Below are positions 1 to 64,000 of a stretch of DNA of 64,000 bases, one piece after another; the first letter of the stretch is position 1, and the number at the start of each line of letters is the position of its first letter. The position numbers were made by a program, and so were the translations under genes. Location of the stretch: contig OX638329.1 of assembly GCA_951812755.1 (NCBI GenBank), positions 3,542,522-3,606,521 of the forward strand, given 5' to 3'. Under the pieces are notes generated by a model that worked only from the letters and a program-made list of their open reading frames with translations, had not been told where the DNA came from and did not search any database. This DNA comes from an uncultured Latescibacterota bacterium. GTDB lineage: Bacteria > Latescibacterota > UBA2968.

Positions 1-221
1 TCAACGCCTATACCATGTCGTCCTAATCGCTTCGATTCAATGAGTGTCGTGCCCTAAAAAGGTATCCAATTCTGATTAGGAATTTGTGGAATAAAATTGC
101 CGTGATACGCATTGTTGTGAGCACCCGATCTGTCGCGCTCATCAATTGACCACAGGCTATCGGTGAGAATATCGCCGTATTCCTGCCAATTTTTTAAGTC
201 TAAGTCGTTGATTTTAGGCAT
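1..221 (-). pseudogene. DNA methyltransferase remnant (N4/N6 type), broken by stop and internal deletions
   Basis: The ATG at 221 opens a 55-codon reading frame that ends at a TAG at 54-56. It carries the typical N-terminus of small N4/N6 DNA methylases (YHGNFIPQIPNQ). In intact relatives this is followed by an arginine/glycine-rich stretch and then the S-adenosylmethionine motif DPFxGSGTT. Here only NWIPF is left, then the stop, after which the same frame resumes with GTTLIESKRLGRHGIGV and runs off the window. The SAM-binding motif is therefore destroyed by in-frame losses plus a stop, so no active enzyme is expected. The start lies 4 bases beyond the glaH stop, so it would be co-transcribed with that gene. 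Family recognition is firm. Whether the decay is real or an assembly error cannot be told here. Confidence 0.8.
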
Positions 222-224
222 TGT

Positions 225-1127
225 TCATTCACCTCTATTCTTATCTCTGAAATATCCCCTCTGTCGCATCAACAAGCGATAGAGACTGGGATTTTTCTCA
301 AACGCCTCGCGTCCGTGCAGCCAGAAATGGTTATTGAGCACCACGAGATGATCGGGCGGCAAGGGTAGCGAGACCACTCCCTGTGACGCTTCCATCGAAT
401 CTGAAAAATCACGCAGATATCGCCCCTGCTCAATGGTCTCGGGATAAACAAACTGATCGATAAAACACACACACGCTTTGCCGTCTTGCTCGTAGAACGT
501 CGGCTTTTCAACCCTAACGGGATAATTCTTACTCGGCGGCGATTGATAGACCAGAGGCAAAGAAGCCAGCGGATGGCTGGCAAAGTGCTCTAACGCCTCC
601 CAATCATCCAGATGCAACAGTCGCGACTCCCCTCCCACCGCATCGTGCTCCGCCATCTTCATCATCAAAATCCAGTCTGTATGCTCGCGGACATACGTGC
701 CATCGGTATGGAGCGTGAACAGACGATATGCCTGACGCAAATACGAATCGCTGCTATCCGTATCCTTCACTTCAAAACAGGCGTAATAATTCTCCGTCAT
801 ATCGTCAAAATTGGGAATCCCGATCGCATGTGAAACAGCCGTGCCAAAGGCAACGCGCTGATCCATCGTCTCAAACCCACCCTCAACGGCAGCGGTAAAA
901 CCTCCAATCTCTCGGTCTCTAACGAGTGCATTGATATGCTCGAAAAAATCGCCACCGACGATATTTTGAAGGCAATCGGCGGCGATCAATCTCAGATACG
1001 GCACATAAGTCAATCGCTGTTCAGAAAGATCTGCGACTTCGCGCACAAATGCCGCTGCGGCATCGGCGTCGATTGTGATGTGACGCAGCCGGTGATGGTC
1101 GGGATGTTGTTCAACAGTATAGTTCAA
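225..1127 (-). CDS. glaH: Glutarate 2-hydroxylase (GlaH/CsiD), Fe(II)/2-oxoglutarate dioxygenase
   Basis: The product resembles E. coli CsiD along its length: NFDxM..YYA, SDSYLRQAYR, LHTDGTYV, LLHLDDWE, PPSKN, FWLHGR and LMRQRGYF. The HxD iron ligands are in HTDGTY, the distal histidine is in FWLHGR, and the arginine of LMRQRG would hold 2-oxoglutarate. The family hydroxylates glutarate to L-2-hydroxyglutarate in lysine/glutarate breakdown. The start is uncertain: an upstream TTG at 1148 is in frame, but the TTG at 1127 sits 6 bases after AAGGGG and is preferred, and either is a non-ATG start. It follows the sulfatase-family gene, whose stop overlaps this ribosome-binding site, so the two are translationally coupled. 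The partner dehydrogenase LhgO is not in the window. Confidence 0.88.
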   Translation of the reverse strand: MNYTVEQHPDHHRLRHITIDADAAAAFVREVADLSEQRLTYVPYLRLIAADCLQNIVGGDFFEHINALVRDREIGGFTAAVEGGFETMDQRVAFGTAVSHAIGIPNFDDMTENYYACFEVKDTDSSDSYLRQAYRLFTLHTDGTYVREHTDWILMMKMAEHDAVGGESRLLHLDDWEALEHFASHPLASLPLVYQSPPSKNYPVRVEKPTFYEQDGKACVCFIDQFVYPETIEQGRYLRDFSDSMEASQGVVSLPLPPDHLVVLNNHFWLHGREAFEKNPSLYRLLMRQRGYFRDKNRGE

Positions 1128-1137
1128 GTCCGGCCCC

Positions 1138-2544
1138 TTATGTTCCAAGATTATACTTATTCATAAACGTCCGCATTGCCCGCGCCGGGTGTCTTTGTTT
1201 ATACGCGCTAAACACATCGGGGAAATCTCCAATCACAGTACGCGCCCGTTCCAATGCCTGTGCCACGACCTCGCGGGGCGGATCGGTCAGGGGATTTTCC
1301 TCATCGGCATCCACACTCAAATCGTAAACCGTCGCCTGTGGCGACCTTGTTCCCACATCCATGTGTACGCTGTAGCGATCATCCCGCACATTGAAACTCG
1401 TTGCCCAACCCGTTGTGATATAATCTCGAGCAGGTTCAGCCTCACCCGTTGCACCTGCCCATGCATCTGCCCCATTCATCTCCTCATGCTCAACACCCAG
1501 CATATTGAGAATCGTCGGCGTGATATCCTGATTCTGTGTCCAGATATCCGAGTGCTGCCCGCGCGGCCCATCTGGATGGCGAACAATCCAATTGATCTGC
1601 GTGTTAAAGGGAAACAGCGCGTTACCCCCCTTGCCAAACCGCCCCCTATCCATCAATTGCGTGCCGTGATCGGATATGAACATCACCACCGTATCGTCTC
1701 GTAGATTCAATCGGTCAATCGTTTCCAACAAATGCCCAATCCAGCGATCCACAAACGTGACATAGCCCATATACAGCGCTTTTGTGCGCTCGATTTCCGC
1801 ATCTGTCGCATCGTCAATGGACAAGACGCTATGATGGATATAATCCTTCACCGAAGGATCTGAAAAATAGGAATCGGCATACTGCCTGGGCGGATCCCAT
1901 AACTCGTGTGGGCTAAAGCTGTCAATCCACAGGAAAAACGGCTTGTTGCTCCTATTGTCCTCCACCCATTGCGATGCCTCGCGGAACACTTGAGCAGCGA
2001 GATAATTCTCTTCGCCTTCCTGCCGATCCAGCATATTGAGCAAATACTGAACAATGACCGCATGTTTCCTGGGATCTGCATCTCCGTCCCTCACATGCGC
2101 TGCCAGATCGATACGCGATAGCGGCCCCGAGCGATATCCATCTTGTTCCTGCCCGCGAATAAAGCGCCACGACAAAAAACCCCGCGTGAAATTCTGGGTC
2201 GGCTTAAACATGTGATAGGTATCCGCCACCAGGCCCGTAACAAAACCCGCATCGTGCAGGCGTTCAGCAAGCGTATCCTGATCTGGCGGAATCGGATGCC
2301 AGCCAGAGCCTGCCGGCTGTAGTCCTTCATTCGGCGTATCGAACCGCCAGGGAAAAGACGGGATACCCGTAAAAACACACCGCCGAAATGGAATCGTCGG
2401 CAAACCTTCTGCAAAACAGCGATTAAAAGTCAAGCCATCAGAAGCCAACTGATCCAGATGAGGAGTTTTCACATGGCTCAACTTTTTACCTGCTCCAACA
2501 ATATCTGCGCGAAACGTATCGCAGCAAATCACCACCATATTCAT
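1138..2544 (-). CDS. Sulfatase-family hydrolase with Thr in the nucleophile position
   Basis: This is an alkaline-phosphatase-superfamily protein of about 468 residues. The ATG at 2544 is preferred because AAGGAG lies 6 bases upstream; a longer in-frame opening to 2619 lacks this. The metal-binding N-terminus reads ICCDTFRADIVG and the later metal site reads ISDHGTQLMDRG. The segment that should carry the formylglycine motif C/S-x-P-S-R reads TIPFRRCVFTG (Thr50 by this numbering), aligning residue for residue up to the final TG. The oxidisable Cys/Ser is thus Thr, so a classic sulfatase mechanism is doubtful; a phosphodiesterase-like or other hydrolase activity is possible. No signal peptide is seen, so it is probably cytoplasmic. 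It heads a unit with glaH. Confidence 0.8.
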   Translation of the reverse strand: MNMVVICCDTFRADIVGAGKKLSHVKTPHLDQLASDGLTFNRCFAEGLPTIPFRRCVFTGIPSFPWRFDTPNEGLQPAGSGWHPIPPDQDTLAERLHDAGFVTGLVADTYHMFKPTQNFTRGFLSWRFIRGQEQDGYRSGPLSRIDLAAHVRDGDADPRKHAVIVQYLLNMLDRQEGEENYLAAQVFREASQWVEDNRSNKPFFLWIDSFSPHELWDPPRQYADSYFSDPSVKDYIHHSVLSIDDATDAEIERTKALYMGYVTFVDRWIGHLLETIDRLNLRDDTVVMFISDHGTQLMDRGRFGKGGNALFPFNTQINWIVRHPDGPRGQHSDIWTQNQDITPTILNMLGVEHEEMNGADAWAGATGEAEPARDYITTGWATSFNVRDDRYSVHMDVGTRSPQATVYDLSVDADEENPLTDPPREVVAQALERARTVIGDFPDVFSAYKQRHPARAMRTFMNKYNLGT

Positions 2545-2690
2545 AAATTTCTCCTTGTGTGATTCAAACATGGATTGGTCTAAATTATCCTTATTCCATG
2601 ATAATCTGCGAGTGCCCACATGTCAATATCAGCGCATATCCCATTTTCGAGTTGACAAAAAATAAAGAATATGTGAAGTTTCTTCCCACC

Positions 2691-2862
2691 AAGAGTAGAG
2701 GCGCGTCCCGTCATCAGTAATCTGGCACCAGAAAGCGGATCTATAGGCCAGATGAAAGGGTCGGGATGCCGAAGTCAATGTATCTCCGCAGAGCATTTGG
2801 CTGGGTCAGCAGATAATATCTACTGAACTGTCACGGGAAATAATCCCGTGGAGCACTCTCTT
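2691..2862 (+). ncRNA. Lysine riboswitch (L-box) upstream of asd
   Basis: The stretch has the conserved order of the L-box. It starts with AAGAGTAGAGGCGCG, continues through GAAAGGGTCGGGATGCCGAAG and CTGGGTC, then ACTGTCACGG, and closes with CCGTGGAGCACTCTCTT. The outer stem P1 forms between AAGAG at 2691 and CTCTCTT near 2862. It lies directly before aspartate-semialdehyde dehydrogenase and is followed by an intrinsic terminator, fitting transcriptional shut-off when lysine is plentiful. A TTGACA at 2652-2657 could be the promoter -35 but no good -10 is visible. The 2545-2690 stretch before it shows nothing else. Confidence 0.9.
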
Positions 2863-2883
2863 GTGAGCAGTCTCTGCTATATG

Positions 2884-2923
2884 CAGTCGGCATGCTTCTA
2901 CTCTGGCAACCGACTGTTTTTTT
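2884..2923 (+). terminator. Intrinsic terminator of the lysine riboswitch
   Basis: CAGTCGG at 2884-2890 pairs perfectly with CCGACTG at 2910-2916 and is followed by seven T residues. It sits between the riboswitch aptamer and the asd start, so it is the expression platform. With lysine bound, P1 closes and this hairpin can form, ending transcription before asd. Confidence 0.85.
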
Positions 2924-2950
2924 ATTTGGATCCGCAGAAAGGAAAAACTG

Positions 2951-4036
2951 ATGTCCAAGCTCAAAGTTGGGGTTCTCGGCGCAACCGGCATAGTCGGGCA
3001 GCGCTTTGTCACCCTGCTCGCCGATCATCCCTATTTTGAAGTCACCGCCGTTGCCGCCAGCCCGCGCTCTGCTGGCAAAACCTATGGAGAAGCCGTAAAA
3101 GGCCGATGGACGCAATGCGATATTGCCATACCCGAAACAGTATCCAACCTCGTCGTGCAGAACGTACACGAAATTGAAGCTATCACATCACAGGTCGATT
3201 TCGTCTGTTGCGCGCTCGACATGGAAAAAGAGGAAATTTTCAAACTCGAAGAAGCTTACGCAAAAGCCGAAACCCCGGTCATCTCCAATAATTCGGCGCA
3301 CCGCTGGACACCCGATGTACCCATGCTATTGCCGGAAATCAATCCTCAGCACGCCGAAATTATTCCGGCGCACCGCAAACGCCTGGGCACTCAACACGGG
3401 TTTATTGCCGTAAAACCCAATTGCTCGATTCAGCCTTATGTACCGGCTTTTCACGCATTATCAGAATTTGGGCCTTCCAGAGCCTCTATATGCACATATC
3501 AGGCCATTTCCGGTGCAGGTAAGACCTTTGAGACATGGCCCGAAATGATAGACAATGTCATCCCATATATCGGTGGCGAAGAAGACAAAAGCGAAAGCGA
3601 ACCTCACAAAATTTGGGGCAATATCGTCAAGGGCGAAATCGTGCCCAGGCGCAGTCCGATCATTTCAGCCCAATGTATTCGAGTTCCAGTCACAGACGGA
3701 CACATGGCAGCCGTATCTGTTTCATTTGACAAAAAGCCCACAGTTGAAGATATCCTCTCGCGATGGCAAGACTACGAAGGCGACCGCAGAGCCGCGGGGC
3801 TGCCCTCCTCGCCCAAAACATTTCTCGAGTACATCGAAGGAGATGACCGCCCGCAGACGCGCTTAGACCGCGACGCAGAAAATGGCATGGGCATCACACT
3901 CGGTCGCTTGCGCGAAGACAATCTCTTCGATTACAAATTCATTGCACTCAGTCACAATACTGTACGAGGTGCAGCAGGCGGTGCTGTCTTGATGGCCGAA
4001 CTCTTGACCCGAGAGGGGTATATCGAAGCCAAATAA
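2951..4036 (+). CDS. asd: Aspartate-semialdehyde dehydrogenase
   Basis: This 361-residue enzyme makes L-aspartate-4-semialdehyde from aspartyl phosphate with NADPH, the branch point to lysine/diaminopimelate, threonine and methionine. The N-terminal nucleotide fold reads VGVLGATGIVGQRF, the catalytic cysteine is in KPNCSIQ, and the active-site region continues with QAISGAGK and the conserved IRVPVTDGH. The sequence is of the archaeal/fungal-like branch rather than the E. coli type. AAAGGA precedes the ATG. Expression is predicted to be lysine-controlled through the riboswitch just upstream. It stands alone: aspartate kinase is 49 kb away in the window. Confidence 0.95.
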   Translation: MSKLKVGVLGATGIVGQRFVTLLADHPYFEVTAVAASPRSAGKTYGEAVKGRWTQCDIAIPETVSNLVVQNVHEIEAITSQVDFVCCALDMEKEEIFKLEEAYAKAETPVISNNSAHRWTPDVPMLLPEINPQHAEIIPAHRKRLGTQHGFIAVKPNCSIQPYVPAFHALSEFGPSRASICTYQAISGAGKTFETWPEMIDNVIPYIGGEEDKSESEPHKIWGNIVKGEIVPRRSPIISAQCIRVPVTDGHMAAVSVSFDKKPTVEDILSRWQDYEGDRRAAGLPSSPKTFLEYIEGDDRPQTRLDRDAENGMGITLGRLREDNLFDYKFIALSHNTVRGAAGGAVLMAELLTREGYIEAK

Positions 4037-4138
4037 GATCGCGGATTTACGCGAATGAACGGATGACGCTGATTACTGCATTGCTTTTGCCTTTCTTCGT
4101 GCCCATCTGCATTCATCAGCGCCCATCTGCGGATACTT
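4037..4138. repeat. Dispersed ATCTGCGGAT-type intergenic repeat
   Basis: The gap between asd and the convergent dehydrogenase contains GCGGATTTACGCGAATGAAC and, inverted at the other end, TCATCAGCGCCCATCTGCGG. The same words (TCATCTGCG, ATCTGCGGAT) recur at 28703-28768. Such ATCCGCG/ATCTGCG-rich spacers are common as dispersed intergenic repeats in many uncultured phyla. No transposase is linked. Confidence 0.45.
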
Positions 4139-5107
4139 TTAAGTCACCGCATTTTGCGTCCGCCCCTCCAAAAATGCGATCACATTCTCCACTGCGCCGC
4201 TATTGAGCAAATCGACACCTTCCGGCGTCATATCGGCACAATGCGGCGTAAGCACCACCTGTTCACACACAAAAAGGGGATGATCAGGCGGTGTCGGTTC
4301 TTCCTCGTACACATCGATACCTGCTCCGCCGATATGCCCACTGTTTAACGCATCGACAAGTGCGTTCGTATCAACCACTGCGCCACGCGCCCCATTCAGC
4401 AATAGCGCGCCCGCTTTCATCTTTTCTAACTCGGCCTCGCCAATCATCCCTCTGGTATCATCCGTCAACGCCACGTGCAAACTGACCACATCAGAAGTTT
4501 CGAGCAGTGTATCTAACTCGACAAATCGCACGCCGAGTTTTTCCGCTCGCTCAGTTGACGGATGAAATGTCCACGCAATCACCTCCATCCCAATCAATCG
4601 CGCGAGTCGTGCCATCTCCGCACCAATATTACCCGCACCAATAATCCCCAGAGTTTTGCCCTGAAGCATCACATTATCCCGCCGGGGCCAGCTCCCCTTC
4701 TTCATCTCTGCGGTCAAATACGCAGCGCGTTTTGCAACGGCAAACATCAACCCAAACATGTGCTCTGCCACAACAGGTGCTGTTCTGCCCGGCTGGTTGC
4801 ATATCACAATTCCGCACTTTTTTGCGGCCGCCAGATCGAACATATCTGTGCCAATAGAACACGTCGTAATCATCTTCAACTTTGGCAATTGGCTAAACTC
4901 TTGCTCACCCCACGTCACAGCACCGCGCGTGTTCATAATCACATCGGCGTCCCTTACCCGTCCGACCTTTTCTTTTAATGATACGGGTCGCGTATCGTAA
5001 AGCGTCACATCGCCATAACTTGCCAATCGTTCGAGATGGGGTGATCCCGCTATCTGTACCGGCTCATCGCCGGGAACCACAATCTGTACATAATCTTCCA
5101 CTGCCAT
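4139..5107 (-). CDS. D-isomer-specific 2-hydroxyacid dehydrogenase
   Basis: This is an NAD-dependent dehydrogenase of about 322 residues, of the phosphoglycerate/glyoxylate-reductase-like family. The Rossmann motif is GIIGAGNIGAEMARL. Active-site arginine, glutamate and histidine lie in NGARGAVVDT, DVYEEEP and LTPHCADMT, all present. The ATG at 5107 follows AAAGGAG with 6-base spacing and is chosen over an ATG 36 bases further out. The substrate cannot be assigned, and there is no C-terminal ACT domain, so it is not a regulated serine-pathway SerA. It is transcribed divergently from the old-yellow-enzyme gene. Confidence 0.88.
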   Translation of the reverse strand: MAVEDYVQIVVPGDEPVQIAGSPHLERLASYGDVTLYDTRPVSLKEKVGRVRDADVIMNTRGAVTWGEQEFSQLPKLKMITTCSIGTDMFDLAAAKKCGIVICNQPGRTAPVVAEHMFGLMFAVAKRAAYLTAEMKKGSWPRRDNVMLQGKTLGIIGAGNIGAEMARLARLIGMEVIAWTFHPSTERAEKLGVRFVELDTLLETSDVVSLHVALTDDTRGMIGEAELEKMKAGALLLNGARGAVVDTNALVDALNSGHIGGAGIDVYEEEPTPPDHPLFVCEQVVLTPHCADMTPEGVDLLNSGAVENVIAFLEGRTQNAVT

Positions 5108-5206
5108 AGTCTCTCCTTTTAGAAACATTGCTTCCCAAAACATCCTTTGGTATATTCATAGCTTTCTAAATCATATAATGCAAACCATTTCGCCCAAGGA
5201 GTGCCA

Positions 5207-6679
5207 ATGCCTCTGGCAAAATACCAGCGCATCGGACATCACAAAACTGTCGAATCATTCAAAGCACATGTCAATAGCCTGGGAATCGACCTACCCTGCG
5301 ATGACGAAATTCTCAAAGCACCAGAATCACCACTTGCCCACACAAGCGAGTGTCAGGGCTTTCGCATTGGCAATCGCTTCTGCATCCAGCCCATGGAGGG
5401 TTGGGATGGCGAAATTGATGGCAATCCTTCGGAATATACGCTCCGAAGATGGCACAACTTTGGCCTGAGCGGAGCAAAATTGATATGGGGCGGCGAAGCC
5501 GTAGCCGTGCGCCCTGAAGGACGCGCAAATCCCAATCAACTCTTTGCAGCCGAACATACCAAAGCCGGCCTGGGCAGACTTCGCGAGGAACTCCTGTCTG
5601 CACACCGAACACACATCGGCAACACCGATGACCTGCTCGTTGGCCTTCAACTGACTCACTCGGGGCGCTTTTGCAGACCCAATGACAAAATCAAACTCGA
5701 ACCCCGCATTGTGTATCGCCACCCGATCCTCGATCGCAAATTTGGTATTGATTCAGACGACTCCGTGCTGTCCGATGGCGAAATCAAAAGCCTGATTGAC
5801 GACTATCACAGTGCCGCACGCATGGCTTATGACCTCGGGTATCAATTTGTCGATGTCAAACACTGCCACGGCTATCTCGGTCACGAATTTTTGAGTGCCT
5901 TTACCCGACCAGGACCTTATGGTGGCTCATTCGAAAACCGAACCCGATTCCTTCGCGAAATTGTCGCAGGTATTCGCGCCGACTGCCCCGATCTCAAAAT
6001 AGGTGTGCGTCTCAGCGCATTCGACTTTGTACCTTTTTATCCCGATCCTGAACTATCTGAAGGCAAAAAACTCGGACCGGGCATTCCCGAGGATTTTTCC
6101 GAATGCTTGCCCTATAAATACGGCTTTGGCATCGATGAAAACAATCCTATAGCCGCAAATATTGCCGAAACTTGTCGCTTCCTCGAATTGCTGCGCGAAC
6201 TCGACATTGTACTCGTCAATCTCTCAGCAGGCAGCCCTTACTACAACCCCCATATTCAGCGGCCCGCTTATTTTCCTCCCTCCGACGGCTATCAACCCCC
6301 CGAAGACCCACTCGTGGGCGTTGCCCGTCAAGTTGACATTACGGCGCAAATCAAAGAACAATTTTCCGATTTGCTCATCGTCGGCACGGCCTATTCCTAC
6401 CTCCAGGAATTTTTGCCCCACATTACACAGGCACTCGTGCGCGAGGGCAAGGTAGATTTTATTGGCCTGGGACGCATGGTGCTATCTTATCCCGACTTAC
6501 CTGTTGATGTACTCCAAAAAGGAGAAGCGTCCAAACGCAAACTCTGTCGGACCTTCAGCGACTGCACCACAGCCCCCCGAAATGGCATGATATCGGGCTG
6601 CTTCCCGCTGGATACTTTCTACAAAAAATCCCCTGAAGGCACTGCCCTCAGGGAACTCAAAAAATCGATTCAATTGTAA
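5207..6679 (+). CDS. NADH:flavin oxidoreductase, old yellow enzyme family
   Basis: This protein of about 490 residues is an FMN-dependent TIM barrel. GFRIGNRFCIQPMEG begins the first strand, the substrate-binding region reads VKHCHGYLGHEFLSAF (H-x-HG type), and IVGTAYSYLQ and FIGLGRMVLSYP hold the phosphate of FMN near the C-terminus. There is no C-terminal iron-sulfur/FAD extension as in 2,4-dienoyl-CoA reductase, although the barrel is longer than usual (inserts around residues 270-310). The ATG at 5207 sits 7 bases after AAGGA; a GTG two codons earlier is less likely. The substrate is unknown. Confidence 0.85.
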   Translation: MPLAKYQRIGHHKTVESFKAHVNSLGIDLPCDDEILKAPESPLAHTSECQGFRIGNRFCIQPMEGWDGEIDGNPSEYTLRRWHNFGLSGAKLIWGGEAVAVRPEGRANPNQLFAAEHTKAGLGRLREELLSAHRTHIGNTDDLLVGLQLTHSGRFCRPNDKIKLEPRIVYRHPILDRKFGIDSDDSVLSDGEIKSLIDDYHSAARMAYDLGYQFVDVKHCHGYLGHEFLSAFTRPGPYGGSFENRTRFLREIVAGIRADCPDLKIGVRLSAFDFVPFYPDPELSEGKKLGPGIPEDFSECLPYKYGFGIDENNPIAANIAETCRFLELLRELDIVLVNLSAGSPYYNPHIQRPAYFPPSDGYQPPEDPLVGVARQVDITAQIKEQFSDLLIVGTAYSYLQEFLPHITQALVREGKVDFIGLGRMVLSYPDLPVDVLQKGEASKRKLCRTFSDCTTAPRNGMISGCFPLDTFYKKSPEGTALRELKKSIQL

Positions 6680-6683
6680 CACT

Positions 6684-7490
6684 TTAATTATTAATCTGTG
6701 AATTGGTCTTTAGCACAAAAACTTCCTCTAAATTTTGAAAATTTACGCCCGGTGCCAAAATGACCTCTCTAAACAAACCCTGTGCTTCGTCTCCTACTTT
6801 GACGACCTGCCCCACGTAAAGCCCTTTGGGAAACATTTCCCCCAAACCGGACGATACGATCAGATCTCCAACCTCAATATTACCATGAAGCGACACATTT
6901 TTTAAATAGAATGTGCCATCTTCAAAAGACACAATGCCACTTACACGACTGTGTCGCTGCACCACCGCACTGACCCGACAATTGTGATCTATGAGCAACT
7001 GCACAATAGCAGTATAACCGTGTACTTCCATGATACGCCCCACCAACCCATCCGCAGTCACAACAGGCATGCGGGCCTGTATCCCTTCATCTGTACCGGC
7101 ATCGATCAATATCGTATTTGCAATTCGCGCGGGATTACGTGCAATCACCCGTGCAAGGATATAAGATTTTTTAGCTGCCTGCTGCGACTTAAAATGTAAC
7201 AAGGCATGGAGGCGTGCATTTTCGAGCTGGGCCTCTCTGAGTTTGAGCAATTCGAGAGAAAGGCGCAAATTCTGATCGCGCAAAGCCTCATTTTCGTATC
7301 GCAGCGCTGAAAGTCCCATCGGCCAGGCAAAGATACGGTGCCCAATAGACACCAACCCAAAAACAATATTGTGTGCAAATCGCGCCTGTATTGAGGAATC
7401 GAACAACATCAATATCAACGACGTCAAAACCGCAACGCCCAGCACAACTCCCTTACGGCGAACACGTAAAAAAACACGGATTCGTTGCAT
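6684..7490 (-). CDS. mreC: Rod shape-determining protein MreC
   Basis: This 268-residue protein has the MreC layout: a short cytoplasmic N-terminus, one membrane helix around residues 14-32, a coiled coil around 58-110 (RYENEALRDQNLRLS, LLKLREAQLENARLH) and a periplasmic beta-barrel domain with VVTADGLVGRIMEV and DLIVSSGLGEMFPKGLYVG. It links the MreB cytoskeleton to the peptidoglycan-elongation machinery. It starts 2 bases after the mreB stop. No mreD, mrdA or rodA follows: the next gene is convergent. Confidence 0.93.
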   Translation of the reverse strand: MQRIRVFLRVRRKGVVLGVAVLTSLILMLFDSSIQARFAHNIVFGLVSIGHRIFAWPMGLSALRYENEALRDQNLRLSLELLKLREAQLENARLHALLHFKSQQAAKKSYILARVIARNPARIANTILIDAGTDEGIQARMPVVTADGLVGRIMEVHGYTAIVQLLIDHNCRVSAVVQRHSRVSGIVSFEDGTFYLKNVSLHGNIEVGDLIVSSGLGEMFPKGLYVGQVVKVGDEAQGLFREVILAPGVNFQNLEEVFVLKTNSQINN

Positions 7491-7492
7491 CG

Positions 7493-8512
7493 CTATTCCA
7501 AAACGTTCCTATAGCCATGGATATCTGCAAGTACTTTCCCCGTACCTCGCACCACACAGGTCAATGGATCATCGGCTACCATAACGGGCAAACCGGTCTC
7601 GTTGACCAACCGCCGATCCAGCCCGCGTAGTAGTGCCCCTCCCCCCGTCAAAATAATGCCATTGTCGAGAATATCGGCGGCCAATTCAGGTGGTGTCTGC
7701 TCGAGTGTTCGCCGCACAGCGTTAACGATCGCATTTACCGAACCGGCCAATGCCTCCCTGATTTCTTTTGAATGGACATTAATGACTCTGGGTATCGCTT
7801 GCACCATCTCCAGACCACGGCACATATGTTGTAGTTCTTCCTCAAGCCCTATAGCAGTACCAATAGCACACTTGATTTGCTCTGCACTGCGGCTTCCCAC
7901 CAGCAGATTGTGTTTGCGTTTGAGAAATTGCACAATGACTTCTGTCAATTCATCGCCCGCTGTTTTAATTGATCTGGACGTCACAATGCCAGATAGTGCA
8001 ATAACCGCGATCTCCGTTGTCCCGCCGCCAATATCCACGACCATAGAGCCCACCGCATCAGCTATGGGCAACCCAACGCCAATCGCTGCGGCCATGGGTT
8101 CTTTTATTAAAAAAACTTCGCGGGCACCTGCGCGATCAGCAGCCTCACTGACAGCGCGCATCTCAACAGGGGTAACACCAGAAGGCACACAAATCACAAC
8201 GCGTGGCCTGACCAGCAGTTTATTTTTTTGTACTTTAGAAATAAAAAAACGCAGCATTTCCTCAGTCACATCAAAATCGGCGATAACGCCATCGCGGAGC
8301 GGGCGAACCACCTCTATATCTGGTTTTTCGCGCCCAAGCATTTCTTTGGCCTGGGCACCAATAGCCAGCGGTTTGCGTGTATGACGCTCAAGGGCAACAA
8401 TTGAAGGCTCGTTGATCACAATGCCTTGCCCTTTGACATAAATCAGTGTATTGGCAGTTCCCAGATCAATACCAATATCGTTAGAAAACAAGTTCGAAAA
8501 CCATAAAGCCAT
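7493..8512 (-). CDS. mreB: Rod shape-determining protein MreB (bacterial actin)
   Basis: This is a 339-residue actin-like ATPase that guides lateral cell-wall synthesis. Nucleotide-binding motifs are present: DIGIDLGTANTLIYVKG (phosphate 1), VVDIGGGTTEIAVIALSG (phosphate 2) and GIILTGGGALLRGLD (adenosine). MALWFSNLFSNDIG is the usual membrane-binding N-terminus, which supports the ATG at 8512 with GGGAG upstream rather than the in-frame opening at 8599. It is transcribed from a strong promoter at 8738-8766 with a leader of about 220 bases and is the first gene of mreB-mreC. Confidence 0.95.
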   Translation of the reverse strand: MALWFSNLFSNDIGIDLGTANTLIYVKGQGIVINEPSIVALERHTRKPLAIGAQAKEMLGREKPDIEVVRPLRDGVIADFDVTEEMLRFFISKVQKNKLLVRPRVVICVPSGVTPVEMRAVSEAADRAGAREVFLIKEPMAAAIGVGLPIADAVGSMVVDIGGGTTEIAVIALSGIVTSRSIKTAGDELTEVIVQFLKRKHNLLVGSRSAEQIKCAIGTAIGLEEELQHMCRGLEMVQAIPRVINVHSKEIREALAGSVNAIVNAVRRTLEQTPPELAADILDNGIILTGGGALLRGLDRRLVNETGLPVMVADDPLTCVVRGTGKVLADIHGYRNVLE

Positions 8513-8705
8513 AGCTAAAGTATCTCCCACCGGAATCGATAAGGCGAACAACAATCCCGCAAAATTGGTTAACAGTATTTCCGAGTTCGGCATTCTCAAC
8601 TGCCTGACAAAACATTGCTAAATGCAGTGAGAACACAATCTTTTTGAATGGGGAAAAATACACGAAAGGGGGAGAAATGATGCAGAAAATCGGCTGAGTA
8701 AACGA

Positions 8706-8724
8706 CCACCCGCAGAGCGGGTGG
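8706..8724 (-). promoter_or_regulatory. GC-rich 5' hairpin in the mreB leader
   Basis: CCACCCGC and GCGGGTGG form a perfect 8-bp stem with a 3-base loop. It lies a few bases downstream of the predicted mreB transcription start. No T-run follows on the minus strand, so it is more likely an mRNA-end stabiliser or leader element than a terminator. On the plus strand CTTTT follows, but no plus-strand gene ends nearby. Confidence 0.5.
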
Positions 8725-8737
8725 CTTTTCGCGAACA

Positions 8738-8766
8738 ATAATAACTCTTTAAAAAAATAAAGTCAA
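8738..8766 (-). promoter_or_regulatory. Sigma-70-type promoter for mreBC
   Basis: On the minus strand TTGACT (8761-8766) is followed by a 17-base A/T-rich spacer and TATTAT (8738-8743), close to the ideal housekeeping promoter. Transcription would start near 8731. The 8513-8737 interval is the mreB leader; apart from the hairpin it shows no convincing gene. Confidence 0.7.
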
Positions 8767-8800
8767 GTAATGAGAAACAACGTATTGTGAGAAAATATCC

Positions 8801-8829
8801 TTGACATTTCTTTCTGGCAATCTGAAATT
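8801..8829 (+). promoter_or_regulatory. Possible promoter for galU
   Basis: A perfect -35 TTGACA at 8801-8806 stands 17 bases before a weak -10 region around 8824-8829. It is correctly placed about 45 bases before the galU start and is back-to-back with the mreB promoter. Confidence 0.4.
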
Positions 8830-8874
8830 TGTCATTCAGATCGTTTAATAAATCTCAGCATCCTGGAGGTCTTG

Positions 8875-9744
8875 TTGAAAATTCGGAAAGCAGTAATTCC
8901 AGCAGCGGGGCACGGCAGTCGCATGCTGCCCGCCACCAAAGCTCTGCCCAAAGAAATGATGCCGATTGTTGACAAACCGGCGATTCAATACATCATTGAG
9001 GAACTCGTCAACTCGGGTATTGAAGATATCCTGATCATCACGGGCCGGGGAAAACGCGCAATTGAAGACCACTTTGATCGCAACATCGAGATCGCCCATG
9101 CATTGCATGAACGCGCAGATCGGAAAATGCTTGAAACTCTGGACCGAATCGAACAACTGGCCGATATCCATTACGTGCGGCAAAAAGACCAGTTAGGTAC
9201 AGGACACGCCGTTCTCAAAGCCCGAAAACATATTGGCGACGAACCCTTTGCCGTCCTTTATGGCGACGACCTCGTCGTTTCGGAGCGCCCTTGCATTGGG
9301 CAAATGATCGATCACTACAACAAGTACGGCAGTTCCATTCTCGCAGTCAAAGAAGTACCGCAAGATCGCATCAGTAGCTATGGCGTTATTAAAGCCAAAC
9401 GCATAAACGATGTCTATCTCGTTGAAGGACTCGTTGAAAAACCCGATCCGGCAAGAGCACCATCAAATCTCGCAACCCTTGGGCGCTACATATTTGGACC
9501 CGAAATTTTTGACTTCCTCGAACAGATCGAACCTGCTGAAAATGGTGAATATCAACTCACCGACGCTATCGAATTGATGAGCCAATCCCGAGCGGTGTAC
9601 GCATGCGCTATCGAAGGAGAGTGGCATACGGTAGGCGATCTCCTCTCATATCTCAAAACCTCGGTGGCCTTTTCCCTCAACCATCCGGCCATTGCCAAAG
9701 ATTTTCGCAAATATCTCAAAGAACTCGTCCCGCAACTCGAATAG
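8875..9744 (+). CDS. galU: UTP--glucose-1-phosphate uridylyltransferase
   Basis: This 289-residue enzyme forms UDP-glucose from UTP and glucose-1-phosphate for cell-envelope polysaccharides. The N-terminal nucleotide-binding loop AAGHGSRMLPATKALPKEM is complete, with LPVDKPAIQY-like MPIVDKPAIQYIIEE, YVRQKDQLGTGHAV, VLYGDDLV and the C-terminal GEYQLTDAI. The start is a TTG: GGAGG at 8865-8869 gives 5-base spacing to the TTG at 8875, and a TTG directly before it is too close. The gene ends 12 bases from the convergent DUF402 gene. Confidence 0.95.
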   Translation: MKIRKAVIPAAGHGSRMLPATKALPKEMMPIVDKPAIQYIIEELVNSGIEDILIITGRGKRAIEDHFDRNIEIAHALHERADRKMLETLDRIEQLADIHYVRQKDQLGTGHAVLKARKHIGDEPFAVLYGDDLVVSERPCIGQMIDHYNKYGSSILAVKEVPQDRISSYGVIKAKRINDVYLVEGLVEKPDPARAPSNLATLGRYIFGPEIFDFLEQIEPAENGEYQLTDAIELMSQSRAVYACAIEGEWHTVGDLLSYLKTSVAFSLNHPAIAKDFRKYLKELVPQLE

Positions 9745-9756
9745 AAAAAGAAACCA

Positions 9757-10254
9757 TTATAGACCCCTCAAAAGCGCGTCCATCTCCCGCACCAGCCCGG
9801 GCCAGTGTGTCACAATCCGTTTTTCCTCTGCCGCGATGGTTTTCAGGTCGGCCTCACACAGCTTGCCTTCCCTATGACACATTTCTACATCTTCTCGGTC
9901 TAACACCTCGGCAACGCCATCGGAATCTATCCATATATCCAAAAGTAAATCCAGGTAACTGACCCTGCGCTTTTCCACCTGCAGGTCTCGACATATATGG
10001 AACAAGTGCCCTTTCAGATCACCTGAAGGAGCGCACATTCGCCACAGGACATGCGCGCCGCCCGTCTGGTAAAACGCCAGCGTTTGAGAACCAGCAGGCA
10101 GGTAGGTAGCAGCGATTTCCCAGGCGCGATTTGATACATAAGACAAAATCACCCAATCTGTGCCATGGGCGACCAAATCGCACATATATGTTTCATCGGG
10201 CTTGTCGAGATGGTGCTTAAATTCGCAAAACAACACGATGGTAGTCCTAAACAA
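9757..10254 (-). CDS. DUF402 domain protein
   Basis: The product has about 160 residues. The C-terminal half has the DUF402 signature: YLDLLLDIWIDSDG then VEVLDREDVE-like residues (EVLDREDVEMCHREGKL), followed by an alpha-helical end. DUF402 members include nucleoside di/triphosphatases and the fosfomycin-pathway hydrolase FomD; acidic residues that bind metal in that family (D and E in LDIWIDSDG..LDRED) are present. The start is not ATG: TTG at 10254 or GTG at 10236. It overlaps the end of the small membrane protein gene, suggesting coupling. The specific substrate is unknown. Confidence 0.75.
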   Translation of the reverse strand: MFRTTIVLFCEFKHHLDKPDETYMCDLVAHGTDWVILSYVSNRAWEIAATYLPAGSQTLAFYQTGGAHVLWRMCAPSGDLKGHLFHICRDLQVEKRRVSYLDLLLDIWIDSDGVAEVLDREDVEMCHREGKLCEADLKTIAAEEKRIVTHWPGLVREMDALLRGL

Positions 10255-10402
10255 TGAAATAGCAGACCAGGATTGTCAAACTCGTGATCAGCCAACAGAT
10301 CCACTGCAATGACCAGCCACGCTTGTCGCCCAGGCCAGAGGAAACACACTGCCCGAGATAACAACCTGTAAAAATGACAAATAATACAATGCCCCACACC
10401 AT
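10247..10402 (-). CDS. Small membrane protein, 51 residues
   Basis: The ATG at 10402 opens a 51-codon frame. The product has two hydrophobic helices (VWGIVLFVIFTGCYLG and WICWLITSLTILVCYFIV) separated by a short polar loop, GLGDKRGWS. It exactly fills the gap between the oxidoreductase and DUF402 genes, and its stop overlaps the start of the latter. Amino-acid pattern and position support a real gene, but no family is recognised. Confidence 0.6.
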   Translation of the reverse strand: MVWGIVLFVIFTGCYLGQCVSSGLGDKRGWSLQWICWLITSLTILVCYFIV

Positions 10403-10415
10403 AAAATACCCTTTC

Positions 10416-11462
10416 CTATATCAGCTTGACAACCTCTTCCCGTTCTGCCGATAGCCTGATTGCGTCAATCACGCGAATGGCCTCCAAACATTCCCAGGGT
10501 TTGACCAGCAATTCTTCTCCATGTGCAAGTGCCGCGCCCACATTATCGTAATACGTGCGATAGCTGCCAAACAGAGGTGACACGGGATACTCTACGGTTT
10601 GTCCGCGATCATTGATAACGCGCAATTGATAACGCGCAGGATCTTCTGGAACGAGCACGCCAAAAACCCCTGACTTCATCGCTGCCTCTTGAGGGTCTAT
10701 ACCGTATTTTCTGAAACTTCCGAGCGCGCCGCGCACATGATAGCGCGGTTTGGCATACATCCACGCGGTGCCCAATTCAATAAAATAGCGCACCCCATTT
10801 GCAAATTTCAGATGAATCAGAGCCAGAGCTTCAACATCGGCCTTATCTTTGGGATAGCGATATTGCAAATCGGCAAAAACGGTTTCAACTGTCGGGCCGT
10901 AAAGCCTGAGAGCCTGATCCACCAGATGCGCTCCCCAATCGAGAACGCGTCCGCCGCCGTATTTTTTCCACGCACGCCACCCGACATGCGGCCCACCATA
11001 AGTTGTAATATTGGACTCAATAGTATAAATATCGCCCAATATCCCTTCTGCGAGTATCTGTTGCAACGTCAAAAAATCGCCGTCCCATCGCCGATTCTGA
11101 TACACACTCAAAAGTACCTGATTGCGCTCAGACGCTTCAATCATAGACCTCGCTTCAAATTCATTCAAACACATAATTTTATCTGTTACGAGATGTTTGC
11201 CGGCATCCATTGCCTGAATAGCCATCGGCGCGTGCGTGTCGTGCGGCGTCGCCAACACAACGAGATCGATATTATCATCTTCCAATAGCGCGTCAAAAGT
11301 GCCATAAGTCACGATTTGCGGAAAATCGGCCTCTGCATCCTGGCGTTTCTCCAATGAACGCGAACAAACCGCGTAGAGTTCGAGATCGGGTGCCATCTGA
11401 ATCAATTGTGCGTGAAAGACTTTGCCGCCCAAACCGTACCCAACCAGACCAACGCGAATCAT
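10416..11462 (-). CDS. Gfo/Idh/MocA oxidoreductase, scyllo-inositol-dehydrogenase-like
   Basis: This is a 348-residue NAD(P)-dependent dehydrogenase. The N-terminal Rossmann motif is VGLVGYGLGGKVFHA, followed by DLVVLATPHDTHAP and GKHLVTDKIM, where the usual EKP reads DKI. The C-terminal domain has the YdgJ/IolW-like signature LHGTxGSFxKYGxDPQE, here VRGALGSFRKYGIDPQE. The ATG at 11462 follows GGAGG. The enzyme class acts on sugars or inositols; the particular substrate cannot be read. It lies after the terminator that ends the cohesin-like gene. Confidence 0.83.
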   Translation of the reverse strand: MIRVGLVGYGLGGKVFHAQLIQMAPDLELYAVCSRSLEKRQDAEADFPQIVTYGTFDALLEDDNIDLVVLATPHDTHAPMAIQAMDAGKHLVTDKIMCLNEFEARSMIEASERNQVLLSVYQNRRWDGDFLTLQQILAEGILGDIYTIESNITTYGGPHVGWRAWKKYGGGRVLDWGAHLVDQALRLYGPTVETVFADLQYRYPKDKADVEALALIHLKFANGVRYFIELGTAWMYAKPRYHVRGALGSFRKYGIDPQEAAMKSGVFGVLVPEDPARYQLRVINDRGQTVEYPVSPLFGSYRTYYDNVGAALAHGEELLVKPWECLEAIRVIDAIRLSAEREEVVKLI

Positions 11463-11483
11463 GAGACTCCCTCCACAACAAAG

Positions 11484-11512
11484 AAAAGGCCGCCTCAAAA
11501 GAAGCGGCCTCG
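11484..11512 (-). terminator. Intrinsic terminator after the secreted cohesin-like gene
   Basis: On the minus strand AGGCCGC pairs with GCGGCCT across a short loop, followed by TTTTCTTT. It stands between the stop of the cohesin-like gene and the start of the oxidoreductase. Confidence 0.7.
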
Positions 11513-11567
11513 AAAATGAACTGGACCGAGAGTTTACCGGCCAGTTGTATCCTTTCCGAATGCGCCA

Positions 11568-12374
11568 TCACTTCAGCAACATCATGCGTTGAACCTGAGT
11601 AAAATCAGCCACTGACATGCGATAAATATAAATCCCACTGGCTACTTGCTTGCCAAATTCATCCGTGCCATCCCAAACGACCGAGTGAAAACCCGCATCC
11701 ATTGACTCTCGAATCAGGGTGCGAACTTCCTGCCCGAGCAGATTGTAGATTACCAGTTGGACGTCACCGGCTTCGGGCAACCGATAGTCAATTGTCGTGG
11801 AGGGGTTAAAGGGATTCGGGACATTTTGTCCGAGGGCGTAATCTCGGGGCATGGGCTTGAGGGCACCAATTTCAATATTGGTAATCGCATCAATACCACC
11901 GGCCAAATCAACCATCACACCGTCGAGAATTTGAAAATCAGAGGCAAGCGGTGTCTGTGTGGTCTTAAACGTAAACTCAACCAAACTACCGTCGCCGCTG
12001 ACCGCCTGACCATCGACCTTCATGGCACCAACAGCCACTTGCCCGGGCGTCTTGTTAGACGCGAGAAATAGCGCGGGTTGGGCACTGCTCGCATCGAGCA
12101 GATTTTGATCGACCTGTCGCGCTTCGACAAACTCATACTTGGATTGATCGTACTGTAGCACAAAGCCATAACCCTTCAATTGCTGTGCGTGATTGATGGC
12201 AACCTGTAACTTCAAAACGCCATCTTCGGCAACAATATTTTGCGCGCGTTGCAGCACCAGACCTGCCAGACTATTTTCACCACCCGTAAATTCTATACCC
12301 TGTGTCAAAGGTCCAGCAATGGCCGAGCCAACCAATCCCAGCCCCAAACATGTCGCAATAATCAAACGTTTCAT
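11568..12374 (-). CDS. Secreted cohesin-like protein with FlgD-like C-terminal sorting domain
   Basis: This 268-residue protein has three parts. A signal peptide occupies residues 1-20 (cut near SAIAG). A cohesin-like beta domain runs from about 45 to 160 (LKLQVAINHAQQLKGYGFVL..YDQSKYEFVEA, VAVGAMKVDGQAVSGDGSL). The C-terminal FlgD-type immunoglobulin-like domain from about 178 carries the hallmark NVPNPFNPSTTIDYRLPE and ends in GIYIYRMSVADF. Such tails mark secreted or surface proteins in FCB-group bacteria, often as type IX-type sorting signals. It likely mediates binding on the surface rather than catalysis. It has its own promoter and terminator. Confidence 0.8.
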   Translation of the reverse strand: MKRLIIATCLGLGLVGSAIAGPLTQGIEFTGGENSLAGLVLQRAQNIVAEDGVLKLQVAINHAQQLKGYGFVLQYDQSKYEFVEARQVDQNLLDASSAQPALFLASNKTPGQVAVGAMKVDGQAVSGDGSLVEFTFKTTQTPLASDFQILDGVMVDLAGGIDAITNIEIGALKPMPRDYALGQNVPNPFNPSTTIDYRLPEAGDVQLVIYNLLGQEVRTLIRESMDAGFHSVVWDGTDEFGKQVASGIYIYRMSVADFTQVQRMMLLK

Positions 12375-12419
12375 AACGCTTCCTCCTGTGTATGAAAAGG
12401 GTTACACTGCATTTATATA

Positions 12420-12448
12420 AATTTACTGCATACCCACAGGTATGTCAA
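12420..12448 (-). promoter_or_regulatory. Promoter for the cohesin-like gene
   Basis: TTGACA (12443-12448) is separated by 17 bases from TAAATT (12420-12425) on the minus strand, with a further AT-rich TATATAAA just downstream. It lies in the gap after cobA-hemD, so the secreted protein can be made independently of the tetrapyrrole operon. Confidence 0.55.
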
Positions 12449-12456
12449 CCGCATTT

Positions 12457-13959
12457 TTACCCAGATCTAAAATACGCAGCAATCGCCTGTACAAGGCCCA
12501 AAATAGACACCGATGTTTCGTCAAGTTCGACAACCACATCAAATTCTTGTGCAACTGCGGTTTGGGCTGTGATGGGACCGATACACGCTGCTGGCAAGGA
12601 ATTCCAATTTTGCCGCGTCTTTTTTAATAGATTCACCAGATTTAAGACCGTAGAGGAACTCGTAAATGCGACCAGGTCAATGGCATCTTGTTTTAGCAAC
12701 TGTAAAAATTTTTCGGGTAAACACCCGGGCATAACCGTTTTGTAAACAACAACTTCTCGCACTTTTCCGCCGCGGTCTCTAAGTCCATTGGCAAGCACAT
12801 CCCGAGACTTTTCAGGGCAGGGCAACAAAAAACGCTGTCCCGAAAGATCTGCGCCAAAAGCTGCGAGCAAGCCTTCAGACGTGCGATTCGCCGCTTCAAT
12901 ATCCACACTGAGATGCCACTCGCGCACCCGTGCCGATGTCGCCGCGCCAATAGTCGCAATTTTTATCCCACCCAATGCGCGTACATCGCGCCCTTGCTTA
13001 AACAGACGCTCCAAAAAGCGATCGGTTCCGTTTGTACTTGTCAGAACAAGCCAATCAAATGAATGAATATCTGCAAGAGCACAATCCACATTGCGCCAAT
13101 TTTGGGGTTCGGCAAATGCAATAGTTGGCACTTCCAGCACTTGTGCGCCCAACGTCCGCAGCATGTGTACCAATTCGCTTGCCTGCGTGCGTGCTCGCGT
13201 CACAGCAATTGTTCGCCCAAACAGGGGCTTAGACGCAAACCAGTCCAGATCCATCGCCGCAACCTTCCCAACGACAATGACTGCGGGATTGGTCATTTCG
13301 ACCGCACCCATCTCCTCCAATGTGGTTCTCACAGTCCGTTGCAATGGCAAAGATCCCCACTGTACGGCTGCAACGGGCGTTTCAGGTGGGCGCCCTCCCG
13401 CGATGAGACGTCGGGCAATTTCACTTCTTTTTCTCGTACCCATCAAAATCAGGAGCGTACCGCCCACTTTTGCCAACCCCTCCCAATCGACTTCCCCTTC
13501 GCCTTCAAGCGAAGCCGTTGTCCCCGTTACAATCGTCACATGAGGGGATATACCGCGATGGGTCACGGGAATACCGGCATAAGCGGGTGCCGCTATTGCA
13601 CTGGTAATACCCGGTACAATCTCAAACGGAATATCGCGATCCCTTAGAACCTCTGCCTCTTCTCCACCGCGCCCAAAAACAATGGGATCCCCCCCCTTTA
13701 ATCGCACTACCGTCAACCCTTCCTGGGCACGATCAACCATCATCTGGTTAATCTCATCTTGTTGCACACGCTGAAAACCCGGGCGCTTTTCCACATTGAT
13801 ACACTCGCATTCCCGCCGCGCTTCCTTCAAAAGCTCGGGATTCGCCAACCCGTCATACAAGATCACATCGGCTTCCCGAATCAGGCGCAAACCCTTCACC
13901 GTTATCAATTCCGGATCGCCCGGCCCGGCACCTATGAGATATACACATCCAGTTCGCAT
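12457..13959 (-). CDS. cobA-hemD: Uroporphyrinogen-III C-methyltransferase / uroporphyrinogen-III synthase fusion
   Basis: This is a 500-residue two-domain enzyme. Residues 1-245 are a SAM-dependent methyltransferase: VYLIGAGPGDPELITVKGLR, the loop VRLKGGDPIVFGRGGEE, and GITSAIAAPAYAGIPVTHR. It turns uroporphyrinogen III into precorrin-2 for siroheme/cobalamin. Residues about 255-500 are HemD, which cyclises hydroxymethylbilane (TRARTQASEL, DWLVLTSTNGTDRFL, CIGPITAQTA). The fusion follows hemC by 12 bases and is the last gene of the operon. The fused arrangement occurs in several phyla and couples the last common tetrapyrrole step to siroheme formation. Confidence 0.94.
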   Translation of the reverse strand: MRTGCVYLIGAGPGDPELITVKGLRLIREADVILYDGLANPELLKEARRECECINVEKRPGFQRVQQDEINQMMVDRAQEGLTVVRLKGGDPIVFGRGGEEAEVLRDRDIPFEIVPGITSAIAAPAYAGIPVTHRGISPHVTIVTGTTASLEGEGEVDWEGLAKVGGTLLILMGTRKRSEIARRLIAGGRPPETPVAAVQWGSLPLQRTVRTTLEEMGAVEMTNPAVIVVGKVAAMDLDWFASKPLFGRTIAVTRARTQASELVHMLRTLGAQVLEVPTIAFAEPQNWRNVDCALADIHSFDWLVLTSTNGTDRFLERLFKQGRDVRALGGIKIATIGAATSARVREWHLSVDIEAANRTSEGLLAAFGADLSGQRFLLPCPEKSRDVLANGLRDRGGKVREVVVYKTVMPGCLPEKFLQLLKQDAIDLVAFTSSSTVLNLVNLLKKTRQNWNSLPAACIGPITAQTAVAQEFDVVVELDETSVSILGLVQAIAAYFRSG

Positions 13960-13971
13960 AACAATTCTCTG

Positions 13972-14895
13972 CTAAGCTCTTGCGTCCAATATCTCCCCTG
14001 CCCCCTGTTCGAGCAACCCCTTTGCAACGCGCGCACCCAACTGCTCAGCATAAGATGCCGGTCCTTCCATCTTTTTTGATATCACCTGACGCCCATCGGG
14101 TGTTGCAACAACGCCCGACAGTAGCAGAACAACCACAGAAACCGTGTCAACGGCTGCGTATCCACCTATTGGAACGCCACAGTCTCCTCCCAATGTCGCC
14201 AGCATCGCGCGCTCTGCCGTAACGGCCTGTTGGGTTTCAACGCAATTCAAAACGCCGACGAGATCTGTAATTCTCTGATCCCCTTCTCGTATTTCTATCC
14301 CCAGCACGCCCTGCCCCGGCGCGGGCAAACAGATTTCCGGATCGATAAAATCCGCGATGCAATCTCCCAATCCCAACCGCTTCAAACCCGCTGCGGCCAG
14401 AATAATACCATCCAAATTTTCCGTTTCCAGCTTTTTCAGGCGCGTATCCACATTCCCTCGAATCGCCACAAAATTTAAATCTGGCCGCGCGTGTTTCAAC
14501 TGTGCTTGCCGCCGTAAACTGCTCGTTGCAACCGTCGCGCTTTCTGGCAAATCCCAAAACACCCGATTATCTTTGCTGACCAGTACATCTCGCACATCTT
14601 CGCGCTCGCTCACCGCGCCCAGAGCCAATCCCTCTGGCAACTTAGTTGGCAAATCTTTCAAACTGTGAACCGCCAGATCAATGCTGCCCGACAGCAGCGC
14701 GTGCTCAATCTCCTTTGTCCACACCTCTTTGCCACCAATCTGAGACACAGGCATTTCCGACAGGCGATCTCCCTCCGTTTTGATCACCTCAATTACAATG
14801 CTGAGATCGGGATATGCGCTCGCCAGTTTTCTCTTTGCCCAATTGGCCTGCCACAAAGCCAGCGCACTACCACGACTGCCAATAACTATCCTCAT
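13972..14895 (-). CDS. hemC: Hydroxymethylbilane synthase (porphobilinogen deaminase)
   Basis: This 307-residue enzyme joins four porphobilinogens into hydroxymethylbilane. The N-terminus GSRGSALALWQA is standard, the catalytic aspartate is in HSLKDLPT, arginines lie in SSLRRQAQL and RGNVDTRL, and the cysteine that carries the dipyrromethane cofactor is in GGDCGVPIGG (about residue 239). The start overlaps the hemA stop by 4 bases, a sign of coupled translation. Confidence 0.96.
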   Translation of the reverse strand: MRIVIGSRGSALALWQANWAKRKLASAYPDLSIVIEVIKTEGDRLSEMPVSQIGGKEVWTKEIEHALLSGSIDLAVHSLKDLPTKLPEGLALGAVSEREDVRDVLVSKDNRVFWDLPESATVATSSLRRQAQLKHARPDLNFVAIRGNVDTRLKKLETENLDGIILAAAGLKRLGLGDCIADFIDPEICLPAPGQGVLGIEIREGDQRITDLVGVLNCVETQQAVTAERAMLATLGGDCGVPIGGYAAVDTVSVVVLLLSGVVATPDGRQVISKKMEGPASYAEQLGARVAKGLLEQGAGEILDARA

Positions 14896-16193
14896 GAGCC
14901 GCGAACCTCTTCAATTTCTTTTTTTGGATGTCCCTCAACTACCAGATCAAATAAATAGGAAAGTGCCGCCACATAAGCCCCACCATCTTCTTCTTCACCA
15001 GCCTCTCTAAGGCGCGTCACTGGCTTGTGCAGCACCTTATTCATAAATCGGCGCATCAAATTGGCAACCTGAGCGCGTTGATCATCTGAAAATTCACTGA
15101 ACTTGGCCTGTGCGAGTTCCGAATCCATAAAAGATTGGAAATGTCCACGCAATGCCACAATCGCGGGCACAACCGCCAGGGAATTTATCCACGCAGAGAA
15201 GTTATCAACCTCTTCCTCTATGATTACACTGACTTTATCCGCTTCAATTTTTCTCTTCTCCAAATTCGCGCCAACAACAGATTCCAGGTCGTCGAGATCG
15301 TATAAAAATACATTGTACAGATCGCCAACTGCCGGATCGATATCGCGAGGCATGGCAATATCGATCAAAAACATTGATCGGTTATTGCGCTTTTGCATCG
15401 CCGTTGCCACCTGGTGACGTTCCAGAACATAAGTCTCCGCGCTCGTGGAACTGATAACAACATCTGCGCCGTGCAAATTGCCTATCCCATCGTCCCATGA
15501 AATGGCGCGACCACCCACGCGCACCGCCAAATTTTGTGCCCGCTCGAATGTGCGACTCGTCACCAACAAAGACTTCACCCCATTGTCGGCGAGGTGCCGC
15601 GCCGTCAATTCACTCATCTCGCCAGCACCGAGCACCAGAGCAGTATGTCCTTCGAGATTGCCAAAAATTTTCTTTGCGAGTTCCACTGCCGCAAAACTGA
15701 TGGAAACTGCACCCGTTGCGATCTCCGTTTCCGTGCGCGCCCGCTTTGAAGCCTCGGTCGCAGCGCGAAATAATCGATTCAGAACGGTCTTGCTCATTCC
15801 CATAGATAGTGCAGCAGCCCCGGCCTCTTTTACCTGACCGGCAATTTGCGGCTCGCCCATTACCATAGAATCCAACCCACAGGCGACCCTGAAAAGGTGG
15901 CGCACAGCTTCCGTATCGCGATAGACAAATAGGTGCCGCCCCAACGTATCGGCATCCAATCCACTTTGCTCGCTCCACCCCGCGATCACAGCCGTACGAG
16001 CAGCGTGAATATCCGCGGCAACACAATAGACTTCCGAGCGATTACACGTCGATAACACCGCGCATTCGGCAATTTCAGGCACGCCGGAAAAGTATTGGAG
16101 AACCGCATCCAAAGTCTGGGGCAACACCGCGACCCCATCTCGGATTTCAACAGGTGCCGTGCGGTAACTCAGCCCAATTACAACGAGAGACAT
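14892..16193 (-). CDS. hemA: Glutamyl-tRNA reductase
   Basis: This 433-residue enzyme reduces glutamyl-tRNA to glutamate-1-semialdehyde, the first committed step of the C5 tetrapyrrole route. It has GLSYRTAPVEIR, the nucleophilic Cys50 in VLSTCNRSEVY, GEPQIAGQVKEA, the NADPH site ALVLGAGEMSELTARHL, and a C-terminal dimerisation helix with LMRRFMNKVLHKPVTRLRE. It overlaps the upstream siroheme-synthase domain gene by 16 bases and hemC by 4. HemL and HemB are not in the window. Confidence 0.96.
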   Translation of the reverse strand: MSLVVIGLSYRTAPVEIRDGVAVLPQTLDAVLQYFSGVPEIAECAVLSTCNRSEVYCVAADIHAARTAVIAGWSEQSGLDADTLGRHLFVYRDTEAVRHLFRVACGLDSMVMGEPQIAGQVKEAGAAALSMGMSKTVLNRLFRAATEASKRARTETEIATGAVSISFAAVELAKKIFGNLEGHTALVLGAGEMSELTARHLADNGVKSLLVTSRTFERAQNLAVRVGGRAISWDDGIGNLHGADVVISSTSAETYVLERHQVATAMQKRNNRSMFLIDIAMPRDIDPAVGDLYNVFLYDLDDLESVVGANLEKRKIEADKVSVIIEEEVDNFSAWINSLAVVPAIVALRGHFQSFMDSELAQAKFSEFSDDQRAQVANLMRRFMNKVLHKPVTRLREAGEEEDGGAYVAALSYLFDLVVEGHPKKEIEEVRGS

Positions 16194-16807
16194 ACTTCAA
16201 TTCGCTCCTCAATTTCAGTCCACTTACCCTTGCGCGCAAGAGCAAGCGTATCATCTGTCACCAACTGTTGCCAAAACGCTTGCCTGCGCTCTGGCGCATC
16301 GGGGAATCGCGCATAAACTCTGTGCCTTAAACCCGCCATCATATCCAGCAAACCCGCGTGTCCATCTTCCAAAAAGGCCTCAATTTCTCGGCGCAACAGC
16401 ACGGCATAAGCAGGACTATTGCCCCCTGTAGAAATCGCTACCTGTAAGTCGCCGCGCCGCACAACCGCGGGCACAATAAAATCGCTATCCGTATGCCGAT
16501 CTGCACCGCAGAACAAAATCCCTCGGCATTTTGCCGCCGCCTGCACCGCCCGATTGACACCTGCATGATCAGTCGCGGCAATCACGAGCGCGCTACCGTC
16601 CAAATCGCTCGGTTCAAATGCTCGCTGATAGAGATGTATCGCGTCTTCATCGGCCAATTTTAGAATGCCTTCAGTCGCAGTTATACCCACAACCCGAATC
16701 CGCGCGCTTGCATTGCACAGCCCGCGCACTCTGCGTTCGGCAACGCGACCCGCCCCAACCACAACACACAATTTATTTTTCAAATTCAAAAACACGGGAT
16801 AGCGCAT
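16178..16807 (-). CDS. Precorrin-2 dehydrogenase / sirohydrochlorin ferrochelatase (CysG N-domain type)
   Basis: This 209-residue protein corresponds to the CysG-A/Met8p module. It oxidises precorrin-2 with NAD and inserts iron to give siroheme. Visible are MRYPVFLNLKNKLCVVVGAGRVAERRVRGL (nucleotide site VVGAGRVA), ALVIAATDHAGVNRAV, GILFCGADRHTDSDFIVPAVVRR and AISTGGNSPAYAVLLRREIE. With cobA in the downstream fusion it completes a siroheme pathway. It ends 16 bases inside hemA and starts 3 bases after the hemX-like gene. Confidence 0.92.
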   Translation of the reverse strand: MRYPVFLNLKNKLCVVVGAGRVAERRVRGLCNASARIRVVGITATEGILKLADEDAIHLYQRAFEPSDLDGSALVIAATDHAGVNRAVQAAAKCRGILFCGADRHTDSDFIVPAVVRRGDLQVAISTGGNSPAYAVLLRREIEAFLEDGHAGLLDMMAGLRHRVYARFPDAPERRQAFWQQLVTDDTLALARKGKWTEIEERIEVCLSL

Positions 16808-16810
16808 GGT

Positions 16811-17635
16811 TTAAGGTCCTAAATTGTGGGGACCAGAAAAAAGAACACCCACCACGGGGAATGCCAGAATGACGAGGACAAAACCCATGATAGACAAAAA
16901 AGCCGCCCGCTTGCCTTGCCAGCCGCCCCACCATCGCGCGGCGAGATTGCCCGCATAGATGCCCCATGCAATTAAAACGGGCAAAAATACCGGCTCGCGC
17001 CATATAGAAAATTGCGAAAGATGTTGAAATGCCCACACTGAACTGGCAATGGTTCCGCCCGTCAAAAAGACAAATCCAAAGGTGGCTGCGCGGTTATTAA
17101 TCTGATTCAATACCTCAAGTGATGGCAGGCGGGAATAAAAAAAACCAAAATGCTTGGCCTGAATTTCGCCGAAAAGCATCAGATACATCACACCCCCAAC
17201 ACAGGAAATCGCAAAAGCTGTGTAAGCAAGGCCATAAGCCAGCACATGAAGCTCAAACCACCCGCCGCTATATCCCGTAACCTGAATATCCTCAATACCC
17301 GGCAATTTTGTAAGTGTCAAAACGTGCAAAACCACCACAATAGGCACAATGAGCACGCCCAAAGACCGATCTCGCGTACTCACTTCGAGATAAATATAAA
17401 CAACCGCGACCAGCCACGCGCACAGCGATGGCAAAACCTGACTGGTCAAAGGCACCTCGCCAGCAGAAATTGTAATAAGGGCCAGGAGCACAGTGTGCAT
17501 ACACCAGGCACCCCATATTCCCCAGGTACACAGACTGCGCCAGTGTGCTCTGGGCTGGTGAAAATGCAAAGCATAACCCAGCGCACTGACGATATACGCC
17601 CCTCCTGTTGCAATGAGTAAGATGTCAAAAATCAT
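16811..17635 (-). CDS. CcsA/HemX-like membrane protein
   Basis: This 274-residue protein has about eight membrane helices and belongs to the cytochrome-c-assembly (CcsA/ResC) fold. Conserved HVLAYGLAYTAFAIS and GGTIASSVWA are seen, but the heme-handling WGxYWxWDPKE motif of true CcsA is missing: the matching stretch reads WAFQHLSQFSIWREPVFL. That and its place at the head of a hem operon argue for a HemX-type protein, which in Bacillus affects glutamyl-tRNA reductase levels. The ATG at 17635 has GAGGA 5 bases upstream. Confidence 0.8.
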   Translation of the reverse strand: MIFDILLIATGGAYIVSALGYALHFHQPRAHWRSLCTWGIWGAWCMHTVLLALITISAGEVPLTSQVLPSLCAWLVAVVYIYLEVSTRDRSLGVLIVPIVVVLHVLTLTKLPGIEDIQVTGYSGGWFELHVLAYGLAYTAFAISCVGGVMYLMLFGEIQAKHFGFFYSRLPSLEVLNQINNRAATFGFVFLTGGTIASSVWAFQHLSQFSIWREPVFLPVLIAWGIYAGNLAARWWGGWQGKRAAFLSIMGFVLVILAFPVVGVLFSGPHNLGP

Positions 17636-17732
17636 AGCTTTTCCTCGAATCATCCGCTCACATACTGGTAGCGTAACAAAGAAATATACGAAACGGGATA
17701 TAACTGCGCCAGTATCATCAATTCAACAACGC

Positions 17733-18875
17733 TCACTGGACTATATTTTCACCCGGTGTAATAGAGCCTAACACAACCTGTTTATCGGCACCGGTCACAC
17801 TCGGCACATTGCCCGGATGCCCACTCACTGTCTGATAGGCAAGAACCGCAAATGCAATAGCTTCTTTTGCTTCTGACGCCATTCCCAGGTCATCCAATCG
17901 CTTGAATGCAATATTTCCCAATGCACGGTCCAAAAGATCCATCATAATCGGATTTTTAGTGCCGCCCCCACTTGCAATCACCTCGTGTATTTCACACCTG
18001 GGCAAAACAAATCGTTTCAGCCCCTGTACAATGCTCTCCACCGTAAACTGTGTTGCAGTACGCACGAGGTCTTCCCGTTTTCCCTCCCAATCGAGAATTT
18101 TCTGAACCATATCGGTCCCAAAATCCTCGCGTCCCGTTGATTTGGGCGGCTTCATATCAAAAAAAGGATGCGCCATAAGCACATCCAACAGACCCTCATA
18201 CACTTGGCCTTTGCTCGCAAGGTCTCCATCCCTATCAAAACTCATTTTACCGCCCGTAATCGCCTGCACAACCCCATCAATAACCATATTACCCGGTCCC
18301 GTATCAAATGCGAAAATGTCTGATACTTCACAGTTTGCAGGCAATATATTGACATTGGCAATACCACCGATATTGAGCATCGCGCGTCCCACATATTCAG
18401 ATCGAAATAACAGATAATCCACCAGCGGGACAAGTGGTGCCCCCTGTCCGCCCACAGCCATATCCCGCGACCGAAAATCCGATACCGTCGTGATTCCAGT
18501 GCGCTCTGCAATCACCGCGGGATTGCCAATTTGCAGCGTTGACCGCACCCTTTTCTCAGCAGCTACTGCAAGTGTGGGCAAATGCTGAATCGTCTGCCCG
18601 TGCGATCCAATCACATCAACTTCTTCCGCGCTGACATTGCCATCATCACACACGCGCAGTGCAGCCTCTGCAAACCACTCCCCAAGCGCGGCATCCATGC
18701 GACATATTGCATCAACCCTTCCATCTTCACAAAGTGACAAAATCTCCCTTCTAACATCTTTGGAAAAAGGTAACTCAACATACCCGAGCAGAGACAGGCC
18801 AGATTCTCCGATCTCCACAAGCGCGGCATCCACCCCATCGGCAGAAGTTCCAGACATGAGACCAATCGCTTTCAT
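17733..18875 (-). CDS. anmK: Anhydro-N-acetylmuramic acid kinase
   Basis: This 380-residue ATP-dependent kinase opens and phosphorylates 1,6-anhydro-MurNAc to MurNAc-6-phosphate during recycling of cell-wall fragments. It has GLMSGTSADGVDAALVEIG at the N-terminus, VIGSHGQTIQHLP, SDFRSRDMAVGGQGAPLVP, NIGGIANV, FDTGPGNMVIDG and ASGGGTKNPIMM. The ATG at 18875 follows GAGGAG. It starts 8 bases after the glycosyltransferase stop. No MurQ etherase is near. Confidence 0.95.
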   Translation of the reverse strand: MKAIGLMSGTSADGVDAALVEIGESGLSLLGYVELPFSKDVRREILSLCEDGRVDAICRMDAALGEWFAEAALRVCDDGNVSAEEVDVIGSHGQTIQHLPTLAVAAEKRVRSTLQIGNPAVIAERTGITTVSDFRSRDMAVGGQGAPLVPLVDYLLFRSEYVGRAMLNIGGIANVNILPANCEVSDIFAFDTGPGNMVIDGVVQAITGGKMSFDRDGDLASKGQVYEGLLDVLMAHPFFDMKPPKSTGREDFGTDMVQKILDWEGKREDLVRTATQFTVESIVQGLKRFVLPRCEIHEVIASGGGTKNPIMMDLLDRALGNIAFKRLDDLGMASEAKEAIAFAVLAYQTVSGHPGNVPSVTGADKQVVLGSITPGENIVQ

Positions 18876-18883
18876 GGTTCTCC

Positions 18884-19978
18884 TCACGCTCCTATCTCAC
18901 GAACCGTTTTGATACCGCGAATAAAATAGTGATAAACCACTGACCCCTTGAAAAGACGCCGTTCAATCTCGCCATCTCCCACGCTTCTGAACCGCTGGGC
19001 TTCTCGCCGTCGCCGCAAGATATTGAACGGATGCAGCAACACCCACAAAAGCCCGGCTACCGCCGCAACGGGATGTTTCCAATTGCCTTTTAGCAACAAA
19101 CCCAAATTCGCCAATTCCATAGCAACGCGAATCGGAAATTTATACAACAGCCGCGAAATGGAAAAATTTTTCAACAACATCACGAGTTGATTGCGGTGAT
19201 TCAAATACGCTTTCTTATAACTCTCTGCACCCAGCGTAAATCCGCCGTAGTGATATACGAGAGAATCGGGCACATAGACGATGCGATATCCCGCAAGGTG
19301 AAACCGCCAGGACAAATCGATCTCTTCCATATACATCACAAAATCCTCATCAATCATTCCCGTTTTATCGAGACAATCTATACGCAAAAACATAGCTCCC
19401 CCAATAGCCCAAAAAATATCGCGGGGGTGATTGTATTGCCCCATATCTTCTTCGACAAACTCAAATATCCTGCCCTGACAAAACGTAAATCCCCATCTGT
19501 CCATAAGCCCGCCCGCAGCCCCGCCATAATCAAACATTTTGCGATTCTGCAACGACCGCACTCTGGACTGACACGCCCCAATTGCGGGATCGGATTTCAG
19601 CGCATTAATCAGCGGGGGCAACCATCCCTCCCCCACCTCCACATCCGAATTCAACAACATCGCATACTTCCCCTTTGCTATCTCCAATCCCCGGTTGCAC
19701 CCGGTGCCCATCCCTTTGCTCGGTTTTCCATTTCCCCCCCCCGTCTTCACAATGCGAATATCCGGAAACTTCTCCAATGCCCTATCCAGGCTGCCGTCGG
19801 GATAAGGCTGATCATCTGCTACAATAACTTCAAAGGGGACATCGGATGTCCGCGCATAGACATAAGCCAGACACTCGGAAAGAATATCCCCCAAATAATG
19901 GGGAATGATAATTGATACCAGCGGTTTATTATTTTTTTTCATCTGAAAATCTCGGGATTCTCGACAGCCTTCCTCCAT
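18884..19978 (-). CDS. Family 2 glycosyltransferase, rhamnosyltransferase-like
   Basis: This 364-residue GT-A enzyme has VSIIIPHYLGD at the start, the metal-binding aspartate in MLLNSDVEVGEGWL, the acceptor-side signature AIGGAMFLRIDCLDKTGMID and MYMEEIDLSWRFHLAGYRI, and a C-terminal membrane-associating hydrophobic stretch (AAVAGLLWVLLHPF). It probably adds a sugar to a surface polysaccharide at the inner membrane. The start ATG overlaps the previous stop as TAATG with AGAGGTG upstream, so it is coupled to the dehydrogenase gene. Confidence 0.88.
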   Translation of the reverse strand: MEEGCRESRDFQMKKNNKPLVSIIIPHYLGDILSECLAYVYARTSDVPFEVIVADDQPYPDGSLDRALEKFPDIRIVKTGGGNGKPSKGMGTGCNRGLEIAKGKYAMLLNSDVEVGEGWLPPLINALKSDPAIGACQSRVRSLQNRKMFDYGGAAGGLMDRWGFTFCQGRIFEFVEEDMGQYNHPRDIFWAIGGAMFLRIDCLDKTGMIDEDFVMYMEEIDLSWRFHLAGYRIVYVPDSLVYHYGGFTLGAESYKKAYLNHRNQLVMLLKNFSISRLLYKFPIRVAMELANLGLLLKGNWKHPVAAVAGLLWVLLHPFNILRRRREAQRFRSVGDGEIERRLFKGSVVYHYFIRGIKTVREIGA

Positions 19979-21054
19979 TAAAACGCCACCTCTACACCTA
20001 ATTCCTCAGCCGCTTTTTCCAGACTTTCCACATGGGTTTTATGCAGTGGAATCCCCGTCTTTTCCCAGGCCGCCTTTTTTAACCACTCAATCTCACCTGG
20101 CGCGTAAATGCGATCCACGCCTTCTTTTGGGCGGGAAGCCCGAATCGTCTGAATCATCCGATCAACTTCCCGTTTAAAATCCGACACATCGCAAAATGTC
20201 TCGACCTTGATCGCTTGAAAAAAGTGACTGGCCCGCCGCTGCCCTTGATATTCATCCTCTCGATTCACCGTTGCCAGGCCAAAAGGCAGAATACCGCTCA
20301 AAACATCCATTACCACATTTAATCCCGATCCTTTTGTGCCACCGGGCGCTACCAGCGCATGCGCGCGACCCGGATCATCTGTCACCTGCCCATCCTCATC
20401 TAACACCCACTCGCCATCTAATTTTTGTCCATATAAACGCATAGTGCCCACCCGCCCCCAGGCGGATCGCCCCGTCGCCATATCCAGAACAATGGGATAT
20501 TCCCGATCTGCCGGAATCGCATAAGCCAGCGCGTGATTGCCCAACAACCGATCAATCCCCCCGTAAGGAGCCACACCTCGGCTGCTGCTCGACACGCAAA
20601 AACCGATCATATCCCAGTCCAATGCCATCGTCGCATAACAGGCTGCTGCACCGTAATGACGGCTATTTATAACTGTTGTTGCGGCAATCCCCAGATCATT
20701 CGCTTTTGCAATTGCCAGTTGCATCGCCCGATAAGATGCCAGATGTCCCAAACACCCATCGCCATCTACCGTTGCCGACGCAGGCCCTTCGCGGACAACG
20801 CGAATTTCGGGTTTTGGATTTGTGTGACCAGTTTGAATGCGCTTTAAGTAACCCGGCACAGCCCGCGTACCGTGCGAGTGAACCCCGCGCACATCTGTCT
20901 CGACTTGCAAATCGGCCATCAACCGCGCATCTGCCCTCGGCACACCAACCGCTTCATAAAGCCGCAGCACCGTCTCTCCCAAATCGTCAACCTGAATCAA
21001 CCGCTCCTGCTCCCCCGCCTCTGTCGGCACAATACCATTCACGAGTTCATGCAT
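19978..21054 (-). CDS. Ldh2-family malate/lactate-type dehydrogenase
   Basis: This 358-residue member of the Ldh2/MDG2 oxidoreductase family is unrelated to classical lactate dehydrogenases. Characteristic segments are VETDVRGVHSHGTRAVPGYL, NSRHYGAAACYATMAL, VLDMATGRSAWGRV and APGGTKGSGLNVVMDVLSG. Members reduce or oxidise 2-keto/2-hydroxy acids or ureidoglycolate with NAD(P). The ATG at 21054 follows GGAGG with 5 bases. The substrate is undetermined. It is divergent from the flavin disulfide reductase gene. Confidence 0.88.
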   Translation of the reverse strand: MHELVNGIVPTEAGEQERLIQVDDLGETVLRLYEAVGVPRADARLMADLQVETDVRGVHSHGTRAVPGYLKRIQTGHTNPKPEIRVVREGPASATVDGDGCLGHLASYRAMQLAIAKANDLGIAATTVINSRHYGAAACYATMALDWDMIGFCVSSSSRGVAPYGGIDRLLGNHALAYAIPADREYPIVLDMATGRSAWGRVGTMRLYGQKLDGEWVLDEDGQVTDDPGRAHALVAPGGTKGSGLNVVMDVLSGILPFGLATVNREDEYQGQRRASHFFQAIKVETFCDVSDFKREVDRMIQTIRASRPKEGVDRIYAPGEIEWLKKAAWEKTGIPLHKTHVESLEKAAEELGVEVAF

Positions 21055-21099
21055 AAAAACCTCCAAACTCCTTGCTCGAATCAAAGAGACATTTTAATT

Positions 21100-21142
21100 T
21101 GTCAGTTAATCGCTGACATGACACAGGTCTGGTGTTTGTGTC
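21100..21142. promoter_or_regulatory. Clustered inverted repeats, candidate operator
   Basis: In the gap between two divergent genes TGTCAG and CTGACA form a 6-bp inverted repeat (21100-21118). Overlapping it, TGACACA and TGTGTCA form another (near 21117-21142). The repeated TGTCA/TGACA half-sites look like binding sites for a dimeric regulator. The word TTGTGTCATATYGTGC in this area recurs around 42515-42530 in another promoter region. Confidence 0.4.
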
Positions 21143-21202
21143 ATATTGTGCTTATGCGTAACATCAGTTAATCAGCCCGTCTTACTTCTTGTATCTTAAC
21201 AC

Positions 21203-21222
21203 GGGCGAGGCATGCCTCGCCC
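21203..21222. repeat. 20-bp perfect palindrome of the GGGCGAGGCATGCCTCGCCC type
   Basis: GGGCGAGG and CCTCGCCC flank CATG to make a perfect 20-bp palindrome, followed by CTACC. Short palindromes of this GTAGGGGCG..CGCCCCTAC class are dispersed in many uncultured-phylum and cyanobacterial genomes. It lies 28 bases before the next gene and could act as a hairpin in its leader. Confidence 0.55.
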
Positions 21223-21250
21223 CTACCTCTAACGCATAAAGGAAATCACC

Positions 21251-22630
21251 ATGGATTACGATGTCATCGTCATAGGCGGCGGGAGTGCGGGATACGCCGC
21301 TGCACGCACGGCACAAGATCTCGGCGCAAAAGTTGCCATTATAGACAAAGGGCCTCTCGGTGGCCTGTGCATCTTGCGCGGCTGCATGCCCACCAAAACC
21401 ATCCTGCGCTCATCCGAGATCATGTCCTTGATGCGCCGCGCCAGAGAATTTGGCCTGCGCGCTTCTAATTTGCACGCAAATCTCGATGAAATCAATGACC
21501 GCAAACGCGCGCTCGTCGGTGAATTTGCAGATTATCGCATCGAGCAACTTCGCAATCCGCGATTCACTCTCATCAACGGCACGGCGCAGTTTGTCAATCG
21601 CAACACCATCACTGTAGAAAAACAAAATATCACCGCGCGAAGTTTCATCATCAGCACGGGATCAACCGTTGCCGACATCGCCATTCCCGGCTTGAAAGAA
21701 GTGGGCTTTATCACCAGTGATGAAGCACTTGAACTGCGGGAATTGCCAGAATCGATGATCGTCTTAGGTGGCGGTCCTGTCGCAACGGAGTTTGCACAAT
21801 TTTTCTGCCGTCTGGGAACGCGCACCACACTCATTCAACGCAGCGATCACATTTTCAGCAGCACAGACGAAGACCTCGCACGCCCGGTAGAAGCCCGCTT
21901 CAGAGAAGAAGGCATGAAAGTCTTTACCGACACGCAATTGCAAAAATTCACGACCAAAAACAACGCCAAAATTGCCCACTTTCGCCACAAGAACAAACTG
22001 CACCATGCCTCGGCAGAAGTGATCCTCCATGCTTTGGGGCGCGTGCCTGCCATCCAATCGCTCGCGCTTGAAAATGCCGGCGTAAGCGTCGAGCGCGGAC
22101 GCATTCTCGTGGATCATCACATGCGTACCAACGCACCCAATATTTATGCAGCGGGCGATTGCACGGGACTCTATGAAATCGTACATATCGCCGTTCAGCA
22201 AGGCGAGATAGCCGGTCACAACGCCGTTAATGGAACTCAAGATCAGCACATTGACTACAGGCTCAAGGCCGAAGTGGTCTTCACAGATCCTCAACTTGCG
22301 TCTGTCGGCCTCACAGAAAAAGAATGCCGCGAACAAAATATCTCCTATCGCGTTGCATCATATCCCTTTGACGACCACGGCAAATCCATGGTCCTGGGGG
22401 AAACCCATGGATTTGTCAAAATCCTCTGCCATCCCGAAACAGGCGAAATCATCGGCGGACATATCGTCGGTCCAGAAGCCGCTGAACTCTTTCACGAACT
22501 CATCGCCATCATGCACTTTCGCGGCACAGTACACGACCTCCTGAACATCCCACATTACCACCCCACACTATCGGAAATTCTCACCTATCCCGCAGAAGAC
22601 CTCGTTGAAGAAATTCAATCCTCGCGGTGA
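21251..22630 (+). CDS. Pyridine nucleotide-disulfide oxidoreductase (dihydrolipoamide/mercuric reductase-like)
   Basis: This 459-residue flavoenzyme has FAD motif VIVIGGGSAGYAAART, a redox-active CILRGC (C40 and C45), a second dinucleotide motif MIVLGGGPVATEFAQFF, NIYAAGDCTG for FAD, and the C-terminal HYHPTLSE with the catalytic His-Glu pair. The active-site motif CILRGCMPTK differs from the lipoamide dehydrogenase norm (CxNxGCxPSK), so the disulfide substrate may not be lipoamide. No pyruvate or glycine-cleavage genes lie nearby. AAAGGA precedes the ATG. The end overlaps the convergent MFS gene by 16 bases. Confidence 0.85.
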   Translation: MDYDVIVIGGGSAGYAAARTAQDLGAKVAIIDKGPLGGLCILRGCMPTKTILRSSEIMSLMRRAREFGLRASNLHANLDEINDRKRALVGEFADYRIEQLRNPRFTLINGTAQFVNRNTITVEKQNITARSFIISTGSTVADIAIPGLKEVGFITSDEALELRELPESMIVLGGGPVATEFAQFFCRLGTRTTLIQRSDHIFSSTDEDLARPVEARFREEGMKVFTDTQLQKFTTKNNAKIAHFRHKNKLHHASAEVILHALGRVPAIQSLALENAGVSVERGRILVDHHMRTNAPNIYAAGDCTGLYEIVHIAVQQGEIAGHNAVNGTQDQHIDYRLKAEVVFTDPQLASVGLTEKECREQNISYRVASYPFDDHGKSMVLGETHGFVKILCHPETGEIIGGHIVGPEAAELFHELIAIMHFRGTVHDLLNIPHYHPTLSEILTYPAEDLVEEIQSSR

Positions 22631-23955
22631 ATAACCGGCTTTAACTGATAGGCGAGCATTGCGGCAAATGGAATAAATAGTAGGGAAATGCGAAACAAAT
22701 TCTGATAGGAAATCCAGGCGACCAGCAACCCGGCCAGCATGGGCAACAAACCTTGTGGAAACATAAACATATTCATAAAGCTGGTATAGGTCGGCCGTCG
22801 GTCAGCGGGCGCGATGTCGAGGACGTATGTCATGCGTCCCGAATACATGCCGCTTTGTGCCGCGCCTGAAAAAATGAACGTAAAAGCATACACAACAACC
22901 CTCAAATCCATCTCTGTGCCCCAGAACCAGAAGGTGCGATCAGGCACATACACGATACATATCGGAACCAGAATAGACAGCGCGAGCAAGCAGGTACCGT
23001 ACAAAAACAACGCCTGATTGCCCTTGTAACGCCCCACCCATGCCCACGCGACATTTGAAAAAACCGAGCTAAACTGCATGGCGATCACATAAAACCCAAT
23101 ATAAACCGCCCCAATGCCCAGACCCGAAATCGCATAAGGCACGTAAAACGGGCCACCCATCATGCTAAAACCCCACAAAAATTGCACCATGCACAAACGC
23201 CTGAAATTCACATCATCTTTCATCAGGCTCAGGCCACTGATCAAATAATTTTTCAGAGAAAGTTGTGCGCGCGTACGCTTTTCAATGGGTTCGCGAATCA
23301 TGCCAAATGTCATCACGGCCAGCGCAGTGCCCAAACCAGAGAGCATAAATAATATCGCGTAATTATTCGGAAACTCGAGACCGCTTTGCGCGCTCAGGAT
23401 ATAGGAAATCAAAATGCCCGCGACCATGGACATCACACCGCCTGAAAAGCGGCGCAGAGCAAAAACCTTAGCCCGATGCGACGCGGGGATCGCCTTGCCC
23501 ATCAAATCCATCCACGGCACATTCATCACGCCCATCAGCGACGTTCCCAAAGCGTAAAATACCATAAATAAAAACAAAAAAAATGCGCGATCCAGCCCAC
23601 CGAAAAAAAAAGTCATCGCACCCACCAGAATCCACATCGCACTTCGAGCCAGACCCGCGCCGATCAGCAAGGGCATCTTTCGGGGTTTGGGTTCGATAAT
23701 TCGAGAAATAAAAACCTGCGGCCAGGCCCACCCCATTCTCATAAGTGCGCCAGCCATCCCGACCAGAATGCTGGACGTGGTCAGCGTTTGCACAAATGCT
23801 GGCATCACCAGGTCAGCGCTGATAAACGTGTACGCCATCATCACCATGCCGCCGTTGAACACCAGCAGCCAGCTATTTCGGCGCGTCTCTTTCTGTACGC
23901 GCCTCGCCGCCACCACATCGCGCAGCGGCGGTCCTCCATGCTGTGACATTTCCAT
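22615..23955 (-). CDS. MFS transporter
   Basis: This 446-residue protein has about twelve hydrophobic helices in two halves with a longer cytoplasmic loop around residue 215-235 (REPIEKRTRAQLSLKNYL). It resembles the sugar-type MFS group with WPQVFISRIIEPKPRKMP in the early loop. The direction of transport and the substrate cannot be read from the sequence. It sits 14 bases downstream of an enolase-superfamily dehydratase gene and likely carries its substrate or product. Confidence 0.8.
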   Translation of the reverse strand: MEMSQHGGPPLRDVVAARRVQKETRRNSWLLVFNGGMVMMAYTFISADLVMPAFVQTLTTSSILVGMAGALMRMGWAWPQVFISRIIEPKPRKMPLLIGAGLARSAMWILVGAMTFFFGGLDRAFFLFLFMVFYALGTSLMGVMNVPWMDLMGKAIPASHRAKVFALRRFSGGVMSMVAGILISYILSAQSGLEFPNNYAILFMLSGLGTALAVMTFGMIREPIEKRTRAQLSLKNYLISGLSLMKDDVNFRRLCMVQFLWGFSMMGGPFYVPYAISGLGIGAVYIGFYVIAMQFSSVFSNVAWAWVGRYKGNQALFLYGTCLLALSILVPICIVYVPDRTFWFWGTEMDLRVVVYAFTFIFSGAAQSGMYSGRMTYVLDIAPADRRPTYTSFMNMFMFPQGLLPMLAGLLVAWISYQNLFRISLLFIPFAAMLAYQLKPVIHRED

Positions 23956-23969
23956 AGATTTAGTATGCC

Positions 23970-25121
23970 TTATAAACGGTCCGCACCGTCAATAATCCTC
24001 TGAATATCCACAATCCCACACCCAGGTCCCCTGGGAATGCTCATTTTTCCATCTCGAATCTCGAGCGCAGGATCAAACCACTCGCGATATTTCTCAATCC
24101 CTCGTTTGTATTCCTGATATCGACCAATATCTGGCGTACATGCGGCAAAGTGAAGCATATAAATAAAACCAAAGCCACCAGAAATGTGGACAGTCGTCGG
24201 CATCCCGACCAGAGCGGCCATTCGCGCAACGCGCGTCGAGCGAATAAGCCCCCCGTAATAATGCAGATCGGGCTGAACAATATCCACACCGCGATTGGCA
24301 ATCATCCATCGAAACCGCCGGTCGCTGAACTCCTGTTCGCCACCAGAAACGGGAATATCCAGCGTATCGGCAACGACCTTCGTATCTTCGAGGTGATCAA
24401 ACGGACAAGGCTCTTCAAAATAAACAGCCCCAATATCCTCGAGCATGCGCCCCACTTCAATCGCCTGTGGCGGATCGTAAGAACTATTGGAATCCGCATG
24501 GATATCAATCGCATCACCGAGTACCTTGCGAGACAACGCGATTAAATTTGGTGTTCGCCCGGGCATGGCATCAGCGTTTTTGCTCATGCGTCCGCCAATT
24601 CTAAACTTCACGGCCAGTGCGCCCGTCTCGTCGATCAGCCCCTGTAAATAACCCACTTCTTCTTCTGGTGTGCTATCCCGCCGACCACTCGCAACATAAA
24701 AGGGAACCCACTCACGCACAACACCGCCCAGGAGTTCGGGAATGGATTTTTGTGCAATCCGACCGAGTAAATCTAACAGTGCCATCTCAACCCACGCCAC
24801 ACAACACCAGAAAGCCAATCCCTGCAATTTGTAATTGCTGCTGTGGCGGTACACACCCCACAGATGGTCTTCGAGATCGCGGGCATCTTTCCCGATAAAA
24901 TAGGGAATCACCAACCTGTTGAGAATCGGATACACATATTGCGCCCGTCCATTCGTAAATGCCAGGCCTTCCACGCCATCTTTCGAACGCACATGAACAT
25001 AATACTCCCGCTCATCTTTGAGCAATTCGATAGATTCGATCACAACCGGCTCATCCAGCCCATCTAAGACCAGAACGGGTTTTTCAGCCACCTCATCCAA
25101 TGCCGCAACACTCGGTGCCAT
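23970..25121 (-). CDS. Mandelate racemase/muconate lactonizing enzyme-like dehydratase
   Basis: This enolase-superfamily protein has about 383 residues. The capping domain is N-terminal; the barrel has AVKFRIGG (Lys of second strand), metal ligands in DIHADSNSSY, YFEEPCPFD and SGGEQEF, then DIVQPDLHYYGG and a histidine in TTVHISGG. All three metal-ligand positions look intact, so it should be an active acid-sugar dehydratase or racemase. The ATG at 25121 follows AGAGGA; the longer opening to 25187 would overlap the upstream gene. It lies between a Gfo/Idh/MocA gene and an MFS transporter, which suggests a small catabolic operon. Confidence 0.85.
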   Translation of the reverse strand: MAPSVAALDEVAEKPVLVLDGLDEPVVIESIELLKDEREYYVHVRSKDGVEGLAFTNGRAQYVYPILNRLVIPYFIGKDARDLEDHLWGVYRHSSNYKLQGLAFWCCVAWVEMALLDLLGRIAQKSIPELLGGVVREWVPFYVASGRRDSTPEEEVGYLQGLIDETGALAVKFRIGGRMSKNADAMPGRTPNLIALSRKVLGDAIDIHADSNSSYDPPQAIEVGRMLEDIGAVYFEEPCPFDHLEDTKVVADTLDIPVSGGEQEFSDRRFRWMIANRGVDIVQPDLHYYGGLIRSTRVARMAALVGMPTTVHISGGFGFIYMLHFAACTPDIGRYQEYKRGIEKYREWFDPALEIRDGKMSIPRGPGCGIVDIQRIIDGADRL

Positions 25122-25134
25122 TTTAAGTCCTCTG

Positions 25135-26241
25135 CTATGAATTTTGAATTTTCTCTTGCAATTTTTCAAAATACAGATCTCGATCAACGGGAATATCTAC
25201 CCAATCGTCCAGCCATGAAGACAAAAGCATCGCATTCGCCAATTCAACCCCACGAATGCCCTCAACCCCGGGCGCGAGTAGTGGACTGTCATTCAATATG
25301 GCGTCACACCAGTTGTTGATTATCCCGCGATGCGCCCCGCCATCTTCACCGAGAGGAATATCGAGTTTTTCCGCTTTTGGTTTGCCAAAGCCACCCGTAT
25401 ATCCCCGAGAAAACTCGCTCAGGGAAACATTTGAACGCCACCACACAATTTTGTTGTCTTCCATAATCACCTTACCGCGATCCGTCGCTATCTCCAGGCG
25501 GTTGCTTCCGGGAAACTCTCCAGTTGTGGTAATAAACACACCCGTCGCACCGCTATCGTATTCCACATAGGCAGTAACATCGTCATCCACTTCAATATCG
25601 TGATATTTGCCATAGCTGATATACGCGCGCACGCGCGAGGGCATCCCGCAAATCCACTGCCACAGATCCAGGTTATGAGGACACTGATTCATCAACACAC
25701 CACCCCCCTCACCCGACCAGGTCGCGCGCCATTCGCCTTTATCGTAATAACTTTGGGATCGAAACCAGTTTGTGACGATATAATTCGTGCGCTGAATATC
25801 TCCCAATTCACCAGAAGCCACCAATTCTCGCAATTTTTGATGGTGTGGACGGGTTCGCTGATTGAACATCAGGGCAAATATTTTGCCACTTTTTTCGGCA
25901 GCCTCGTTCATCTCATAAACTTGCCTGGTATATACGCCTGCGGGTTTCTCGATTAATACATGCAAATCGTTCTCGAACCCCTTTATCGCATAAGTCGGAT
26001 GATCGTAATGTGGCGTCGCCACAATAACCGCATCAACAGCCCCCGATGTGATCAAATCATCGCCATTGTCAAATGTCCGCACGTTTTCCCCGAGGTTGTC
26101 GCGCGCCCACTGAATCCTATCCGGATCGATATCACATACCGCTGTCAACTCCCCATGCGGAATATCGCCCGCCGGAAAATACTTCGCGTGACCGCTCCCT
26201 CTTCCACCAATGCCAATAATACCTACTCTCACCTTTTCCAT
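25135..26241 (-). CDS. Gfo/Idh/MocA family oxidoreductase
   Basis: This 368-residue protein starts with VGIIGIGGRGSGHAKYFP, followed by AVIVATPHYDHPTYAI and the catalytic-lysine loop VLIEKPAGVYTRQV. The C-terminal domain contains GGGVLMNQCPHNLDLWQWICG, the usual substrate-site histidine region. It uses NAD(P) on a sugar or sugar acid not identifiable here. Its stop lies 13 bases before the start of the dehydratase gene, so both belong to one transcript. Confidence 0.88.
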   Translation of the reverse strand: MEKVRVGIIGIGGRGSGHAKYFPAGDIPHGELTAVCDIDPDRIQWARDNLGENVRTFDNGDDLITSGAVDAVIVATPHYDHPTYAIKGFENDLHVLIEKPAGVYTRQVYEMNEAAEKSGKIFALMFNQRTRPHHQKLRELVASGELGDIQRTNYIVTNWFRSQSYYDKGEWRATWSGEGGGVLMNQCPHNLDLWQWICGMPSRVRAYISYGKYHDIEVDDDVTAYVEYDSGATGVFITTTGEFPGSNRLEIATDRGKVIMEDNKIVWWRSNVSLSEFSRGYTGGFGKPKAEKLDIPLGEDGGAHRGIINNWCDAILNDSPLLAPGVEGIRGVELANAMLLSSWLDDWVDIPVDRDLYFEKLQEKIQNS

Positions 26242-26272
26242 ATTGTAAAAACCTCCTCTGTTAAACCTGTCA

Positions 26273-28681
26273 TCATCTCCCCTCGTACTGCCGGGTAAGT
26301 TGTGCCTTCAATGCGGTTTCAGTCGCGTCAGTCGCAACAAAAAAATTTGCGGGATAATGTGCGTACTCCAAGAGAGCCGTATAAATCGCATCTGCCTCAT
26401 AGTGATTCAACCCCAACCCGGCCAAGTACTGGAGCCGCATATTCCGATCCAAGTTGATCTCTGCATCCGCGAGCCACTCACCCAGATCAGGTGCTCGTCC
26501 GGCATACGTCGAAAGCAACGCGACAGCAGATCCCAAAGACACATCGCTGAGCGAGTCCCACACCTCCGTGTAATCCTCGCGATCCAAACGCGCCTGCAAA
26601 GCATCGACATCGACGGAGAGCGTGCCCTCTTGTCCCAATAGCACGACATCATACCCCTCGCCATCATCTTGATTGCCCCAAATTGTTCCGTCTGGAAACA
26701 CCTGAAAAAATGTCGCGATCTCGCTCTTCACCGCATCTAACCGCGACTCGTAAAGCGGCACCCACTGCGTCACAACACCTCCGGGATTCAAACGCTTTTT
26801 GCACAATTCAAAATACTCTTTCGAATACAGCGCGCCAGCACCTTTAACCCAGGGGTGAATCGGGTCAGACGTAATAATATCGAATTTCTCATCTGTTGCC
26901 AGCAGATAATGTCGCGCATCGTCAATAATGATTTCCACACGGGGATCTTTTAATACATCGTAGTTCTCAGGACCAAAATACACATCGGCTGCAGGTGGAA
27001 TCAACGGTTCAATCTCGCAGATCACAATGCGTTCAACACTCGGATATAAAACATAAGTTCCCGCCGTCACCCCCGCACCACACCCAACCACGAGCACAGA
27101 ACGCGGTTTCCTGTGCATCAATGCAGAGAGATGCCCCAACAGGCGCTGCAAACGCATATCCTGTGGCTCGCTGGAAGCCACGATTTTTCCACTAACGTGA
27201 AAATTGCGCACGCCATTGTCCAATTCAGACACCGCAACCGATGCATTCATCCCTTCCCCCGCGTAAATATACGTCGCGTCCTCTCCCCAATCGAGAAGTG
27301 AACGTCCATAAGCAATTAGCGACAGCGGCGGCCCCGGCATACTCCATACCAGCAAGACAACACCCACCGCAACGCCGACCCATCGATCTGATCTGACGGT
27401 TCTGCCCGCATCGCGCACCTGCCACAAACTTCGCCCAAACATCAAAACAGCCCCAAATGCAGAAAGGATGAGTAACACCTGTTGCGCCATCTGCGTCCCC
27501 AAAAGCGCGATCAAAACCACACTAAAACCGAGCGCCCCCACAATTGCACCTGCCGTATTGGCCGCATACACGCTCCCGGCCAAGGCACCGGGATCGCCTT
27601 CCTGCGAACGCGCCGCAGCGAGAGCCAGTGGAAAACTGCCACCCCACAGCACGGTCGCGGGAAAAATAGCCACAAAACAACGCAGCAAATCCAGTTGAAA
27701 TCGCACCGCGGTTGTTCCTCCCGATATCCAGTAAGGGAGCAAATGGGCAAGCGCGTAAGCCGCCCAGGCAATCGCGCCAACAAGAAGAAGCTGGCACCAA
27801 CCAAGCGCAATTTTGGGATCTACTTTTGTGCGTGCAAAATACGCCCCCACACTGCTACCCACCCCCAGCCCGATTAGAAAAACTCCCAGAATAATCGAAA
27901 AAGCATAAACAGTCGCCCCCATCATAAGCGACAGCAACCGCGTCCAAATCACCTGGGCACCCAGCGCGCACGCGCCGGAAATTGCGATAGTCACATAAAC
28001 TCGCCAGGCTTCTTTTATCCACACACTGCGGGCGGTCATTTTTGCCATTGGCGCATCGTACTCAGCCCATTTTGCCAATCCATATCCGATAAGTGCCACG
28101 GCAAAATTGAGCGCGACTGCCACATAAGTCGCCGTAACCACATCGTACAAGCGCAACAGATAAAAACCCGCGGACAAACACCCGCAAACAGCACCGGCAA
28201 TATTTCCCCCGTAAAAAAAGCCAAGCCACGAAATGCCGCGAGGCGTTGACTCTGTCCACCGCGCTATCGCAGGCAGGGTCGCGCCCATCAATACCGTGGG
28301 AAAAAAAAGACAGATCGCACAGACAATCCCCCGCAGGAAATGTCCCCATAACCCATAGGTTGCCACACCGATATAAAACGTGCCGATCAAGGGCAGGACG
28401 AAAAGCAAAATCAGGCCCGCGACGCCAATGCCCAATTCCAAAAGCGCATAGACCTTTAACGGATGATAGCGCGTTGAAATAACGCGCGAGAGCATCACAC
28501 TGCCAACGCACATCCCGCCCATAAACGTACCCAGCAATATGCCGAGAGAAATTGCCGAAGACCCGATAATCAGTTGCAACATCTGAAACCAGACAATTTC
28601 GTAAATGAGCGCGGCGCACCCACTCCCCGCAAAGAGAATAATTAGAAAAGGCAGAAATTTTCGGTTTGCATCCATAGTCAT
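26273..28681 (-). CDS. Membrane-fused spermidine synthase-like protein
   Basis: This protein of about 802 residues is in two parts. Residues 1 to about 470 form a polytopic membrane domain (around 12-14 helices, beginning FLIILFAGSGCAALIYEIVWFQML). The C-terminal part is a methyltransferase-fold domain: SVLVVGCGAGVTAGTYVL, ICEIEP, IIIDDARHYL, DIITSDPIHPW and GGVVTQWVPLYES. Key polyamine-enzyme features are partly present (GCGAG, EIEP, DDAR, DPIHP). Such fusions are widespread in uncultured bacteria and their reaction is not established, so polyamine synthesis is only a possibility. ATG codons at 28702, 28681 and 28675 are possible starts. Confidence 0.8.
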   Translation of the reverse strand: MTMDANRKFLPFLIILFAGSGCAALIYEIVWFQMLQLIIGSSAISLGILLGTFMGGMCVGSVMLSRVISTRYHPLKVYALLELGIGVAGLILLFVLPLIGTFYIGVATYGLWGHFLRGIVCAICLFFPTVLMGATLPAIARWTESTPRGISWLGFFYGGNIAGAVCGCLSAGFYLLRLYDVVTATYVAVALNFAVALIGYGLAKWAEYDAPMAKMTARSVWIKEAWRVYVTIAISGACALGAQVIWTRLLSLMMGATVYAFSIILGVFLIGLGVGSSVGAYFARTKVDPKIALGWCQLLLVGAIAWAAYALAHLLPYWISGGTTAVRFQLDLLRCFVAIFPATVLWGGSFPLALAAARSQEGDPGALAGSVYAANTAGAIVGALGFSVVLIALLGTQMAQQVLLILSAFGAVLMFGRSLWQVRDAGRTVRSDRWVGVAVGVVLLVWSMPGPPLSLIAYGRSLLDWGEDATYIYAGEGMNASVAVSELDNGVRNFHVSGKIVASSEPQDMRLQRLLGHLSALMHRKPRSVLVVGCGAGVTAGTYVLYPSVERIVICEIEPLIPPAADVYFGPENYDVLKDPRVEIIIDDARHYLLATDEKFDIITSDPIHPWVKGAGALYSKEYFELCKKRLNPGGVVTQWVPLYESRLDAVKSEIATFFQVFPDGTIWGNQDDGEGYDVVLLGQEGTLSVDVDALQARLDREDYTEVWDSLSDVSLGSAVALLSTYAGRAPDLGEWLADAEINLDRNMRLQYLAGLGLNHYEADAIYTALLEYAHYPANFFVATDATETALKAQLTRQYEGR

Positions 28682-28702
28682 CACTTCGAGTCCAATATGC
28701 AA

Positions 28703-28768
28703 TTACGGATAAACCCAGAGGCGTTTACTTATCGCTTTTTATCTTTGTTCATCTGCGTCATCTGCGGA
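28703..28768. repeat. Second copy of the ATCTGCGGAT-type spacer repeat
   Basis: TTCATCTGCGTCATCTGCGG and a preceding ATTACGGATAAACCC are of the same type as at 4037-4138. It fills the gap between two minus-strand genes. Confidence 0.4.
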
Positions 28769-29923
28769 TCATTGCTTTTCTTCTGCAAGCTGTCGCATCG
28801 CCGCAGAATGGCTCACACCTTCGGCTCTCAGCCGCCTATAAGCCGCTTCATCCATCCCCTCGGGATTGAGAAATGCGCGAATATCGTATCGCCCTGGAAC
28901 AGCAACGGGCAACTTGCCTTCTTCAATCATCAATTGCAGCGGATAGCCCATTTCCTCAAGCGGCAGATGCACAACCCTATGTTGCCGTGCGGATTCAAAA
29001 AGCGCCATCATAATCTCGACAGTTGCGCGAGCCTTGCGTCCCGAAGCGCGGTGTTCATTGCCCCCTTCCAACCACGCGATTAATTCGCGCACAGAATCGG
29101 CATTGGTCTCGCCGCCAATTGCGCGATACCCCTCGTCAGCCACAATTTCCACATCTTCCCATCCATTGGTCATTGCATTGAATACGCGAACCGAGTTTTC
29201 GGTCACCTCCATCAATCCCTCTGAGCCGCGAATCTGAAAATGCCCAGCCTGTTCACCTGGACGGTTCAAATCCGCCTGGATCAAAGCCTGAGCGCCATTG
29301 GCAAACGCGATCAAACCCATACACGCATCTTCAATCGGTGTATCGCGCTCAAAGCGATCGGTCTGTCGTTCGACAGCACCCATCACCCACTCGGTTTCTG
29401 GATCATCCAGTACAAAGCGAATGCCATCAATGGTATGCGTCGCCCAATTAATCAACCCCTGAGCGACCTGTCCTTGCACCATCACAGCATCGCCGATAGC
29501 CTTTTTGCGCATCAATGCCCGCGCTTTCACCCAACCAGGTGTAAAACGCCGCTGATGGCTAACTACCAACTTCGTTCCATTTTTTTCACACGCGTCCATC
29601 ATGCGATCTGCCTCACCAATGCCAATCGCCATAGGCTTTTCGCAAATAATACCCGGCACACCGCCATTTGCCGCGTCAATCGTACAATCGGGATGGAGAA
29701 GATGCCATGTGCAAACGCTGGCGATATCGAGGTCTTCCTTTGCCACCATCTCCTCCACCGAAGCATAGGCATTGGGAATGCCAAATTCCTCACAAAATTG
29801 CTCGCGTGCAACCGGATGAGGATCGGCAACCGCCACCATCTCTGTATTGGCAACGCGCAAATATCCATCGGCGTGAGTCCGCGCAATTGAACCACACCCA
29901 ATAATACCGACTCTGTAAGTCAT
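28769..29923 (-). CDS. Gfo/Idh/MocA family oxidoreductase with C-terminal extension
   Basis: This 384-residue protein has the NAD site VGIIGCGSIARTHADGY, SVCTWHLLHPD and the EKP loop GIICEKPMAIG. The C-terminal alpha/beta domain contains WATHTIDGIRFVLDDPE, where the histidine probably lies in the active site. After the usual end (about residue 330) there is an extra helical tail of about 50 residues (LNPEGMDEAAYRRLRAEG...) that could take part in oligomers. The substrate is unknown. Confidence 0.85.
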   Translation of the reverse strand: MTYRVGIIGCGSIARTHADGYLRVANTEMVAVADPHPVAREQFCEEFGIPNAYASVEEMVAKEDLDIASVCTWHLLHPDCTIDAANGGVPGIICEKPMAIGIGEADRMMDACEKNGTKLVVSHQRRFTPGWVKARALMRKKAIGDAVMVQGQVAQGLINWATHTIDGIRFVLDDPETEWVMGAVERQTDRFERDTPIEDACMGLIAFANGAQALIQADLNRPGEQAGHFQIRGSEGLMEVTENSVRVFNAMTNGWEDVEIVADEGYRAIGGETNADSVRELIAWLEGGNEHRASGRKARATVEIMMALFESARQHRVVHLPLEEMGYPLQLMIEEGKLPVAVPGRYDIRAFLNPEGMDEAAYRRLRAEGVSHSAAMRQLAEEKQ

Positions 29924-29962
29924 AGCGATACTCCTGTAGGGATCAATTATAGTCCCCGACTA

Positions 29963-30997
29963 TTAGGGAACAGACGATTCCAGCCATTCCTCCAGCCACG
30001 CTGCTGGATCCTCTGCACTCGCACACTGGCGCAAAATCTCAACAGTCGCTTTCAAATTGTTATCACACGCCAGATATACACGCAAAAACACATCCGTACG
30101 CTCCCGATAAACCCGATAAAGAGCCATCCGCGCATTGTTGAGTTCCCATGAAGGAAAGTAGATATATAGATTGGTCTTGAGAGGAAGCGTATGAAATTCT
30201 GCGCGTGCGGAATCGAAAATCTGCTGGCGCAGCGTTATCTTATGGGGAGAATTGGACTGGTAAAGTGAATCGAGACGAGAAGCAATATCGCGCATAAATT
30301 TTTGAAAAACAACACCATCTGTACGCTTGTTGATCACCTGACGCACCGCTTCGGAATCGGCACCGTATTTGCGCTGCAACCACATCAACGCCCCGACCTC
30401 ACCGACAAAACTCGCCAGGCTCTCATTAAAGGTAACATCCCCTTCAATCCACACAGTTGCATGCGTCAACTCGTGAATAATGAGATCGACCAGGTCGCCT
30501 TCGGAATAGCGCAACATCGCGCTCAAAACTGGATCGGAAAACCACCCCAGCGTACTATACGCACCCACTGGTCGCAAATAGGTATCATATCCCTCGGCCA
30601 CATATTGATCGCGTACTTCTTCGGCTTTTGCGCGATCAAAATAACCCCTATAAGGAACCGCGCCCACAATCGGATAAGACCACTCGAGCGGTTTTAGGCG
30701 ATCTTTGGGACAAACGACGAGATTCCACGACACAGGCCCGCGCCCGATATCGACATACGTAGTGTAATTTTTCGAGGTGTTCAGACCGATTTCGCGTTGG
30801 GCAAATGCTCGAATGGCCTGTACGAGCGCCAATTTTGCGCGTTGATCGGGCGAGAGCGTTCCCTCTTTCAGCACCTTGTCAATAGGTTCTGCTTTCCACA
30901 GAAGCGCGGCCTGACCTTTGACCAACTGATAGAGATACCCGATCTCGGATCCAAAACCGAACACGAGAATTAGCAGACATCCAGAAAGCCGAACCAT
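29963..30997 (-). CDS. Predicted zinc aminopeptidase (COG4324 type)
   Basis: This 344-residue protein begins with a hydrophobic signal or anchor helix containing a cysteine (LSGCLLILVFGFG). The zinc site is HELTH at residues 175-179 in LIIHELTHATVWIEGD, with the third ligand glutamate in NESLASFVGE (about 192). The family is annotated as putative aminopeptidase; the N-terminal part YDTYLRPVGAYSTLGWFSDP is conserved in it. It is probably periplasmic. It ends the run that starts with the DUF6785 gene. Confidence 0.83.
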   Translation of the reverse strand: MVRLSGCLLILVFGFGSEIGYLYQLVKGQAALLWKAEPIDKVLKEGTLSPDQRAKLALVQAIRAFAQREIGLNTSKNYTTYVDIGRGPVSWNLVVCPKDRLKPLEWSYPIVGAVPYRGYFDRAKAEEVRDQYVAEGYDTYLRPVGAYSTLGWFSDPVLSAMLRYSEGDLVDLIIHELTHATVWIEGDVTFNESLASFVGEVGALMWLQRKYGADSEAVRQVINKRTDGVVFQKFMRDIASRLDSLYQSNSPHKITLRQQIFDSARAEFHTLPLKTNLYIYFPSWELNNARMALYRVYRERTDVFLRVYLACDNNLKATVEILRQCASAEDPAAWLEEWLESSVP

Positions 30998-31006
30998 ACA
31001 TGACGC

Positions 31007-31561
31007 TCACTGTTCCATAAAATAATAACAGATCATGTGCTGCAAAATAAGATGCATATCTTCGATGCGTCCCATGTGGTCAGAGGGAATTACCACACAA
31101 TGTTGAACGAGTTCCCTCAGCCTTCCCCCCTCAAATCCCGTAAACCCAATTGTAACGCAGCCAACCTCGTTGGCATACCGCACCGCCCGCAATACATTTT
31201 CGGAATTTCCACTGCCGCTTATCGCCAACAAAACATCGCCGGGTTCCGCAAAATTTTTCAATTGTTCAACATACACATCTTCGTAACACAAATCATTGCT
31301 CAACGCCGTCATCCATTCCACATTATCCGTCAGCGAAATTGTCTTAAAGCGCGTTTCGCGCCCAATTGAAGCACCCTTGCCCATATCGTTCACAAAATGC
31401 GATGCCGTACTCGCGCTGCCCCCGTTGCCGATGGCATAAATTCTCTTATGTGCATCTCTCGCCTTGTCAAACTCGGCAATAATGCGGGCTATCTCCTTAG
31501 CATCCAATGCCTTGAGCAAGGTCAAATTTTGCGCGATGTAATTCTCGACAAAAGCCTCCAT
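31007..31561 (-). CDS. SIS-domain phosphosugar isomerase (GmhA-like)
   Basis: This 184-residue protein has the sugar-isomerase fold with AIGNGGSASTASHFVNDMGKG near residue 40 and LLAISGSGNSENVLRAVRYA. It resembles sedoheptulose-7-phosphate isomerases, which make D-glycero-D-manno-heptose-7-phosphate. The neighbouring genes are catabolic rather than lipopolysaccharide genes, so another ketose phosphate may be the substrate. The ATG at 31561 follows GAGGAGG with 6-base spacing. Confidence 0.85.
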   Translation of the reverse strand: MEAFVENYIAQNLTLLKALDAKEIARIIAEFDKARDAHKRIYAIGNGGSASTASHFVNDMGKGASIGRETRFKTISLTDNVEWMTALSNDLCYEDVYVEQLKNFAEPGDVLLAISGSGNSENVLRAVRYANEVGCVTIGFTGFEGGRLRELVQHCVVIPSDHMGRIEDMHLILQHMICYYFMEQ

Positions 31562-31572
31562 CGCAATCCTCC

Positions 31573-32430
31573 TCAGGATAACTGAGCGGCTTGCCAACTC
31601 TTATCCAGTGCGTCGTGTGTTGTTTGCACGGCATCTTGCGCCGCCATTTCCCGCACCGACTGACTAAAAGGCTCGGGCGACACCGGGCCGTCATAGCCAA
31701 TTTTTTGCAGCACGCTCAAAAAGCCAACCAGATCGATCACACCCGTCTCTCCCGGCAAAGCGCGTTTGTTGTCAATCTGATCGCTCACATAAACACCATC
31801 GGGCGCGTCATTGACATGGACATGCACCACATCGTCAGCAGTCAATGCCATCAGATCCGATATAGTACCCAAACCCGTGTACCAGTGCCAGCAATCGAGA
31901 AGCAAACCTACATTGCCCGTACCAATCGCATGACCGAGCGCGAGCATGCCGTCCATCGAATGAATAAATCCATAAGGTTTATCCACCCGTAGCGTGCGCG
32001 GCCCGATAAATTCCAGCCCCAGGCTACATCCATGCTCACCCAGGATTTCGGCAATCGGCTTAAAGCGATCAATATGCCACCTGAAATTGTCGCCAAATTT
32101 GAGGTCTTCAGAAGCCGCAGGCACCCACTGACAAACTCGTGTAGCTCCCACCGCAGCACCAGCAGCGGCGAAATCGGCCAGCTTTGACAGGCCAGCTTTG
32201 TACTCGGCTTCATCTCCCCGCCAATTCACAGACAAACCCCACGCCCCCATTCTCAAACCAGCATCGGCAAACAGTCCCTTCACATGTTCTGCACCATGCG
32301 CATTGACCAGAGAAGTGATCTCCTGAATATTGGGATCAACCCCCTGAAATCCAGCGCGTTTTGCATAGCCGATCAACTCATCAACGCTTCCTCTTACGCC
32401 AATAGCACCCGCATTGAGACTTTTGAACAT
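31573..32430 (-). CDS. Sugar phosphate isomerase/epimerase (xylose-isomerase-like TIM barrel)
   Basis: This 285-residue AP-endonuclease-2-type TIM barrel has metal-ligand candidates in LGLEFIGPRTL (Glu), LLLDCWHWYTG (Asp/His), VVHVHVNDAPDG (His/Asp) and SPEPFSQ (Glu). The set matches isomerases and epimerases of keto sugars or inosose. The ATG at 32430 has AAAGGAG upstream. It follows a dehydratase gene whose stop overlaps the 5' end and precedes the SIS gene by 11 bases, making it a middle step of a short pathway. Confidence 0.85.
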   Translation of the reverse strand: MFKSLNAGAIGVRGSVDELIGYAKRAGFQGVDPNIQEITSLVNAHGAEHVKGLFADAGLRMGAWGLSVNWRGDEAEYKAGLSKLADFAAAGAAVGATRVCQWVPAASEDLKFGDNFRWHIDRFKPIAEILGEHGCSLGLEFIGPRTLRVDKPYGFIHSMDGMLALGHAIGTGNVGLLLDCWHWYTGLGTISDLMALTADDVVHVHVNDAPDGVYVSDQIDNKRALPGETGVIDLVGFLSVLQKIGYDGPVSPEPFSQSVREMAAQDAVQTTHDALDKSWQAAQLS

Positions 32431-32456
32431 CGAATACTCCTTTATTTTTTGGGACA

Positions 32457-33548
32457 TCACACCTGAACTCTGTGCGTTTCAACCATATCGGGATTCAATT
32501 CAACGCCGAGACCTGGCCGATCATTGATGCGAATGCGGCCATTCACAATCTCCTCGCCTGGAATGGTCAAATCTTTTCGCCAGGGAATTTCTCCCCATCC
32601 GTATTCCAAAATGACAAATCCGGGCAAAGACGCCATCGCATGCACCCCAGCCGCGATCACAACCGGACCAAAGGGACCGTGTGGCGCTGTCGGCAGCCCC
32701 CAGGCGTGGAGCATATCCCCTATTTTTTTTAACTCGCCGATACCGCCCACAACCGTCACATCGGGCATGGGAATATCCATGCTGAGATTCTCCACCACCT
32801 CAACCCAATCCCGCCGCAAGCCCCGCTGCTCGCCTCCCGCAATCGTCAATCCACATTCTTCTTTAACAGCGAGACAATTGTCGAGGCTCGATTCGGAAGT
32901 GGGTTGCTCAAACCAGAACAGATTGAGACTCCGCAACTCATCCGCGACCTCGATTGCGCCGCGAACCGTGAACTTACTGTGACAATCCACAAGCAAATCG
33001 GCCTCTGTCCCTATGGCTTCGCGAACTGCTTGCATACACGCAATTCCCTGTGCAGCGTCTCTGGCATTGTCGGCACCGCGTACCCCGTCAAAAGGATCCA
33101 ACTTAACCGCATCAAACCCCTCGGCCACTGCAGCAGCGGCATTCCTGGCAAATCCCTCAGGTGATCGGTCTGTCGTCGCCCGATTGATATTCGCATACAG
33201 CCGGATCTCATCTCGACACGCGCCCCCCAAAAGCGCGTGAACAGGCACATTGAGCGATTTGCCCAATATATCCCATAGCGCCTGTTCAAATGCGCTCAAG
33301 GCGAACAGTTCCACCTTTGTGCGTTCTGTACTTGTATAGCGCGACACAAGAGCTTCAATTTTTCTCGGATCGCACCCTTTGGCCGCTTCACCCAGATCGC
33401 GCAAAGCTGCCAGTTGTGCCGCATAATTGTTGCCTGAGCGCATCTCCCCCACTCCTCGAATACCCTCATCCGTGAGCACATGGACGAACACCCAATCCCC
33501 GCGGTGATTGACATGCACGACGTCGAGTTCAATACCTGTGATTTGCAT
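32457..33548 (-). CDS. Enolase-superfamily acid-sugar dehydratase (KxD type)
   Basis: This 363-residue protein has the full active site of the mandelate-racemase/galactonate-dehydratase group. The KxD pair is in AVKLDPF (K149/D151), the metal ligands are D188 (VDCHSKF), E214 (FWFEQP) and E240 (AGGEQ), the dyad aspartate is near 263 and the histidine is in TAPHGPFGP (H290). It should dehydrate a sugar acid to its 2-keto-3-deoxy form. AGGAGC precedes the ATG. It is flanked by a transporter-like DUF6785 gene and a TIM-barrel isomerase. Confidence 0.87.
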   Translation of the reverse strand: MQITGIELDVVHVNHRGDWVFVHVLTDEGIRGVGEMRSGNNYAAQLAALRDLGEAAKGCDPRKIEALVSRYTSTERTKVELFALSAFEQALWDILGKSLNVPVHALLGGACRDEIRLYANINRATTDRSPEGFARNAAAAVAEGFDAVKLDPFDGVRGADNARDAAQGIACMQAVREAIGTEADLLVDCHSKFTVRGAIEVADELRSLNLFWFEQPTSESSLDNCLAVKEECGLTIAGGEQRGLRRDWVEVVENLSMDIPMPDVTVVGGIGELKKIGDMLHAWGLPTAPHGPFGPVVIAAGVHAMASLPGFVILEYGWGEIPWRKDLTIPGEEIVNGRIRINDRPGLGVELNPDMVETHRVQV

Positions 33549-33575
33549 TTCGAAGCTCCTAAAAAATGGTTAATC

Positions 33576-35522
33576 CTAATCCGAAAACGGAATACTATGC
33601 CCCTGCCCCGGGAACCAGATCATATCGACCACAAACGAAATACCAGCCCCCACAAAATGCCCCATAATAAGCCCGATAAAAAACGGCCGACCCGCGCGAT
33701 AGGCGCGAATACCTCCAATCCGCAAAACAATAGACTTGATTGCCCAGGCGAGAAAAATTGCAAAAATGACATTATTAACCGGATAAACCGGCCCAGCCGC
33801 AAATCCAATCGGATGCAGCGGCCACCACGCAACCCGATAGCGCAAAATCATAAAGAGCAGCGTCACCGCAGCGCCAATACCCATATACATAATGGGCAAC
33901 CACTGCACCGCAAAGGGATCTTTCGACTTTTTGACCAGATTATCCCAGGGATACCGCGCGAGACCCCCGTGGAAAATACCCCCGTAATTTGCGGCACCAT
34001 TCAAATAGCCCATATAAATCGTATAGGCAAATGTAGCCAACACACCAGCCCCCATCGCCAGAACAATGGGCAGGATCAACCGCCGCTGGTTGACTCGAAC
34101 AGTATCGTAAAGTTTGACGGAATGGGCAAGTGCAGGCATGATCGTGGTTTTGGTATCGCTGCACCAGGAATACGAAAGTGCGATAGAAACCTGCGTCTGC
34201 TGCGAAAGCACATCTGAACCCATCACAAACATGGCAAAAGGTTGCGGCATCAGGGGGGCGCGAATAGAAATCAATCCGGTCTCTGCAATAACCCGCGTAA
34301 TCCCCAGATACATGACCAGAGCACCAAAGAGAAAAATCGGAATATACTTAAACGCCATGCCCGTTGCCAAATGCCAGACGACCAGGTAGGCAGAACAGGC
34401 TATAAGGCCAAAAACCGCCGTGCGATACGAAACGATCTCATCGGAATCGTCAACCGAATCATCGCGGTAAAATGCCTTGCGAAAAACCCCGCGCAAGTGC
34501 CCGCGCGCCATCCAGAATCCCACGAGCACCACCACAATAAACGCCCCCATAGATTGCGCGCCCATCGCCAAGGGTCCTGTGGAATACTCCTCATCTGTGC
34601 CAGCTTTAAGACCAAAGCGGTTAAAAAAGCCATTTTCCAGATTGGTTAGCACATTGAACACCCATAGACTCAGTGAAATATCCAGATTGATAAAATATCC
34701 AAAGCCCACAACCATCAGATACAGCCGCACGGGAATAGGAGGAAATTCGCGCCCAAACTGAATACTCGCAAAGCGCCATGGAATCGTCGGAAAGGTCGGA
34801 CTAAAATAGGAAATGACATTCCAGAGGATAATACACAACGTGAGACTAAAGCCAGCCCAGAACAATGGGCTATTCATAATGGGAATTGGGAAAAAACCCT
34901 GCCGATTGTCCTCCTCCATCACAGCCAAAGGCATTTCCATCAACGGATAGTCAATGCGCTCGTGCTCTATCCACTGTTTTCGCAGAATAACCATTGTGAA
35001 AAGGCAGCAGCCATAAAAAGCCGCAATTACAGTCATCCACCAGAATACGGGCACAATCCACACATCCCACGGCACAGAAACCCCACGCGGCAACCCTTCA
35101 AAAAACCACCGCAAAGGTTCACCCGCGGGCAGAATAGACCATTCAGGCAAATAGGGTTCATAATAGGTCGCCCACTGATTCTCGGGCGTTGCCAGATAAT
35201 ATGGCACCGTAAAATTGGCGATCAATTTCCCGACAAAATACGTCGGCATTGTCGCGCCAATCAATGCCATAGAAAACATGACAATAAGCTCGCCCCGACT
35301 CAGCTTGAGCGGACGCAAAAGCACAAGCGCGATCACAACAATGGGAAAAACAGCAGCAACTGAAAGATGATTTTGGTCCAATCTCGTGGTATGAAGAATA
35401 AATCTCGCGTACGACCCGGCAATAGTCGCCATCACTGTGAGAAAAGTACCCAAAACGAGTGCGCGGAATGTCACGGCGGGTCTGGCAAATCCAGGAACAA
35501 CAGCTTCTCTTGCTAAAGCCAC
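33576..35522 (-). CDS. DUF6785 family polytopic membrane protein, transporter-like
   Basis: This 648-residue protein has about 13-14 membrane helices. It has the hallmarks of the DUF6784/DUF6785 family, distantly like oligopeptide transporters: FEGLPRGVSVPWDVWIVPVFWW, RKQWIEHERIDYPLMEMPLA and WGGIFHGGLARYPW-like NYGGIFHGGLARYPW. The function of the family is not established; its repeated placement beside sugar-acid enzymes fits uptake. The start is a GTG at 35520-35522 with GGGGG upstream. It is preceded by a structured leader with its own terminator and is the first gene of a run down to 29963. Confidence 0.8.
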   Translation of the reverse strand: MALAREAVVPGFARPAVTFRALVLGTFLTVMATIAGSYARFILHTTRLDQNHLSVAAVFPIVVIALVLLRPLKLSRGELIVMFSMALIGATMPTYFVGKLIANFTVPYYLATPENQWATYYEPYLPEWSILPAGEPLRWFFEGLPRGVSVPWDVWIVPVFWWMTVIAAFYGCCLFTMVILRKQWIEHERIDYPLMEMPLAVMEEDNRQGFFPIPIMNSPLFWAGFSLTLCIILWNVISYFSPTFPTIPWRFASIQFGREFPPIPVRLYLMVVGFGYFINLDISLSLWVFNVLTNLENGFFNRFGLKAGTDEEYSTGPLAMGAQSMGAFIVVVLVGFWMARGHLRGVFRKAFYRDDSVDDSDEIVSYRTAVFGLIACSAYLVVWHLATGMAFKYIPIFLFGALVMYLGITRVIAETGLISIRAPLMPQPFAMFVMGSDVLSQQTQVSIALSYSWCSDTKTTIMPALAHSVKLYDTVRVNQRRLILPIVLAMGAGVLATFAYTIYMGYLNGAANYGGIFHGGLARYPWDNLVKKSKDPFAVQWLPIMYMGIGAAVTLLFMILRYRVAWWPLHPIGFAAGPVYPVNNVIFAIFLAWAIKSIVLRIGGIRAYRAGRPFFIGLIMGHFVGAGISFVVDMIWFPGQGHSIPFSD

Positions 35523-35586
35523 TAAAAACCCCCTTCTTACCTTTCTGACCGCCTAATATAAACGCCGAATAAGGGCACTGCCACAC

Positions 35587-35649
35587 AAAAAAACGCCCTT
35601 CTCCCTATTCGGTGACCCCAACACAGGGATTCCTACTTAGGAGAAGGGC
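35587..35649 (-). terminator. Leader terminator/attenuator before the DUF6785 gene
   Basis: On the minus strand GCCCTTCTCC (35640-35649) pairs perfectly over 10 bp with GGAGAAGGGC (35595-35604), followed by G and seven T. It lies inside the leader of the gene it precedes, not after another gene on that strand close by, so it would cut the transcript before the coding region unless antiterminated. Confidence 0.75.
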
Positions 35650-35734
35650 ACATGACCTCGGGTCACCCTTGCCCGAGACCATTAAATATAATGTTTAGAA
35701 TTATACTGAGTAATACACCTCAGTGCATGCTTCG
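35595..35734 (-). ncRNA. Structured leader RNA, riboswitch-like, of unknown class
   Basis: The predicted RNA starts near 35734. It contains an ACTGAG/CTCAGT hairpin (35705-35724), a CTCGGG/CCCGAG hairpin (near 35655-35677) and then the terminator stem. GGTGACCC from the second hairpin is also complementary to GGGGTCACC inside the terminator loop (35611-35620), and CCGAATA in that loop matches TATTCGG just after the T-run. Mutually exclusive pairings of this sort are typical of riboswitches or attenuators. No known class is recognised; T-box, TPP, SAM, cobalamin, lysine, glycine and fluoride motifs do not fit. Confidence 0.5.
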
Positions 35735-35740
35735 TTGTAA

Positions 35741-35769
35741 ATATCAATATATTTATAACATTGTGTCAA
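35741..35769 (-). promoter_or_regulatory. Promoter for the DUF6785 leader
   Basis: TTGACA (35764-35769) is followed after 17 bases by TGATAT (35741-35746) on the minus strand. It lies in the gap between the 2-hydroxyacid dehydrogenase stop and the leader. A second AT-rich TATAAT occurs further down. Confidence 0.5.
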
Positions 35770-35781
35770 GAAAAAACGTAT

Positions 35782-36726
35782 TCAATATCCCTTATTTTTA
35801 TCGATCACACTCAACATATCTTCACCCTTCAAAAAACGCCGCAGGTTTTCGCAAAACAAATTCACAATGCGGTCCTGCCTATTGGGTGATCCTCCTGCAG
35901 TATGTGGTGTGATAATAACATTGGGCATGTACCACAATGGATGACTATCAGGTAATGGCTCTTGTGGCGTCACATCCAACCCCGCTCCGGCAATCTGCCT
36001 GCTTGTCAATGCCTTGACCAGAGAGGCTTCATCCATAATTTTACCCCGCGTGACATTGATCAAAAGCGCGTGATTTTGCATCTTCTCAAATGCCATGTGG
36101 TCGAAGATCCCGCGCGTTTCCTCTGTCAAGGGGCAGCAGACCACCACGACATCAGACGCGGATAAAAGATCGTAAAAACGATCCATCTTCCAGCACGTCT
36201 CTACACAGTCTGGCACATCGACATCCTCTGGATCAACAGCTATAACTTTCATGCCAAACGCCTGCGCCCGAATAGCCACATCGCATCCCGTGCCGCCCAA
36301 CCCCACAATCCCCATTGTTTTATCGATCAATTCCCACGATGCGTGGCGGATGGGCATGCGCTCATTCCAATCAGTAGTTCTAATCGCGCGCGCGATTCCG
36401 CGGGTCAATCCGAGCAAAAGAGCCATCGCGTGTTCTGACAGGTGAACACCCACAGTGCCCTTTGCACTCGTCAGAATTACCTCGCTATGGACAAACTCGG
36501 CATACATCATCCCATCGACGCCAGCACCCCAGGTCTGCACCCACTTCAGGCGTTCGGCGCGTTTGAACATATCGCGGCTCATCCCCCCAAAAATGATGTC
36601 AATTTCGGGCATAATTTCCAGCGCATCGTCACTTGAATCGGGGATGATCAGATCGATATCCTCAACCGACGATTGAATCTGTACCAGGTGGTGTTCGTCC
36701 AGGCGATCATTAATCAAAACTTTCAC
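35782..36726 (-). CDS. D-isomer-specific 2-hydroxyacid dehydrogenase
   Basis: This NAD-dependent dehydrogenase has about 314 residues. GIVGLGGTGCDVAIRAQAFG is the Rossmann motif; the catalytic Arg is in NVTRGKIMDE, Glu in DVTPQEPLPD and His in ITPHTAGGSP. It is a different branch from the 4139-5107 enzyme. The preferred start is a GTG at 36726, 5 bases after AGGAGG; an ATG at 36741 overlaps the upstream stop. It directly follows a PhyH dioxygenase gene, so it may oxidise or reduce the product of that enzyme (inference). Confidence 0.86.
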   Translation of the reverse strand: MKVLINDRLDEHHLVQIQSSVEDIDLIIPDSSDDALEIMPEIDIIFGGMSRDMFKRAERLKWVQTWGAGVDGMMYAEFVHSEVILTSAKGTVGVHLSEHAMALLLGLTRGIARAIRTTDWNERMPIRHASWELIDKTMGIVGLGGTGCDVAIRAQAFGMKVIAVDPEDVDVPDCVETCWKMDRFYDLLSASDVVVVCCPLTEETRGIFDHMAFEKMQNHALLINVTRGKIMDEASLVKALTSRQIAGAGLDVTPQEPLPDSHPLWYMPNVIITPHTAGGSPNRQDRIVNLFCENLRRFLKGEDMLSVIDKNKGY

Positions 36727-36740
36727 AACAGCCTCCTGCA

Positions 36741-37637
36741 TTAAGAGGATGCCAACTCAAATTTTTCAACTGTGGTCATGCGTTTGCGCCGATGCAACGC
36801 AACGTGTTCGGGCCAAACGCCATAGTCTCTATCAGAACCCGTTTCCCTATCCAGAAAGAGTGGGAATTCACTGGCAGCGGGCTTGGTCCTCGCATATCCG
36901 CTATTATAACTTCGCATAATAATGCGCTGCTCGCGGTTGAGCGTGGCGAGCCAATCGGGATCACACTGGTGCCGGTCAGCTTCGCAAACCCACGACGGAC
37001 AATAGGCCAAAAAGATATTCTTTCTCACAATATCCGTATTATTGGGTGCTACGCGATGCCAGGTGCTGCAATGCATCAATGTCATAGTGCCGCGTTTCGG
37101 ACAAATTACCTTTTCACCGGGAATTTCATCATGGGTATCGTAAAAATCGAAATACTGTCCCTTGTGGCTGCCGGGCATATAGACAAAATTTCCCATATCG
37201 GGATCGGGAAGATCGGTTAACCAATACGCCACTTTGATTTGTATAGGCAAAACAGGTGAAAAAACGCCATAGGGCAAAGCGCGCGCGCCATCGGGATGCC
37301 ACTTGTTGCGACTCGTATCACGAGGACGCATGAAAAATTGGGAAATATGGAGCTTTAACAATTCGCCATACACATCGTGCATAAAGCCGATATGCCGGGG
37401 GTGATCGATCAACTCGGCAAATTCGGGATACCGCTCCACAATATTGTTTGGACCAAAAAACTTCTCAGGATTGTATTTTTCACTGCGAGCAGCCGCGGCA
37501 TCGATCATCTCGATATAGCGATCGCATTCCTCGTCTGTCAACGCATCTTCAACAACGAGCATGCCATTTTCTTGAAATTCTTCCCACTGATCGCGCGTAA
37601 ACCCCGGCGGCGCAACGCGATAGTTCTGTTCTGACAT
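36741..37637 (-). CDS. Phytanoyl-CoA dioxygenase (PhyH) family protein
   Basis: This 298-residue Fe(II)/2-oxoglutarate oxygenase has HxD ligands H114 and D116 in KWHPDGARA, the distal histidine H194 in CSTWHRVAPN and the 2-oxoglutarate arginine R205 in IVRKNIFLAY. PhyH proteins hydroxylate very different small molecules; no CoA-specific feature can be seen, so the substrate is open. AAGGAG lies before the ATG. The stop overlaps the next gene's region, consistent with a two-gene unit. Confidence 0.87.
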   Translation of the reverse strand: MSEQNYRVAPPGFTRDQWEEFQENGMLVVEDALTDEECDRYIEMIDAAAARSEKYNPEKFFGPNNIVERYPEFAELIDHPRHIGFMHDVYGELLKLHISQFFMRPRDTSRNKWHPDGARALPYGVFSPVLPIQIKVAYWLTDLPDPDMGNFVYMPGSHKGQYFDFYDTHDEIPGEKVICPKRGTMTLMHCSTWHRVAPNNTDIVRKNIFLAYCPSWVCEADRHQCDPDWLATLNREQRIIMRSYNSGYARTKPAASEFPLFLDRETGSDRDYGVWPEHVALHRRKRMTTVEKFELASS

Positions 37638-37679
37638 ATCAAATCTCCTTTTTTATTAATAGAAATAATCGATACCGAT

Positions 37680-37985
37680 TTAGAGGGCATTGAGAAATGC
37701 TTCGGGGCTATCAAATTTCTGGATACGTCCCTTTTTAATATCCTCTTCAGCTTTTCGGTAACGCTTCTGCCACTCTTCAAGCCACCAGTATTTTTGATCT
37801 GCTGCTATCAGTCCTGCCTCAATAGCAGCATCCGCCTCATCTTTGGTAAGACCTTTGGAGTTCAACCCATCTTCATTGATGGTCCGAATCTTCCTTTTTA
37901 CTCTGGCAAGTTCTTGTTGTGCCTTGGCTTTCAGCACGTCAGACTGGTTGCCTACACCTATTATAGCAGTAATTTTTCGAGGCAT
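37680..37985 (-). CDS. Small antitoxin-like protein without a partner toxin
   Basis: This protein of about 101 residues begins MPRKITAIIGVGNQSDV and ends in WQKRYRKAEEDIKKGRIQKF. The end is typical of the acidic/basic helical tail of antitoxins in type II systems (W..EAExDIxxGRxxxFDSxEE). Its own N-terminus does not match AbrB, Phd or RHH folds clearly. An in-frame opening to 38057 is less likely. No toxin gene is adjacent: the next gene down is PhyH and the next up is VOC. Confidence 0.55.
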   Translation of the reverse strand: MPRKITAIIGVGNQSDVLKAKAQQELARVKRKIRTINEDGLNSKGLTKDEADAAIEAGLIAADQKYWWLEEWQKRYRKAEEDIKKGRIQKFDSPEAFLNAL

Positions 37986-38072
37986 AAAGACTCTTTTTAA
38001 GTTTTCATTAAACATAATGCAGATAGCTTTATGAGACAAGATGCTATTTTTATCCACGGCGCGTTTTACAAG

Positions 38073-38513
38073 TCAACGCGTCCTCGCCTGAACAAGCTCA
38101 ATACTGACCCCATCGGGTGCTGCGATATAGCATATCACACCTCCGCTACCGGGAATAAACTCCCACGGCTCGACCACGAACTCTACCCCCCTATCGCGCA
38201 ACACCTCGCAATACGCCCGCAAATTACCATGGTATGTAAAAGCAAAGTGATCTGTACCGTATTCATCATGGCTCGAATAATCCTCAAAATCTCGCATCGG
38301 CCTGGGCATAGACGGATCTTCACTGAGGCGTCTTCCGCGGATCAGAAGCGTCATCCCTCCCAGACTTACATTGATCTGCGGCGCGCCACGAAGTTCGTAA
38401 TCGCCATTGATAGTCGCGCCCAGTTTATCGACGTACCACGCTACCGAAGCTCGCGGATCCTCGCTGATGATATGGATGTGGTCGAACGACAGATCACTTT
38501 CGCCCATGCTCAA
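38073..38513 (-). CDS. VOC-superfamily (glyoxalase/dioxygenase-like) protein
   Basis: This 146-residue, two-module beta-alpha-beta-beta-beta fold has metal-ligand candidates FDHIHIISED (His), DEYGTDHFAFTYHG (His) and GVSIELVQ (Glu) at the C-terminal edge. It is therefore likely an active metal enzyme: isomerase, dioxygenase or lyase. The ATG overlaps the stop of the beta-helix gene as ATGA, so both are coupled. A second ATG lies two codons in. Confidence 0.82.
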   Translation of the reverse strand: MSMGESDLSFDHIHIISEDPRASVAWYVDKLGATINGDYELRGAPQINVSLGGMTLLIRGRRLSEDPSMPRPMRDFEDYSSHDEYGTDHFAFTYHGNLRAYCEVLRDRGVEFVVEPWEFIPGSGGVICYIAAPDGVSIELVQARTR

Positions 38514-39643
38514 TCTCCTCCCGGACGAATCAGATTACCCACCTCATGCGAAACTCCGGAATTTTCCATCACATTGCCCTGAATCAGAATCGGGCGATTC
38601 GTGCCGGTCTGATCATTCACAATCAGTTCCACATTCTGAAAATGGTTGCCAGTAACCGCCATACCCGCGCCAGTAAGCCACAGCGGCAGACGCTCCGCCT
38701 CGTCCCGTCCTCGGATCACATTCCCCGTAATAGACGTATCAAATCCTCGCACATCCATTGCCAGGCCCAATTTCCCTCCCTGATCCACCATAACAATATT
38801 ATTGGAAATCACATGCCGCTCAGAATCTGCCCAGGACCGAAAAGCAATATCCAGATCGCCACCCTCTCGCACATGCACGACATTATTTGCCATAATAATC
38901 GAATTTCCTCGGTCAGAACCCACTGCAACATGCGTACGCCCGGTAATCTCCACAAAATTTCCCATTACAAAACCCGGACCCTCCAGAAGCTCCACCGCAT
39001 CGGAATGGGCATTGCCCAGGTGGTTATTCACCACCCGCATATTGGGACCGTCCAGCATAATACCCAGCCTCTGTGCGTTTAGCACCGTACAATTCTCAAT
39101 CGTAATATTGTGCGTCGGCTCCGGACAGGACCCACCCGGCTCTGCACAAAATGCTTTAATCCCATTATACTCAAACCGCCCGTGTGAAATATTCACAAAC
39201 TCCGCTCCATTATACGGGTTCTGATCCCGGTTCTGATCCACCCATAGATCTCGAATCACAATATTTCCCACGCCATTCCCGATAATGCGGATCACATTGG
39301 TATTCTGATCCGGCGCCAGAATCAACCGCGTGGCTGTCCCCTGTCCCATTAGCGTCACATTGCTGCGGTCAATAATCAACCCCCCGAGCTTGCCTTCCAC
39401 CTTGCGAATATCATACGTCCCCTCCATCAGCGTCACCGTCCCGCCAGATGATGGAAGCGCGTGAATCGCCGCGTACATCTCCTCCTGATCGCCCACCCCA
39501 TCGCCCACAAAATCGGCTGTGGCTTTTGATTTTTCCGAAGAACTCTGCGTTGCAACAACCATCGTTTTTCCCTGTATTTGAGATGGTTGATGAACCGCAA
39601 GAACCAGCACCAAAAACAACGCTATATATGTAAACCGCTCCAT
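38510..39643 (-). CDS. Secreted right-handed beta-helix repeat protein
   Basis: This 377-residue protein has a signal peptide at residues 1-25 (ALFLVLVLAV core). It then shows pectate-lyase-like parallel beta-helix coils: NVTLMGQGTATRLIL, NIVIRDLWVDQNRDQ, NITIENCTVLNAQRLGIM, VVNNHLGNAHSDAVEL, VMGNFVEITG, ISNNIVMVDQ, ITGNVIRG and VTGNHFQN. Such N/G-rich turns occur in polysaccharide lyases, epimerases and glycoside hydrolases. No catalytic triad can be assigned, so the substrate is unknown; it is periplasmic or secreted. Confidence 0.83.
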   Translation of the reverse strand: MERFTYIALFLVLVLAVHQPSQIQGKTMVVATQSSSEKSKATADFVGDGVGDQEEMYAAIHALPSSGGTVTLMEGTYDIRKVEGKLGGLIIDRSNVTLMGQGTATRLILAPDQNTNVIRIIGNGVGNIVIRDLWVDQNRDQNPYNGAEFVNISHGRFEYNGIKAFCAEPGGSCPEPTHNITIENCTVLNAQRLGIMLDGPNMRVVNNHLGNAHSDAVELLEGPGFVMGNFVEITGRTHVAVGSDRGNSIIMANNVVHVREGGDLDIAFRSWADSERHVISNNIVMVDQGGKLGLAMDVRGFDTSITGNVIRGRDEAERLPLWLTGAGMAVTGNHFQNVELIVNDQTGTNRPILIQGNVMENSGVSHEVGNLIRPGGD

Positions 39644-39658
39644 AAAACGCCCCGCACC

Positions 39659-40723
39659 TCACTGCTTGCTCAAACAAAACAGATACTCCTGCACCTGATC
39701 TGCTTTATAAACTCGATTCTCCCGATCTACATCCGCCCGAAAACGCTGGTAATCCCGCGTCATCAGATCTACCTCCCCGTATTGTCCCATTGTCTGCAGA
39801 ATCTCATTCTTACCCATAATCCCCTCGCTATTATAGCTGAGGAATACATATCGCGCCGATGTTTTTTTAACCATCTCCTCAAATGCGGGTAACGCCCGTC
39901 TCTTCATACAAAAATCCGACTTTTGATCGTCATACGGACGCAGCCCCGTCACGCCTTTCAAATCCGGCTCATCGTACCGCGCCAGTGTCTCCAGCACATG
40001 GTAATTCGCACAGTACTGGCGATGATTATAGGGCGGGTCCATATAGAGCAAATCGCAAGACAGACGCTCGACCAACGCCTGCCCATTCACATTGTGTACT
40101 TCATGCTCCTCATCGCTCTCTGCAATTTCAAGCCGCTTCAACTGCAGGGGCTTCAGCGCACTCTTCTTGATATGCTTCAAAAACGCACCATAGACTGACG
40201 CTGTATTCGCAACCCGGTCTGCCGCATCGATCAAACTCGCCAGAAGATAAAAATACTCATCCTCAGTCAATTTGTCCGCTTGCCACCAGTCCTCAATCTG
40301 CATCCGAATCGCATCACACCGCCTGCCATTCTCATCTGAAAAATACTGCCGCTTAAATTCCGTCTCCTCTGTCCCCCCCGGACAATAATTGCGATAGATA
40401 AATCCGGTGTCTCCATCAAGATTATTGAGATATTCCAATACAACGTCAATTGCATCGCAGGATCGTGTTGTTGGTACCAAATCATCCAGAACACCGGAAA
40501 ATGAGGGGATGCGATTAATGCCTACAAGCGCGCGATTGAGACAATAAGAGTAGTATTGGATGTCGTTAGAGATAATTTTAAAGCCCTTCTGCTTAAAATG
40601 CGCCCCCACGACGCCAGTCCCTGCAAACACATCACAGAACACCTTACAATCCGAATTTACATTTTTTAAAATACCCTCCTCGAGGAAATAACGGAGAGAA
40701 TACTTGCTTCCGATATAGTTCAT
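39659..40723 (-). CDS. DNA adenine methyltransferase (D12/Dam type)
   Basis: This 354-residue N6-adenine methyltransferase starts MNYIGSKYSLRYFLEEGI. The SAM motif CDVFAGTGVVGAHF is at residues 30-43 and the catalytic DPPY at 229-232 is in LLYMDPPYNHRQYCANY. The order of motifs is that of the alpha (Dam) group. No restriction endonuclease gene is adjacent. Instead the gene starts 12 bases after the HigA-like antitoxin stop, with only a poor ribosome-binding site, suggesting coupling to the toxin-antitoxin pair. Confidence 0.9.
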   Translation of the reverse strand: MNYIGSKYSLRYFLEEGILKNVNSDCKVFCDVFAGTGVVGAHFKQKGFKIISNDIQYYSYCLNRALVGINRIPSFSGVLDDLVPTTRSCDAIDVVLEYLNNLDGDTGFIYRNYCPGGTEETEFKRQYFSDENGRRCDAIRMQIEDWWQADKLTEDEYFYLLASLIDAADRVANTASVYGAFLKHIKKSALKPLQLKRLEIAESDEEHEVHNVNGQALVERLSCDLLYMDPPYNHRQYCANYHVLETLARYDEPDLKGVTGLRPYDDQKSDFCMKRRALPAFEEMVKKTSARYVFLSYNSEGIMGKNEILQTMGQYGEVDLMTRDYQRFRADVDRENRVYKADQVQEYLFCLSKQ

Positions 40724-40735
40724 GTAAGTAGCTGT

Positions 40736-41011
40736 CTATCGGGTGATAGCAAGGCGAAGGTTCAGTGTATCCAGCACCCTAAAGAGCGTGTCGATCCGTG
40801 GATTGTCCTCACTGGACAGCACGCGATATAGTACCTGCCGACTTGGACCGTTGGCTTCAGCAATGGAGGATAGTTTTTTGGCCCGCACGACGTTGCCGAG
40901 AGCCTTGGCGAAGTACTTCGGATCGTTTTCTTCTAGTGCTACGTTGAGGTATTCAATCAACGCCTCATCGCTGTCGAGAAAATCAATTACGTCGAATTTT
41001 TTGAGTTTCAT
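40736..41011 (-). CDS. higA: HigA-type antitoxin (addiction-module antidote)
   Basis: This 91-residue DNA-binding antidote has a helical N-terminus FLDSDEALIEYLNVALEEND and then an XRE-like helix-turn-helix (AKALGNVVRAKKLSSIAEAN, RQVLYRVLSSEDNPRIDTL). This is the pattern of the HigA-like probable addiction-module antidotes that follow RelE/HigB toxins. It lies 9 bases after the toxin, in the toxin-first order typical of hig loci. It probably neutralises the toxin and represses the shared promoter. Confidence 0.9.
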   Translation of the reverse strand: MKLKKFDVIDFLDSDEALIEYLNVALEENDPKYFAKALGNVVRAKKLSSIAEANGPSRQVLYRVLSSEDNPRIDTLFRVLDTLNLRLAITR

Positions 41012-41020
41012 GATGCCTCC

Positions 41021-41308
41021 TTAGATCTTGCTCGCCATCTGTTGAGCGCGTTTTATGTCTTGCCGCTGCGTTGATTTATCGCCACCACAGAGCAGGATCA
41101 CTACGGTGTTTCGCCGAATCGCGTAGTAGGCGCGGTAGCCCTTGCCGACTGTGATTCGGAGCTCGCTGACTCCGCCGCCAACCGATCTGTGGTCTCCAAA
41201 GTTGCCGTCTGCAATGCGTTCAATTCGGGAAACAACCGAGGCCCTCGCGCGTTGATCGCCAAGTCGCTTGAGACAATTCTCGAAGACCTCAGTATAGACG
41301 ATTTCCAT
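41021..41308 (-). CDS. higB: HigB/RelE-type toxin
   Basis: This 95-residue protein of the HigB-like addiction-module killer family has FENCLKRLGDQRARASVVSRI, the basic stretch GDHRSVGGGVSELRITVGKG and YRAYYAIRRNTVVILLCGGD, then STQRQDIKRA. The basic and aromatic residues correspond to mRNA-cleaving RelE-fold toxins acting at the ribosome. The ATG at 41308 is preceded by AAGGGA; an in-frame opening to 41416 has no such site and would run into the upstream gene. It pairs with the antitoxin downstream. Confidence 0.9.
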   Translation of the reverse strand: MEIVYTEVFENCLKRLGDQRARASVVSRIERIADGNFGDHRSVGGGVSELRITVGKGYRAYYAIRRNTVVILLCGGDKSTQRQDIKRAQQMASKI

Positions 41309-41421
41309 AATTGGAATGTCCCTTTTCGAGGACAGGTTGTCAAATAGATTCTGCCCTGACAGGCTCGTGGACATGCGTGCGGAAGAGCCGCGCCCCTTCG
41401 CGCTATACGGCAACACCCTGC

Positions 41422-42411
41422 TTACACATTCACAAATTCCTTGAGCGACACAATCCGTCCGGACTCTGAGGAAATGCCCATCCCCTCAACCATCGCCACA
41501 GTCACCAGATTATTGCGCCCGGAAAACTCAGGTTCTTCACCACCATTTATCCACGCGACAAATTGATTGACAATCAGGTCAGTGGAAGCAGGTCCCGCGT
41601 CCAGAGGCAATATTTCGGGATCGGCCTTGCGGCGCGTCAAAACGAGATTGCCACCCTCAAGGGAAAGCGTGCCTTCATCCACATCCACCCGGGTTTCGCC
41701 ACCCGATTTATGTGGTTCAAAAGTCGCAAAATAGGTCGCAGTCGCTCCCCCGTCAAACTCCACCCATCCTGAAACACCTGCCCCACCCTTATACGGACTC
41801 CAGGGCGGATTAAAGCTATGCGCCCACATCCGCACGGGCAACGCGCCCAAAATATATCGCATAGTATCCAAATCGTGAATCCCGCGCTCCCACAGATAAG
41901 AATGATCGTCGTGGCCCGAATGGTGTACCCCCTTGCTGCGCCAGCCGATCTTGGTGAACAGCCCAAAACGCGCCTTGCCATACGTCTCTTCTCGCAAGTG
42001 GCGCGATAGGGTCATCGTCGCCGCATTGTATTTGGCATTTTGGCTCACCCCCACTTTGACCCCCATGCGATCAGCTTCTTCCACTACGTACTTTGCCGAC
42101 GCCAGGGTCTTTGTAAATGGCTTTTCGACCAGAACGTGCTTCCCTGCTCTAACCGCTTCCAGAATCATCTCCACGTGGGAGTCTGGCGGGGTGATAACGA
42201 TCACACAATCCGATTCCACATTGTTCATGGCTTGCTCAAGCGTTCTAAAACACCGCGACTCGGGCAATCCCGACACTTCCATAGCGGCATTCATATTGCC
42301 TTCGTGAACATCGACAAATGCCGCACTTTCCACATCATCTCGCTCGGCAAACATAGCAACCGGCCACTTTCCTCTGCCGCCAACACCCAGGTGAATGCAC
42401 TGCACTGCCAT
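41422..42411 (-). CDS. Gfo/Idh/MocA family oxidoreductase
   Basis: This 329-residue protein has the N-terminal motif HLGVGGRGKWPVAMF (a GxGxxG variant), CVIVITPPDSHVEMI and VLVEKPFTKTLASAKYV. The C-terminal part has HDDHSYLWERGIHDLDTMRYI, where the histidines probably form the active site. Neither cofactor preference nor substrate is clear. The ATG follows AGGAGG. It diverges from the enolase-superfamily gene at 42561. Confidence 0.86.
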   Translation of the reverse strand: MAVQCIHLGVGGRGKWPVAMFAERDDVESAAFVDVHEGNMNAAMEVSGLPESRCFRTLEQAMNNVESDCVIVITPPDSHVEMILEAVRAGKHVLVEKPFTKTLASAKYVVEEADRMGVKVGVSQNAKYNAATMTLSRHLREETYGKARFGLFTKIGWRSKGVHHSGHDDHSYLWERGIHDLDTMRYILGALPVRMWAHSFNPPWSPYKGGAGVSGWVEFDGGATATYFATFEPHKSGGETRVDVDEGTLSLEGGNLVLTRRKADPEILPLDAGPASTDLIVNQFVAWINGGEEPEFSGRNNLVTVAMVEGMGISSESGRIVSLKEFVNV

Positions 42412-42500
42412 ATATCGCCTCCTTGAATTGTTTTTGATAATATCGCACCCAATATAAAACCAAATTTTTGCCTATGCACGTTTTCTTTCTCCTGTTGTGC

Positions 42501-42529
42501 TTGACATCGGATACCTTGTGTCATATCGT
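42501..42529 (+). promoter_or_regulatory. Sigma-70-type promoter with flanking TGACA/TGTCA repeat
   Basis: TTGACA (42501-42506), a 17-base spacer and TATCGT (42524-42529) lie about 30 bases before the gene at 42561. Within it TGACA and TGTCA are inverted copies, overlapping the -35 and the spacer end, a suitable place for a repressor. The 3' half TTGTGTCATAT recurs at 21100-21150. Confidence 0.55.
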
Positions 42530-42560
42530 GCGCTATATCACCTTTTCCCGGAGGTAAGCC

Positions 42561-43817
42561 ATGAAAATCAAAACTATTGAACTCATCAATCTCGACGTCC
42601 CCTTCACCCCACACAGTCAGAAACACCTCGGCTACTGGCTTCCCCACTGGCGGATACACCAGATTTGTCATATCACACTTGAAAATGGCATTGATGGATG
42701 GGGCGAAACCATCCCCAACTACACCTGGGCTAAAGTACCTGGCGATATCGAAGAGAGAATTGTCGGCAGACCTGCCGCTGAATTGATGTGGGATGACAGC
42801 CTTGGTGCTGGCGTACAGATGGCTCTATTTGATGCCATAGCAAAAGCGCAAGGTGTTCCCATATACCGTCTTCTGGACACAAAAGTGCGCGACTGGTGCC
42901 CAATATCGTGGTGGAATATGGACATGCCGCCCGAGGGATGGGCAGAAGAGTGCCGGCAAGCTGTCCAGACGGGATATACCAGCTCAAAACTCAAAGCCCG
43001 CCCATGGTTTGATCTGCACGCAGCCATTCAGGCCGTCCAAAAAGTAGTTCCACCCGGATTTCACCTCGATCTCGACTACAACGGCACCCTCGCCAATTCC
43101 GCCAATGCAATCCCGCATCTTCGAGAATTGGAAGACTATCCCGAAGTGGCGATGATCGAAACACCTATTCCACAAAACGACGTAGCGGGCAACAAGCAAA
43201 TCAGAAATTTGATCGCGCGGCCCATTGCCATGCACTACAACAACCCGCCCATTGAAACGACCATGAAAGAAGATGTCACCGATGGATTTGTCATCTGTGC
43301 AGGCGCATCGCGCCTTCTCAAACAAGCATCCGTATGCGAACAATGGAACAAGCCCTTCTGGTTGCAACTCGTCGGCTCTGGCATTACAACAGCCTGGGCA
43401 GCACATTTGGGCGCAGTTCTTCCGCTAGCCAAATGGCCGGCCATTACGTGTATGAACATCTGGGAGCATCAACTCATAAAACCCGCGATTGAAGTTCGAG
43501 GTGGATTTTACCGCGTCACCGAAACTCCTGGCCTCGGCGTAGAAATTGATCCCGTCGCATTGGAACAATACGCCGCAGACTACACCTGGGTCGATCCTCC
43601 CCGCCACCTTTACGCGTACCGCCGAAAAAGCGGTGAAGTCACCTATTATGCCTGCACAAAACAGGACATGCACCACGTCTATCCCAGCGATGTCCAGCCC
43701 ATATCAGAATCCGATTCATCACTCGACGTCATAGAAGACGACGGCTCAGAAGCATTTGACAAATTGTACAACGAATCGGAAAAGTCGGCCGTGCGAAAAA
43801 AAACACGTGAGGTGTGA
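42561..43817 (+). CDS. Enolase-superfamily protein with altered active-site residues
   Basis: This 418-residue protein has the mandelate-racemase/muconate-lactonizing fold. The capping domain is N-terminal, then SKLKARPW (K143/K145), DLDYNG (D170/D172) and MIETPIP (E200). The third metal position, normally in GE/GD, reads IAMHYNNPP (H225), and the stretch that should carry the catalytic His reads FWLQLVGSG. A C-terminal tail of about 60 residues after the fold (SDVQPISESDSS...) is extra. It may therefore do a different reaction or bind without catalysis. GGAGG precedes the ATG; its stop is inside a perfect inverted repeat. Confidence 0.78.
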   Translation: MKIKTIELINLDVPFTPHSQKHLGYWLPHWRIHQICHITLENGIDGWGETIPNYTWAKVPGDIEERIVGRPAAELMWDDSLGAGVQMALFDAIAKAQGVPIYRLLDTKVRDWCPISWWNMDMPPEGWAEECRQAVQTGYTSSKLKARPWFDLHAAIQAVQKVVPPGFHLDLDYNGTLANSANAIPHLRELEDYPEVAMIETPIPQNDVAGNKQIRNLIARPIAMHYNNPPIETTMKEDVTDGFVICAGASRLLKQASVCEQWNKPFWLQLVGSGITTAWAAHLGAVLPLAKWPAITCMNIWEHQLIKPAIEVRGGFYRVTETPGLGVEIDPVALEQYAADYTWVDPPRHLYAYRRKSGEVTYYACTKQDMHHVYPSDVQPISESDSSLDVIEDDGSEAFDKLYNESEKSAVRKKTREV

Positions 43818-43833
43818 AATCACCTCACGTGTT
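43802..43833. repeat. 13-bp perfect inverted repeat spanning a stop codon
   Basis: AACACGTGAGGTG (43802-43814) and CACCTCACGTGTT (43821-43833) are perfect complements with a 6-base loop. The TGA of the enolase-superfamily gene falls in the loop region. No T-run follows. Confidence 0.7.
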
Positions 43834-43851
43834 GTGTACATATTTAAACAA

Positions 43852-43883
43852 AAAAGCCCGTCAAGTTGTGATGACGGGCTTTT
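43852..43883. terminator. Bidirectional intrinsic terminator
   Basis: AAAAGCCCGTCA (43852-43863) pairs with TGACGGGCTTTT (43872-43883). The tract is A-rich on the left and T-rich on the right, so it can end transcription of both the plus-strand enolase-superfamily gene and the minus-strand TonB receptor that converge here. Confidence 0.85.
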
Positions 43884-43913
43884 GTATTGTACTCGAGGAT
43901 GCGCTCTCGGATA

Positions 43914-46900
43914 TTAGAAACCCTCGAATTGATATGTCAGGCCCAGCTTCAACCTCCGCTCTTTGGGATCGTGCGTGAAGCCATCGTAGGCTTGTTCGAT
44001 ATTCACCAGAGGTGGCCTGGTGCCGAGCAGGTTCATCCCGGAGAACGCGATATTTACGCCTCGGGATACGTTCCACAAAAAACTCACATCCCATGTGACA
44101 AAGGAATCAATAGTACCGAATAAATTTCTAATAGTATCATTACCGGAATCCATTGACCCGCGGTCCTCATAAGATGAGATATAGTTCAGATAACTCACGA
44201 GGCTGTAGGTTTTCCAGTGATAGCCCGCCGATACTCGCCCCTTCAACTTGGGAAGCGAAGTCGCAATCGGATTGCCAAAATTCAGGTAGCCCGCGGCGTC
44301 TGCCGCCTCCTGGAGCACCAAATTGCCATGCATCAGAGCCTTTGTCTCATACGACAGCGTATAAGTGCCATCCAGACTCGCTGCAAATTGCCCTGTACCC
44401 GCCGGCACCCGCGTGCCCAGATGCACATCGATTCCCGAAGTCTTGACCCCTGGCCAGTTGACGATATCAACTCGCACCCGCTCGAGTGCTGAGGCCGCGC
44501 ATGTGCCAGTACCTACCCCATCTGGACAGACAATGAATTGCTTCAGGGCATCCTTATTCGCTTCTTCGGCATATAAGTCGGTAATTCTCCCGTGGGGCAT
44601 AGCACCGATGACATCGCTGAAATCGTAGCTCCAATAGTCAAAAGTCACTTCTGATCCGGTATCTGTGACCAGTGCAAGACCCGCATTATAGGTAAAAGCC
44701 TGTTCGGGTTTGAGATCCTTGCTCCCGATTCTATCGACCGTCTGGTACGCACCCGTCTGGTTGATCCACTCGAGCGTCGATAACGGGCTTTCGTTTACAT
44801 CGTCCAGCGATGGCGTGCGAAACGTCGTCTGCACCGAGCCTCGCATAAACAGGGAATGGGTTGGGGATTGCGAAAGCTGCACGCGCCAGCCGACTTTGGG
44901 ATCAAAACTGCTCGCCACATCGTGGAACTCGTAATTCGCGGCGAGTTGCACATCAACGCGCTCTCCCAGGCTCAGGGGAATTTCGCCAAAAAAGCGGTGT
45001 ACCGTCTGGTCTTCGGAGTACGGCCGATTCACATTCGTGAACGCATAGGGACCGAACTTATCTTCCTCTGAGCAACCCTTATCACCCGGAACTGGGCATG
45101 GATTGATGGTCACATCGCCCGGATCGTTTGGATCGCCAGTAGCACTGAGCTTGCGAAACTGATATCCGGCGGCATAACTCGCATTGAGCCAGACATTCTC
45201 TGTCCATGTTCCCGTCAACGTCGCATCGGCAACCAGCATATCCGCCGTGCTCTGTAGATCAACTTCCTGATTGGCGAGCCATTCCCGCAATTCGGGACTA
45301 TTCTCAAGACCAGAGCGGTAATCGGGATTCGGCGAGTTCTCAAAATTCGAGCCATATTGATCCGTGAACTCGATGGCATTGCCGAAGGGATTGTAGTAAT
45401 GACAGTTGCCCTGCCCCGCTACTTGGTCGTAGATTCGTCCGATCCGCATCCCCGCAAGAGACGTCGGATCTGCTACCACGTCAACGCCGCAATCTGGTCC
45501 CCCAAAACCGCGGAAACCGAGGAACAGCCGCTCGATGTACACCCCCGGCAAATTGTAATTGCCCGCTGTACGGGAATAAGCAAGACCCACATCAAAATGG
45601 GCATCTCGCCCGCCGAATGCCTTAAAATCGCCATTGGCCGAAGCTGCTAACCGCACAGTATTCGATTGACGACTCAATGTGCGCCCTGGCCCCGAGTTCC
45701 CGAATGGACGCCCATTGAAATACCAGTTCTCACCGCCCTGACATGCGTCGTAATACAAATCACCGGGATTTGTACCGTAGTCCTGGCAGAATGCCTGCCG
45801 TCCCGGGTGGTCAGACGCGACCTCCATAATGCTCGTGTCTGTCAGTGGGAACGGAGGATACGATGGTGTCGTGTACCAATTGGGGATCTCGGCATCGGCC
45901 CACAGGTACTCCATGTGATAATCCGTACCATTGTCCAGAGTGCCATTGAGCTCAGCAAAAACACGGGTATGACTCATTTTTTCGACCAGATTTTCATACT
46001 GCTGATAGCGGAAACGGCATGTCCAGGATTCCCGGAAACCGCCAAATTCCTCACATCGGGGAGCGTGAATGGCAGCGGTCCACGGAGCGGGCGCACCAAT
46101 AGCAAAAGTGCCTGGATTTCCCAAACTCGACCATCCGAGGCGTTGCCCGCCACCGTGCCACGGCTGCAACAAATAATCCCTCTCTGTAGATGGTAGCGCC
46201 TGGCGTCCCATCCATTCTGCAGAAATAACCGCATGAGTTCCATCGCTGAGTTTTTTACCCCATATTGCGCCTATATTTGTATCGCCAGCGCCGGCGATAT
46301 ACTCGTGAGCGCCTGAGACTTCAAAACCCTCAAAATCGGACCGGGTCAAAAAATTGGCGACACCGGCCACGGCATCCGATCCATAGATGGCCGAGGCTCC
46401 CTCTTTGAGCACCTCAATCCGGTCAATGGCGATAGAGGGAATAACATTAACATCGACAAAGCGTCCACCGATCAAGCGCGCCGGAACATAAGTCTGGCGA
46501 CGGCTATTGATCAAAACCAACGTCCGCGATGCACCCAGCCCGCGCAGGTTCACATTGGCAATGCTCTCCGTAAGGGTGGCAGCCTGGCCCGCATTGTACC
46601 AACTGCTTCGCTCACCGATCACACCGTGGCTCGCACCCAGATTCTTGAAAAAGTCAACCGCCTGCGGAGATCCCTGTTCTGCCATCTTTTCTCGCCCAAC
46701 CACAGCGACCGCATACGTCATACTGATAGGCGACTCCTTAAACGCCGTACCAGTCACTACCACTTCATCGAGAAAAAGCGCAGAGTGATTCATCTCCAAC
46801 GCAACCGTCACGGTCTGTCCTGCCGTCACCGTAATAACCGCTGTCGCGCTCGCATAACTGATCAAATCAGCCCTCAGTTCATGCGTGCCAGAAGGCACAT

Positions 46901-47102
46901 TGGGGATGGTAAAACGACCTTGCTCATCCGACACCACACCCAGTTTCAGAGTCGGAATATGGATCTGCACAGCTTCTAATTTCTCACCGCTTGCTGCATC
47001 AACCACAGTGCCCGTTACAGTTCCAACAGATTGCGCCTGGACCACGTTAGAAAACAATGCCGCGCATACCAGAATCGGAATAAATCTGCTCAAGAAAAAC
47101 AT
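43914..47102 (-). CDS. TonB-dependent outer-membrane receptor, copy 1
   Basis: This 1062-residue protein has a signal peptide at residues 1-23 (cut after VVQA), then a carboxypeptidase-regulatory-like beta domain at about 24-110 (GTVTGTVVDAASGEKLEAVQ, FTIPNVPSGTHELRAD). A plug follows from about 115 (DEVVVTGTAFKESPIS, ANVNLRGLGASRTLVLINSRR, AIYGSDAVAGVANFLTR) and then a 22-strand barrel ending at YQFEGF. It imports a ligand across the outer membrane with TonB energy. No SusD-like partner gene follows. It is nearly the same length as, and closely similar to, the receptor at 48800-51985, with a BCCT transporter between. GGGAGG lies before the ATG. Confidence 0.92.
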   Translation of the reverse strand: MFFLSRFIPILVCAALFSNVVQAQSVGTVTGTVVDAASGEKLEAVQIHIPTLKLGVVSDEQGRFTIPNVPSGTHELRADLISYASATAVITVTAGQTVTVALEMNHSALFLDEVVVTGTAFKESPISMTYAVAVVGREKMAEQGSPQAVDFFKNLGASHGVIGERSSWYNAGQAATLTESIANVNLRGLGASRTLVLINSRRQTYVPARLIGGRFVDVNVIPSIAIDRIEVLKEGASAIYGSDAVAGVANFLTRSDFEGFEVSGAHEYIAGAGDTNIGAIWGKKLSDGTHAVISAEWMGRQALPSTERDYLLQPWHGGGQRLGWSSLGNPGTFAIGAPAPWTAAIHAPRCEEFGGFRESWTCRFRYQQYENLVEKMSHTRVFAELNGTLDNGTDYHMEYLWADAEIPNWYTTPSYPPFPLTDTSIMEVASDHPGRQAFCQDYGTNPGDLYYDACQGGENWYFNGRPFGNSGPGRTLSRQSNTVRLAASANGDFKAFGGRDAHFDVGLAYSRTAGNYNLPGVYIERLFLGFRGFGGPDCGVDVVADPTSLAGMRIGRIYDQVAGQGNCHYYNPFGNAIEFTDQYGSNFENSPNPDYRSGLENSPELREWLANQEVDLQSTADMLVADATLTGTWTENVWLNASYAAGYQFRKLSATGDPNDPGDVTINPCPVPGDKGCSEEDKFGPYAFTNVNRPYSEDQTVHRFFGEIPLSLGERVDVQLAANYEFHDVASSFDPKVGWRVQLSQSPTHSLFMRGSVQTTFRTPSLDDVNESPLSTLEWINQTGAYQTVDRIGSKDLKPEQAFTYNAGLALVTDTGSEVTFDYWSYDFSDVIGAMPHGRITDLYAEEANKDALKQFIVCPDGVGTGTCAASALERVRVDIVNWPGVKTSGIDVHLGTRVPAGTGQFAASLDGTYTLSYETKALMHGNLVLQEAADAAGYLNFGNPIATSLPKLKGRVSAGYHWKTYSLVSYLNYISSYEDRGSMDSGNDTIRNLFGTIDSFVTWDVSFLWNVSRGVNIAFSGMNLLGTRPPLVNIEQAYDGFTHDPKERRLKLGLTYQFEGF

Positions 47103-47236
47103 TGGTCCTCCCTTTTTGTTATTTCAACCACACTACAATACTTCGGACTGTTTTTACGGTTACATTCATAAAAAAATAGGTTGGAATACTCTTAATGTCA
47201 AATTCTTGCTTGAAAATGTTGAGATGCTCGATACTC

Positions 47237-48787
47237 TCATCCGCGCGATTCGCGCACTTCTCTGCGCAGCCCCATCCACAGGCAGACAGCCATTCCCAAC
47301 AGAACAATGGTGAACGGCAAGCCGGTTGCGAGCGAAGCAGCTTGCAACGCATTCAGACCTCCGCCCAGCAGGAGTGCAATCGCTACTAACCCCTCAATAG
47401 TACACCAGAAAACGCGCTGTGCGACAGGCGCATCAACCTTGCCGCCGGCTGCAATGGTGTCAAGAATCAGCGATCCAGAATCTGACGAAGTAACGAAAAA
47501 CACGACAGTTAGAAGCATCGCAGCAGATGAAAGCAACGTCGCCATCGGCAATTTGTCAAACATTTTGAACAATGCTATTTCGAGCTTCCACGCCTCGACA
47601 TTTTCGGTTACACCGGTATAGCCTTCAACAATGTGCTGATAAAACGCCGTACCGCTAAAGGTGCCAAACCACAGCAGGCATAAGAGCATTGGCAGCAGGA
47701 GCACAAAGACGACAAATTCGCGCACTGTGCGCCCCTTTGAAATGCGGGCGATGAACGTGCCGACAAACGGTGCCCAGGCAAACCACCACGCCCAGTAGAA
47801 AGTCGTCCAGTCTCGCACGAAGGCGACATCCTCGCGCCCTATCCAGTTGCTGAGAGGGACAATATGCGCGACATAACTGCCGAGACCAGCGAAGATACTG
47901 CGAAAAATGTAAAGCGTTGGTCCGAGCGATATAACAGCCAATAGCAGTAAAAGCGCGAGAATGATATTGAACTGGCTAAGACGCTTGATGCCGACGTTAA
48001 TACCCGTCAGCACCGATATCAGCGCAATAGACGTGATCACAACAATCAGCACCACCATAGTAGTGTTATTCGCGGGAATATCAAACAGAAAATTTAATCC
48101 AGAAGTCACTTGCTGAACCCCCAAACCGAGGGAGGTTGCAAGCCCAAACAATCCCGCGAATATGGCAAATGTATCGATAATATGTCCGGGCCAGCCCCAG
48201 ACGCGGTCGCCAAACAAAGGATAGAACGCAGAACGAATGGTGAGAGGCAACCCCCGATTGTACGCGAAGTACCCCAGAGCGAGTCCAACGACGCCATAGA
48301 TTGCCCAACCGTGCAGTCCCCAGTGGAAAACCGTTGCCGCTATGCCGACAGCAATAGCCTCCTCTGTTCTGGGCGTAATGCCGAGCGGTGGCTCTTTAAA
48401 GTAGTACACCGGCTCCGCCACCCCAAAAAACAGCAGACCTATACCCACGCCAGCCGCAAAAAGCATGGCAAGATAGGTTAAATAGGTGTATTCGGGTTTT
48501 GCATCCGCACCACCCAGGCGCACCTTTCCAAGGGGTGATAGCGCCACATACACACAAAAGAGCACGACGAGATTGGCAGCTATGATAAAAAACCAATCGA
48601 GGTTCGCAGTGAGCCACTCGCGGATATTTTTGAACCCCTCAGTCGCGGCTTCTTGAAAAACAAGAGCGCCAGTGACAAAGGCGACAATGGTAATACTGGA
48701 AATCACAAACACTGGCGTCAGGTAGATATCTAAACCGAATAGCTTGCGATACTCCCGTTCAGGAGGCCCTACTACACGTGTTTCCAT
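47237..48787 (-). CDS. BCCT family transporter (betaine/carnitine/choline type)
   Basis: This 516-residue secondary transporter has twelve helices. The family signature RDWTTFYWAWWFAWAPFVG is at about residues 325-343, followed by TFIARISKGRTVREF. The substrate-box region near helix 3 reads AAGVGIGLLFFGVAEPVYYF; its GVGIG is the equivalent of the GxGIG motif in betaine/choline carriers. It imports quaternary-ammonium or related compounds with Na+ or H+. It lies between two TonB receptors on the same strand, so outer- and inner-membrane uptake may serve one compound. Confidence 0.93.
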   Translation of the reverse strand: METRVVGPPEREYRKLFGLDIYLTPVFVISSITIVAFVTGALVFQEAATEGFKNIREWLTANLDWFFIIAANLVVLFCVYVALSPLGKVRLGGADAKPEYTYLTYLAMLFAAGVGIGLLFFGVAEPVYYFKEPPLGITPRTEEAIAVGIAATVFHWGLHGWAIYGVVGLALGYFAYNRGLPLTIRSAFYPLFGDRVWGWPGHIIDTFAIFAGLFGLATSLGLGVQQVTSGLNFLFDIPANNTTMVVLIVVITSIALISVLTGINVGIKRLSQFNIILALLLLLAVISLGPTLYIFRSIFAGLGSYVAHIVPLSNWIGREDVAFVRDWTTFYWAWWFAWAPFVGTFIARISKGRTVREFVVFVLLLPMLLCLLWFGTFSGTAFYQHIVEGYTGVTENVEAWKLEIALFKMFDKLPMATLLSSAAMLLTVVFFVTSSDSGSLILDTIAAGGKVDAPVAQRVFWCTIEGLVAIALLLGGGLNALQAASLATGLPFTIVLLGMAVCLWMGLRREVRESRG

Positions 48788-48799
48788 GGTTTCCTTCCA

Positions 48800-51700
48800 T
48801 CAACGTCCGAGTTGATATGTAGCCGCCAACTTCAACTGCCGACCTTTGGGATCGTGCGTAAAACCATCGTAGGCTTGTTCCACATTGACCAGCGGCGGCC
48901 TGGTATTGAGCAAATTTCGCCCGGAGATAGCGATGTTAATGCCTTTGGACAAATTCCACAAAAAGCTGGCGTCCCATGTGACAAAAGCGTCTATAATGGG
49001 AAATAAATCTTCCGACGCCCGATCCTCATAAGACGAAATGTAGTTCAAGTAGCTGACCAGGCTGTAGTGCCTATAGTGATAGGCCGCAGATATCCGACTC
49101 TTCAACTTTGGCAAAGATGTCACGAGGGGATTGTCGAAGTTCAGATAACCCACGGCGTCCAGTTCGGGTTGGATCTCCAAATCGTCCAGCATCAGAGCCT
49201 TTGTCTGGTACTTAAAGGTATAAGTGCCGTCCAGGCTGGCTGTAAATTGTCCCGGTCCCGCCTGCATCCGTGTGCCCAAATACACGTCGAATCCCGAAGT
49301 CTTGACCCCCGGCCAATTGACGAGATCAATACGTACTCGATCCAGTTCTGCGGCCGTACAGGTACCGGTGCCAATACCATCTGGACATACGATGTATTGC
49401 TTCACCAGATCCCTGGTTGCGGCTTCGTCATAGAGGTTGACAATCGCACTGTGGGGCATGGCGCCGATTACATCGCTGAAATTGTAGTGCCAGTAATCCA
49501 GCGTTGCTTCAAAACCAGCCTCTGTATTTAAAGCGAGGCCCGTATTATAGGTGAACGCCTGTTCGGGCTTGAGATCGGGGCTACCAATTCTATCCACCGC
49601 ACGGTACGTGCTCGTTTGCGGCACCCATTCGAGCGTTGTCAGCGGGCTTTCATTGACATCGTCCAGCGATGGTGTGCGAAAAGACGTCTGCACCGAGCCG
49701 CGCAGAAACGCGGAATGGGTCGGAGATTCTGAGAGTTGATAGCGCCATCCAAATTTGGGATCAAAACTGCTCGCCACATCGTGGAACTCGTAGTTCGCAG
49801 CCAATTGCACATCAAAACGCTCGCCCAGGCTCAGGGGAATTTCGCCAAAAAAGCGATGTACCGTCTGATCTGCCTCATAAGGCCGATGTACATTCGTGAA
49901 AACATAGGGACCGAACTTATCGCGTTCAGTACATCCCTTATCGCCTGCAACCGGGCAGGGATTGATGGTGACATCGCCCGCGTCGTTGGGATCGCCAACG
50001 GCGCTGATTCGGCGAAACTGATATCCGGCGGCATAACTCGCGTTGAGCCAGACATTCTCTGTCCATGTCCCCGTCAGCGTCGCATCGGCAACTATCATAT
50101 CCGCCGTGCTCTCCAAATTGACTTCCTCTGCGCCAAGCCATTCCCGCAGTTCAGGACTGTTGGCAAGTTCGGGGCGATATTCCGGATTGCGCTGATCCAG
50201 GTATAAGGCACCGGGTTGGGCGGAATACTCAATGGCATTATTAAAAGGATTGAAATACATACAGTTGCCCTGCCCAGGCACTTTGTCACTGAGGGTGCTT
50301 GGGTCGAGTCTCATTTTGGCGTCACTCGAAGCGTCTGCAATCACACCCACGCCGCAATCCGGCCCGCCGTAACCTCGAAAGGCGAGGAACAGGCGTTCGT
50401 TGTAGATACCCGGCAGATTCATGTTTCCCGCGGTGTGGGAGTAGGAAAGCCCCACGTCAAAACTGGCGTGCCGCCTGCCAAATGCTTTGAAATCGCGGTC
50501 TGTGGAAGCGGCCATGCGCCAGGTGCGAGACTGGCGCGCCAGCGTGCGCCCGGGACCCGAATTGCCAAATGTGCGCCCATTAAAATACCAGTTGGTCTCT
50601 TCATCGGCGCAGGCTTCGGCTACTTTGTCCGCATCGTAAGAACCGCTCCCTGCATAGTTCCCCTGATTCTCGCAAAATACTCGCCGCCCCGGGTGGTCGG
50701 GTGCGACCTCCATGATGGTCGTGTGAAACAGAGGGATGGGCGGGTAAGAGGGCGTTGTGAGCCAATCGGGAATCTCGGATTCAGACAGCAACCCCTCAAT
50801 GTGGTAATTCGCGCCGTTGTCCAGAGAACCGTTGATCTCTGCAAAAGCGCGGATATATTGCTTTTCATCGATCAGATTGTCCCAGGGTTGATAGCGAAAG
50901 CGACACGTCCAACTCAATTCCACCCCGCCAAATTCCTCACAGCGGCGGTCGTGAATATCCGCAGTCCAGATAGCTGGTGCCCCAAGCGTGAAGACGCCGG
51001 GATTCCCAATGCCCGACCATCCCCCGCGCTGCCCACCGCCGTGCCATGGCAGCAGCAGATAGTCTCTTTCTTCGGTCGCCAACTGCTGCTGACCGCTCCA
51101 TTCTGCCGAAATCACGGCATGGGCATTGCCGAATTTGCCACCCCATATTGCGCCAAAATTCGTATCGCCGGCGCCAGCGAAATAATTGTGGGCAGCCGAG
51201 ACCTCAAAGCCCTCAAAATCGGCGCGAGTCAAAAAGTTGGCAACGCCAGCCACAGCATCCGATCCGTAGATCGCCCCCGCGCCTTCCTTGAGCACCTCAA
51301 TGCGGTCAATGGCTATCGAAGGCATCGCATTTACATCTACGAAGCGCCCCCCAATCAAGCGCGCTGGCACATATACCTGACGCCGGCCATTGAACAACAC
51401 CAGGGTGCGCGATGCACCAAGCCCGCGCAGGTTCACATTGGCGATGCTCTCTGGAAGCGTGGCGGCTTGACCGGCATTGTACCAACTGTTTCGCTCGCCG
51501 ATCACCCCGTGGCTGGCACCCAGATTCTTGAAGAAATCAACAGCTTGCGGAGAACCCTGCTCCGCCATCTTTTTCCGCCCGACCACGGCAACTGCATAGG
51601 TCAAACTGATGGGGGATTCCTTAAAAGCCGTACCCGTCACCACCTCTTCATCCAGATAAAGTGCGGACAACTCCATCTGTAAAGCAACCGTCACTGTCTG

Positions 51701-51985
51701 TCCAGCCATCATCTCAATAACCGCTGTCGCACTCGCATAGCCGATCAAGTCAGCCTTCAGTTCATACGTGCCAACTGGCACATTTTGGATAATAAAGCGG
51801 CCATACTCATCCGACACTGCGCTCAATTTCAGAATTGGAATATACACCTGCACCACTTCCAACTTCTCTCCACTTGCAGCATCGGTCACTGTGCCGGTAA
51901 TAGTGCCAACAGACTGCGCCTCGCTCATGCCAAAAATCAATGCCGCGCATACCAGAATCGGGATATACCTACAAAAGAAAGCCAC
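48800..51985 (-). CDS. TonB-dependent outer-membrane receptor, copy 2
   Basis: This 1061-residue receptor has the same layout as copy 1: signal peptide 1-23 (GMSEA-QS), regulatory-like domain GTITGTVTDAASGEKLEVVQ, plug with DEEVVTGTAFKESPIS and ANVNLRGLGASRTLVLFNGRR, and a barrel closing at TYQLGR. Long stretches are identical to copy 1, for example RFFGEIPLSLGER and WTENVWLNASYAAGYQFR. The extracellular loops differ more (for example a CADEETN insert), as expected if the ligands differ. It lies 12 bases upstream of the BCCT gene. Confidence 0.92.
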   Translation of the reverse strand: MAFFCRYIPILVCAALIFGMSEAQSVGTITGTVTDAASGEKLEVVQVYIPILKLSAVSDEYGRFIIQNVPVGTYELKADLIGYASATAVIEMMAGQTVTVALQMELSALYLDEEVVTGTAFKESPISLTYAVAVVGRKKMAEQGSPQAVDFFKNLGASHGVIGERNSWYNAGQAATLPESIANVNLRGLGASRTLVLFNGRRQVYVPARLIGGRFVDVNAMPSIAIDRIEVLKEGAGAIYGSDAVAGVANFLTRADFEGFEVSAAHNYFAGAGDTNFGAIWGGKFGNAHAVISAEWSGQQQLATEERDYLLLPWHGGGQRGGWSGIGNPGVFTLGAPAIWTADIHDRRCEEFGGVELSWTCRFRYQPWDNLIDEKQYIRAFAEINGSLDNGANYHIEGLLSESEIPDWLTTPSYPPIPLFHTTIMEVAPDHPGRRVFCENQGNYAGSGSYDADKVAEACADEETNWYFNGRTFGNSGPGRTLARQSRTWRMAASTDRDFKAFGRRHASFDVGLSYSHTAGNMNLPGIYNERLFLAFRGYGGPDCGVGVIADASSDAKMRLDPSTLSDKVPGQGNCMYFNPFNNAIEYSAQPGALYLDQRNPEYRPELANSPELREWLGAEEVNLESTADMIVADATLTGTWTENVWLNASYAAGYQFRRISAVGDPNDAGDVTINPCPVAGDKGCTERDKFGPYVFTNVHRPYEADQTVHRFFGEIPLSLGERFDVQLAANYEFHDVASSFDPKFGWRYQLSESPTHSAFLRGSVQTSFRTPSLDDVNESPLTTLEWVPQTSTYRAVDRIGSPDLKPEQAFTYNTGLALNTEAGFEATLDYWHYNFSDVIGAMPHSAIVNLYDEAATRDLVKQYIVCPDGIGTGTCTAAELDRVRIDLVNWPGVKTSGFDVYLGTRMQAGPGQFTASLDGTYTFKYQTKALMLDDLEIQPELDAVGYLNFDNPLVTSLPKLKSRISAAYHYRHYSLVSYLNYISSYEDRASEDLFPIIDAFVTWDASFLWNLSKGINIAISGRNLLNTRPPLVNVEQAYDGFTHDPKGRQLKLAATYQLGR

Positions 51986-52009
51986 AGAACCTCCCCATTA
52001 TGTGGTATT

Positions 52010-53059
52010 TTATCCGTATCGCACACCTGTGGGAACTACATCTGTCTCTTTGCCCTCTTGCATCGCCAGAGCCGTATTCAGTGTGCTCCACAGGTCATGT
52101 TCGGCATGATACCCGAGCAAGTTTTGGGTTTTTGTTCGATCAAATTCAAAAAAATTCGGCGCAGGCATGGTCGCTTCTGTATAGCCTACGCCGAGATAAT
52201 CGGCAACTTTTGGAACATCTTCTTCCCACACGATGAGCATTCCGCCCAGGGTAAATGCCTCGCCCACGGCTTCATCGCGCTCCAAACTCAGAGAAAGGCC
52301 GAGAGCGATATCCCGCACATCTGCCCACTCCTGCTTAAAACTCCTGCCATCGGGACACCTGCTAATCAAAACCCGCGCGCCATCTTCCCACGCTTTTTCC
52401 ATCAATGCGAGTTGCTCCCTCTGTGCATCTGTGGGATTTTTCTGGCGTCGCAATCGTTCGAGCACAGGCCTGAGGGAGCAAAACTTTGGAACGCCATCTT
52501 CGGTCAAAAATTCACTCGGTTCAAAAATGGTCGCAAACCGACACACAACGCTCGGAAAGCCGTATTGAACATGGTAATTCATCACCAGTTCTTCGCCGAT
52601 CCACTTGGTCAAAAAATAGGGCATCGCTTTAGTCGCGCTGACCATATCTTCGGAAACCGGCTTCTCAAATAAACGCCCCGCCTCTTCAACTTTCCAATAT
52701 ATCGCTTCTGTGCATGCATAGACAAAACGCTGCAAATTGGGGACTTTCTCGCGCACTGCTTCGAGCAAATGAAGCGTACCCATCCCATTGATCTGCAAAT
52801 ATTCGATATGGCTATGCGGGCTTGCAAAAGCCGCGGCCAGGTGATATATCGCATCCACACCCTCAACGGCACGAGACACGGCCTCGTAATCGCGCAAGTC
52901 ACCTTCTACGACCTCAACCGCATCAATACCTTCCCATTTGCCCGCCCGGCTGGCATCGCCGGGATAGACAAAGCCGCGTATGTCGTGGCCTTTGTCGAGC
53001 AAACGTCTGACCAGATTACCTCCTACCCTTCCGTGTGATCCCGTCACGAGAATCTTCAT
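52010..53059 (-). CDS. NAD(P)-dependent epimerase/dehydratase family protein
   Basis: This 349-residue extended short-chain dehydrogenase starts MKILVTGSHGRVGGNLVRRLL, then IYHLAAAFASPHSHIEYLQIN and FVYACTEAIYW. The catalytic Tyr-x-x-x-Lys appears as MPYFLTKWIGEELV (Y and K). The nucleotide and catalytic sites are therefore intact. The sugar or other substrate is unknown. The ATG at 53059 follows GGGAGG; a longer opening would reach into the aspartate-kinase gene. It lies 22 bases after the aspartate-kinase stop and 24 bases before receptor copy 2. Confidence 0.86.
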   Translation of the reverse strand: MKILVTGSHGRVGGNLVRRLLDKGHDIRGFVYPGDASRAGKWEGIDAVEVVEGDLRDYEAVSRAVEGVDAIYHLAAAFASPHSHIEYLQINGMGTLHLLEAVREKVPNLQRFVYACTEAIYWKVEEAGRLFEKPVSEDMVSATKAMPYFLTKWIGEELVMNYHVQYGFPSVVCRFATIFEPSEFLTEDGVPKFCSLRPVLERLRRQKNPTDAQREQLALMEKAWEDGARVLISRCPDGRSFKQEWADVRDIALGLSLSLERDEAVGEAFTLGGMLIVWEEDVPKVADYLGVGYTEATMPAPNFFEFDRTKTQNLLGYHAEHDLWSTLNTALAMQEGKETDVVPTGVRYG

Positions 53060-53081
53060 AAATCCCTCCCGGTTTCTTTCC

Positions 53082-54389
53082 CTAATTAACAAAAGCTCGA
53101 TAAATAGCGACCAGCGCTGTCTCGAGATCGGCTTCTTCGACCCCCACAATAATATTGATCTCTGAAGCCCCCTGATCGATCACCCGCACATTCACACCTG
53201 CATCTGCCAGCGCAGTAAACAGGCGCGCAGCAATGCCAACCCTGTGCGACATCCCCTCGCCTACCGTCGTAATCAACGCGAGTCCGTGGATTAGTTCGAC
53301 GCGATCAGGCTCGATAATGCGTTGAATATCTTCGACGAGAAGTTCGCCCTTCCCGTCCAATTGTTCATCCTGTATGATCACCGACATTGTATCGATACCA
53401 GACGGCGTGTGATCATAACTAATCCCGTGTCGCGCGACCACCTCTAAGACCCGCTGCCCAAATCCCGTCGTCTGATTCATCAGGGCTTTTTCAATAAATA
53501 GCATACTAAAATTGGGACGCCCCGCAACTCCGACGATCATGCGCTCTGTAAGCTCTCGGCTCGGCAAAATCAGCGTGCCCGCATCCTCTGGCCGATTGGT
53601 ATTGCGTATGTGAATGGGGATTTCAGCCGCGCGCACTGGAAACATCGCCTCGTCGTGAAAAACATCGGCTCCCATATAGGCCAACTCGCGCATCTCTCGA
53701 TACGTAATTTCCTCTACGGGCAATGGATTGGGCACCAGGCGGGGATCGGCCATGAGCAGCCCGGACACATCCGTCCAATTTTCGTAAACTTCTGCTCCAA
53801 CTGCGCGAGCGATAATCGCACCGGTAATATCCGACCCGCCGCGCGAAAATGTCACGATCTCGCCCTCTACATCCGCACCGTAAAATCCCGGAATAACATA
53901 GAGCCGATCATCTGAAAGATTCGCCCGCAATCGTCGATATGAATCGCTATCGAGACGCCCATCAGCTCGAAAGAGAATCGCTTCGGCGGGATCTACAAAC
54001 GCGGCGTCCAAAACATCAGATAGAATGCGCCCGCACAAATACTCGCCACGAGACGCTACATAATCTCGCCCCGCGCCTCCTGCAATCCCGCTCTCGACTT
54101 CAGCAAGCAATCCACCCATATCAATAGACACTGCAAGGGCCTTTGAGAGATCCAAATAACGCGTACTGATTTTGTTAAAAGGCTCCGAGAAATCGACATT
54201 TTGCCGCGCGAGTTCGTAGCACAAATAGAGCAAATCAGTAATTTTTATATCGTCATCAGACCGCTTACCCGGCGCGGAAGGCACAACAAAACAGCGGCGT
54301 TCATCGCTTCGCACAATAGACACTACCTTCTCGACCTGTGCGGCATCGGCGACCGACGAACCACCAAATTTACAAACAACTTTTTTCAT
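53082..54389 (-). CDS. lysC: Aspartate kinase
   Basis: This 435-residue enzyme makes aspartyl-4-phosphate, the entry to the lysine/threonine/methionine branch. It has MKKVVCKFGGSSVADAAQV, VVPSAPGKRSDDDIKITDLL, SRGEYLCGRIL, PGFYGADVEGEIVTFSRGGSD and EVYENWTDVSGLLMADP. Two ACT domains form the regulatory C-terminus (FSMLFIEKALMN.., ALITTVGEGMSHRVG..). It has no visible lysine riboswitch, unlike asd at 2951. The start follows the lipoprotein stop by 3 bases without a strong ribosome-binding site. Confidence 0.94.
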   Translation of the reverse strand: MKKVVCKFGGSSVADAAQVEKVVSIVRSDERRCFVVPSAPGKRSDDDIKITDLLYLCYELARQNVDFSEPFNKISTRYLDLSKALAVSIDMGGLLAEVESGIAGGAGRDYVASRGEYLCGRILSDVLDAAFVDPAEAILFRADGRLDSDSYRRLRANLSDDRLYVIPGFYGADVEGEIVTFSRGGSDITGAIIARAVGAEVYENWTDVSGLLMADPRLVPNPLPVEEITYREMRELAYMGADVFHDEAMFPVRAAEIPIHIRNTNRPEDAGTLILPSRELTERMIVGVAGRPNFSMLFIEKALMNQTTGFGQRVLEVVARHGISYDHTPSGIDTMSVIIQDEQLDGKGELLVEDIQRIIEPDRVELIHGLALITTVGEGMSHRVGIAARLFTALADAGVNVRVIDQGASEINIIVGVEEADLETALVAIYRAFVN

Positions 54390-54392
54390 ATT

Positions 54393-55319
54393 CTAAGACG
54401 CTACCCTTCCTCGCTGTTGTCGCAACGCTTTGAGCAATTCCTTGGCGTCGCCCATATTCCCATCGATATTCACGGCTTCATTGAGTGCTTTTATCGCCTC
54501 ATCAAGGTGCGCCATGTCCTCTGAATCCTGATAGATATACGCATAACACAGACCAATAACATGATAGGCACGCGCGCGGTTATTATCCGACAAAAATTCA
54601 TAGCTCAGAGCTTCTTTTGCCAATACGACGCCCTGATGGAAGTCCTCTGCTTTGCCCTGCCAAAACGTGCAATAGGCGGCATAGACTTTGGCCCGTGAAA
54701 TCACATCCTCGCCCGAAGCATAATCCAATCCCTTATTGATGATACCCAATGCGTGATTGTACTCCCGAAATGACTTGTCAATTAACATCTCTGTAATATT
54801 CAGCGTATCTTTGCACAACTGATCCTGCCAGAAACGATTGGATGGAATGGGACGAAAGGCGTAGCGCGACCACAGGCGATCCTGCTTTTCCCATATTCCT
54901 ATGGCCTGTTCTTTTATTTGCAATGCTCCTGTATTGGCGGCAAAACGCGTGGTAAAGTGTATCTGATTACTGTAATTGGTGCCGAGCTTCTTCAACGCGG
55001 CAAAATAATCGGGCGCGATCTCAACCACAGCCTCGTAAAATGCCTCTATACTATCTTTCGGAATAACTTCCCGCTCTGCCAGGCGCGCTTGTACCCGCTC
55101 GAGCATTGCCCGACGCGCACGCGCGGTTTTTTCAGCCTCAGTATGTGGAAATTGCGCTGAAATTTCACCATACCGCGCAATCGCCTGCGGTAAATCGGCC
55201 AATTCTTCTTCCAAATCCCGTACAGAAGCCAGCATGCGCTGGGCATCGTTTTCCAGATTACTCTGTCCCCCACACCCAATAAATCCAAACAACAATAAGA
55301 CAACGCATTTCAATTTCAT
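54393..55319 (-). CDS. TPR-repeat lipoprotein
   Basis: This 308-residue protein has a lipoprotein signal, VVLLLFGFIGCGGQS, with the lipobox cysteine at residue 16. A helical N-terminal part contains repeats such as LPQAIARYGEISAQFPHTEAE. TPR-like helices in the last third end with HLDEAIKALNEAVNIDGNMG. It is exported and attached to the membrane, probably with a scaffolding role. The function is unknown. It lies between hprK (14 bases) and aspartate kinase (3 bases) on one transcript. Confidence 0.78.
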   Translation of the reverse strand: MKLKCVVLLLFGFIGCGGQSNLENDAQRMLASVRDLEEELADLPQAIARYGEISAQFPHTEAEKTARARRAMLERVQARLAEREVIPKDSIEAFYEAVVEIAPDYFAALKKLGTNYSNQIHFTTRFAANTGALQIKEQAIGIWEKQDRLWSRYAFRPIPSNRFWQDQLCKDTLNITEMLIDKSFREYNHALGIINKGLDYASGEDVISRAKVYAAYCTFWQGKAEDFHQGVVLAKEALSYEFLSDNNRARAYHVIGLCYAYIYQDSEDMAHLDEAIKALNEAVNIDGNMGDAKELLKALRQQRGRVAS

Positions 55320-55333
55320 TTATGCCTCCATAG

Positions 55334-56302
55334 TTACTCGATATCTGCCCGGATAGACATATCGTCTCGGATTTTGTTTTTCATGCGCTCAACCAGGCGG
55401 CGATTAAATTCTTGCGCCGTGTGATAGCCCTGTATTTTGAGTTGATAGTTCAGGGCTATGGTCTCTGCAATCACCGTAATATTTTTCCCAGGATAGATCG
55501 GCACTGTAACCTGTGGCACCTCGAGGTCGAGAATCGAGACCCAATCCTCATCGAGTCCAATGCGATCGTACGCTGCGGTCTCATCCCATTTAATGAGCTT
55601 GACAACAACCTCGACGCGCTTCTGCATCCGAACGGCACGCACACCAAACATATTGCGAACATTCAAAATGCCAAGACCGCGTATTTCTATATGATCGCGC
55701 AGTGTTTCCCCACTGCTACCCACAATCATGCCCTGTACCTTGCGCGACACGAGCACGATGTCATCCGCGACCAATCGATGCCCGCGTTCAACGAGATCAA
55801 CGGCAATTTCACTTTTCCCAATACCACTCGCACCGACAAATAACAGCCCAATACCATACACATCGACCAGCGAACCGTGAATGGCCGTGCGCGGTGCAAA
55901 CACATCGTCGAGATAATAAGAAAAAAGGTGGGCGAACTTGGTGGTTGCAAACGGCGTGGTTAGCAGGGGAATTTGCCGCGCATTGGACAATTCGACCATC
56001 AGGGGCAGTACTTCATTGCCATCTGTGATAACCACACAGGGAATGTCAAACTGAAAAATGGTTTTAAGGGCTTGGCGACAAACATCGGGATCAAGGCTCG
56101 ACAGATAGAGCATCTCCGTATTGCCCATAACTTGAACGCGGTCAAAAGTAAAAAGACCGAGGAAACCCGCAAGTGCGAGACCCGGGCGATGGACATCGCT
56201 GGTAGATAGGGTATTGCCAATCCCCCCCTGTCCAGCAACGGACGAGAGCGAGAGTTGGTCGCCATAATCTTCTAACATCTTGCCAATAGAAATCTGAGGC
56301 AC
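55334..56302 (-). CDS. hprK: HPr kinase/phosphorylase
   Basis: This 322-residue protein has the HprK C-terminal kinase domain: Walker A GASGIGKSEIAVDLVERG (about 157-174), the HGSLVDVYG segment with the active histidine, and the family signature EIRGLGILNVRNMFG (about 206-220). It phosphorylates Ser46 of HPr in carbon-source control and can remove it. No HPr or PTS gene is in the window. The start is a GTG at 56300-56302 shortly after the hpf stop, with GAGG upstream. The N-terminal DRTGG-like domain is present (residues 1-130). Confidence 0.93.
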   Translation of the reverse strand: MPQISIGKMLEDYGDQLSLSSVAGQGGIGNTLSTSDVHRPGLALAGFLGLFTFDRVQVMGNTEMLYLSSLDPDVCRQALKTIFQFDIPCVVITDGNEVLPLMVELSNARQIPLLTTPFATTKFAHLFSYYLDDVFAPRTAIHGSLVDVYGIGLLFVGASGIGKSEIAVDLVERGHRLVADDIVLVSRKVQGMIVGSSGETLRDHIEIRGLGILNVRNMFGVRAVRMQKRVEVVVKLIKWDETAAYDRIGLDEDWVSILDLEVPQVTVPIYPGKNITVIAETIALNYQLKIQGYHTAQEFNRRLVERMKNKIRDDMSIRADIE

Positions 56303-56305
56303 GGC

Positions 56306-56620
56306 CTATACCTCACTTAGACCAGAAATAACGCGCGGTTTTCTACGCCGGTCGCGTAGTTTCTTTAATTGTCGGATCATCTTCTTTGCCGAACCATCAA
56401 TAACGGGAAAGAGCTTACTGCCAGTGTTGGAAGCTTTGAGGGTTTGTCCATGCACATTGACAATAATATCAACGCGAAATGCGGGATACTCTTTTTTAAT
56501 GGTGACATGACAACCCAGCACTGGCGTGTAAAATCGCTCAAACCGGGAGACAGCAGCTTTTATATGGGTGCGCGTACTGTCCGAGACATGGTAGTGATGT
56601 CCAGAGATGACAATTTGCAT
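56306..56620 (-). CDS. hpf: Ribosome hibernation-promoting factor, short form
   Basis: This 104-residue protein has the HPF/RaiA fold: MQIVISGHHYHVSDSTRTHI, RFERFYTPVLGCHVTIKKEY, RVDIIVNVHGQTLKAS and SAKKMIRQLKKLRDRRRKP. Without the C-terminal dimerisation domain of the long form it should act with a second factor or alone on the decoding centre in stationary phase. The ATG at 56620 is spaced 6 bases from GAGGAGG; further in-frame starts at 56626 and 56635 overlap the rsbW-like stop. Confidence 0.93.
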   Translation of the reverse strand: MQIVISGHHYHVSDSTRTHIKAAVSRFERFYTPVLGCHVTIKKEYPAFRVDIIVNVHGQTLKASNTGSKLFPVIDGSAKKMIRQLKKLRDRRRKPRVISGLSEV

Positions 56621-56631
56621 GGGCATCCTCC

Positions 56632-57078
56632 TCAACAGTGAGATGGTGACGATTTAGAAGAAAAATACTTGATCATCTTAACCAGTGTACCCTTTTGAGA
56701 TGGCATAAAATCCACCTCATCCATAAACGCACGCATCATCAAAAGCCCGCGCCCAGAATTATTCATTAGATTTTCTGGCGCAAGCGGGTCAGGTGCTGCA
56801 TTGGGATCAAAACCGCGCCCCTCGTCTTGCACCCAAACCGTGATGAAAGCAGGGTGGATATCGATCTTGAGATGTACTTTCTTAGAAGCATCTTCACCAT
56901 TGCCATGGTCAATTGCATTATTGAGTGCTTCCATGACTGCAACCATCAGATCAACTTGCTCATCTTCTGAAGCACCGGATATACGAATAGCCGACTCAAC
57001 AACCTGAGCAAATGCGTCGAGATGCTCGTATAAACTTGGGGCACTGTGCATTAGCACCTGAGGTAATGAATCCGGCAT
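56632..57078 (-). CDS. RsbW/SpoIIAB-like ATP-binding anti-sigma kinase
   Basis: This 148-residue protein has a HATPase_c_2 GHKL domain: VAVMEALNNAIDHGN (N-box), VQDEGRGFDPNAAPDP (G1 box) and GRGLLMMRAFMDEVDF (G2 box). These proteins phosphorylate anti-anti-sigma factors and bind sigma factors to hold back stress responses. No anti-sigma antagonist or sigma gene lies beside it. It is the first gene after a strong promoter, and hpf and hprK follow. Confidence 0.9.
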   Translation of the reverse strand: MPDSLPQVLMHSAPSLYEHLDAFAQVVESAIRISGASEDEQVDLMVAVMEALNNAIDHGNGEDASKKVHLKIDIHPAFITVWVQDEGRGFDPNAAPDPLAPENLMNNSGRGLLMMRAFMDEVDFMPSQKGTLVKMIKYFSSKSSPSHC

Positions 57079-57219
57079 GGGGTCTCCAAAACTTGTGCTG
57101 TCAATACCCGGTCATCCGCCCCCACGCGCAGCACAAGATTAGCAGAACTATGGACAGAAGGGCGGATTGACCCGTACCCTCTGCTTAACTCACATTCCAC
57201 CTGTTGCAGCTCAATCTTG

Positions 57220-57248
57220 ACTATACACTATATTTAATCGGCTGTCAA
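57220..57248 (-). promoter_or_regulatory. Strong promoter for the rsbW-like/hpf/hprK run
   Basis: On the minus strand TTGACA (57243-57248), a 17-base spacer and TATAGT (57220-57225) make a near-consensus housekeeping promoter. It leaves a leader of about 135 bases. It is back-to-back with the plus-strand promoter at 57271. Confidence 0.75.
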
Positions 57249-57270
57249 GCGTGGGTCGTCAACTTCGTCC

Positions 57271-57299
57271 TTGACCCGAACTTTAGAAAAAAGTATAAT
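57271..57299 (+). promoter_or_regulatory. Strong promoter for the antiporter genes
   Basis: TTGACC (57271-57276), a 17-base spacer and a perfect TATAAT (57294-57299). It lies about 40 bases upstream of the ATG at 57348 and drives the two antiporter-like genes. The start codon has no strong Shine-Dalgarno site, so translation may be weak or leader-dependent. Confidence 0.8.
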
Positions 57300-57347
57300 C
57301 CACCGCAGTAAAGACGCCACCAGTCATCCCCAAAGTACGGGCATTTT

Positions 57348-58565
57348 ATGGCCTTTATTTTTAGCTTAATTATCGGTTTTGGTGCTTTTTTTTTCGGCCA
57401 AAAATTTTTTCGGTGGATGCCGCCATATCCGCTGATAGATAGTCTGCGAATAGGCAGAGCACATTATCTGTTCCTCGGTGTTCTCATTGGGATGTTTTTC
57501 CCCGAAACCGATGAGATGTTTCACCTATTTGAGATGCTGCGGTACAATTGCATCGGCGCTATCTTGCTGTGGATTGGCCTGCAAACAGGTCTGTCAACAG
57601 ACCTTCAGAATCTACGAGACCACGGCATCTCGGTGATTTACTCACAAACAGCCGTTGTACTCGCCACGGGTGGATTCACTGTTCTTGCGGCCTTCGCCAG
57701 TGGTTTGATACTCTATCGCTACCTCGGTTTGCTCCAAAATTTACCCCTCGCCATCGTCCTGCTCACCAGTTTTGCACTTACTGTACGCTTTCCCACCCCT
57801 TTTTTTCAGTGGCCTAACCGCCCTATCTCAGCTCCATTTCCAGGTCAAAATCTGCCACTTGGCAATATCGTGGCCATGGCTGTGTTGTGCATAGCTTTTC
57901 CTCCACTTGCAGAAAACCCCATCTTTTATTTGGGAAACTTGCCATTTATAGGCGCAACTGGTGTTGCACTGCTCCTGCTCGGCGCAGGCATAGCCGGAGG
58001 TATTGCACTCGATTTTTCTTTTCGCAGTCACCGCACGGGTGCCCGCGCACTAAGCCTCGTCCTGGGCATTGTAATCGCCCTTTCTGGCTTGTGTCAAGCA
58101 CCGGGCTTACCATCTCTTGCTGTAGGATTTCTATCGGGTATCTGGCTGATTAACACAACCGTGGCAAAACGCGAGGTCGTCGAATTTACAACACGCGCAA
58201 ATGACGTGATTGAACCGATCTTTTTTGCGCTGATCGGCACAATTATAGGAGAATTTGGAGGCGATATATTTTTTATCTGGTCCCCTCTTTTTCCACTTGC
58301 CCTCACAATGATACTCGTGCGCGGAATGGGCCGCACAATCGGTTTCACGGTCTCCCAAACCCTCTGGCAAATACCGCAGACCTGGCGAGAATTGCTCGTC
58401 ATGAGTTGGCATCCTCAGGGCACTCTGAGTATCGCTGTTGGCGTACAGGCCATTTATCTCCTCGACTTTCAGCACTATACGCTTATCACAGGCCTTGTGA
58501 TCGCTGTTTTTTTGAGCCAAATAGTAATTATTCCACCCGCAAATTCGCCGCAATCTCACACCTGA
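57348..58565 (+). CDS. Cation/proton antiporter-like membrane protein, first of a pair
   Basis: This 405-residue protein has about 12 hydrophobic helices and no soluble domain. It looks like the CPA2/Kef-type antiporter membrane unit, with GAILLWIGLQTGLSTDLQNL in the early helices and a GVALLLLGAGIAGG repeat in the middle. Critical helix acidic residues are not certain by eye, so the family call is moderate. It is followed after 10 bases by a second gene of the same type. Confidence 0.6.
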   Translation: MAFIFSLIIGFGAFFFGQKFFRWMPPYPLIDSLRIGRAHYLFLGVLIGMFFPETDEMFHLFEMLRYNCIGAILLWIGLQTGLSTDLQNLRDHGISVIYSQTAVVLATGGFTVLAAFASGLILYRYLGLLQNLPLAIVLLTSFALTVRFPTPFFQWPNRPISAPFPGQNLPLGNIVAMAVLCIAFPPLAENPIFYLGNLPFIGATGVALLLLGAGIAGGIALDFSFRSHRTGARALSLVLGIVIALSGLCQAPGLPSLAVGFLSGIWLINTTVAKREVVEFTTRANDVIEPIFFALIGTIIGEFGGDIFFIWSPLFPLALTMILVRGMGRTIGFTVSQTLWQIPQTWRELLVMSWHPQGTLSIAVGVQAIYLLDFQHYTLITGLVIAVFLSQIVIIPPANSPQSHT

Positions 58566-58575
58566 GACGATTCCC

Positions 58576-59757
58576 ATGCGCCTTCTGTGCATTACACTCG
58601 GTATCGGTATCCTGATCTGGAAGCTTCAATCGCCTCCCGAAATGGTTTGGGTCGGCTTTCTCATGACGGCCTCTATCGTGGGTGCGCGACTGGCTCATCG
58701 CGCTAAATTGCCCGATGTCCTGGGCATGATTGCTGCGGGTCTCGCCATCGGCTTCACACCTATCACAACCCCAGAAAGCTACCAGAGTATAAAACCCTTT
58801 GCTGATATCGCAATGGCCTGGATCGGCCTTTATTTGGGCACATCGCTCTCCCGTCCTATCCTGACAAATCAGCGTTTGCTTGCGGGCAGTCTTTACCTGT
58901 ATGCAGCACCCGTTCTTACGACCTTCTTTGTGCTCATCTTCTTCGACCTCCACCTGGTCACTACCTTGCAACTCGCCATCCTATCGGGCATTTCGTCCCC
59001 CATATTTTTAGACCGCACAGAACACAACCTCCGCGACACATGGCCTTTTTCTTTGTACGTTACGGCGATCGGCCTCTGTTTGCTCTTTTTGACGGGGCTT
59101 ATTTTTGGCGTAGAATTCATCCTGAACGACGGATTCGATGCCTTCCTCGATCTTGCCGCCGATATCGCGCTGGCTGTTTTGATCGGAGTTATTGGCATAG
59201 AACTTGTACATCGCTGGCTGCGACATATCCACACTCCCACAGGTCAATTTACGAGTTGGTTTACCCTATCATTCCTGCTTGCACTTGCTTCGTGGCACGT
59301 TTGGATTCAGCCTCTTATTTTGGCCTGGACAGTGGGCCTTGCATTGTCCTTGCGTACCAAACGCGGACTGAGACCCAATATGCGCCCGCCAAAAGCCGAA
59401 GCACTTATTGCTTTTGCCCTCGCACACTATGTTAGCAGCCTTGTTTTAGACTGGCAAATGTCCCCCGTGCCTCCTCATTTTTTCCCCCTGATCGCAGCCT
59501 TGATTTTGGGCAAAATTGCAGGTGGTCTGCTATCCAGTCGCTTTACATTACAACCCGTTCAAACCTGGCTACCGATCTTGCCACAGGGCCTCCTCGCAAT
59601 TGTCTGCTTTGAGTCTATTGCATCCGAGATAGCCCCCCTGTACTTTGTTTGCACGGGGATTTGTCTGCCCATTTTGCACCTTTTAGCCAATCAAATTGTT
59701 CAAAAAATCAAAAACGGCCGCATTCGAACGCTCGCGCGCCGAACACAGGCCGTTTGA
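58576..59757 (+). CDS. Cation/proton antiporter-like membrane protein, second of a pair
   Basis: This 393-residue protein has about 11-12 membrane helices and the same size and hydrophobicity pattern as the gene just before. Segments typical of CPA2 proteins are VGARLAHRAKLPDVLGMIAAGLAIG (where VLGMIAAGLAIG resembles the Kef helix-2 GYLLAGI motif) and WIGLYLGTSLSRPIL. The two may form a heterodimer, or each may work alone. The ion is not identifiable. The last bases converge with the barrel gene at 59774. Confidence 0.65.
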   Translation: MRLLCITLGIGILIWKLQSPPEMVWVGFLMTASIVGARLAHRAKLPDVLGMIAAGLAIGFTPITTPESYQSIKPFADIAMAWIGLYLGTSLSRPILTNQRLLAGSLYLYAAPVLTTFFVLIFFDLHLVTTLQLAILSGISSPIFLDRTEHNLRDTWPFSLYVTAIGLCLLFLTGLIFGVEFILNDGFDAFLDLAADIALAVLIGVIGIELVHRWLRHIHTPTGQFTSWFTLSFLLALASWHVWIQPLILAWTVGLALSLRTKRGLRPNMRPPKAEALIAFALAHYVSSLVLDWQMSPVPPHFFPLIAALILGKIAGGLLSSRFTLQPVQTWLPILPQGLLAIVCFESIASEIAPLYFVCTGICLPILHLLANQIVQKIKNGRIRTLARRTQAV

Positions 59758-59773
59758 ACTATCCTGCTGTAAA

Positions 59774-60934
59774 CTACCTTACGAAACCGACCACGGAAAA
59801 AGAGTGCTGAATAAACCGCTCTGACGCGCCGTGTTTTGAATGGTCGCCACGCCTTCCCAACTCGAGCACATAGCGAAAACGACCGCTATTATTCACAAAT
59901 GGCAACGCCAGGCCAAAGCTGGCACCCAATTCGTTAATCTGACTATTAGAGGCCGTTGGAAAATAAAGCGACCGATAATGAAAACCCGCGCTGAGTTCAA
60001 AGCGCCGGCTCCGCACCAGCACATCGGGATTACCCGTGCGCCACAACATGCCTGCACTCACATCCCACGTATCAAACCGTCCATCTCCTGTCGCCTGCCA
60101 CAGCCCCCGAGAAACATCGACCGATGCCAGCCAGCGATAGCCCGCCAGATACGTTAGCCCCGCACCAAATTCCCGGGGAAATTCTACATCGCTTTCTGTC
60201 ATCACTTCAATGGCTTCGCGCTGTTCCACAAAACGATTTCTTTGAATCTGGTGCTGCCTGATACTGCCTCCGATATCGACATTGGCACCCAGACTCCACC
60301 GCGGAGTGAGGGTATAGATGATCCCGAATGATGGCAACCATCCGCGGTGGGTACGCGTGATTTTGTCATGAGAAAAGAAGATCGTCTCATTGTCGAAATT
60401 CTTGATCCAGGATTCGTTAAGCGTCCCCATAGCTACCCAATTTATACGCCCTCCCACAAAAAGCTTGCGCCCGATCCGATGTCCCAGCCCCAGAGAAATA
60501 GCCTGGATCCCCCCGGTCGCTTCCACTTCCAGTTGATACTTCAAATCGCCCGTGCCGCGGTCTTCTATCGCTCCAAAATCCATATCGGTAAGCGGTTCAA
60601 GGCCCGCACCCACAATAATTCGCCCCAGGGGGAGCGCGATTTGAAAAGCCCCGACATCCCCGTCATTCACGACGTTTCCGCCATTCAGAAATCGGTGCTG
60701 AGCCACAAATTGCACACTTACAGACGTCCTTCGGAAAGTGCCCAACAATGCGGGATTGTAGGATGAAAAATTGAGACCATCGGCCAGCGACCGCCCAGCA
60801 CCACCCATACTTCGAGACCGTGCATCAACGCGCCTGACTGGATCGCCAACACCGTAAAAAGAAAAAATTGTATTGGCGCAAGCCGGCAGCACCAGTGTAC
60901 AAATAAAACCCAAAGCGAAAATTATTCGCATCAT
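59774..60934 (-). CDS. Outer-membrane beta-barrel protein (PorV/FadL-like)
   Basis: This 386-residue protein has a signal peptide (residues 1-20, cut near LPACA) and a beta-barrel pattern of alternating hydrophobic strands. The N-terminal part RSRSMGGAGRSLADGLNFSSYNPALLGTF is the hallmark of the UPF0164/PorV-like and FadL-like barrel families. It may act as an outer-membrane channel or secretion component. It follows the lipoprotein gene with essentially no gap, so the two products may work together. Confidence 0.78.
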   Translation of the reverse strand: MMRIIFALGFICTLVLPACANTIFSFYGVGDPVRRVDARSRSMGGAGRSLADGLNFSSYNPALLGTFRRTSVSVQFVAQHRFLNGGNVVNDGDVGAFQIALPLGRIIVGAGLEPLTDMDFGAIEDRGTGDLKYQLEVEATGGIQAISLGLGHRIGRKLFVGGRINWVAMGTLNESWIKNFDNETIFFSHDKITRTHRGWLPSFGIIYTLTPRWSLGANVDIGGSIRQHQIQRNRFVEQREAIEVMTESDVEFPREFGAGLTYLAGYRWLASVDVSRGLWQATGDGRFDTWDVSAGMLWRTGNPDVLVRSRRFELSAGFHYRSLYFPTASNSQINELGASFGLALPFVNNSGRFRYVLELGRRGDHSKHGASERFIQHSFSVVGFVR

Positions 60935-60935
60935 A

Positions 60936-62111
60936 TTACAATTCCGGAGGAAAAGAGTAAATGAGGTTTAAACGCACATCTTTCAACACAATCCATTGGA
61001 TGAGCGGGGGCGAATTTAAGAGCGCGGGCAAACCCGTTGTAGAAGTAAAATTGAGAGGCGAAAGTGCCAACCCATGATTTAATCGCGCACCAGATATCCA
61101 TGCCTGAATCAAAGTATGATTAATTGTATAAGTCACTGTTATCGGTTCGATGAGCAACGGCTCATTATACCGCGTAAACGAGGTATCGCCTTCTGCAATA
61201 GTCAGGCGATATATCTCAAAGGGAAAAGACGAAAAATAGGAATGATCCAGATCGATATCCAATTGCAATTTAGCCGAATTGATCGTCGCGCCTTGCGGAA
61301 TATTGGGCAGATCAAAATTTAAGACACTGCCGTAAAACAAACCCTCGGAAAGAATGATCAGATCTTCTGGCGGACCGCCATTGACCCGCGCACTCCAATA
61401 GGTGTCTGCATCGGTCTGTACAGCCGCACGCTCTATCACATCCCCCACCCGATACACCGCTTCCAATTCGGGAATCGGCGCATCTGCACGAATATCGGTA
61501 GCTTCGCGTGCAAAAATATCCAGGAGAAAAGGTTTCTCACCATCGGGTTGCAACAGGATTTCGACAGACGTAGCCCCCGCTTCTACCGCATCCTTCAGGA
61601 GCGACACGGGTAAATCAATCCGAACGCGCTCTTCAAACACATGCACCACAGCATCGGGAATTGGTGTCGCAAGCACCTCGGATTCGACCAGTGAGAGCGT
61701 ATCGACATAAGTCTGAAGTTCTTCCCACGGCGAATCGGGCCGCAACGCAATCAGCGAGGCATTTTCGACCAACCGCGCCGACCGAATACCCAAATTGACG
61801 CGCAGGGAATCGAGTACCAACCCCGGTGGCACACCGCCGGACAACTCATCTGGCACATTGAAACGCAACAGACTGCGCAACAAAAACCCATTCATCTGCC
61901 CGATTAGCAATTCCTCTCTTTCCCCCATCACAGTGGGAAAAACCAGGGAATGAAAGGATCGCGCCGACTTTAGCGGAACAGCGGGCAATGCCACTGTATC
62001 GCCGGGATCGCGCCCAACAAAGCCCTCGCCCAACGGGTTGCGCTTTTCGGTATTGCAACCCGTGAGAAATCCCGCGAACAGAAAAATTAACAAAAAACAT
62101 TTTTTTATCAT
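60936..62111 (-). CDS. Lipoprotein of unknown function
   Basis: This protein of about 391 residues has a lipoprotein signal, CFLLIFLFAGFLTGCNTEK, with the acyl-carrying cysteine at about 19. The mature part is rich in beta-strand, with repeated patterns such as GMQMN-like LLIGQMNGFLLRSLLRFN and GATINSAKLQLDIDLDHSYFS, suggesting two similar carbohydrate-binding-like or adhesion-like halves. No family is recognised. It lies directly before the barrel protein gene. Confidence 0.7.
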   Translation of the reverse strand: MIKKCFLLIFLFAGFLTGCNTEKRNPLGEGFVGRDPGDTVALPAVPLKSARSFHSLVFPTVMGEREELLIGQMNGFLLRSLLRFNVPDELSGGVPPGLVLDSLRVNLGIRSARLVENASLIALRPDSPWEELQTYVDTLSLVESEVLATPIPDAVVHVFEERVRIDLPVSLLKDAVEAGATSVEILLQPDGEKPFLLDIFAREATDIRADAPIPELEAVYRVGDVIERAAVQTDADTYWSARVNGGPPEDLIILSEGLFYGSVLNFDLPNIPQGATINSAKLQLDIDLDHSYFSSFPFEIYRLTIAEGDTSFTRYNEPLLIEPITVTYTINHTLIQAWISGARLNHGLALSPLNFTSTTGLPALLNSPPLIQWIVLKDVRLNLIYSFPPEL

Positions 62112-62164
62112 ATCATTACTCAATTGGTAAAAATAGCAGTCAGCTTCTTACACGTTTCAAAGCG

Positions 62165-63907
62165 TCAAACGTTTCGTTGTGTTTGACGACGAGAGATCGC
62201 GCGTTCTATACCGGGAAAGAAAAATGCTTCGCACACGCGATCCCAGCTCATTTGTGTGGCCAACTTGTAACCCGAATGCAATCGCACCTCGCGTTCTCTA
62301 TCCGATGATGGCAACGCATCTGCGATATCCCACGCGACTTTTTCTGCTACTTTGCCTTCCTGGATACGACGTTCATACTCGCCTATCACACGAGCAGACG
62401 CGGCACTCTCCAATCCTACATCTGCCGTATAATCAGCCACAACAACGAGAGAATTGGGTTTTTCTTGTATTACGCGATCCAAAAATCCGCAACACCCGCA
62501 CACACTACTCGGCACGCACAGCCCGCCAAAAGTCAGAGGTTCCAGCACGGCAATGCCAAACGGCTCGTAAATTGATTGTCCAAATTCGATATCCGTGCCC
62601 CGCCGCAAATCCTCAAATGTCATATCTTGCGGCATGCGCTGCCCGCAACTCGTCCGGTCCCATCCAAACTGATTGACCAAAATGGCCTGAATGGCAACAG
62701 ACTTGCGGTTAAACGCTTCTATATTCCGCCAGATATCCACCTCATTTGAAACCAGATCAGGCGGCCCTATCTGATGGTGAACCGGCCAACCGTATTCGGA
62801 TTCCATTATCTCGACATCTTGCGAACTACGCTGTTCTGCAGCCGTTGTAAGCACAAAAAATACGCCTGTCTGTCCCTTGTCCCCCAATAAGTTATCGAGA
62901 TGTGCCAGCACTAGTAAATCGCGCCACAATCCTTTGCTAATCACTGGGCGCGTAACATGTGTCATCACCACATCTGGCTCATACCCGAGCAAATTTTGCG
63001 CGTAATCCCGTAAGCGCGTGCGGGATTGCAATTTCTCTGCATAAGAAATCTGCACAGAGGGAATCCCGTTGTACACCAGATCTATCGCCTGCGCCTCAAA
63101 CCCCATAAACCGAAGCTCATCGAGCGTTGGATCGCCCACCGCAAAAATACCATCACAGTGCGACGCCAGTTGAACCAGCGCGTGTCGATAATAATCGGAC
63201 TGATCTCCAAACACATCCTCAACCACTTCGCCCTGTGCAAGTGCCTGCGCCATCGCATTGTAAAACATCACATCATGCCCCAGATTGTCCTCTGTGATCC
63301 CGCGCATCGTCGAAACTTCATGTGCGTAAAAAATCGTCCAAAAGCGCGGATCATTTTCCGCAATAGCTTTGAGCGCGACAGGCATGCCCATATACTCATG
63401 AGCCAGCACAATATGCGGACCAGACGCCTCTCCAATAAGCGCGATAACAGCATCGTAAATAGCTTCGGCACTGTCGATATACAACGCGTAATCCGCAACC
63501 GTATCGTATCGGTCAGACATAAGGCCAAAATGCCGGTAGAGATTGTACTTAAAATTGCGGGACTTTCGCGGGTTGATATCTTCGGCATCGACGAGCAACA
63601 CATCGGCTTCATATCCGCCAGTAAAGCGGCGTATTCCATAAATAATATTGACATTATACCGCTCTGCTACGCGATTGAGCGCATCCGAACAATCCGCATT
63701 TTGCACGCCAGAGATAGTCGAAAAAAACACATCGCCACTTTCCGCAAGAAGATCTTCATCTTCCGGGCGAGAAAGCGGGCCGACGAGAAAAGATCGCCGC
63801 ACAGCTTTCTGGTACACAGAAGAGGTCATCAAGCCATCGAGAACAGTCCCGATACCACCGGCCTTGCGCACCGCTTCGTGTGTCGCGTGAATCACCGTAT
63901 AGCTCAT
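62165..63907 (-). CDS. Glycogen-synthase-like glycosyltransferase (GT5/GT3 fold)
   Basis: This 580-residue GT-B protein has the N-terminal nucleotide-sugar loop HEAVRKAGGIGTVLDGL, AHEYMGMPVAL, FYAHEVSTMRGIT (His for catalysis), GIFAVGDPTLDELRFMG and the C-terminal acid-base pair YEPFGIAVLEPLTFGGL (E-x7-E). This fits starch/glycogen synthases or related retaining transferases that extend alpha-glucan. The N-terminal part is longer than bacterial GlgA and recalls eukaryote-type members. It lies 3 bases from a partial gene to the right, and no branching enzyme is visible in the window. Confidence 0.8.
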   Translation of the reverse strand: MSYTVIHATHEAVRKAGGIGTVLDGLMTSSVYQKAVRRSFLVGPLSRPEDEDLLAESGDVFFSTISGVQNADCSDALNRVAERYNVNIIYGIRRFTGGYEADVLLVDAEDINPRKSRNFKYNLYRHFGLMSDRYDTVADYALYIDSAEAIYDAVIALIGEASGPHIVLAHEYMGMPVALKAIAENDPRFWTIFYAHEVSTMRGITEDNLGHDVMFYNAMAQALAQGEVVEDVFGDQSDYYRHALVQLASHCDGIFAVGDPTLDELRFMGFEAQAIDLVYNGIPSVQISYAEKLQSRTRLRDYAQNLLGYEPDVVMTHVTRPVISKGLWRDLLVLAHLDNLLGDKGQTGVFFVLTTAAEQRSSQDVEIMESEYGWPVHHQIGPPDLVSNEVDIWRNIEAFNRKSVAIQAILVNQFGWDRTSCGQRMPQDMTFEDLRRGTDIEFGQSIYEPFGIAVLEPLTFGGLCVPSSVCGCCGFLDRVIQEKPNSLVVVADYTADVGLESAASARVIGEYERRIQEGKVAEKVAWDIADALPSSDREREVRLHSGYKLATQMSWDRVCEAFFFPGIERAISRRQTQRNV

Positions 63908-63910
63908 AAT

Positions 63911-64000
63911 TCAATGCACCGTATCGATCAAAATATCCACATCTACGGCCCCGGGCGCAACGGGATTTTGCGGATAAATTCCCTCCATATCCCCTGCTTT
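63911..64000 (-). CDS. C-terminal end of a gene running off the window
   Basis: The frame stays open from the window edge to a TGA at 63911-63913, giving about 29 residues ending KAGDMEGIYPQNPVAPGAVD followed by VDILIDTVH. It is directly upstream of the GT5-like gene on the same strand. Too little is visible to name it. Confidence 0.65.
   Translation of the reverse strand, partial: KAGDMEGIYPQNPVAPGAVDVDILIDTVH

Follow-up and report, generated by a model that had tools for sequence, protein, structure and literature searches.

A conserved structured RNA ahead of a DUF6785 gene in Latescibacterota, probably a stand-alone small RNA

Does the RNA encoded in front of a DUF6785 gene in an uncultured Latescibacterota bacterium control that gene, or is it a gene of its own? 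The question arises from a 64,000-nucleotide stretch of contig OX638329.1 (the window), in which a preliminary description had pointed out a riboswitch-like leader that may sense the substrate of the downstream pathway. This interpretation turned out to be partly supported, and the element is confirmed to be a structured RNA.

Architecture and conservation at the window locus

The RNA core is built of two consecutive hairpins, both predicted and covarying (Table 1), and the matches of the covariance models R1 and R2 cover 3578110-3578202 of the genome, that is 35589-35681 of the window. On the minus strand P1 reads UGGUCUCGGG-CAAGGGUGA-CCCGAGGUCA (35653-35681), CAAGGGUGA being its loop of 9 nt (35663-35671). 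Hairpin 2 is the terminator, which a simple terminator scan missed because its loop limit was 8 nt and the loop here is 33 nt. A small P3 sits above the inner core of this hairpin. The letters GUA/GAA preceded by an A are the signature of the bulged-G or loop-E motif, and the core of hairpin 2 may adopt such a fold. Against dinucleotide shuffles the core gives the better fold (z about -4.4, 0/200), and the entire leader gives a weaker signal than the core alone (z -2.6).

Table 1. Features of the RNA locus and its neighbours, in window coordinates
Feature	Position	Strand	Basis or remark
RNA core (~95 nt): P1, linker, hairpin 2 (terminator), U-tract	35587-35681	minus	R1/R2 matches
P1 hairpin	35653-35681	minus	5' strand 35672-35681, 3' strand 35653-35662; fold
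Hairpin 2, intrinsic terminator	35595-35649	minus	11-bp stem, 35639-35649 with 35595-35605
Hairpin 2, inner core	GUAGGA 35631-35636 and ACCGAA 35608-35613	minus	loop-E/bulged-G-like AGUA/GAA
T7 tract (terminator U-tract)	35587-35593	minus	sequence; U-tract kept in aligned homologues
TTGACA, probable -35 box of the RNA's own promoter	35764-35769	minus	promoter-like site
GATATT, candidate -10 box paired with TTGACA, spacing 18	35740-35745	minus	alignment
TATAAT, alternative -10-like box near P1	35700-35705	minus	sequence and alignment
DUF6785 gene, candidate promoter of its own, GTGGCA-18-TATATT, after the terminator	35555-35584	minus	9/12 matches, weak
Downstream gene, DUF6785+DUF6784 membrane protein	33576-35522	minus	Pfam PF20581 1.4e-109, PF20580 3e-26
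Upstream gene, D-2-hydroxyacid dehydrogenase family	35782-36741	minus	Pfam PF02826 2.6e-54

Several parts of the preliminary description were recovered. The promoter that it claimed corresponds to the TTGACA site, and its 10-bp terminator with a T7 tract before the DUF6785 gene was found again as a terminator-like hairpin with a stem one pair longer. Out of three hairpins that it described, P1 and hairpin 2 are kept in all twelve aligned close homologues, with 10/10 pairs each in P1 and the terminator stem, but the first is poorly conserved and missing in 2/12 (a small 5' hairpin, ACTGAG/CTCAGT, stands ahead of P1 on the minus strand and is weakly conserved). The two mutually exclusive pairings do not hold up: CCGAATA/TATTCGG is found in the window genome only, with at most 4/7 pairs in any other, and GGTGACCC/GGGTCACC has 8/8 pairs in 7/12 homologues, 7/8 in four, and 5/8 in the copy from another genus (G013). 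As to the -10 box, GATATT is also present in genome G008, whose next ~45 nt are missing, and TATAAT was ranked as secondary because it is missing from that genome.

A DNA search of 60 relatives placed the element ahead of the orthologous DUF6785 gene in each of the ten other genomes of the genus, 11/11 with the window, and found it in one other genus, G013, at 80% identity. Its presence before related genes, which the preliminary description had made a point of, thus extends to the whole genus and to G013, but the DUF6785 orthologues of G011, G012 and G014, which are other genera (70-79% identity), are without it in the DNA examined, which for the G014 contig is 740 nt of upstream sequence only. 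The covariation check proposed for the RNA upstream of DUF6785 genes passes within the genus and in one other genus. Among nine genomes the pairwise identity of the core is 98.1%, nearly matched by the promoter stretch (96.9%); the stretch between the two is 85.6% identical, the spacer directly after the terminator 79.4%, and the fourfold-degenerate sites of DUF6785 78.9%. Around TATATT and the Shine-Dalgarno sequence of the DUF6785 gene conservation is 90.8%. Core and promoter lie well over the fourfold-degenerate sites, which implies that both are under selection, and judged by these identities the selection on the core is purifying. A simple repeat or mobile element was rejected because there is one copy per genome throughout the window genus.

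We do not claim that the downstream DUF6785 gene is a target of the RNA. The DUF6785 family itself is greatly expanded: the window genome and most of the relatives each have at least 20 strong matches (E<=1e-80). A search of a paper library for DUF6785 found no publication. Elsewhere in the window, at 2688-2866 on the plus strand, there is a complete lysine riboswitch aptamer (Rfam RF00168, 94.7 bits).

Covariation and spread of the family

Covariance model R1 was built from seven copies and found divergent ones in G012, G020, G013 (two more) and G060. The wider model R2 added copies in G011, G012, G013, G020 and G021, together with G118 outside the phylum, and the later R3 added G175 and G312, which belong to one genus, and G064, all of them outside Latescibacterota; the Infernal E-values are rough, the calibrations having been short. 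Copies and paralogues are accordingly spread across Latescibacterota, and four genomes from other phyla have them too. The phylum of G118 excludes G175, G312 and G064, which brings the number of phyla to at least three, at least two of them besides Latescibacterota. The public titles among the members include Candidatus Latescibacterota CSMAG_2404, Latescibacteria UBA6620 and 'Gemmatimonadetes' MAG SP138.

In alignment A9 (20 copies), which leans toward the model because most copies helped build it, 96.3% of the cells pair, and changes on both sides are seen in 15/17 pairs of hairpin 2, including all eleven of the main stem. None of 500 shuffles attains any of five measures on A9, and sliding the partners abolishes the signal; in every alignment tested the observed covariation scores are attained by 0/500 shuffles. 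P1 has both-side changes in half of its ten pairs in alignment A5. The letters G-U-A-G-G-A and A-C-C-G-A-A are invariant in 19-20 of the 20 copies in A9, and the terminator stem and U-tract are present in 20/20.

A genome-wide scan for the exact pattern gave 25 matches, of which four are real, all from Latescibacterota or the marine MAG SP138, and 21 were rejected as having no stem. Carriage by phages was also rejected, all 17 pattern matches in IMG/VR being without the stem. Weak model matches (L144-L146, L148-L150, L165, L168, L170-L173) turned out to be plain terminators or coding sequence. Rfam 15 gave no match at the gathering threshold, none at E<=5 with the element alone, and none to the new RNA at 15 homologous loci (E<=1). 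This agrees with the earlier statement that no known riboswitch class is matched, and the family appears to be absent from Rfam 15 and previously undescribed. In the same paper library no publication on non-coding RNA in Latescibacteria was found.

The letters of the glutamine-I E-loop resemble AGUAGG/ACCGAA, and the two RNAs would have a loop-E motif in common. The glutamine-I (glnA) riboswitch, RF01739, is a three-way junction with the E-loop at the junction (PMC6698751), whereas here there is neither a three-way junction nor an enclosing P1, and the E-loop would lie inside a long terminator stem. The RF01739 covariance model matched neither the element (E<=5) nor any of the 15 homologous loci (E<=1).

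Subtypes, genomic sites and promoters

The copies fall into subtypes. Type A, that of the window, has the P1 loop GGGGUGA. It precedes DUF6785 in genus g1. In G013-C435 it lies at an enolase-family gene, with a sigma-factor gene that is convergent. In G012, G013 and G020 it occupies a syntenic site ahead of the gene for a zinc-ribbon protein, where the upstream neighbour is a divergent gene for a small membrane protein. The locus following this last RNA is conserved in three genera (L071 2832-9000, L072, L073) and encodes the zinc-ribbon protein, a DUF4398 lipoprotein, a YkuD-like and a PorV-like protein, and Era GTPase. At the DUF6785 locus of G013 a FliA-like sigma-factor gene (L013 1940-2665, minus strand) in the opposite orientation separates the RNA from DUF6785, and the RNA is still conserved.

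Type B carries the 5' motif GAGUGGUACCGAUUGGUC, and types B and C have the motif GUGGUACCGAUUGGUC in their 5' module. Type B lies between divergent dnaE and aroA in G011, G012, G013 and G020; in G021 it stands ahead of aroA. By eye, its motif GAGUGGUACCGAUUGG ahead of the terminator resembles the T-box motif AGGGUGGNACCGCG, but a T-box (RF00230) was rejected: there was no Rfam match, no Stem I was seen and no adjoining aminoacyl-tRNA synthetase gene was found. Type C adds a further 5' hairpin to the type B motif, and follows an uncharacterised gene (MPIFxSRF..., no Pfam) in G013, G021 and G020, with varying downstream genes; the G020 copy has a terminator without the loop core. The loop of the extra hairpin (seen in L081, in L119 and in L135 from G020 C42) holds CGGAGUGGC, and its stem shows compensatory differences between G020 and G013 (GAUG/CAUC, CAAUG/CAUUG). 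On G021 C71 (L119 ~1430-1770) two type C copies stand in tandem, separated by 163 nt; the second has lost the GUAGGA core and kept the P1 motif and the terminator.

As for the remaining copies, the one in G060 precedes an RpoD-like sigma gene, that in G118 is divergent from an FGGY kinase gene, and those in G175 and G312 stand before a gene for a collagen-like lipoprotein. The downstream genes are convergent in G064 and in G020-C41, and the latter copy lies 117 nt after a gene on the same strand. The neighbours (DUF6785, zinc ribbon/YkuD/Era, aroA, sigma factor, collagen-like lipoprotein) are thus unrelated and form no single coherent pathway.

Where the upstream neighbour is divergent, as with dnaE at the aroA-linked copies, the small membrane protein in the three genomes named above and the FGGY kinase of G118, the RNA copy would need a promoter of its own. 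The window copy has a sigma-70-like site, conserved in the genus. In 5/5 type B copies a sigma-54-type site, TGGCAY-N5-TTG, precedes the modelled start of the RNA by 22-26 nt, and in G060 such a site stands 71 nt ahead of hairpin 2; 0.003 are expected per 100 nt, a slightly high figure since the background includes the scored loci. Sigma-54 genes are present in 60/64 genomes and near-universal in the phylum. In G118 (L161, minus strand) a canonical sigma-54-type site, TGGCACACGAATTGCA, lies ~300 nt downstream of the RNA on the same strand. GlmY and GlmZ are sigma-54-dependent sRNAs, and the aroA-linked subtype is like them in having the site directly before the RNA start, but Rfam gives no match in sequence or structure and the promoter of the window copy is sigma-70-like.

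Leader or stand-alone RNA

A leader must precede the gene it controls, and four copies (G064, G020-C41, G013-C62, G013-C435) face a convergent gene. A stand-alone small RNA is the simplest reading. All four lie in draft MAGs, as most of the genomes are, and since they come from three genomes a misassembly is unlikely as a general explanation. We put at about two in three the probability that the element encodes a small structured RNA that stands alone, belongs to an undescribed family and probably acts in trans. It has its own intrinsic terminator, as such RNAs do. Speaking against this, a same-strand gene follows at a distance of 60 to 200 nt in the window genus and at 5/5 aroA loci, so a local cis effect is possible at the DUF6785 and aroA loci, and the copies per genome are few (1 in G000), unlike in many seed-pairing sRNAs. 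That such a stretch should be an ordinary terminator with chance hairpins, kept merely by close relatedness, is hardly credible; such hairpins are common, and plain ones can score weakly with the models (false positives L168 and L170), but the loop core is invariant across at least three phyla and far more conserved than neutral sites, and the compensatory changes in 11/11 stem pairs refute it.

The short distance to the next gene, 60-200 nt in the same orientation at the DUF6785, aroA and zinc-ribbon (G012, G013) loci, is what a cis-acting leader would show, a riboswitch or protein-responsive attenuator in which the E-loop hairpin and P1 would form the aptamer and a ligand or protein would decide whether the terminator forms before DUF6785 or aroA. 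The copy ahead of the sigma-factor gene in G060 and the terminator hairpin with its highly conserved, aptamer-like core are also in its favour. We nevertheless consider it unlikely, given the four convergent genes, the unrelated downstream genes, the DUF6785 orthologues that lack the element and the zinc-ribbon gene kept in G011 without it. A covarying aptamer-like structure, as in metabolite riboswitches, is present, but there is no conserved antiterminator pairing and no coherent downstream pathway, and with four convergent downstream genes the RNA does not lie in a 5' leader at essentially all loci. The upstream region is no more complementary to the 5' strand of the terminator than shuffles are (mean z -0.1, 20 copies), other partners being covered less than exhaustively; an H-type pseudoknot or antiterminator between the P1 loop and that strand, suggestive by eye in type A, was rejected as showing no excess over shuffles in the 20 copies. 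Because the same RNA adjoins unrelated genes and faces convergent ones, it does not follow that it senses the substrate of the downstream pathway, and for the family this proposal is unsupported. It is rather improbable that the element is a specialised transcript 3' end, a conserved terminator or processing element that closes upstream operons and perhaps releases a 3'-UTR-derived sRNA. Type C does follow the same MPIFxSRF... gene in G013, G020 and G021 while the downstream genes change, and the G020-C41 copy stands behind a same-strand gene, but the upstream neighbours are divergent at the aroA, LamG/zinc-ribbon and G118 loci, and the conserved promoter stretch in the window and the sigma-54-type sites of type B also speak against it.

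As a stand-alone small RNA, the element would be transcribed from its own promoter and end at hairpin 2, giving an RNA of ~100 to 160 nt depending on the promoter box used, the start being a predicted one. It would consist of two modules, a variable 5' hairpin with linker and a conserved 3' terminator hairpin with GUAGGA...ACCGAA. The 5' module (loop GGGGUGA in type A, GUGGUACCGAUUGGUC in types B and C) is likely to give target specificity, and the invariant core of the 3' hairpin may, by analogy with FinO-domain proteins, be the docking part for a shared protein. Docking of a protein on a terminator hairpin is known for ProQ/FinO (PMC12001967). Like Hfq- and ProQ-dependent trans-encoded sRNAs, this is a short intergenic RNA with an intrinsic terminator and a promoter of its own, here predicted, but its terminator hairpin has an invariant internal core and a long loop, and the chaperone is hypothetical. 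A small-molecule ligand for the hairpin-2 core is also possible. It is conceivable, and we propose it tentatively, that the terminator hairpin with GUAGGA...ACCGAA serves otherwise different sRNAs across several phyla as a portable 3' module, ending transcription and binding a protein or ligand, with subtypes that use different sigma factors and targets directed by their 5' parts.

The motif core is unusually well conserved for the inside of an intrinsic terminator, in Latescibacterota and at least two other phyla, and the alignments and covariance models presented here make the protein and ligand readings directly testable. If the shared 3' hairpin binds a small molecule, the RNA would be a trans-encoded sensor; if it binds a protein, it would offer access to an sRNA chaperone system in phyla other than the well-studied ones.
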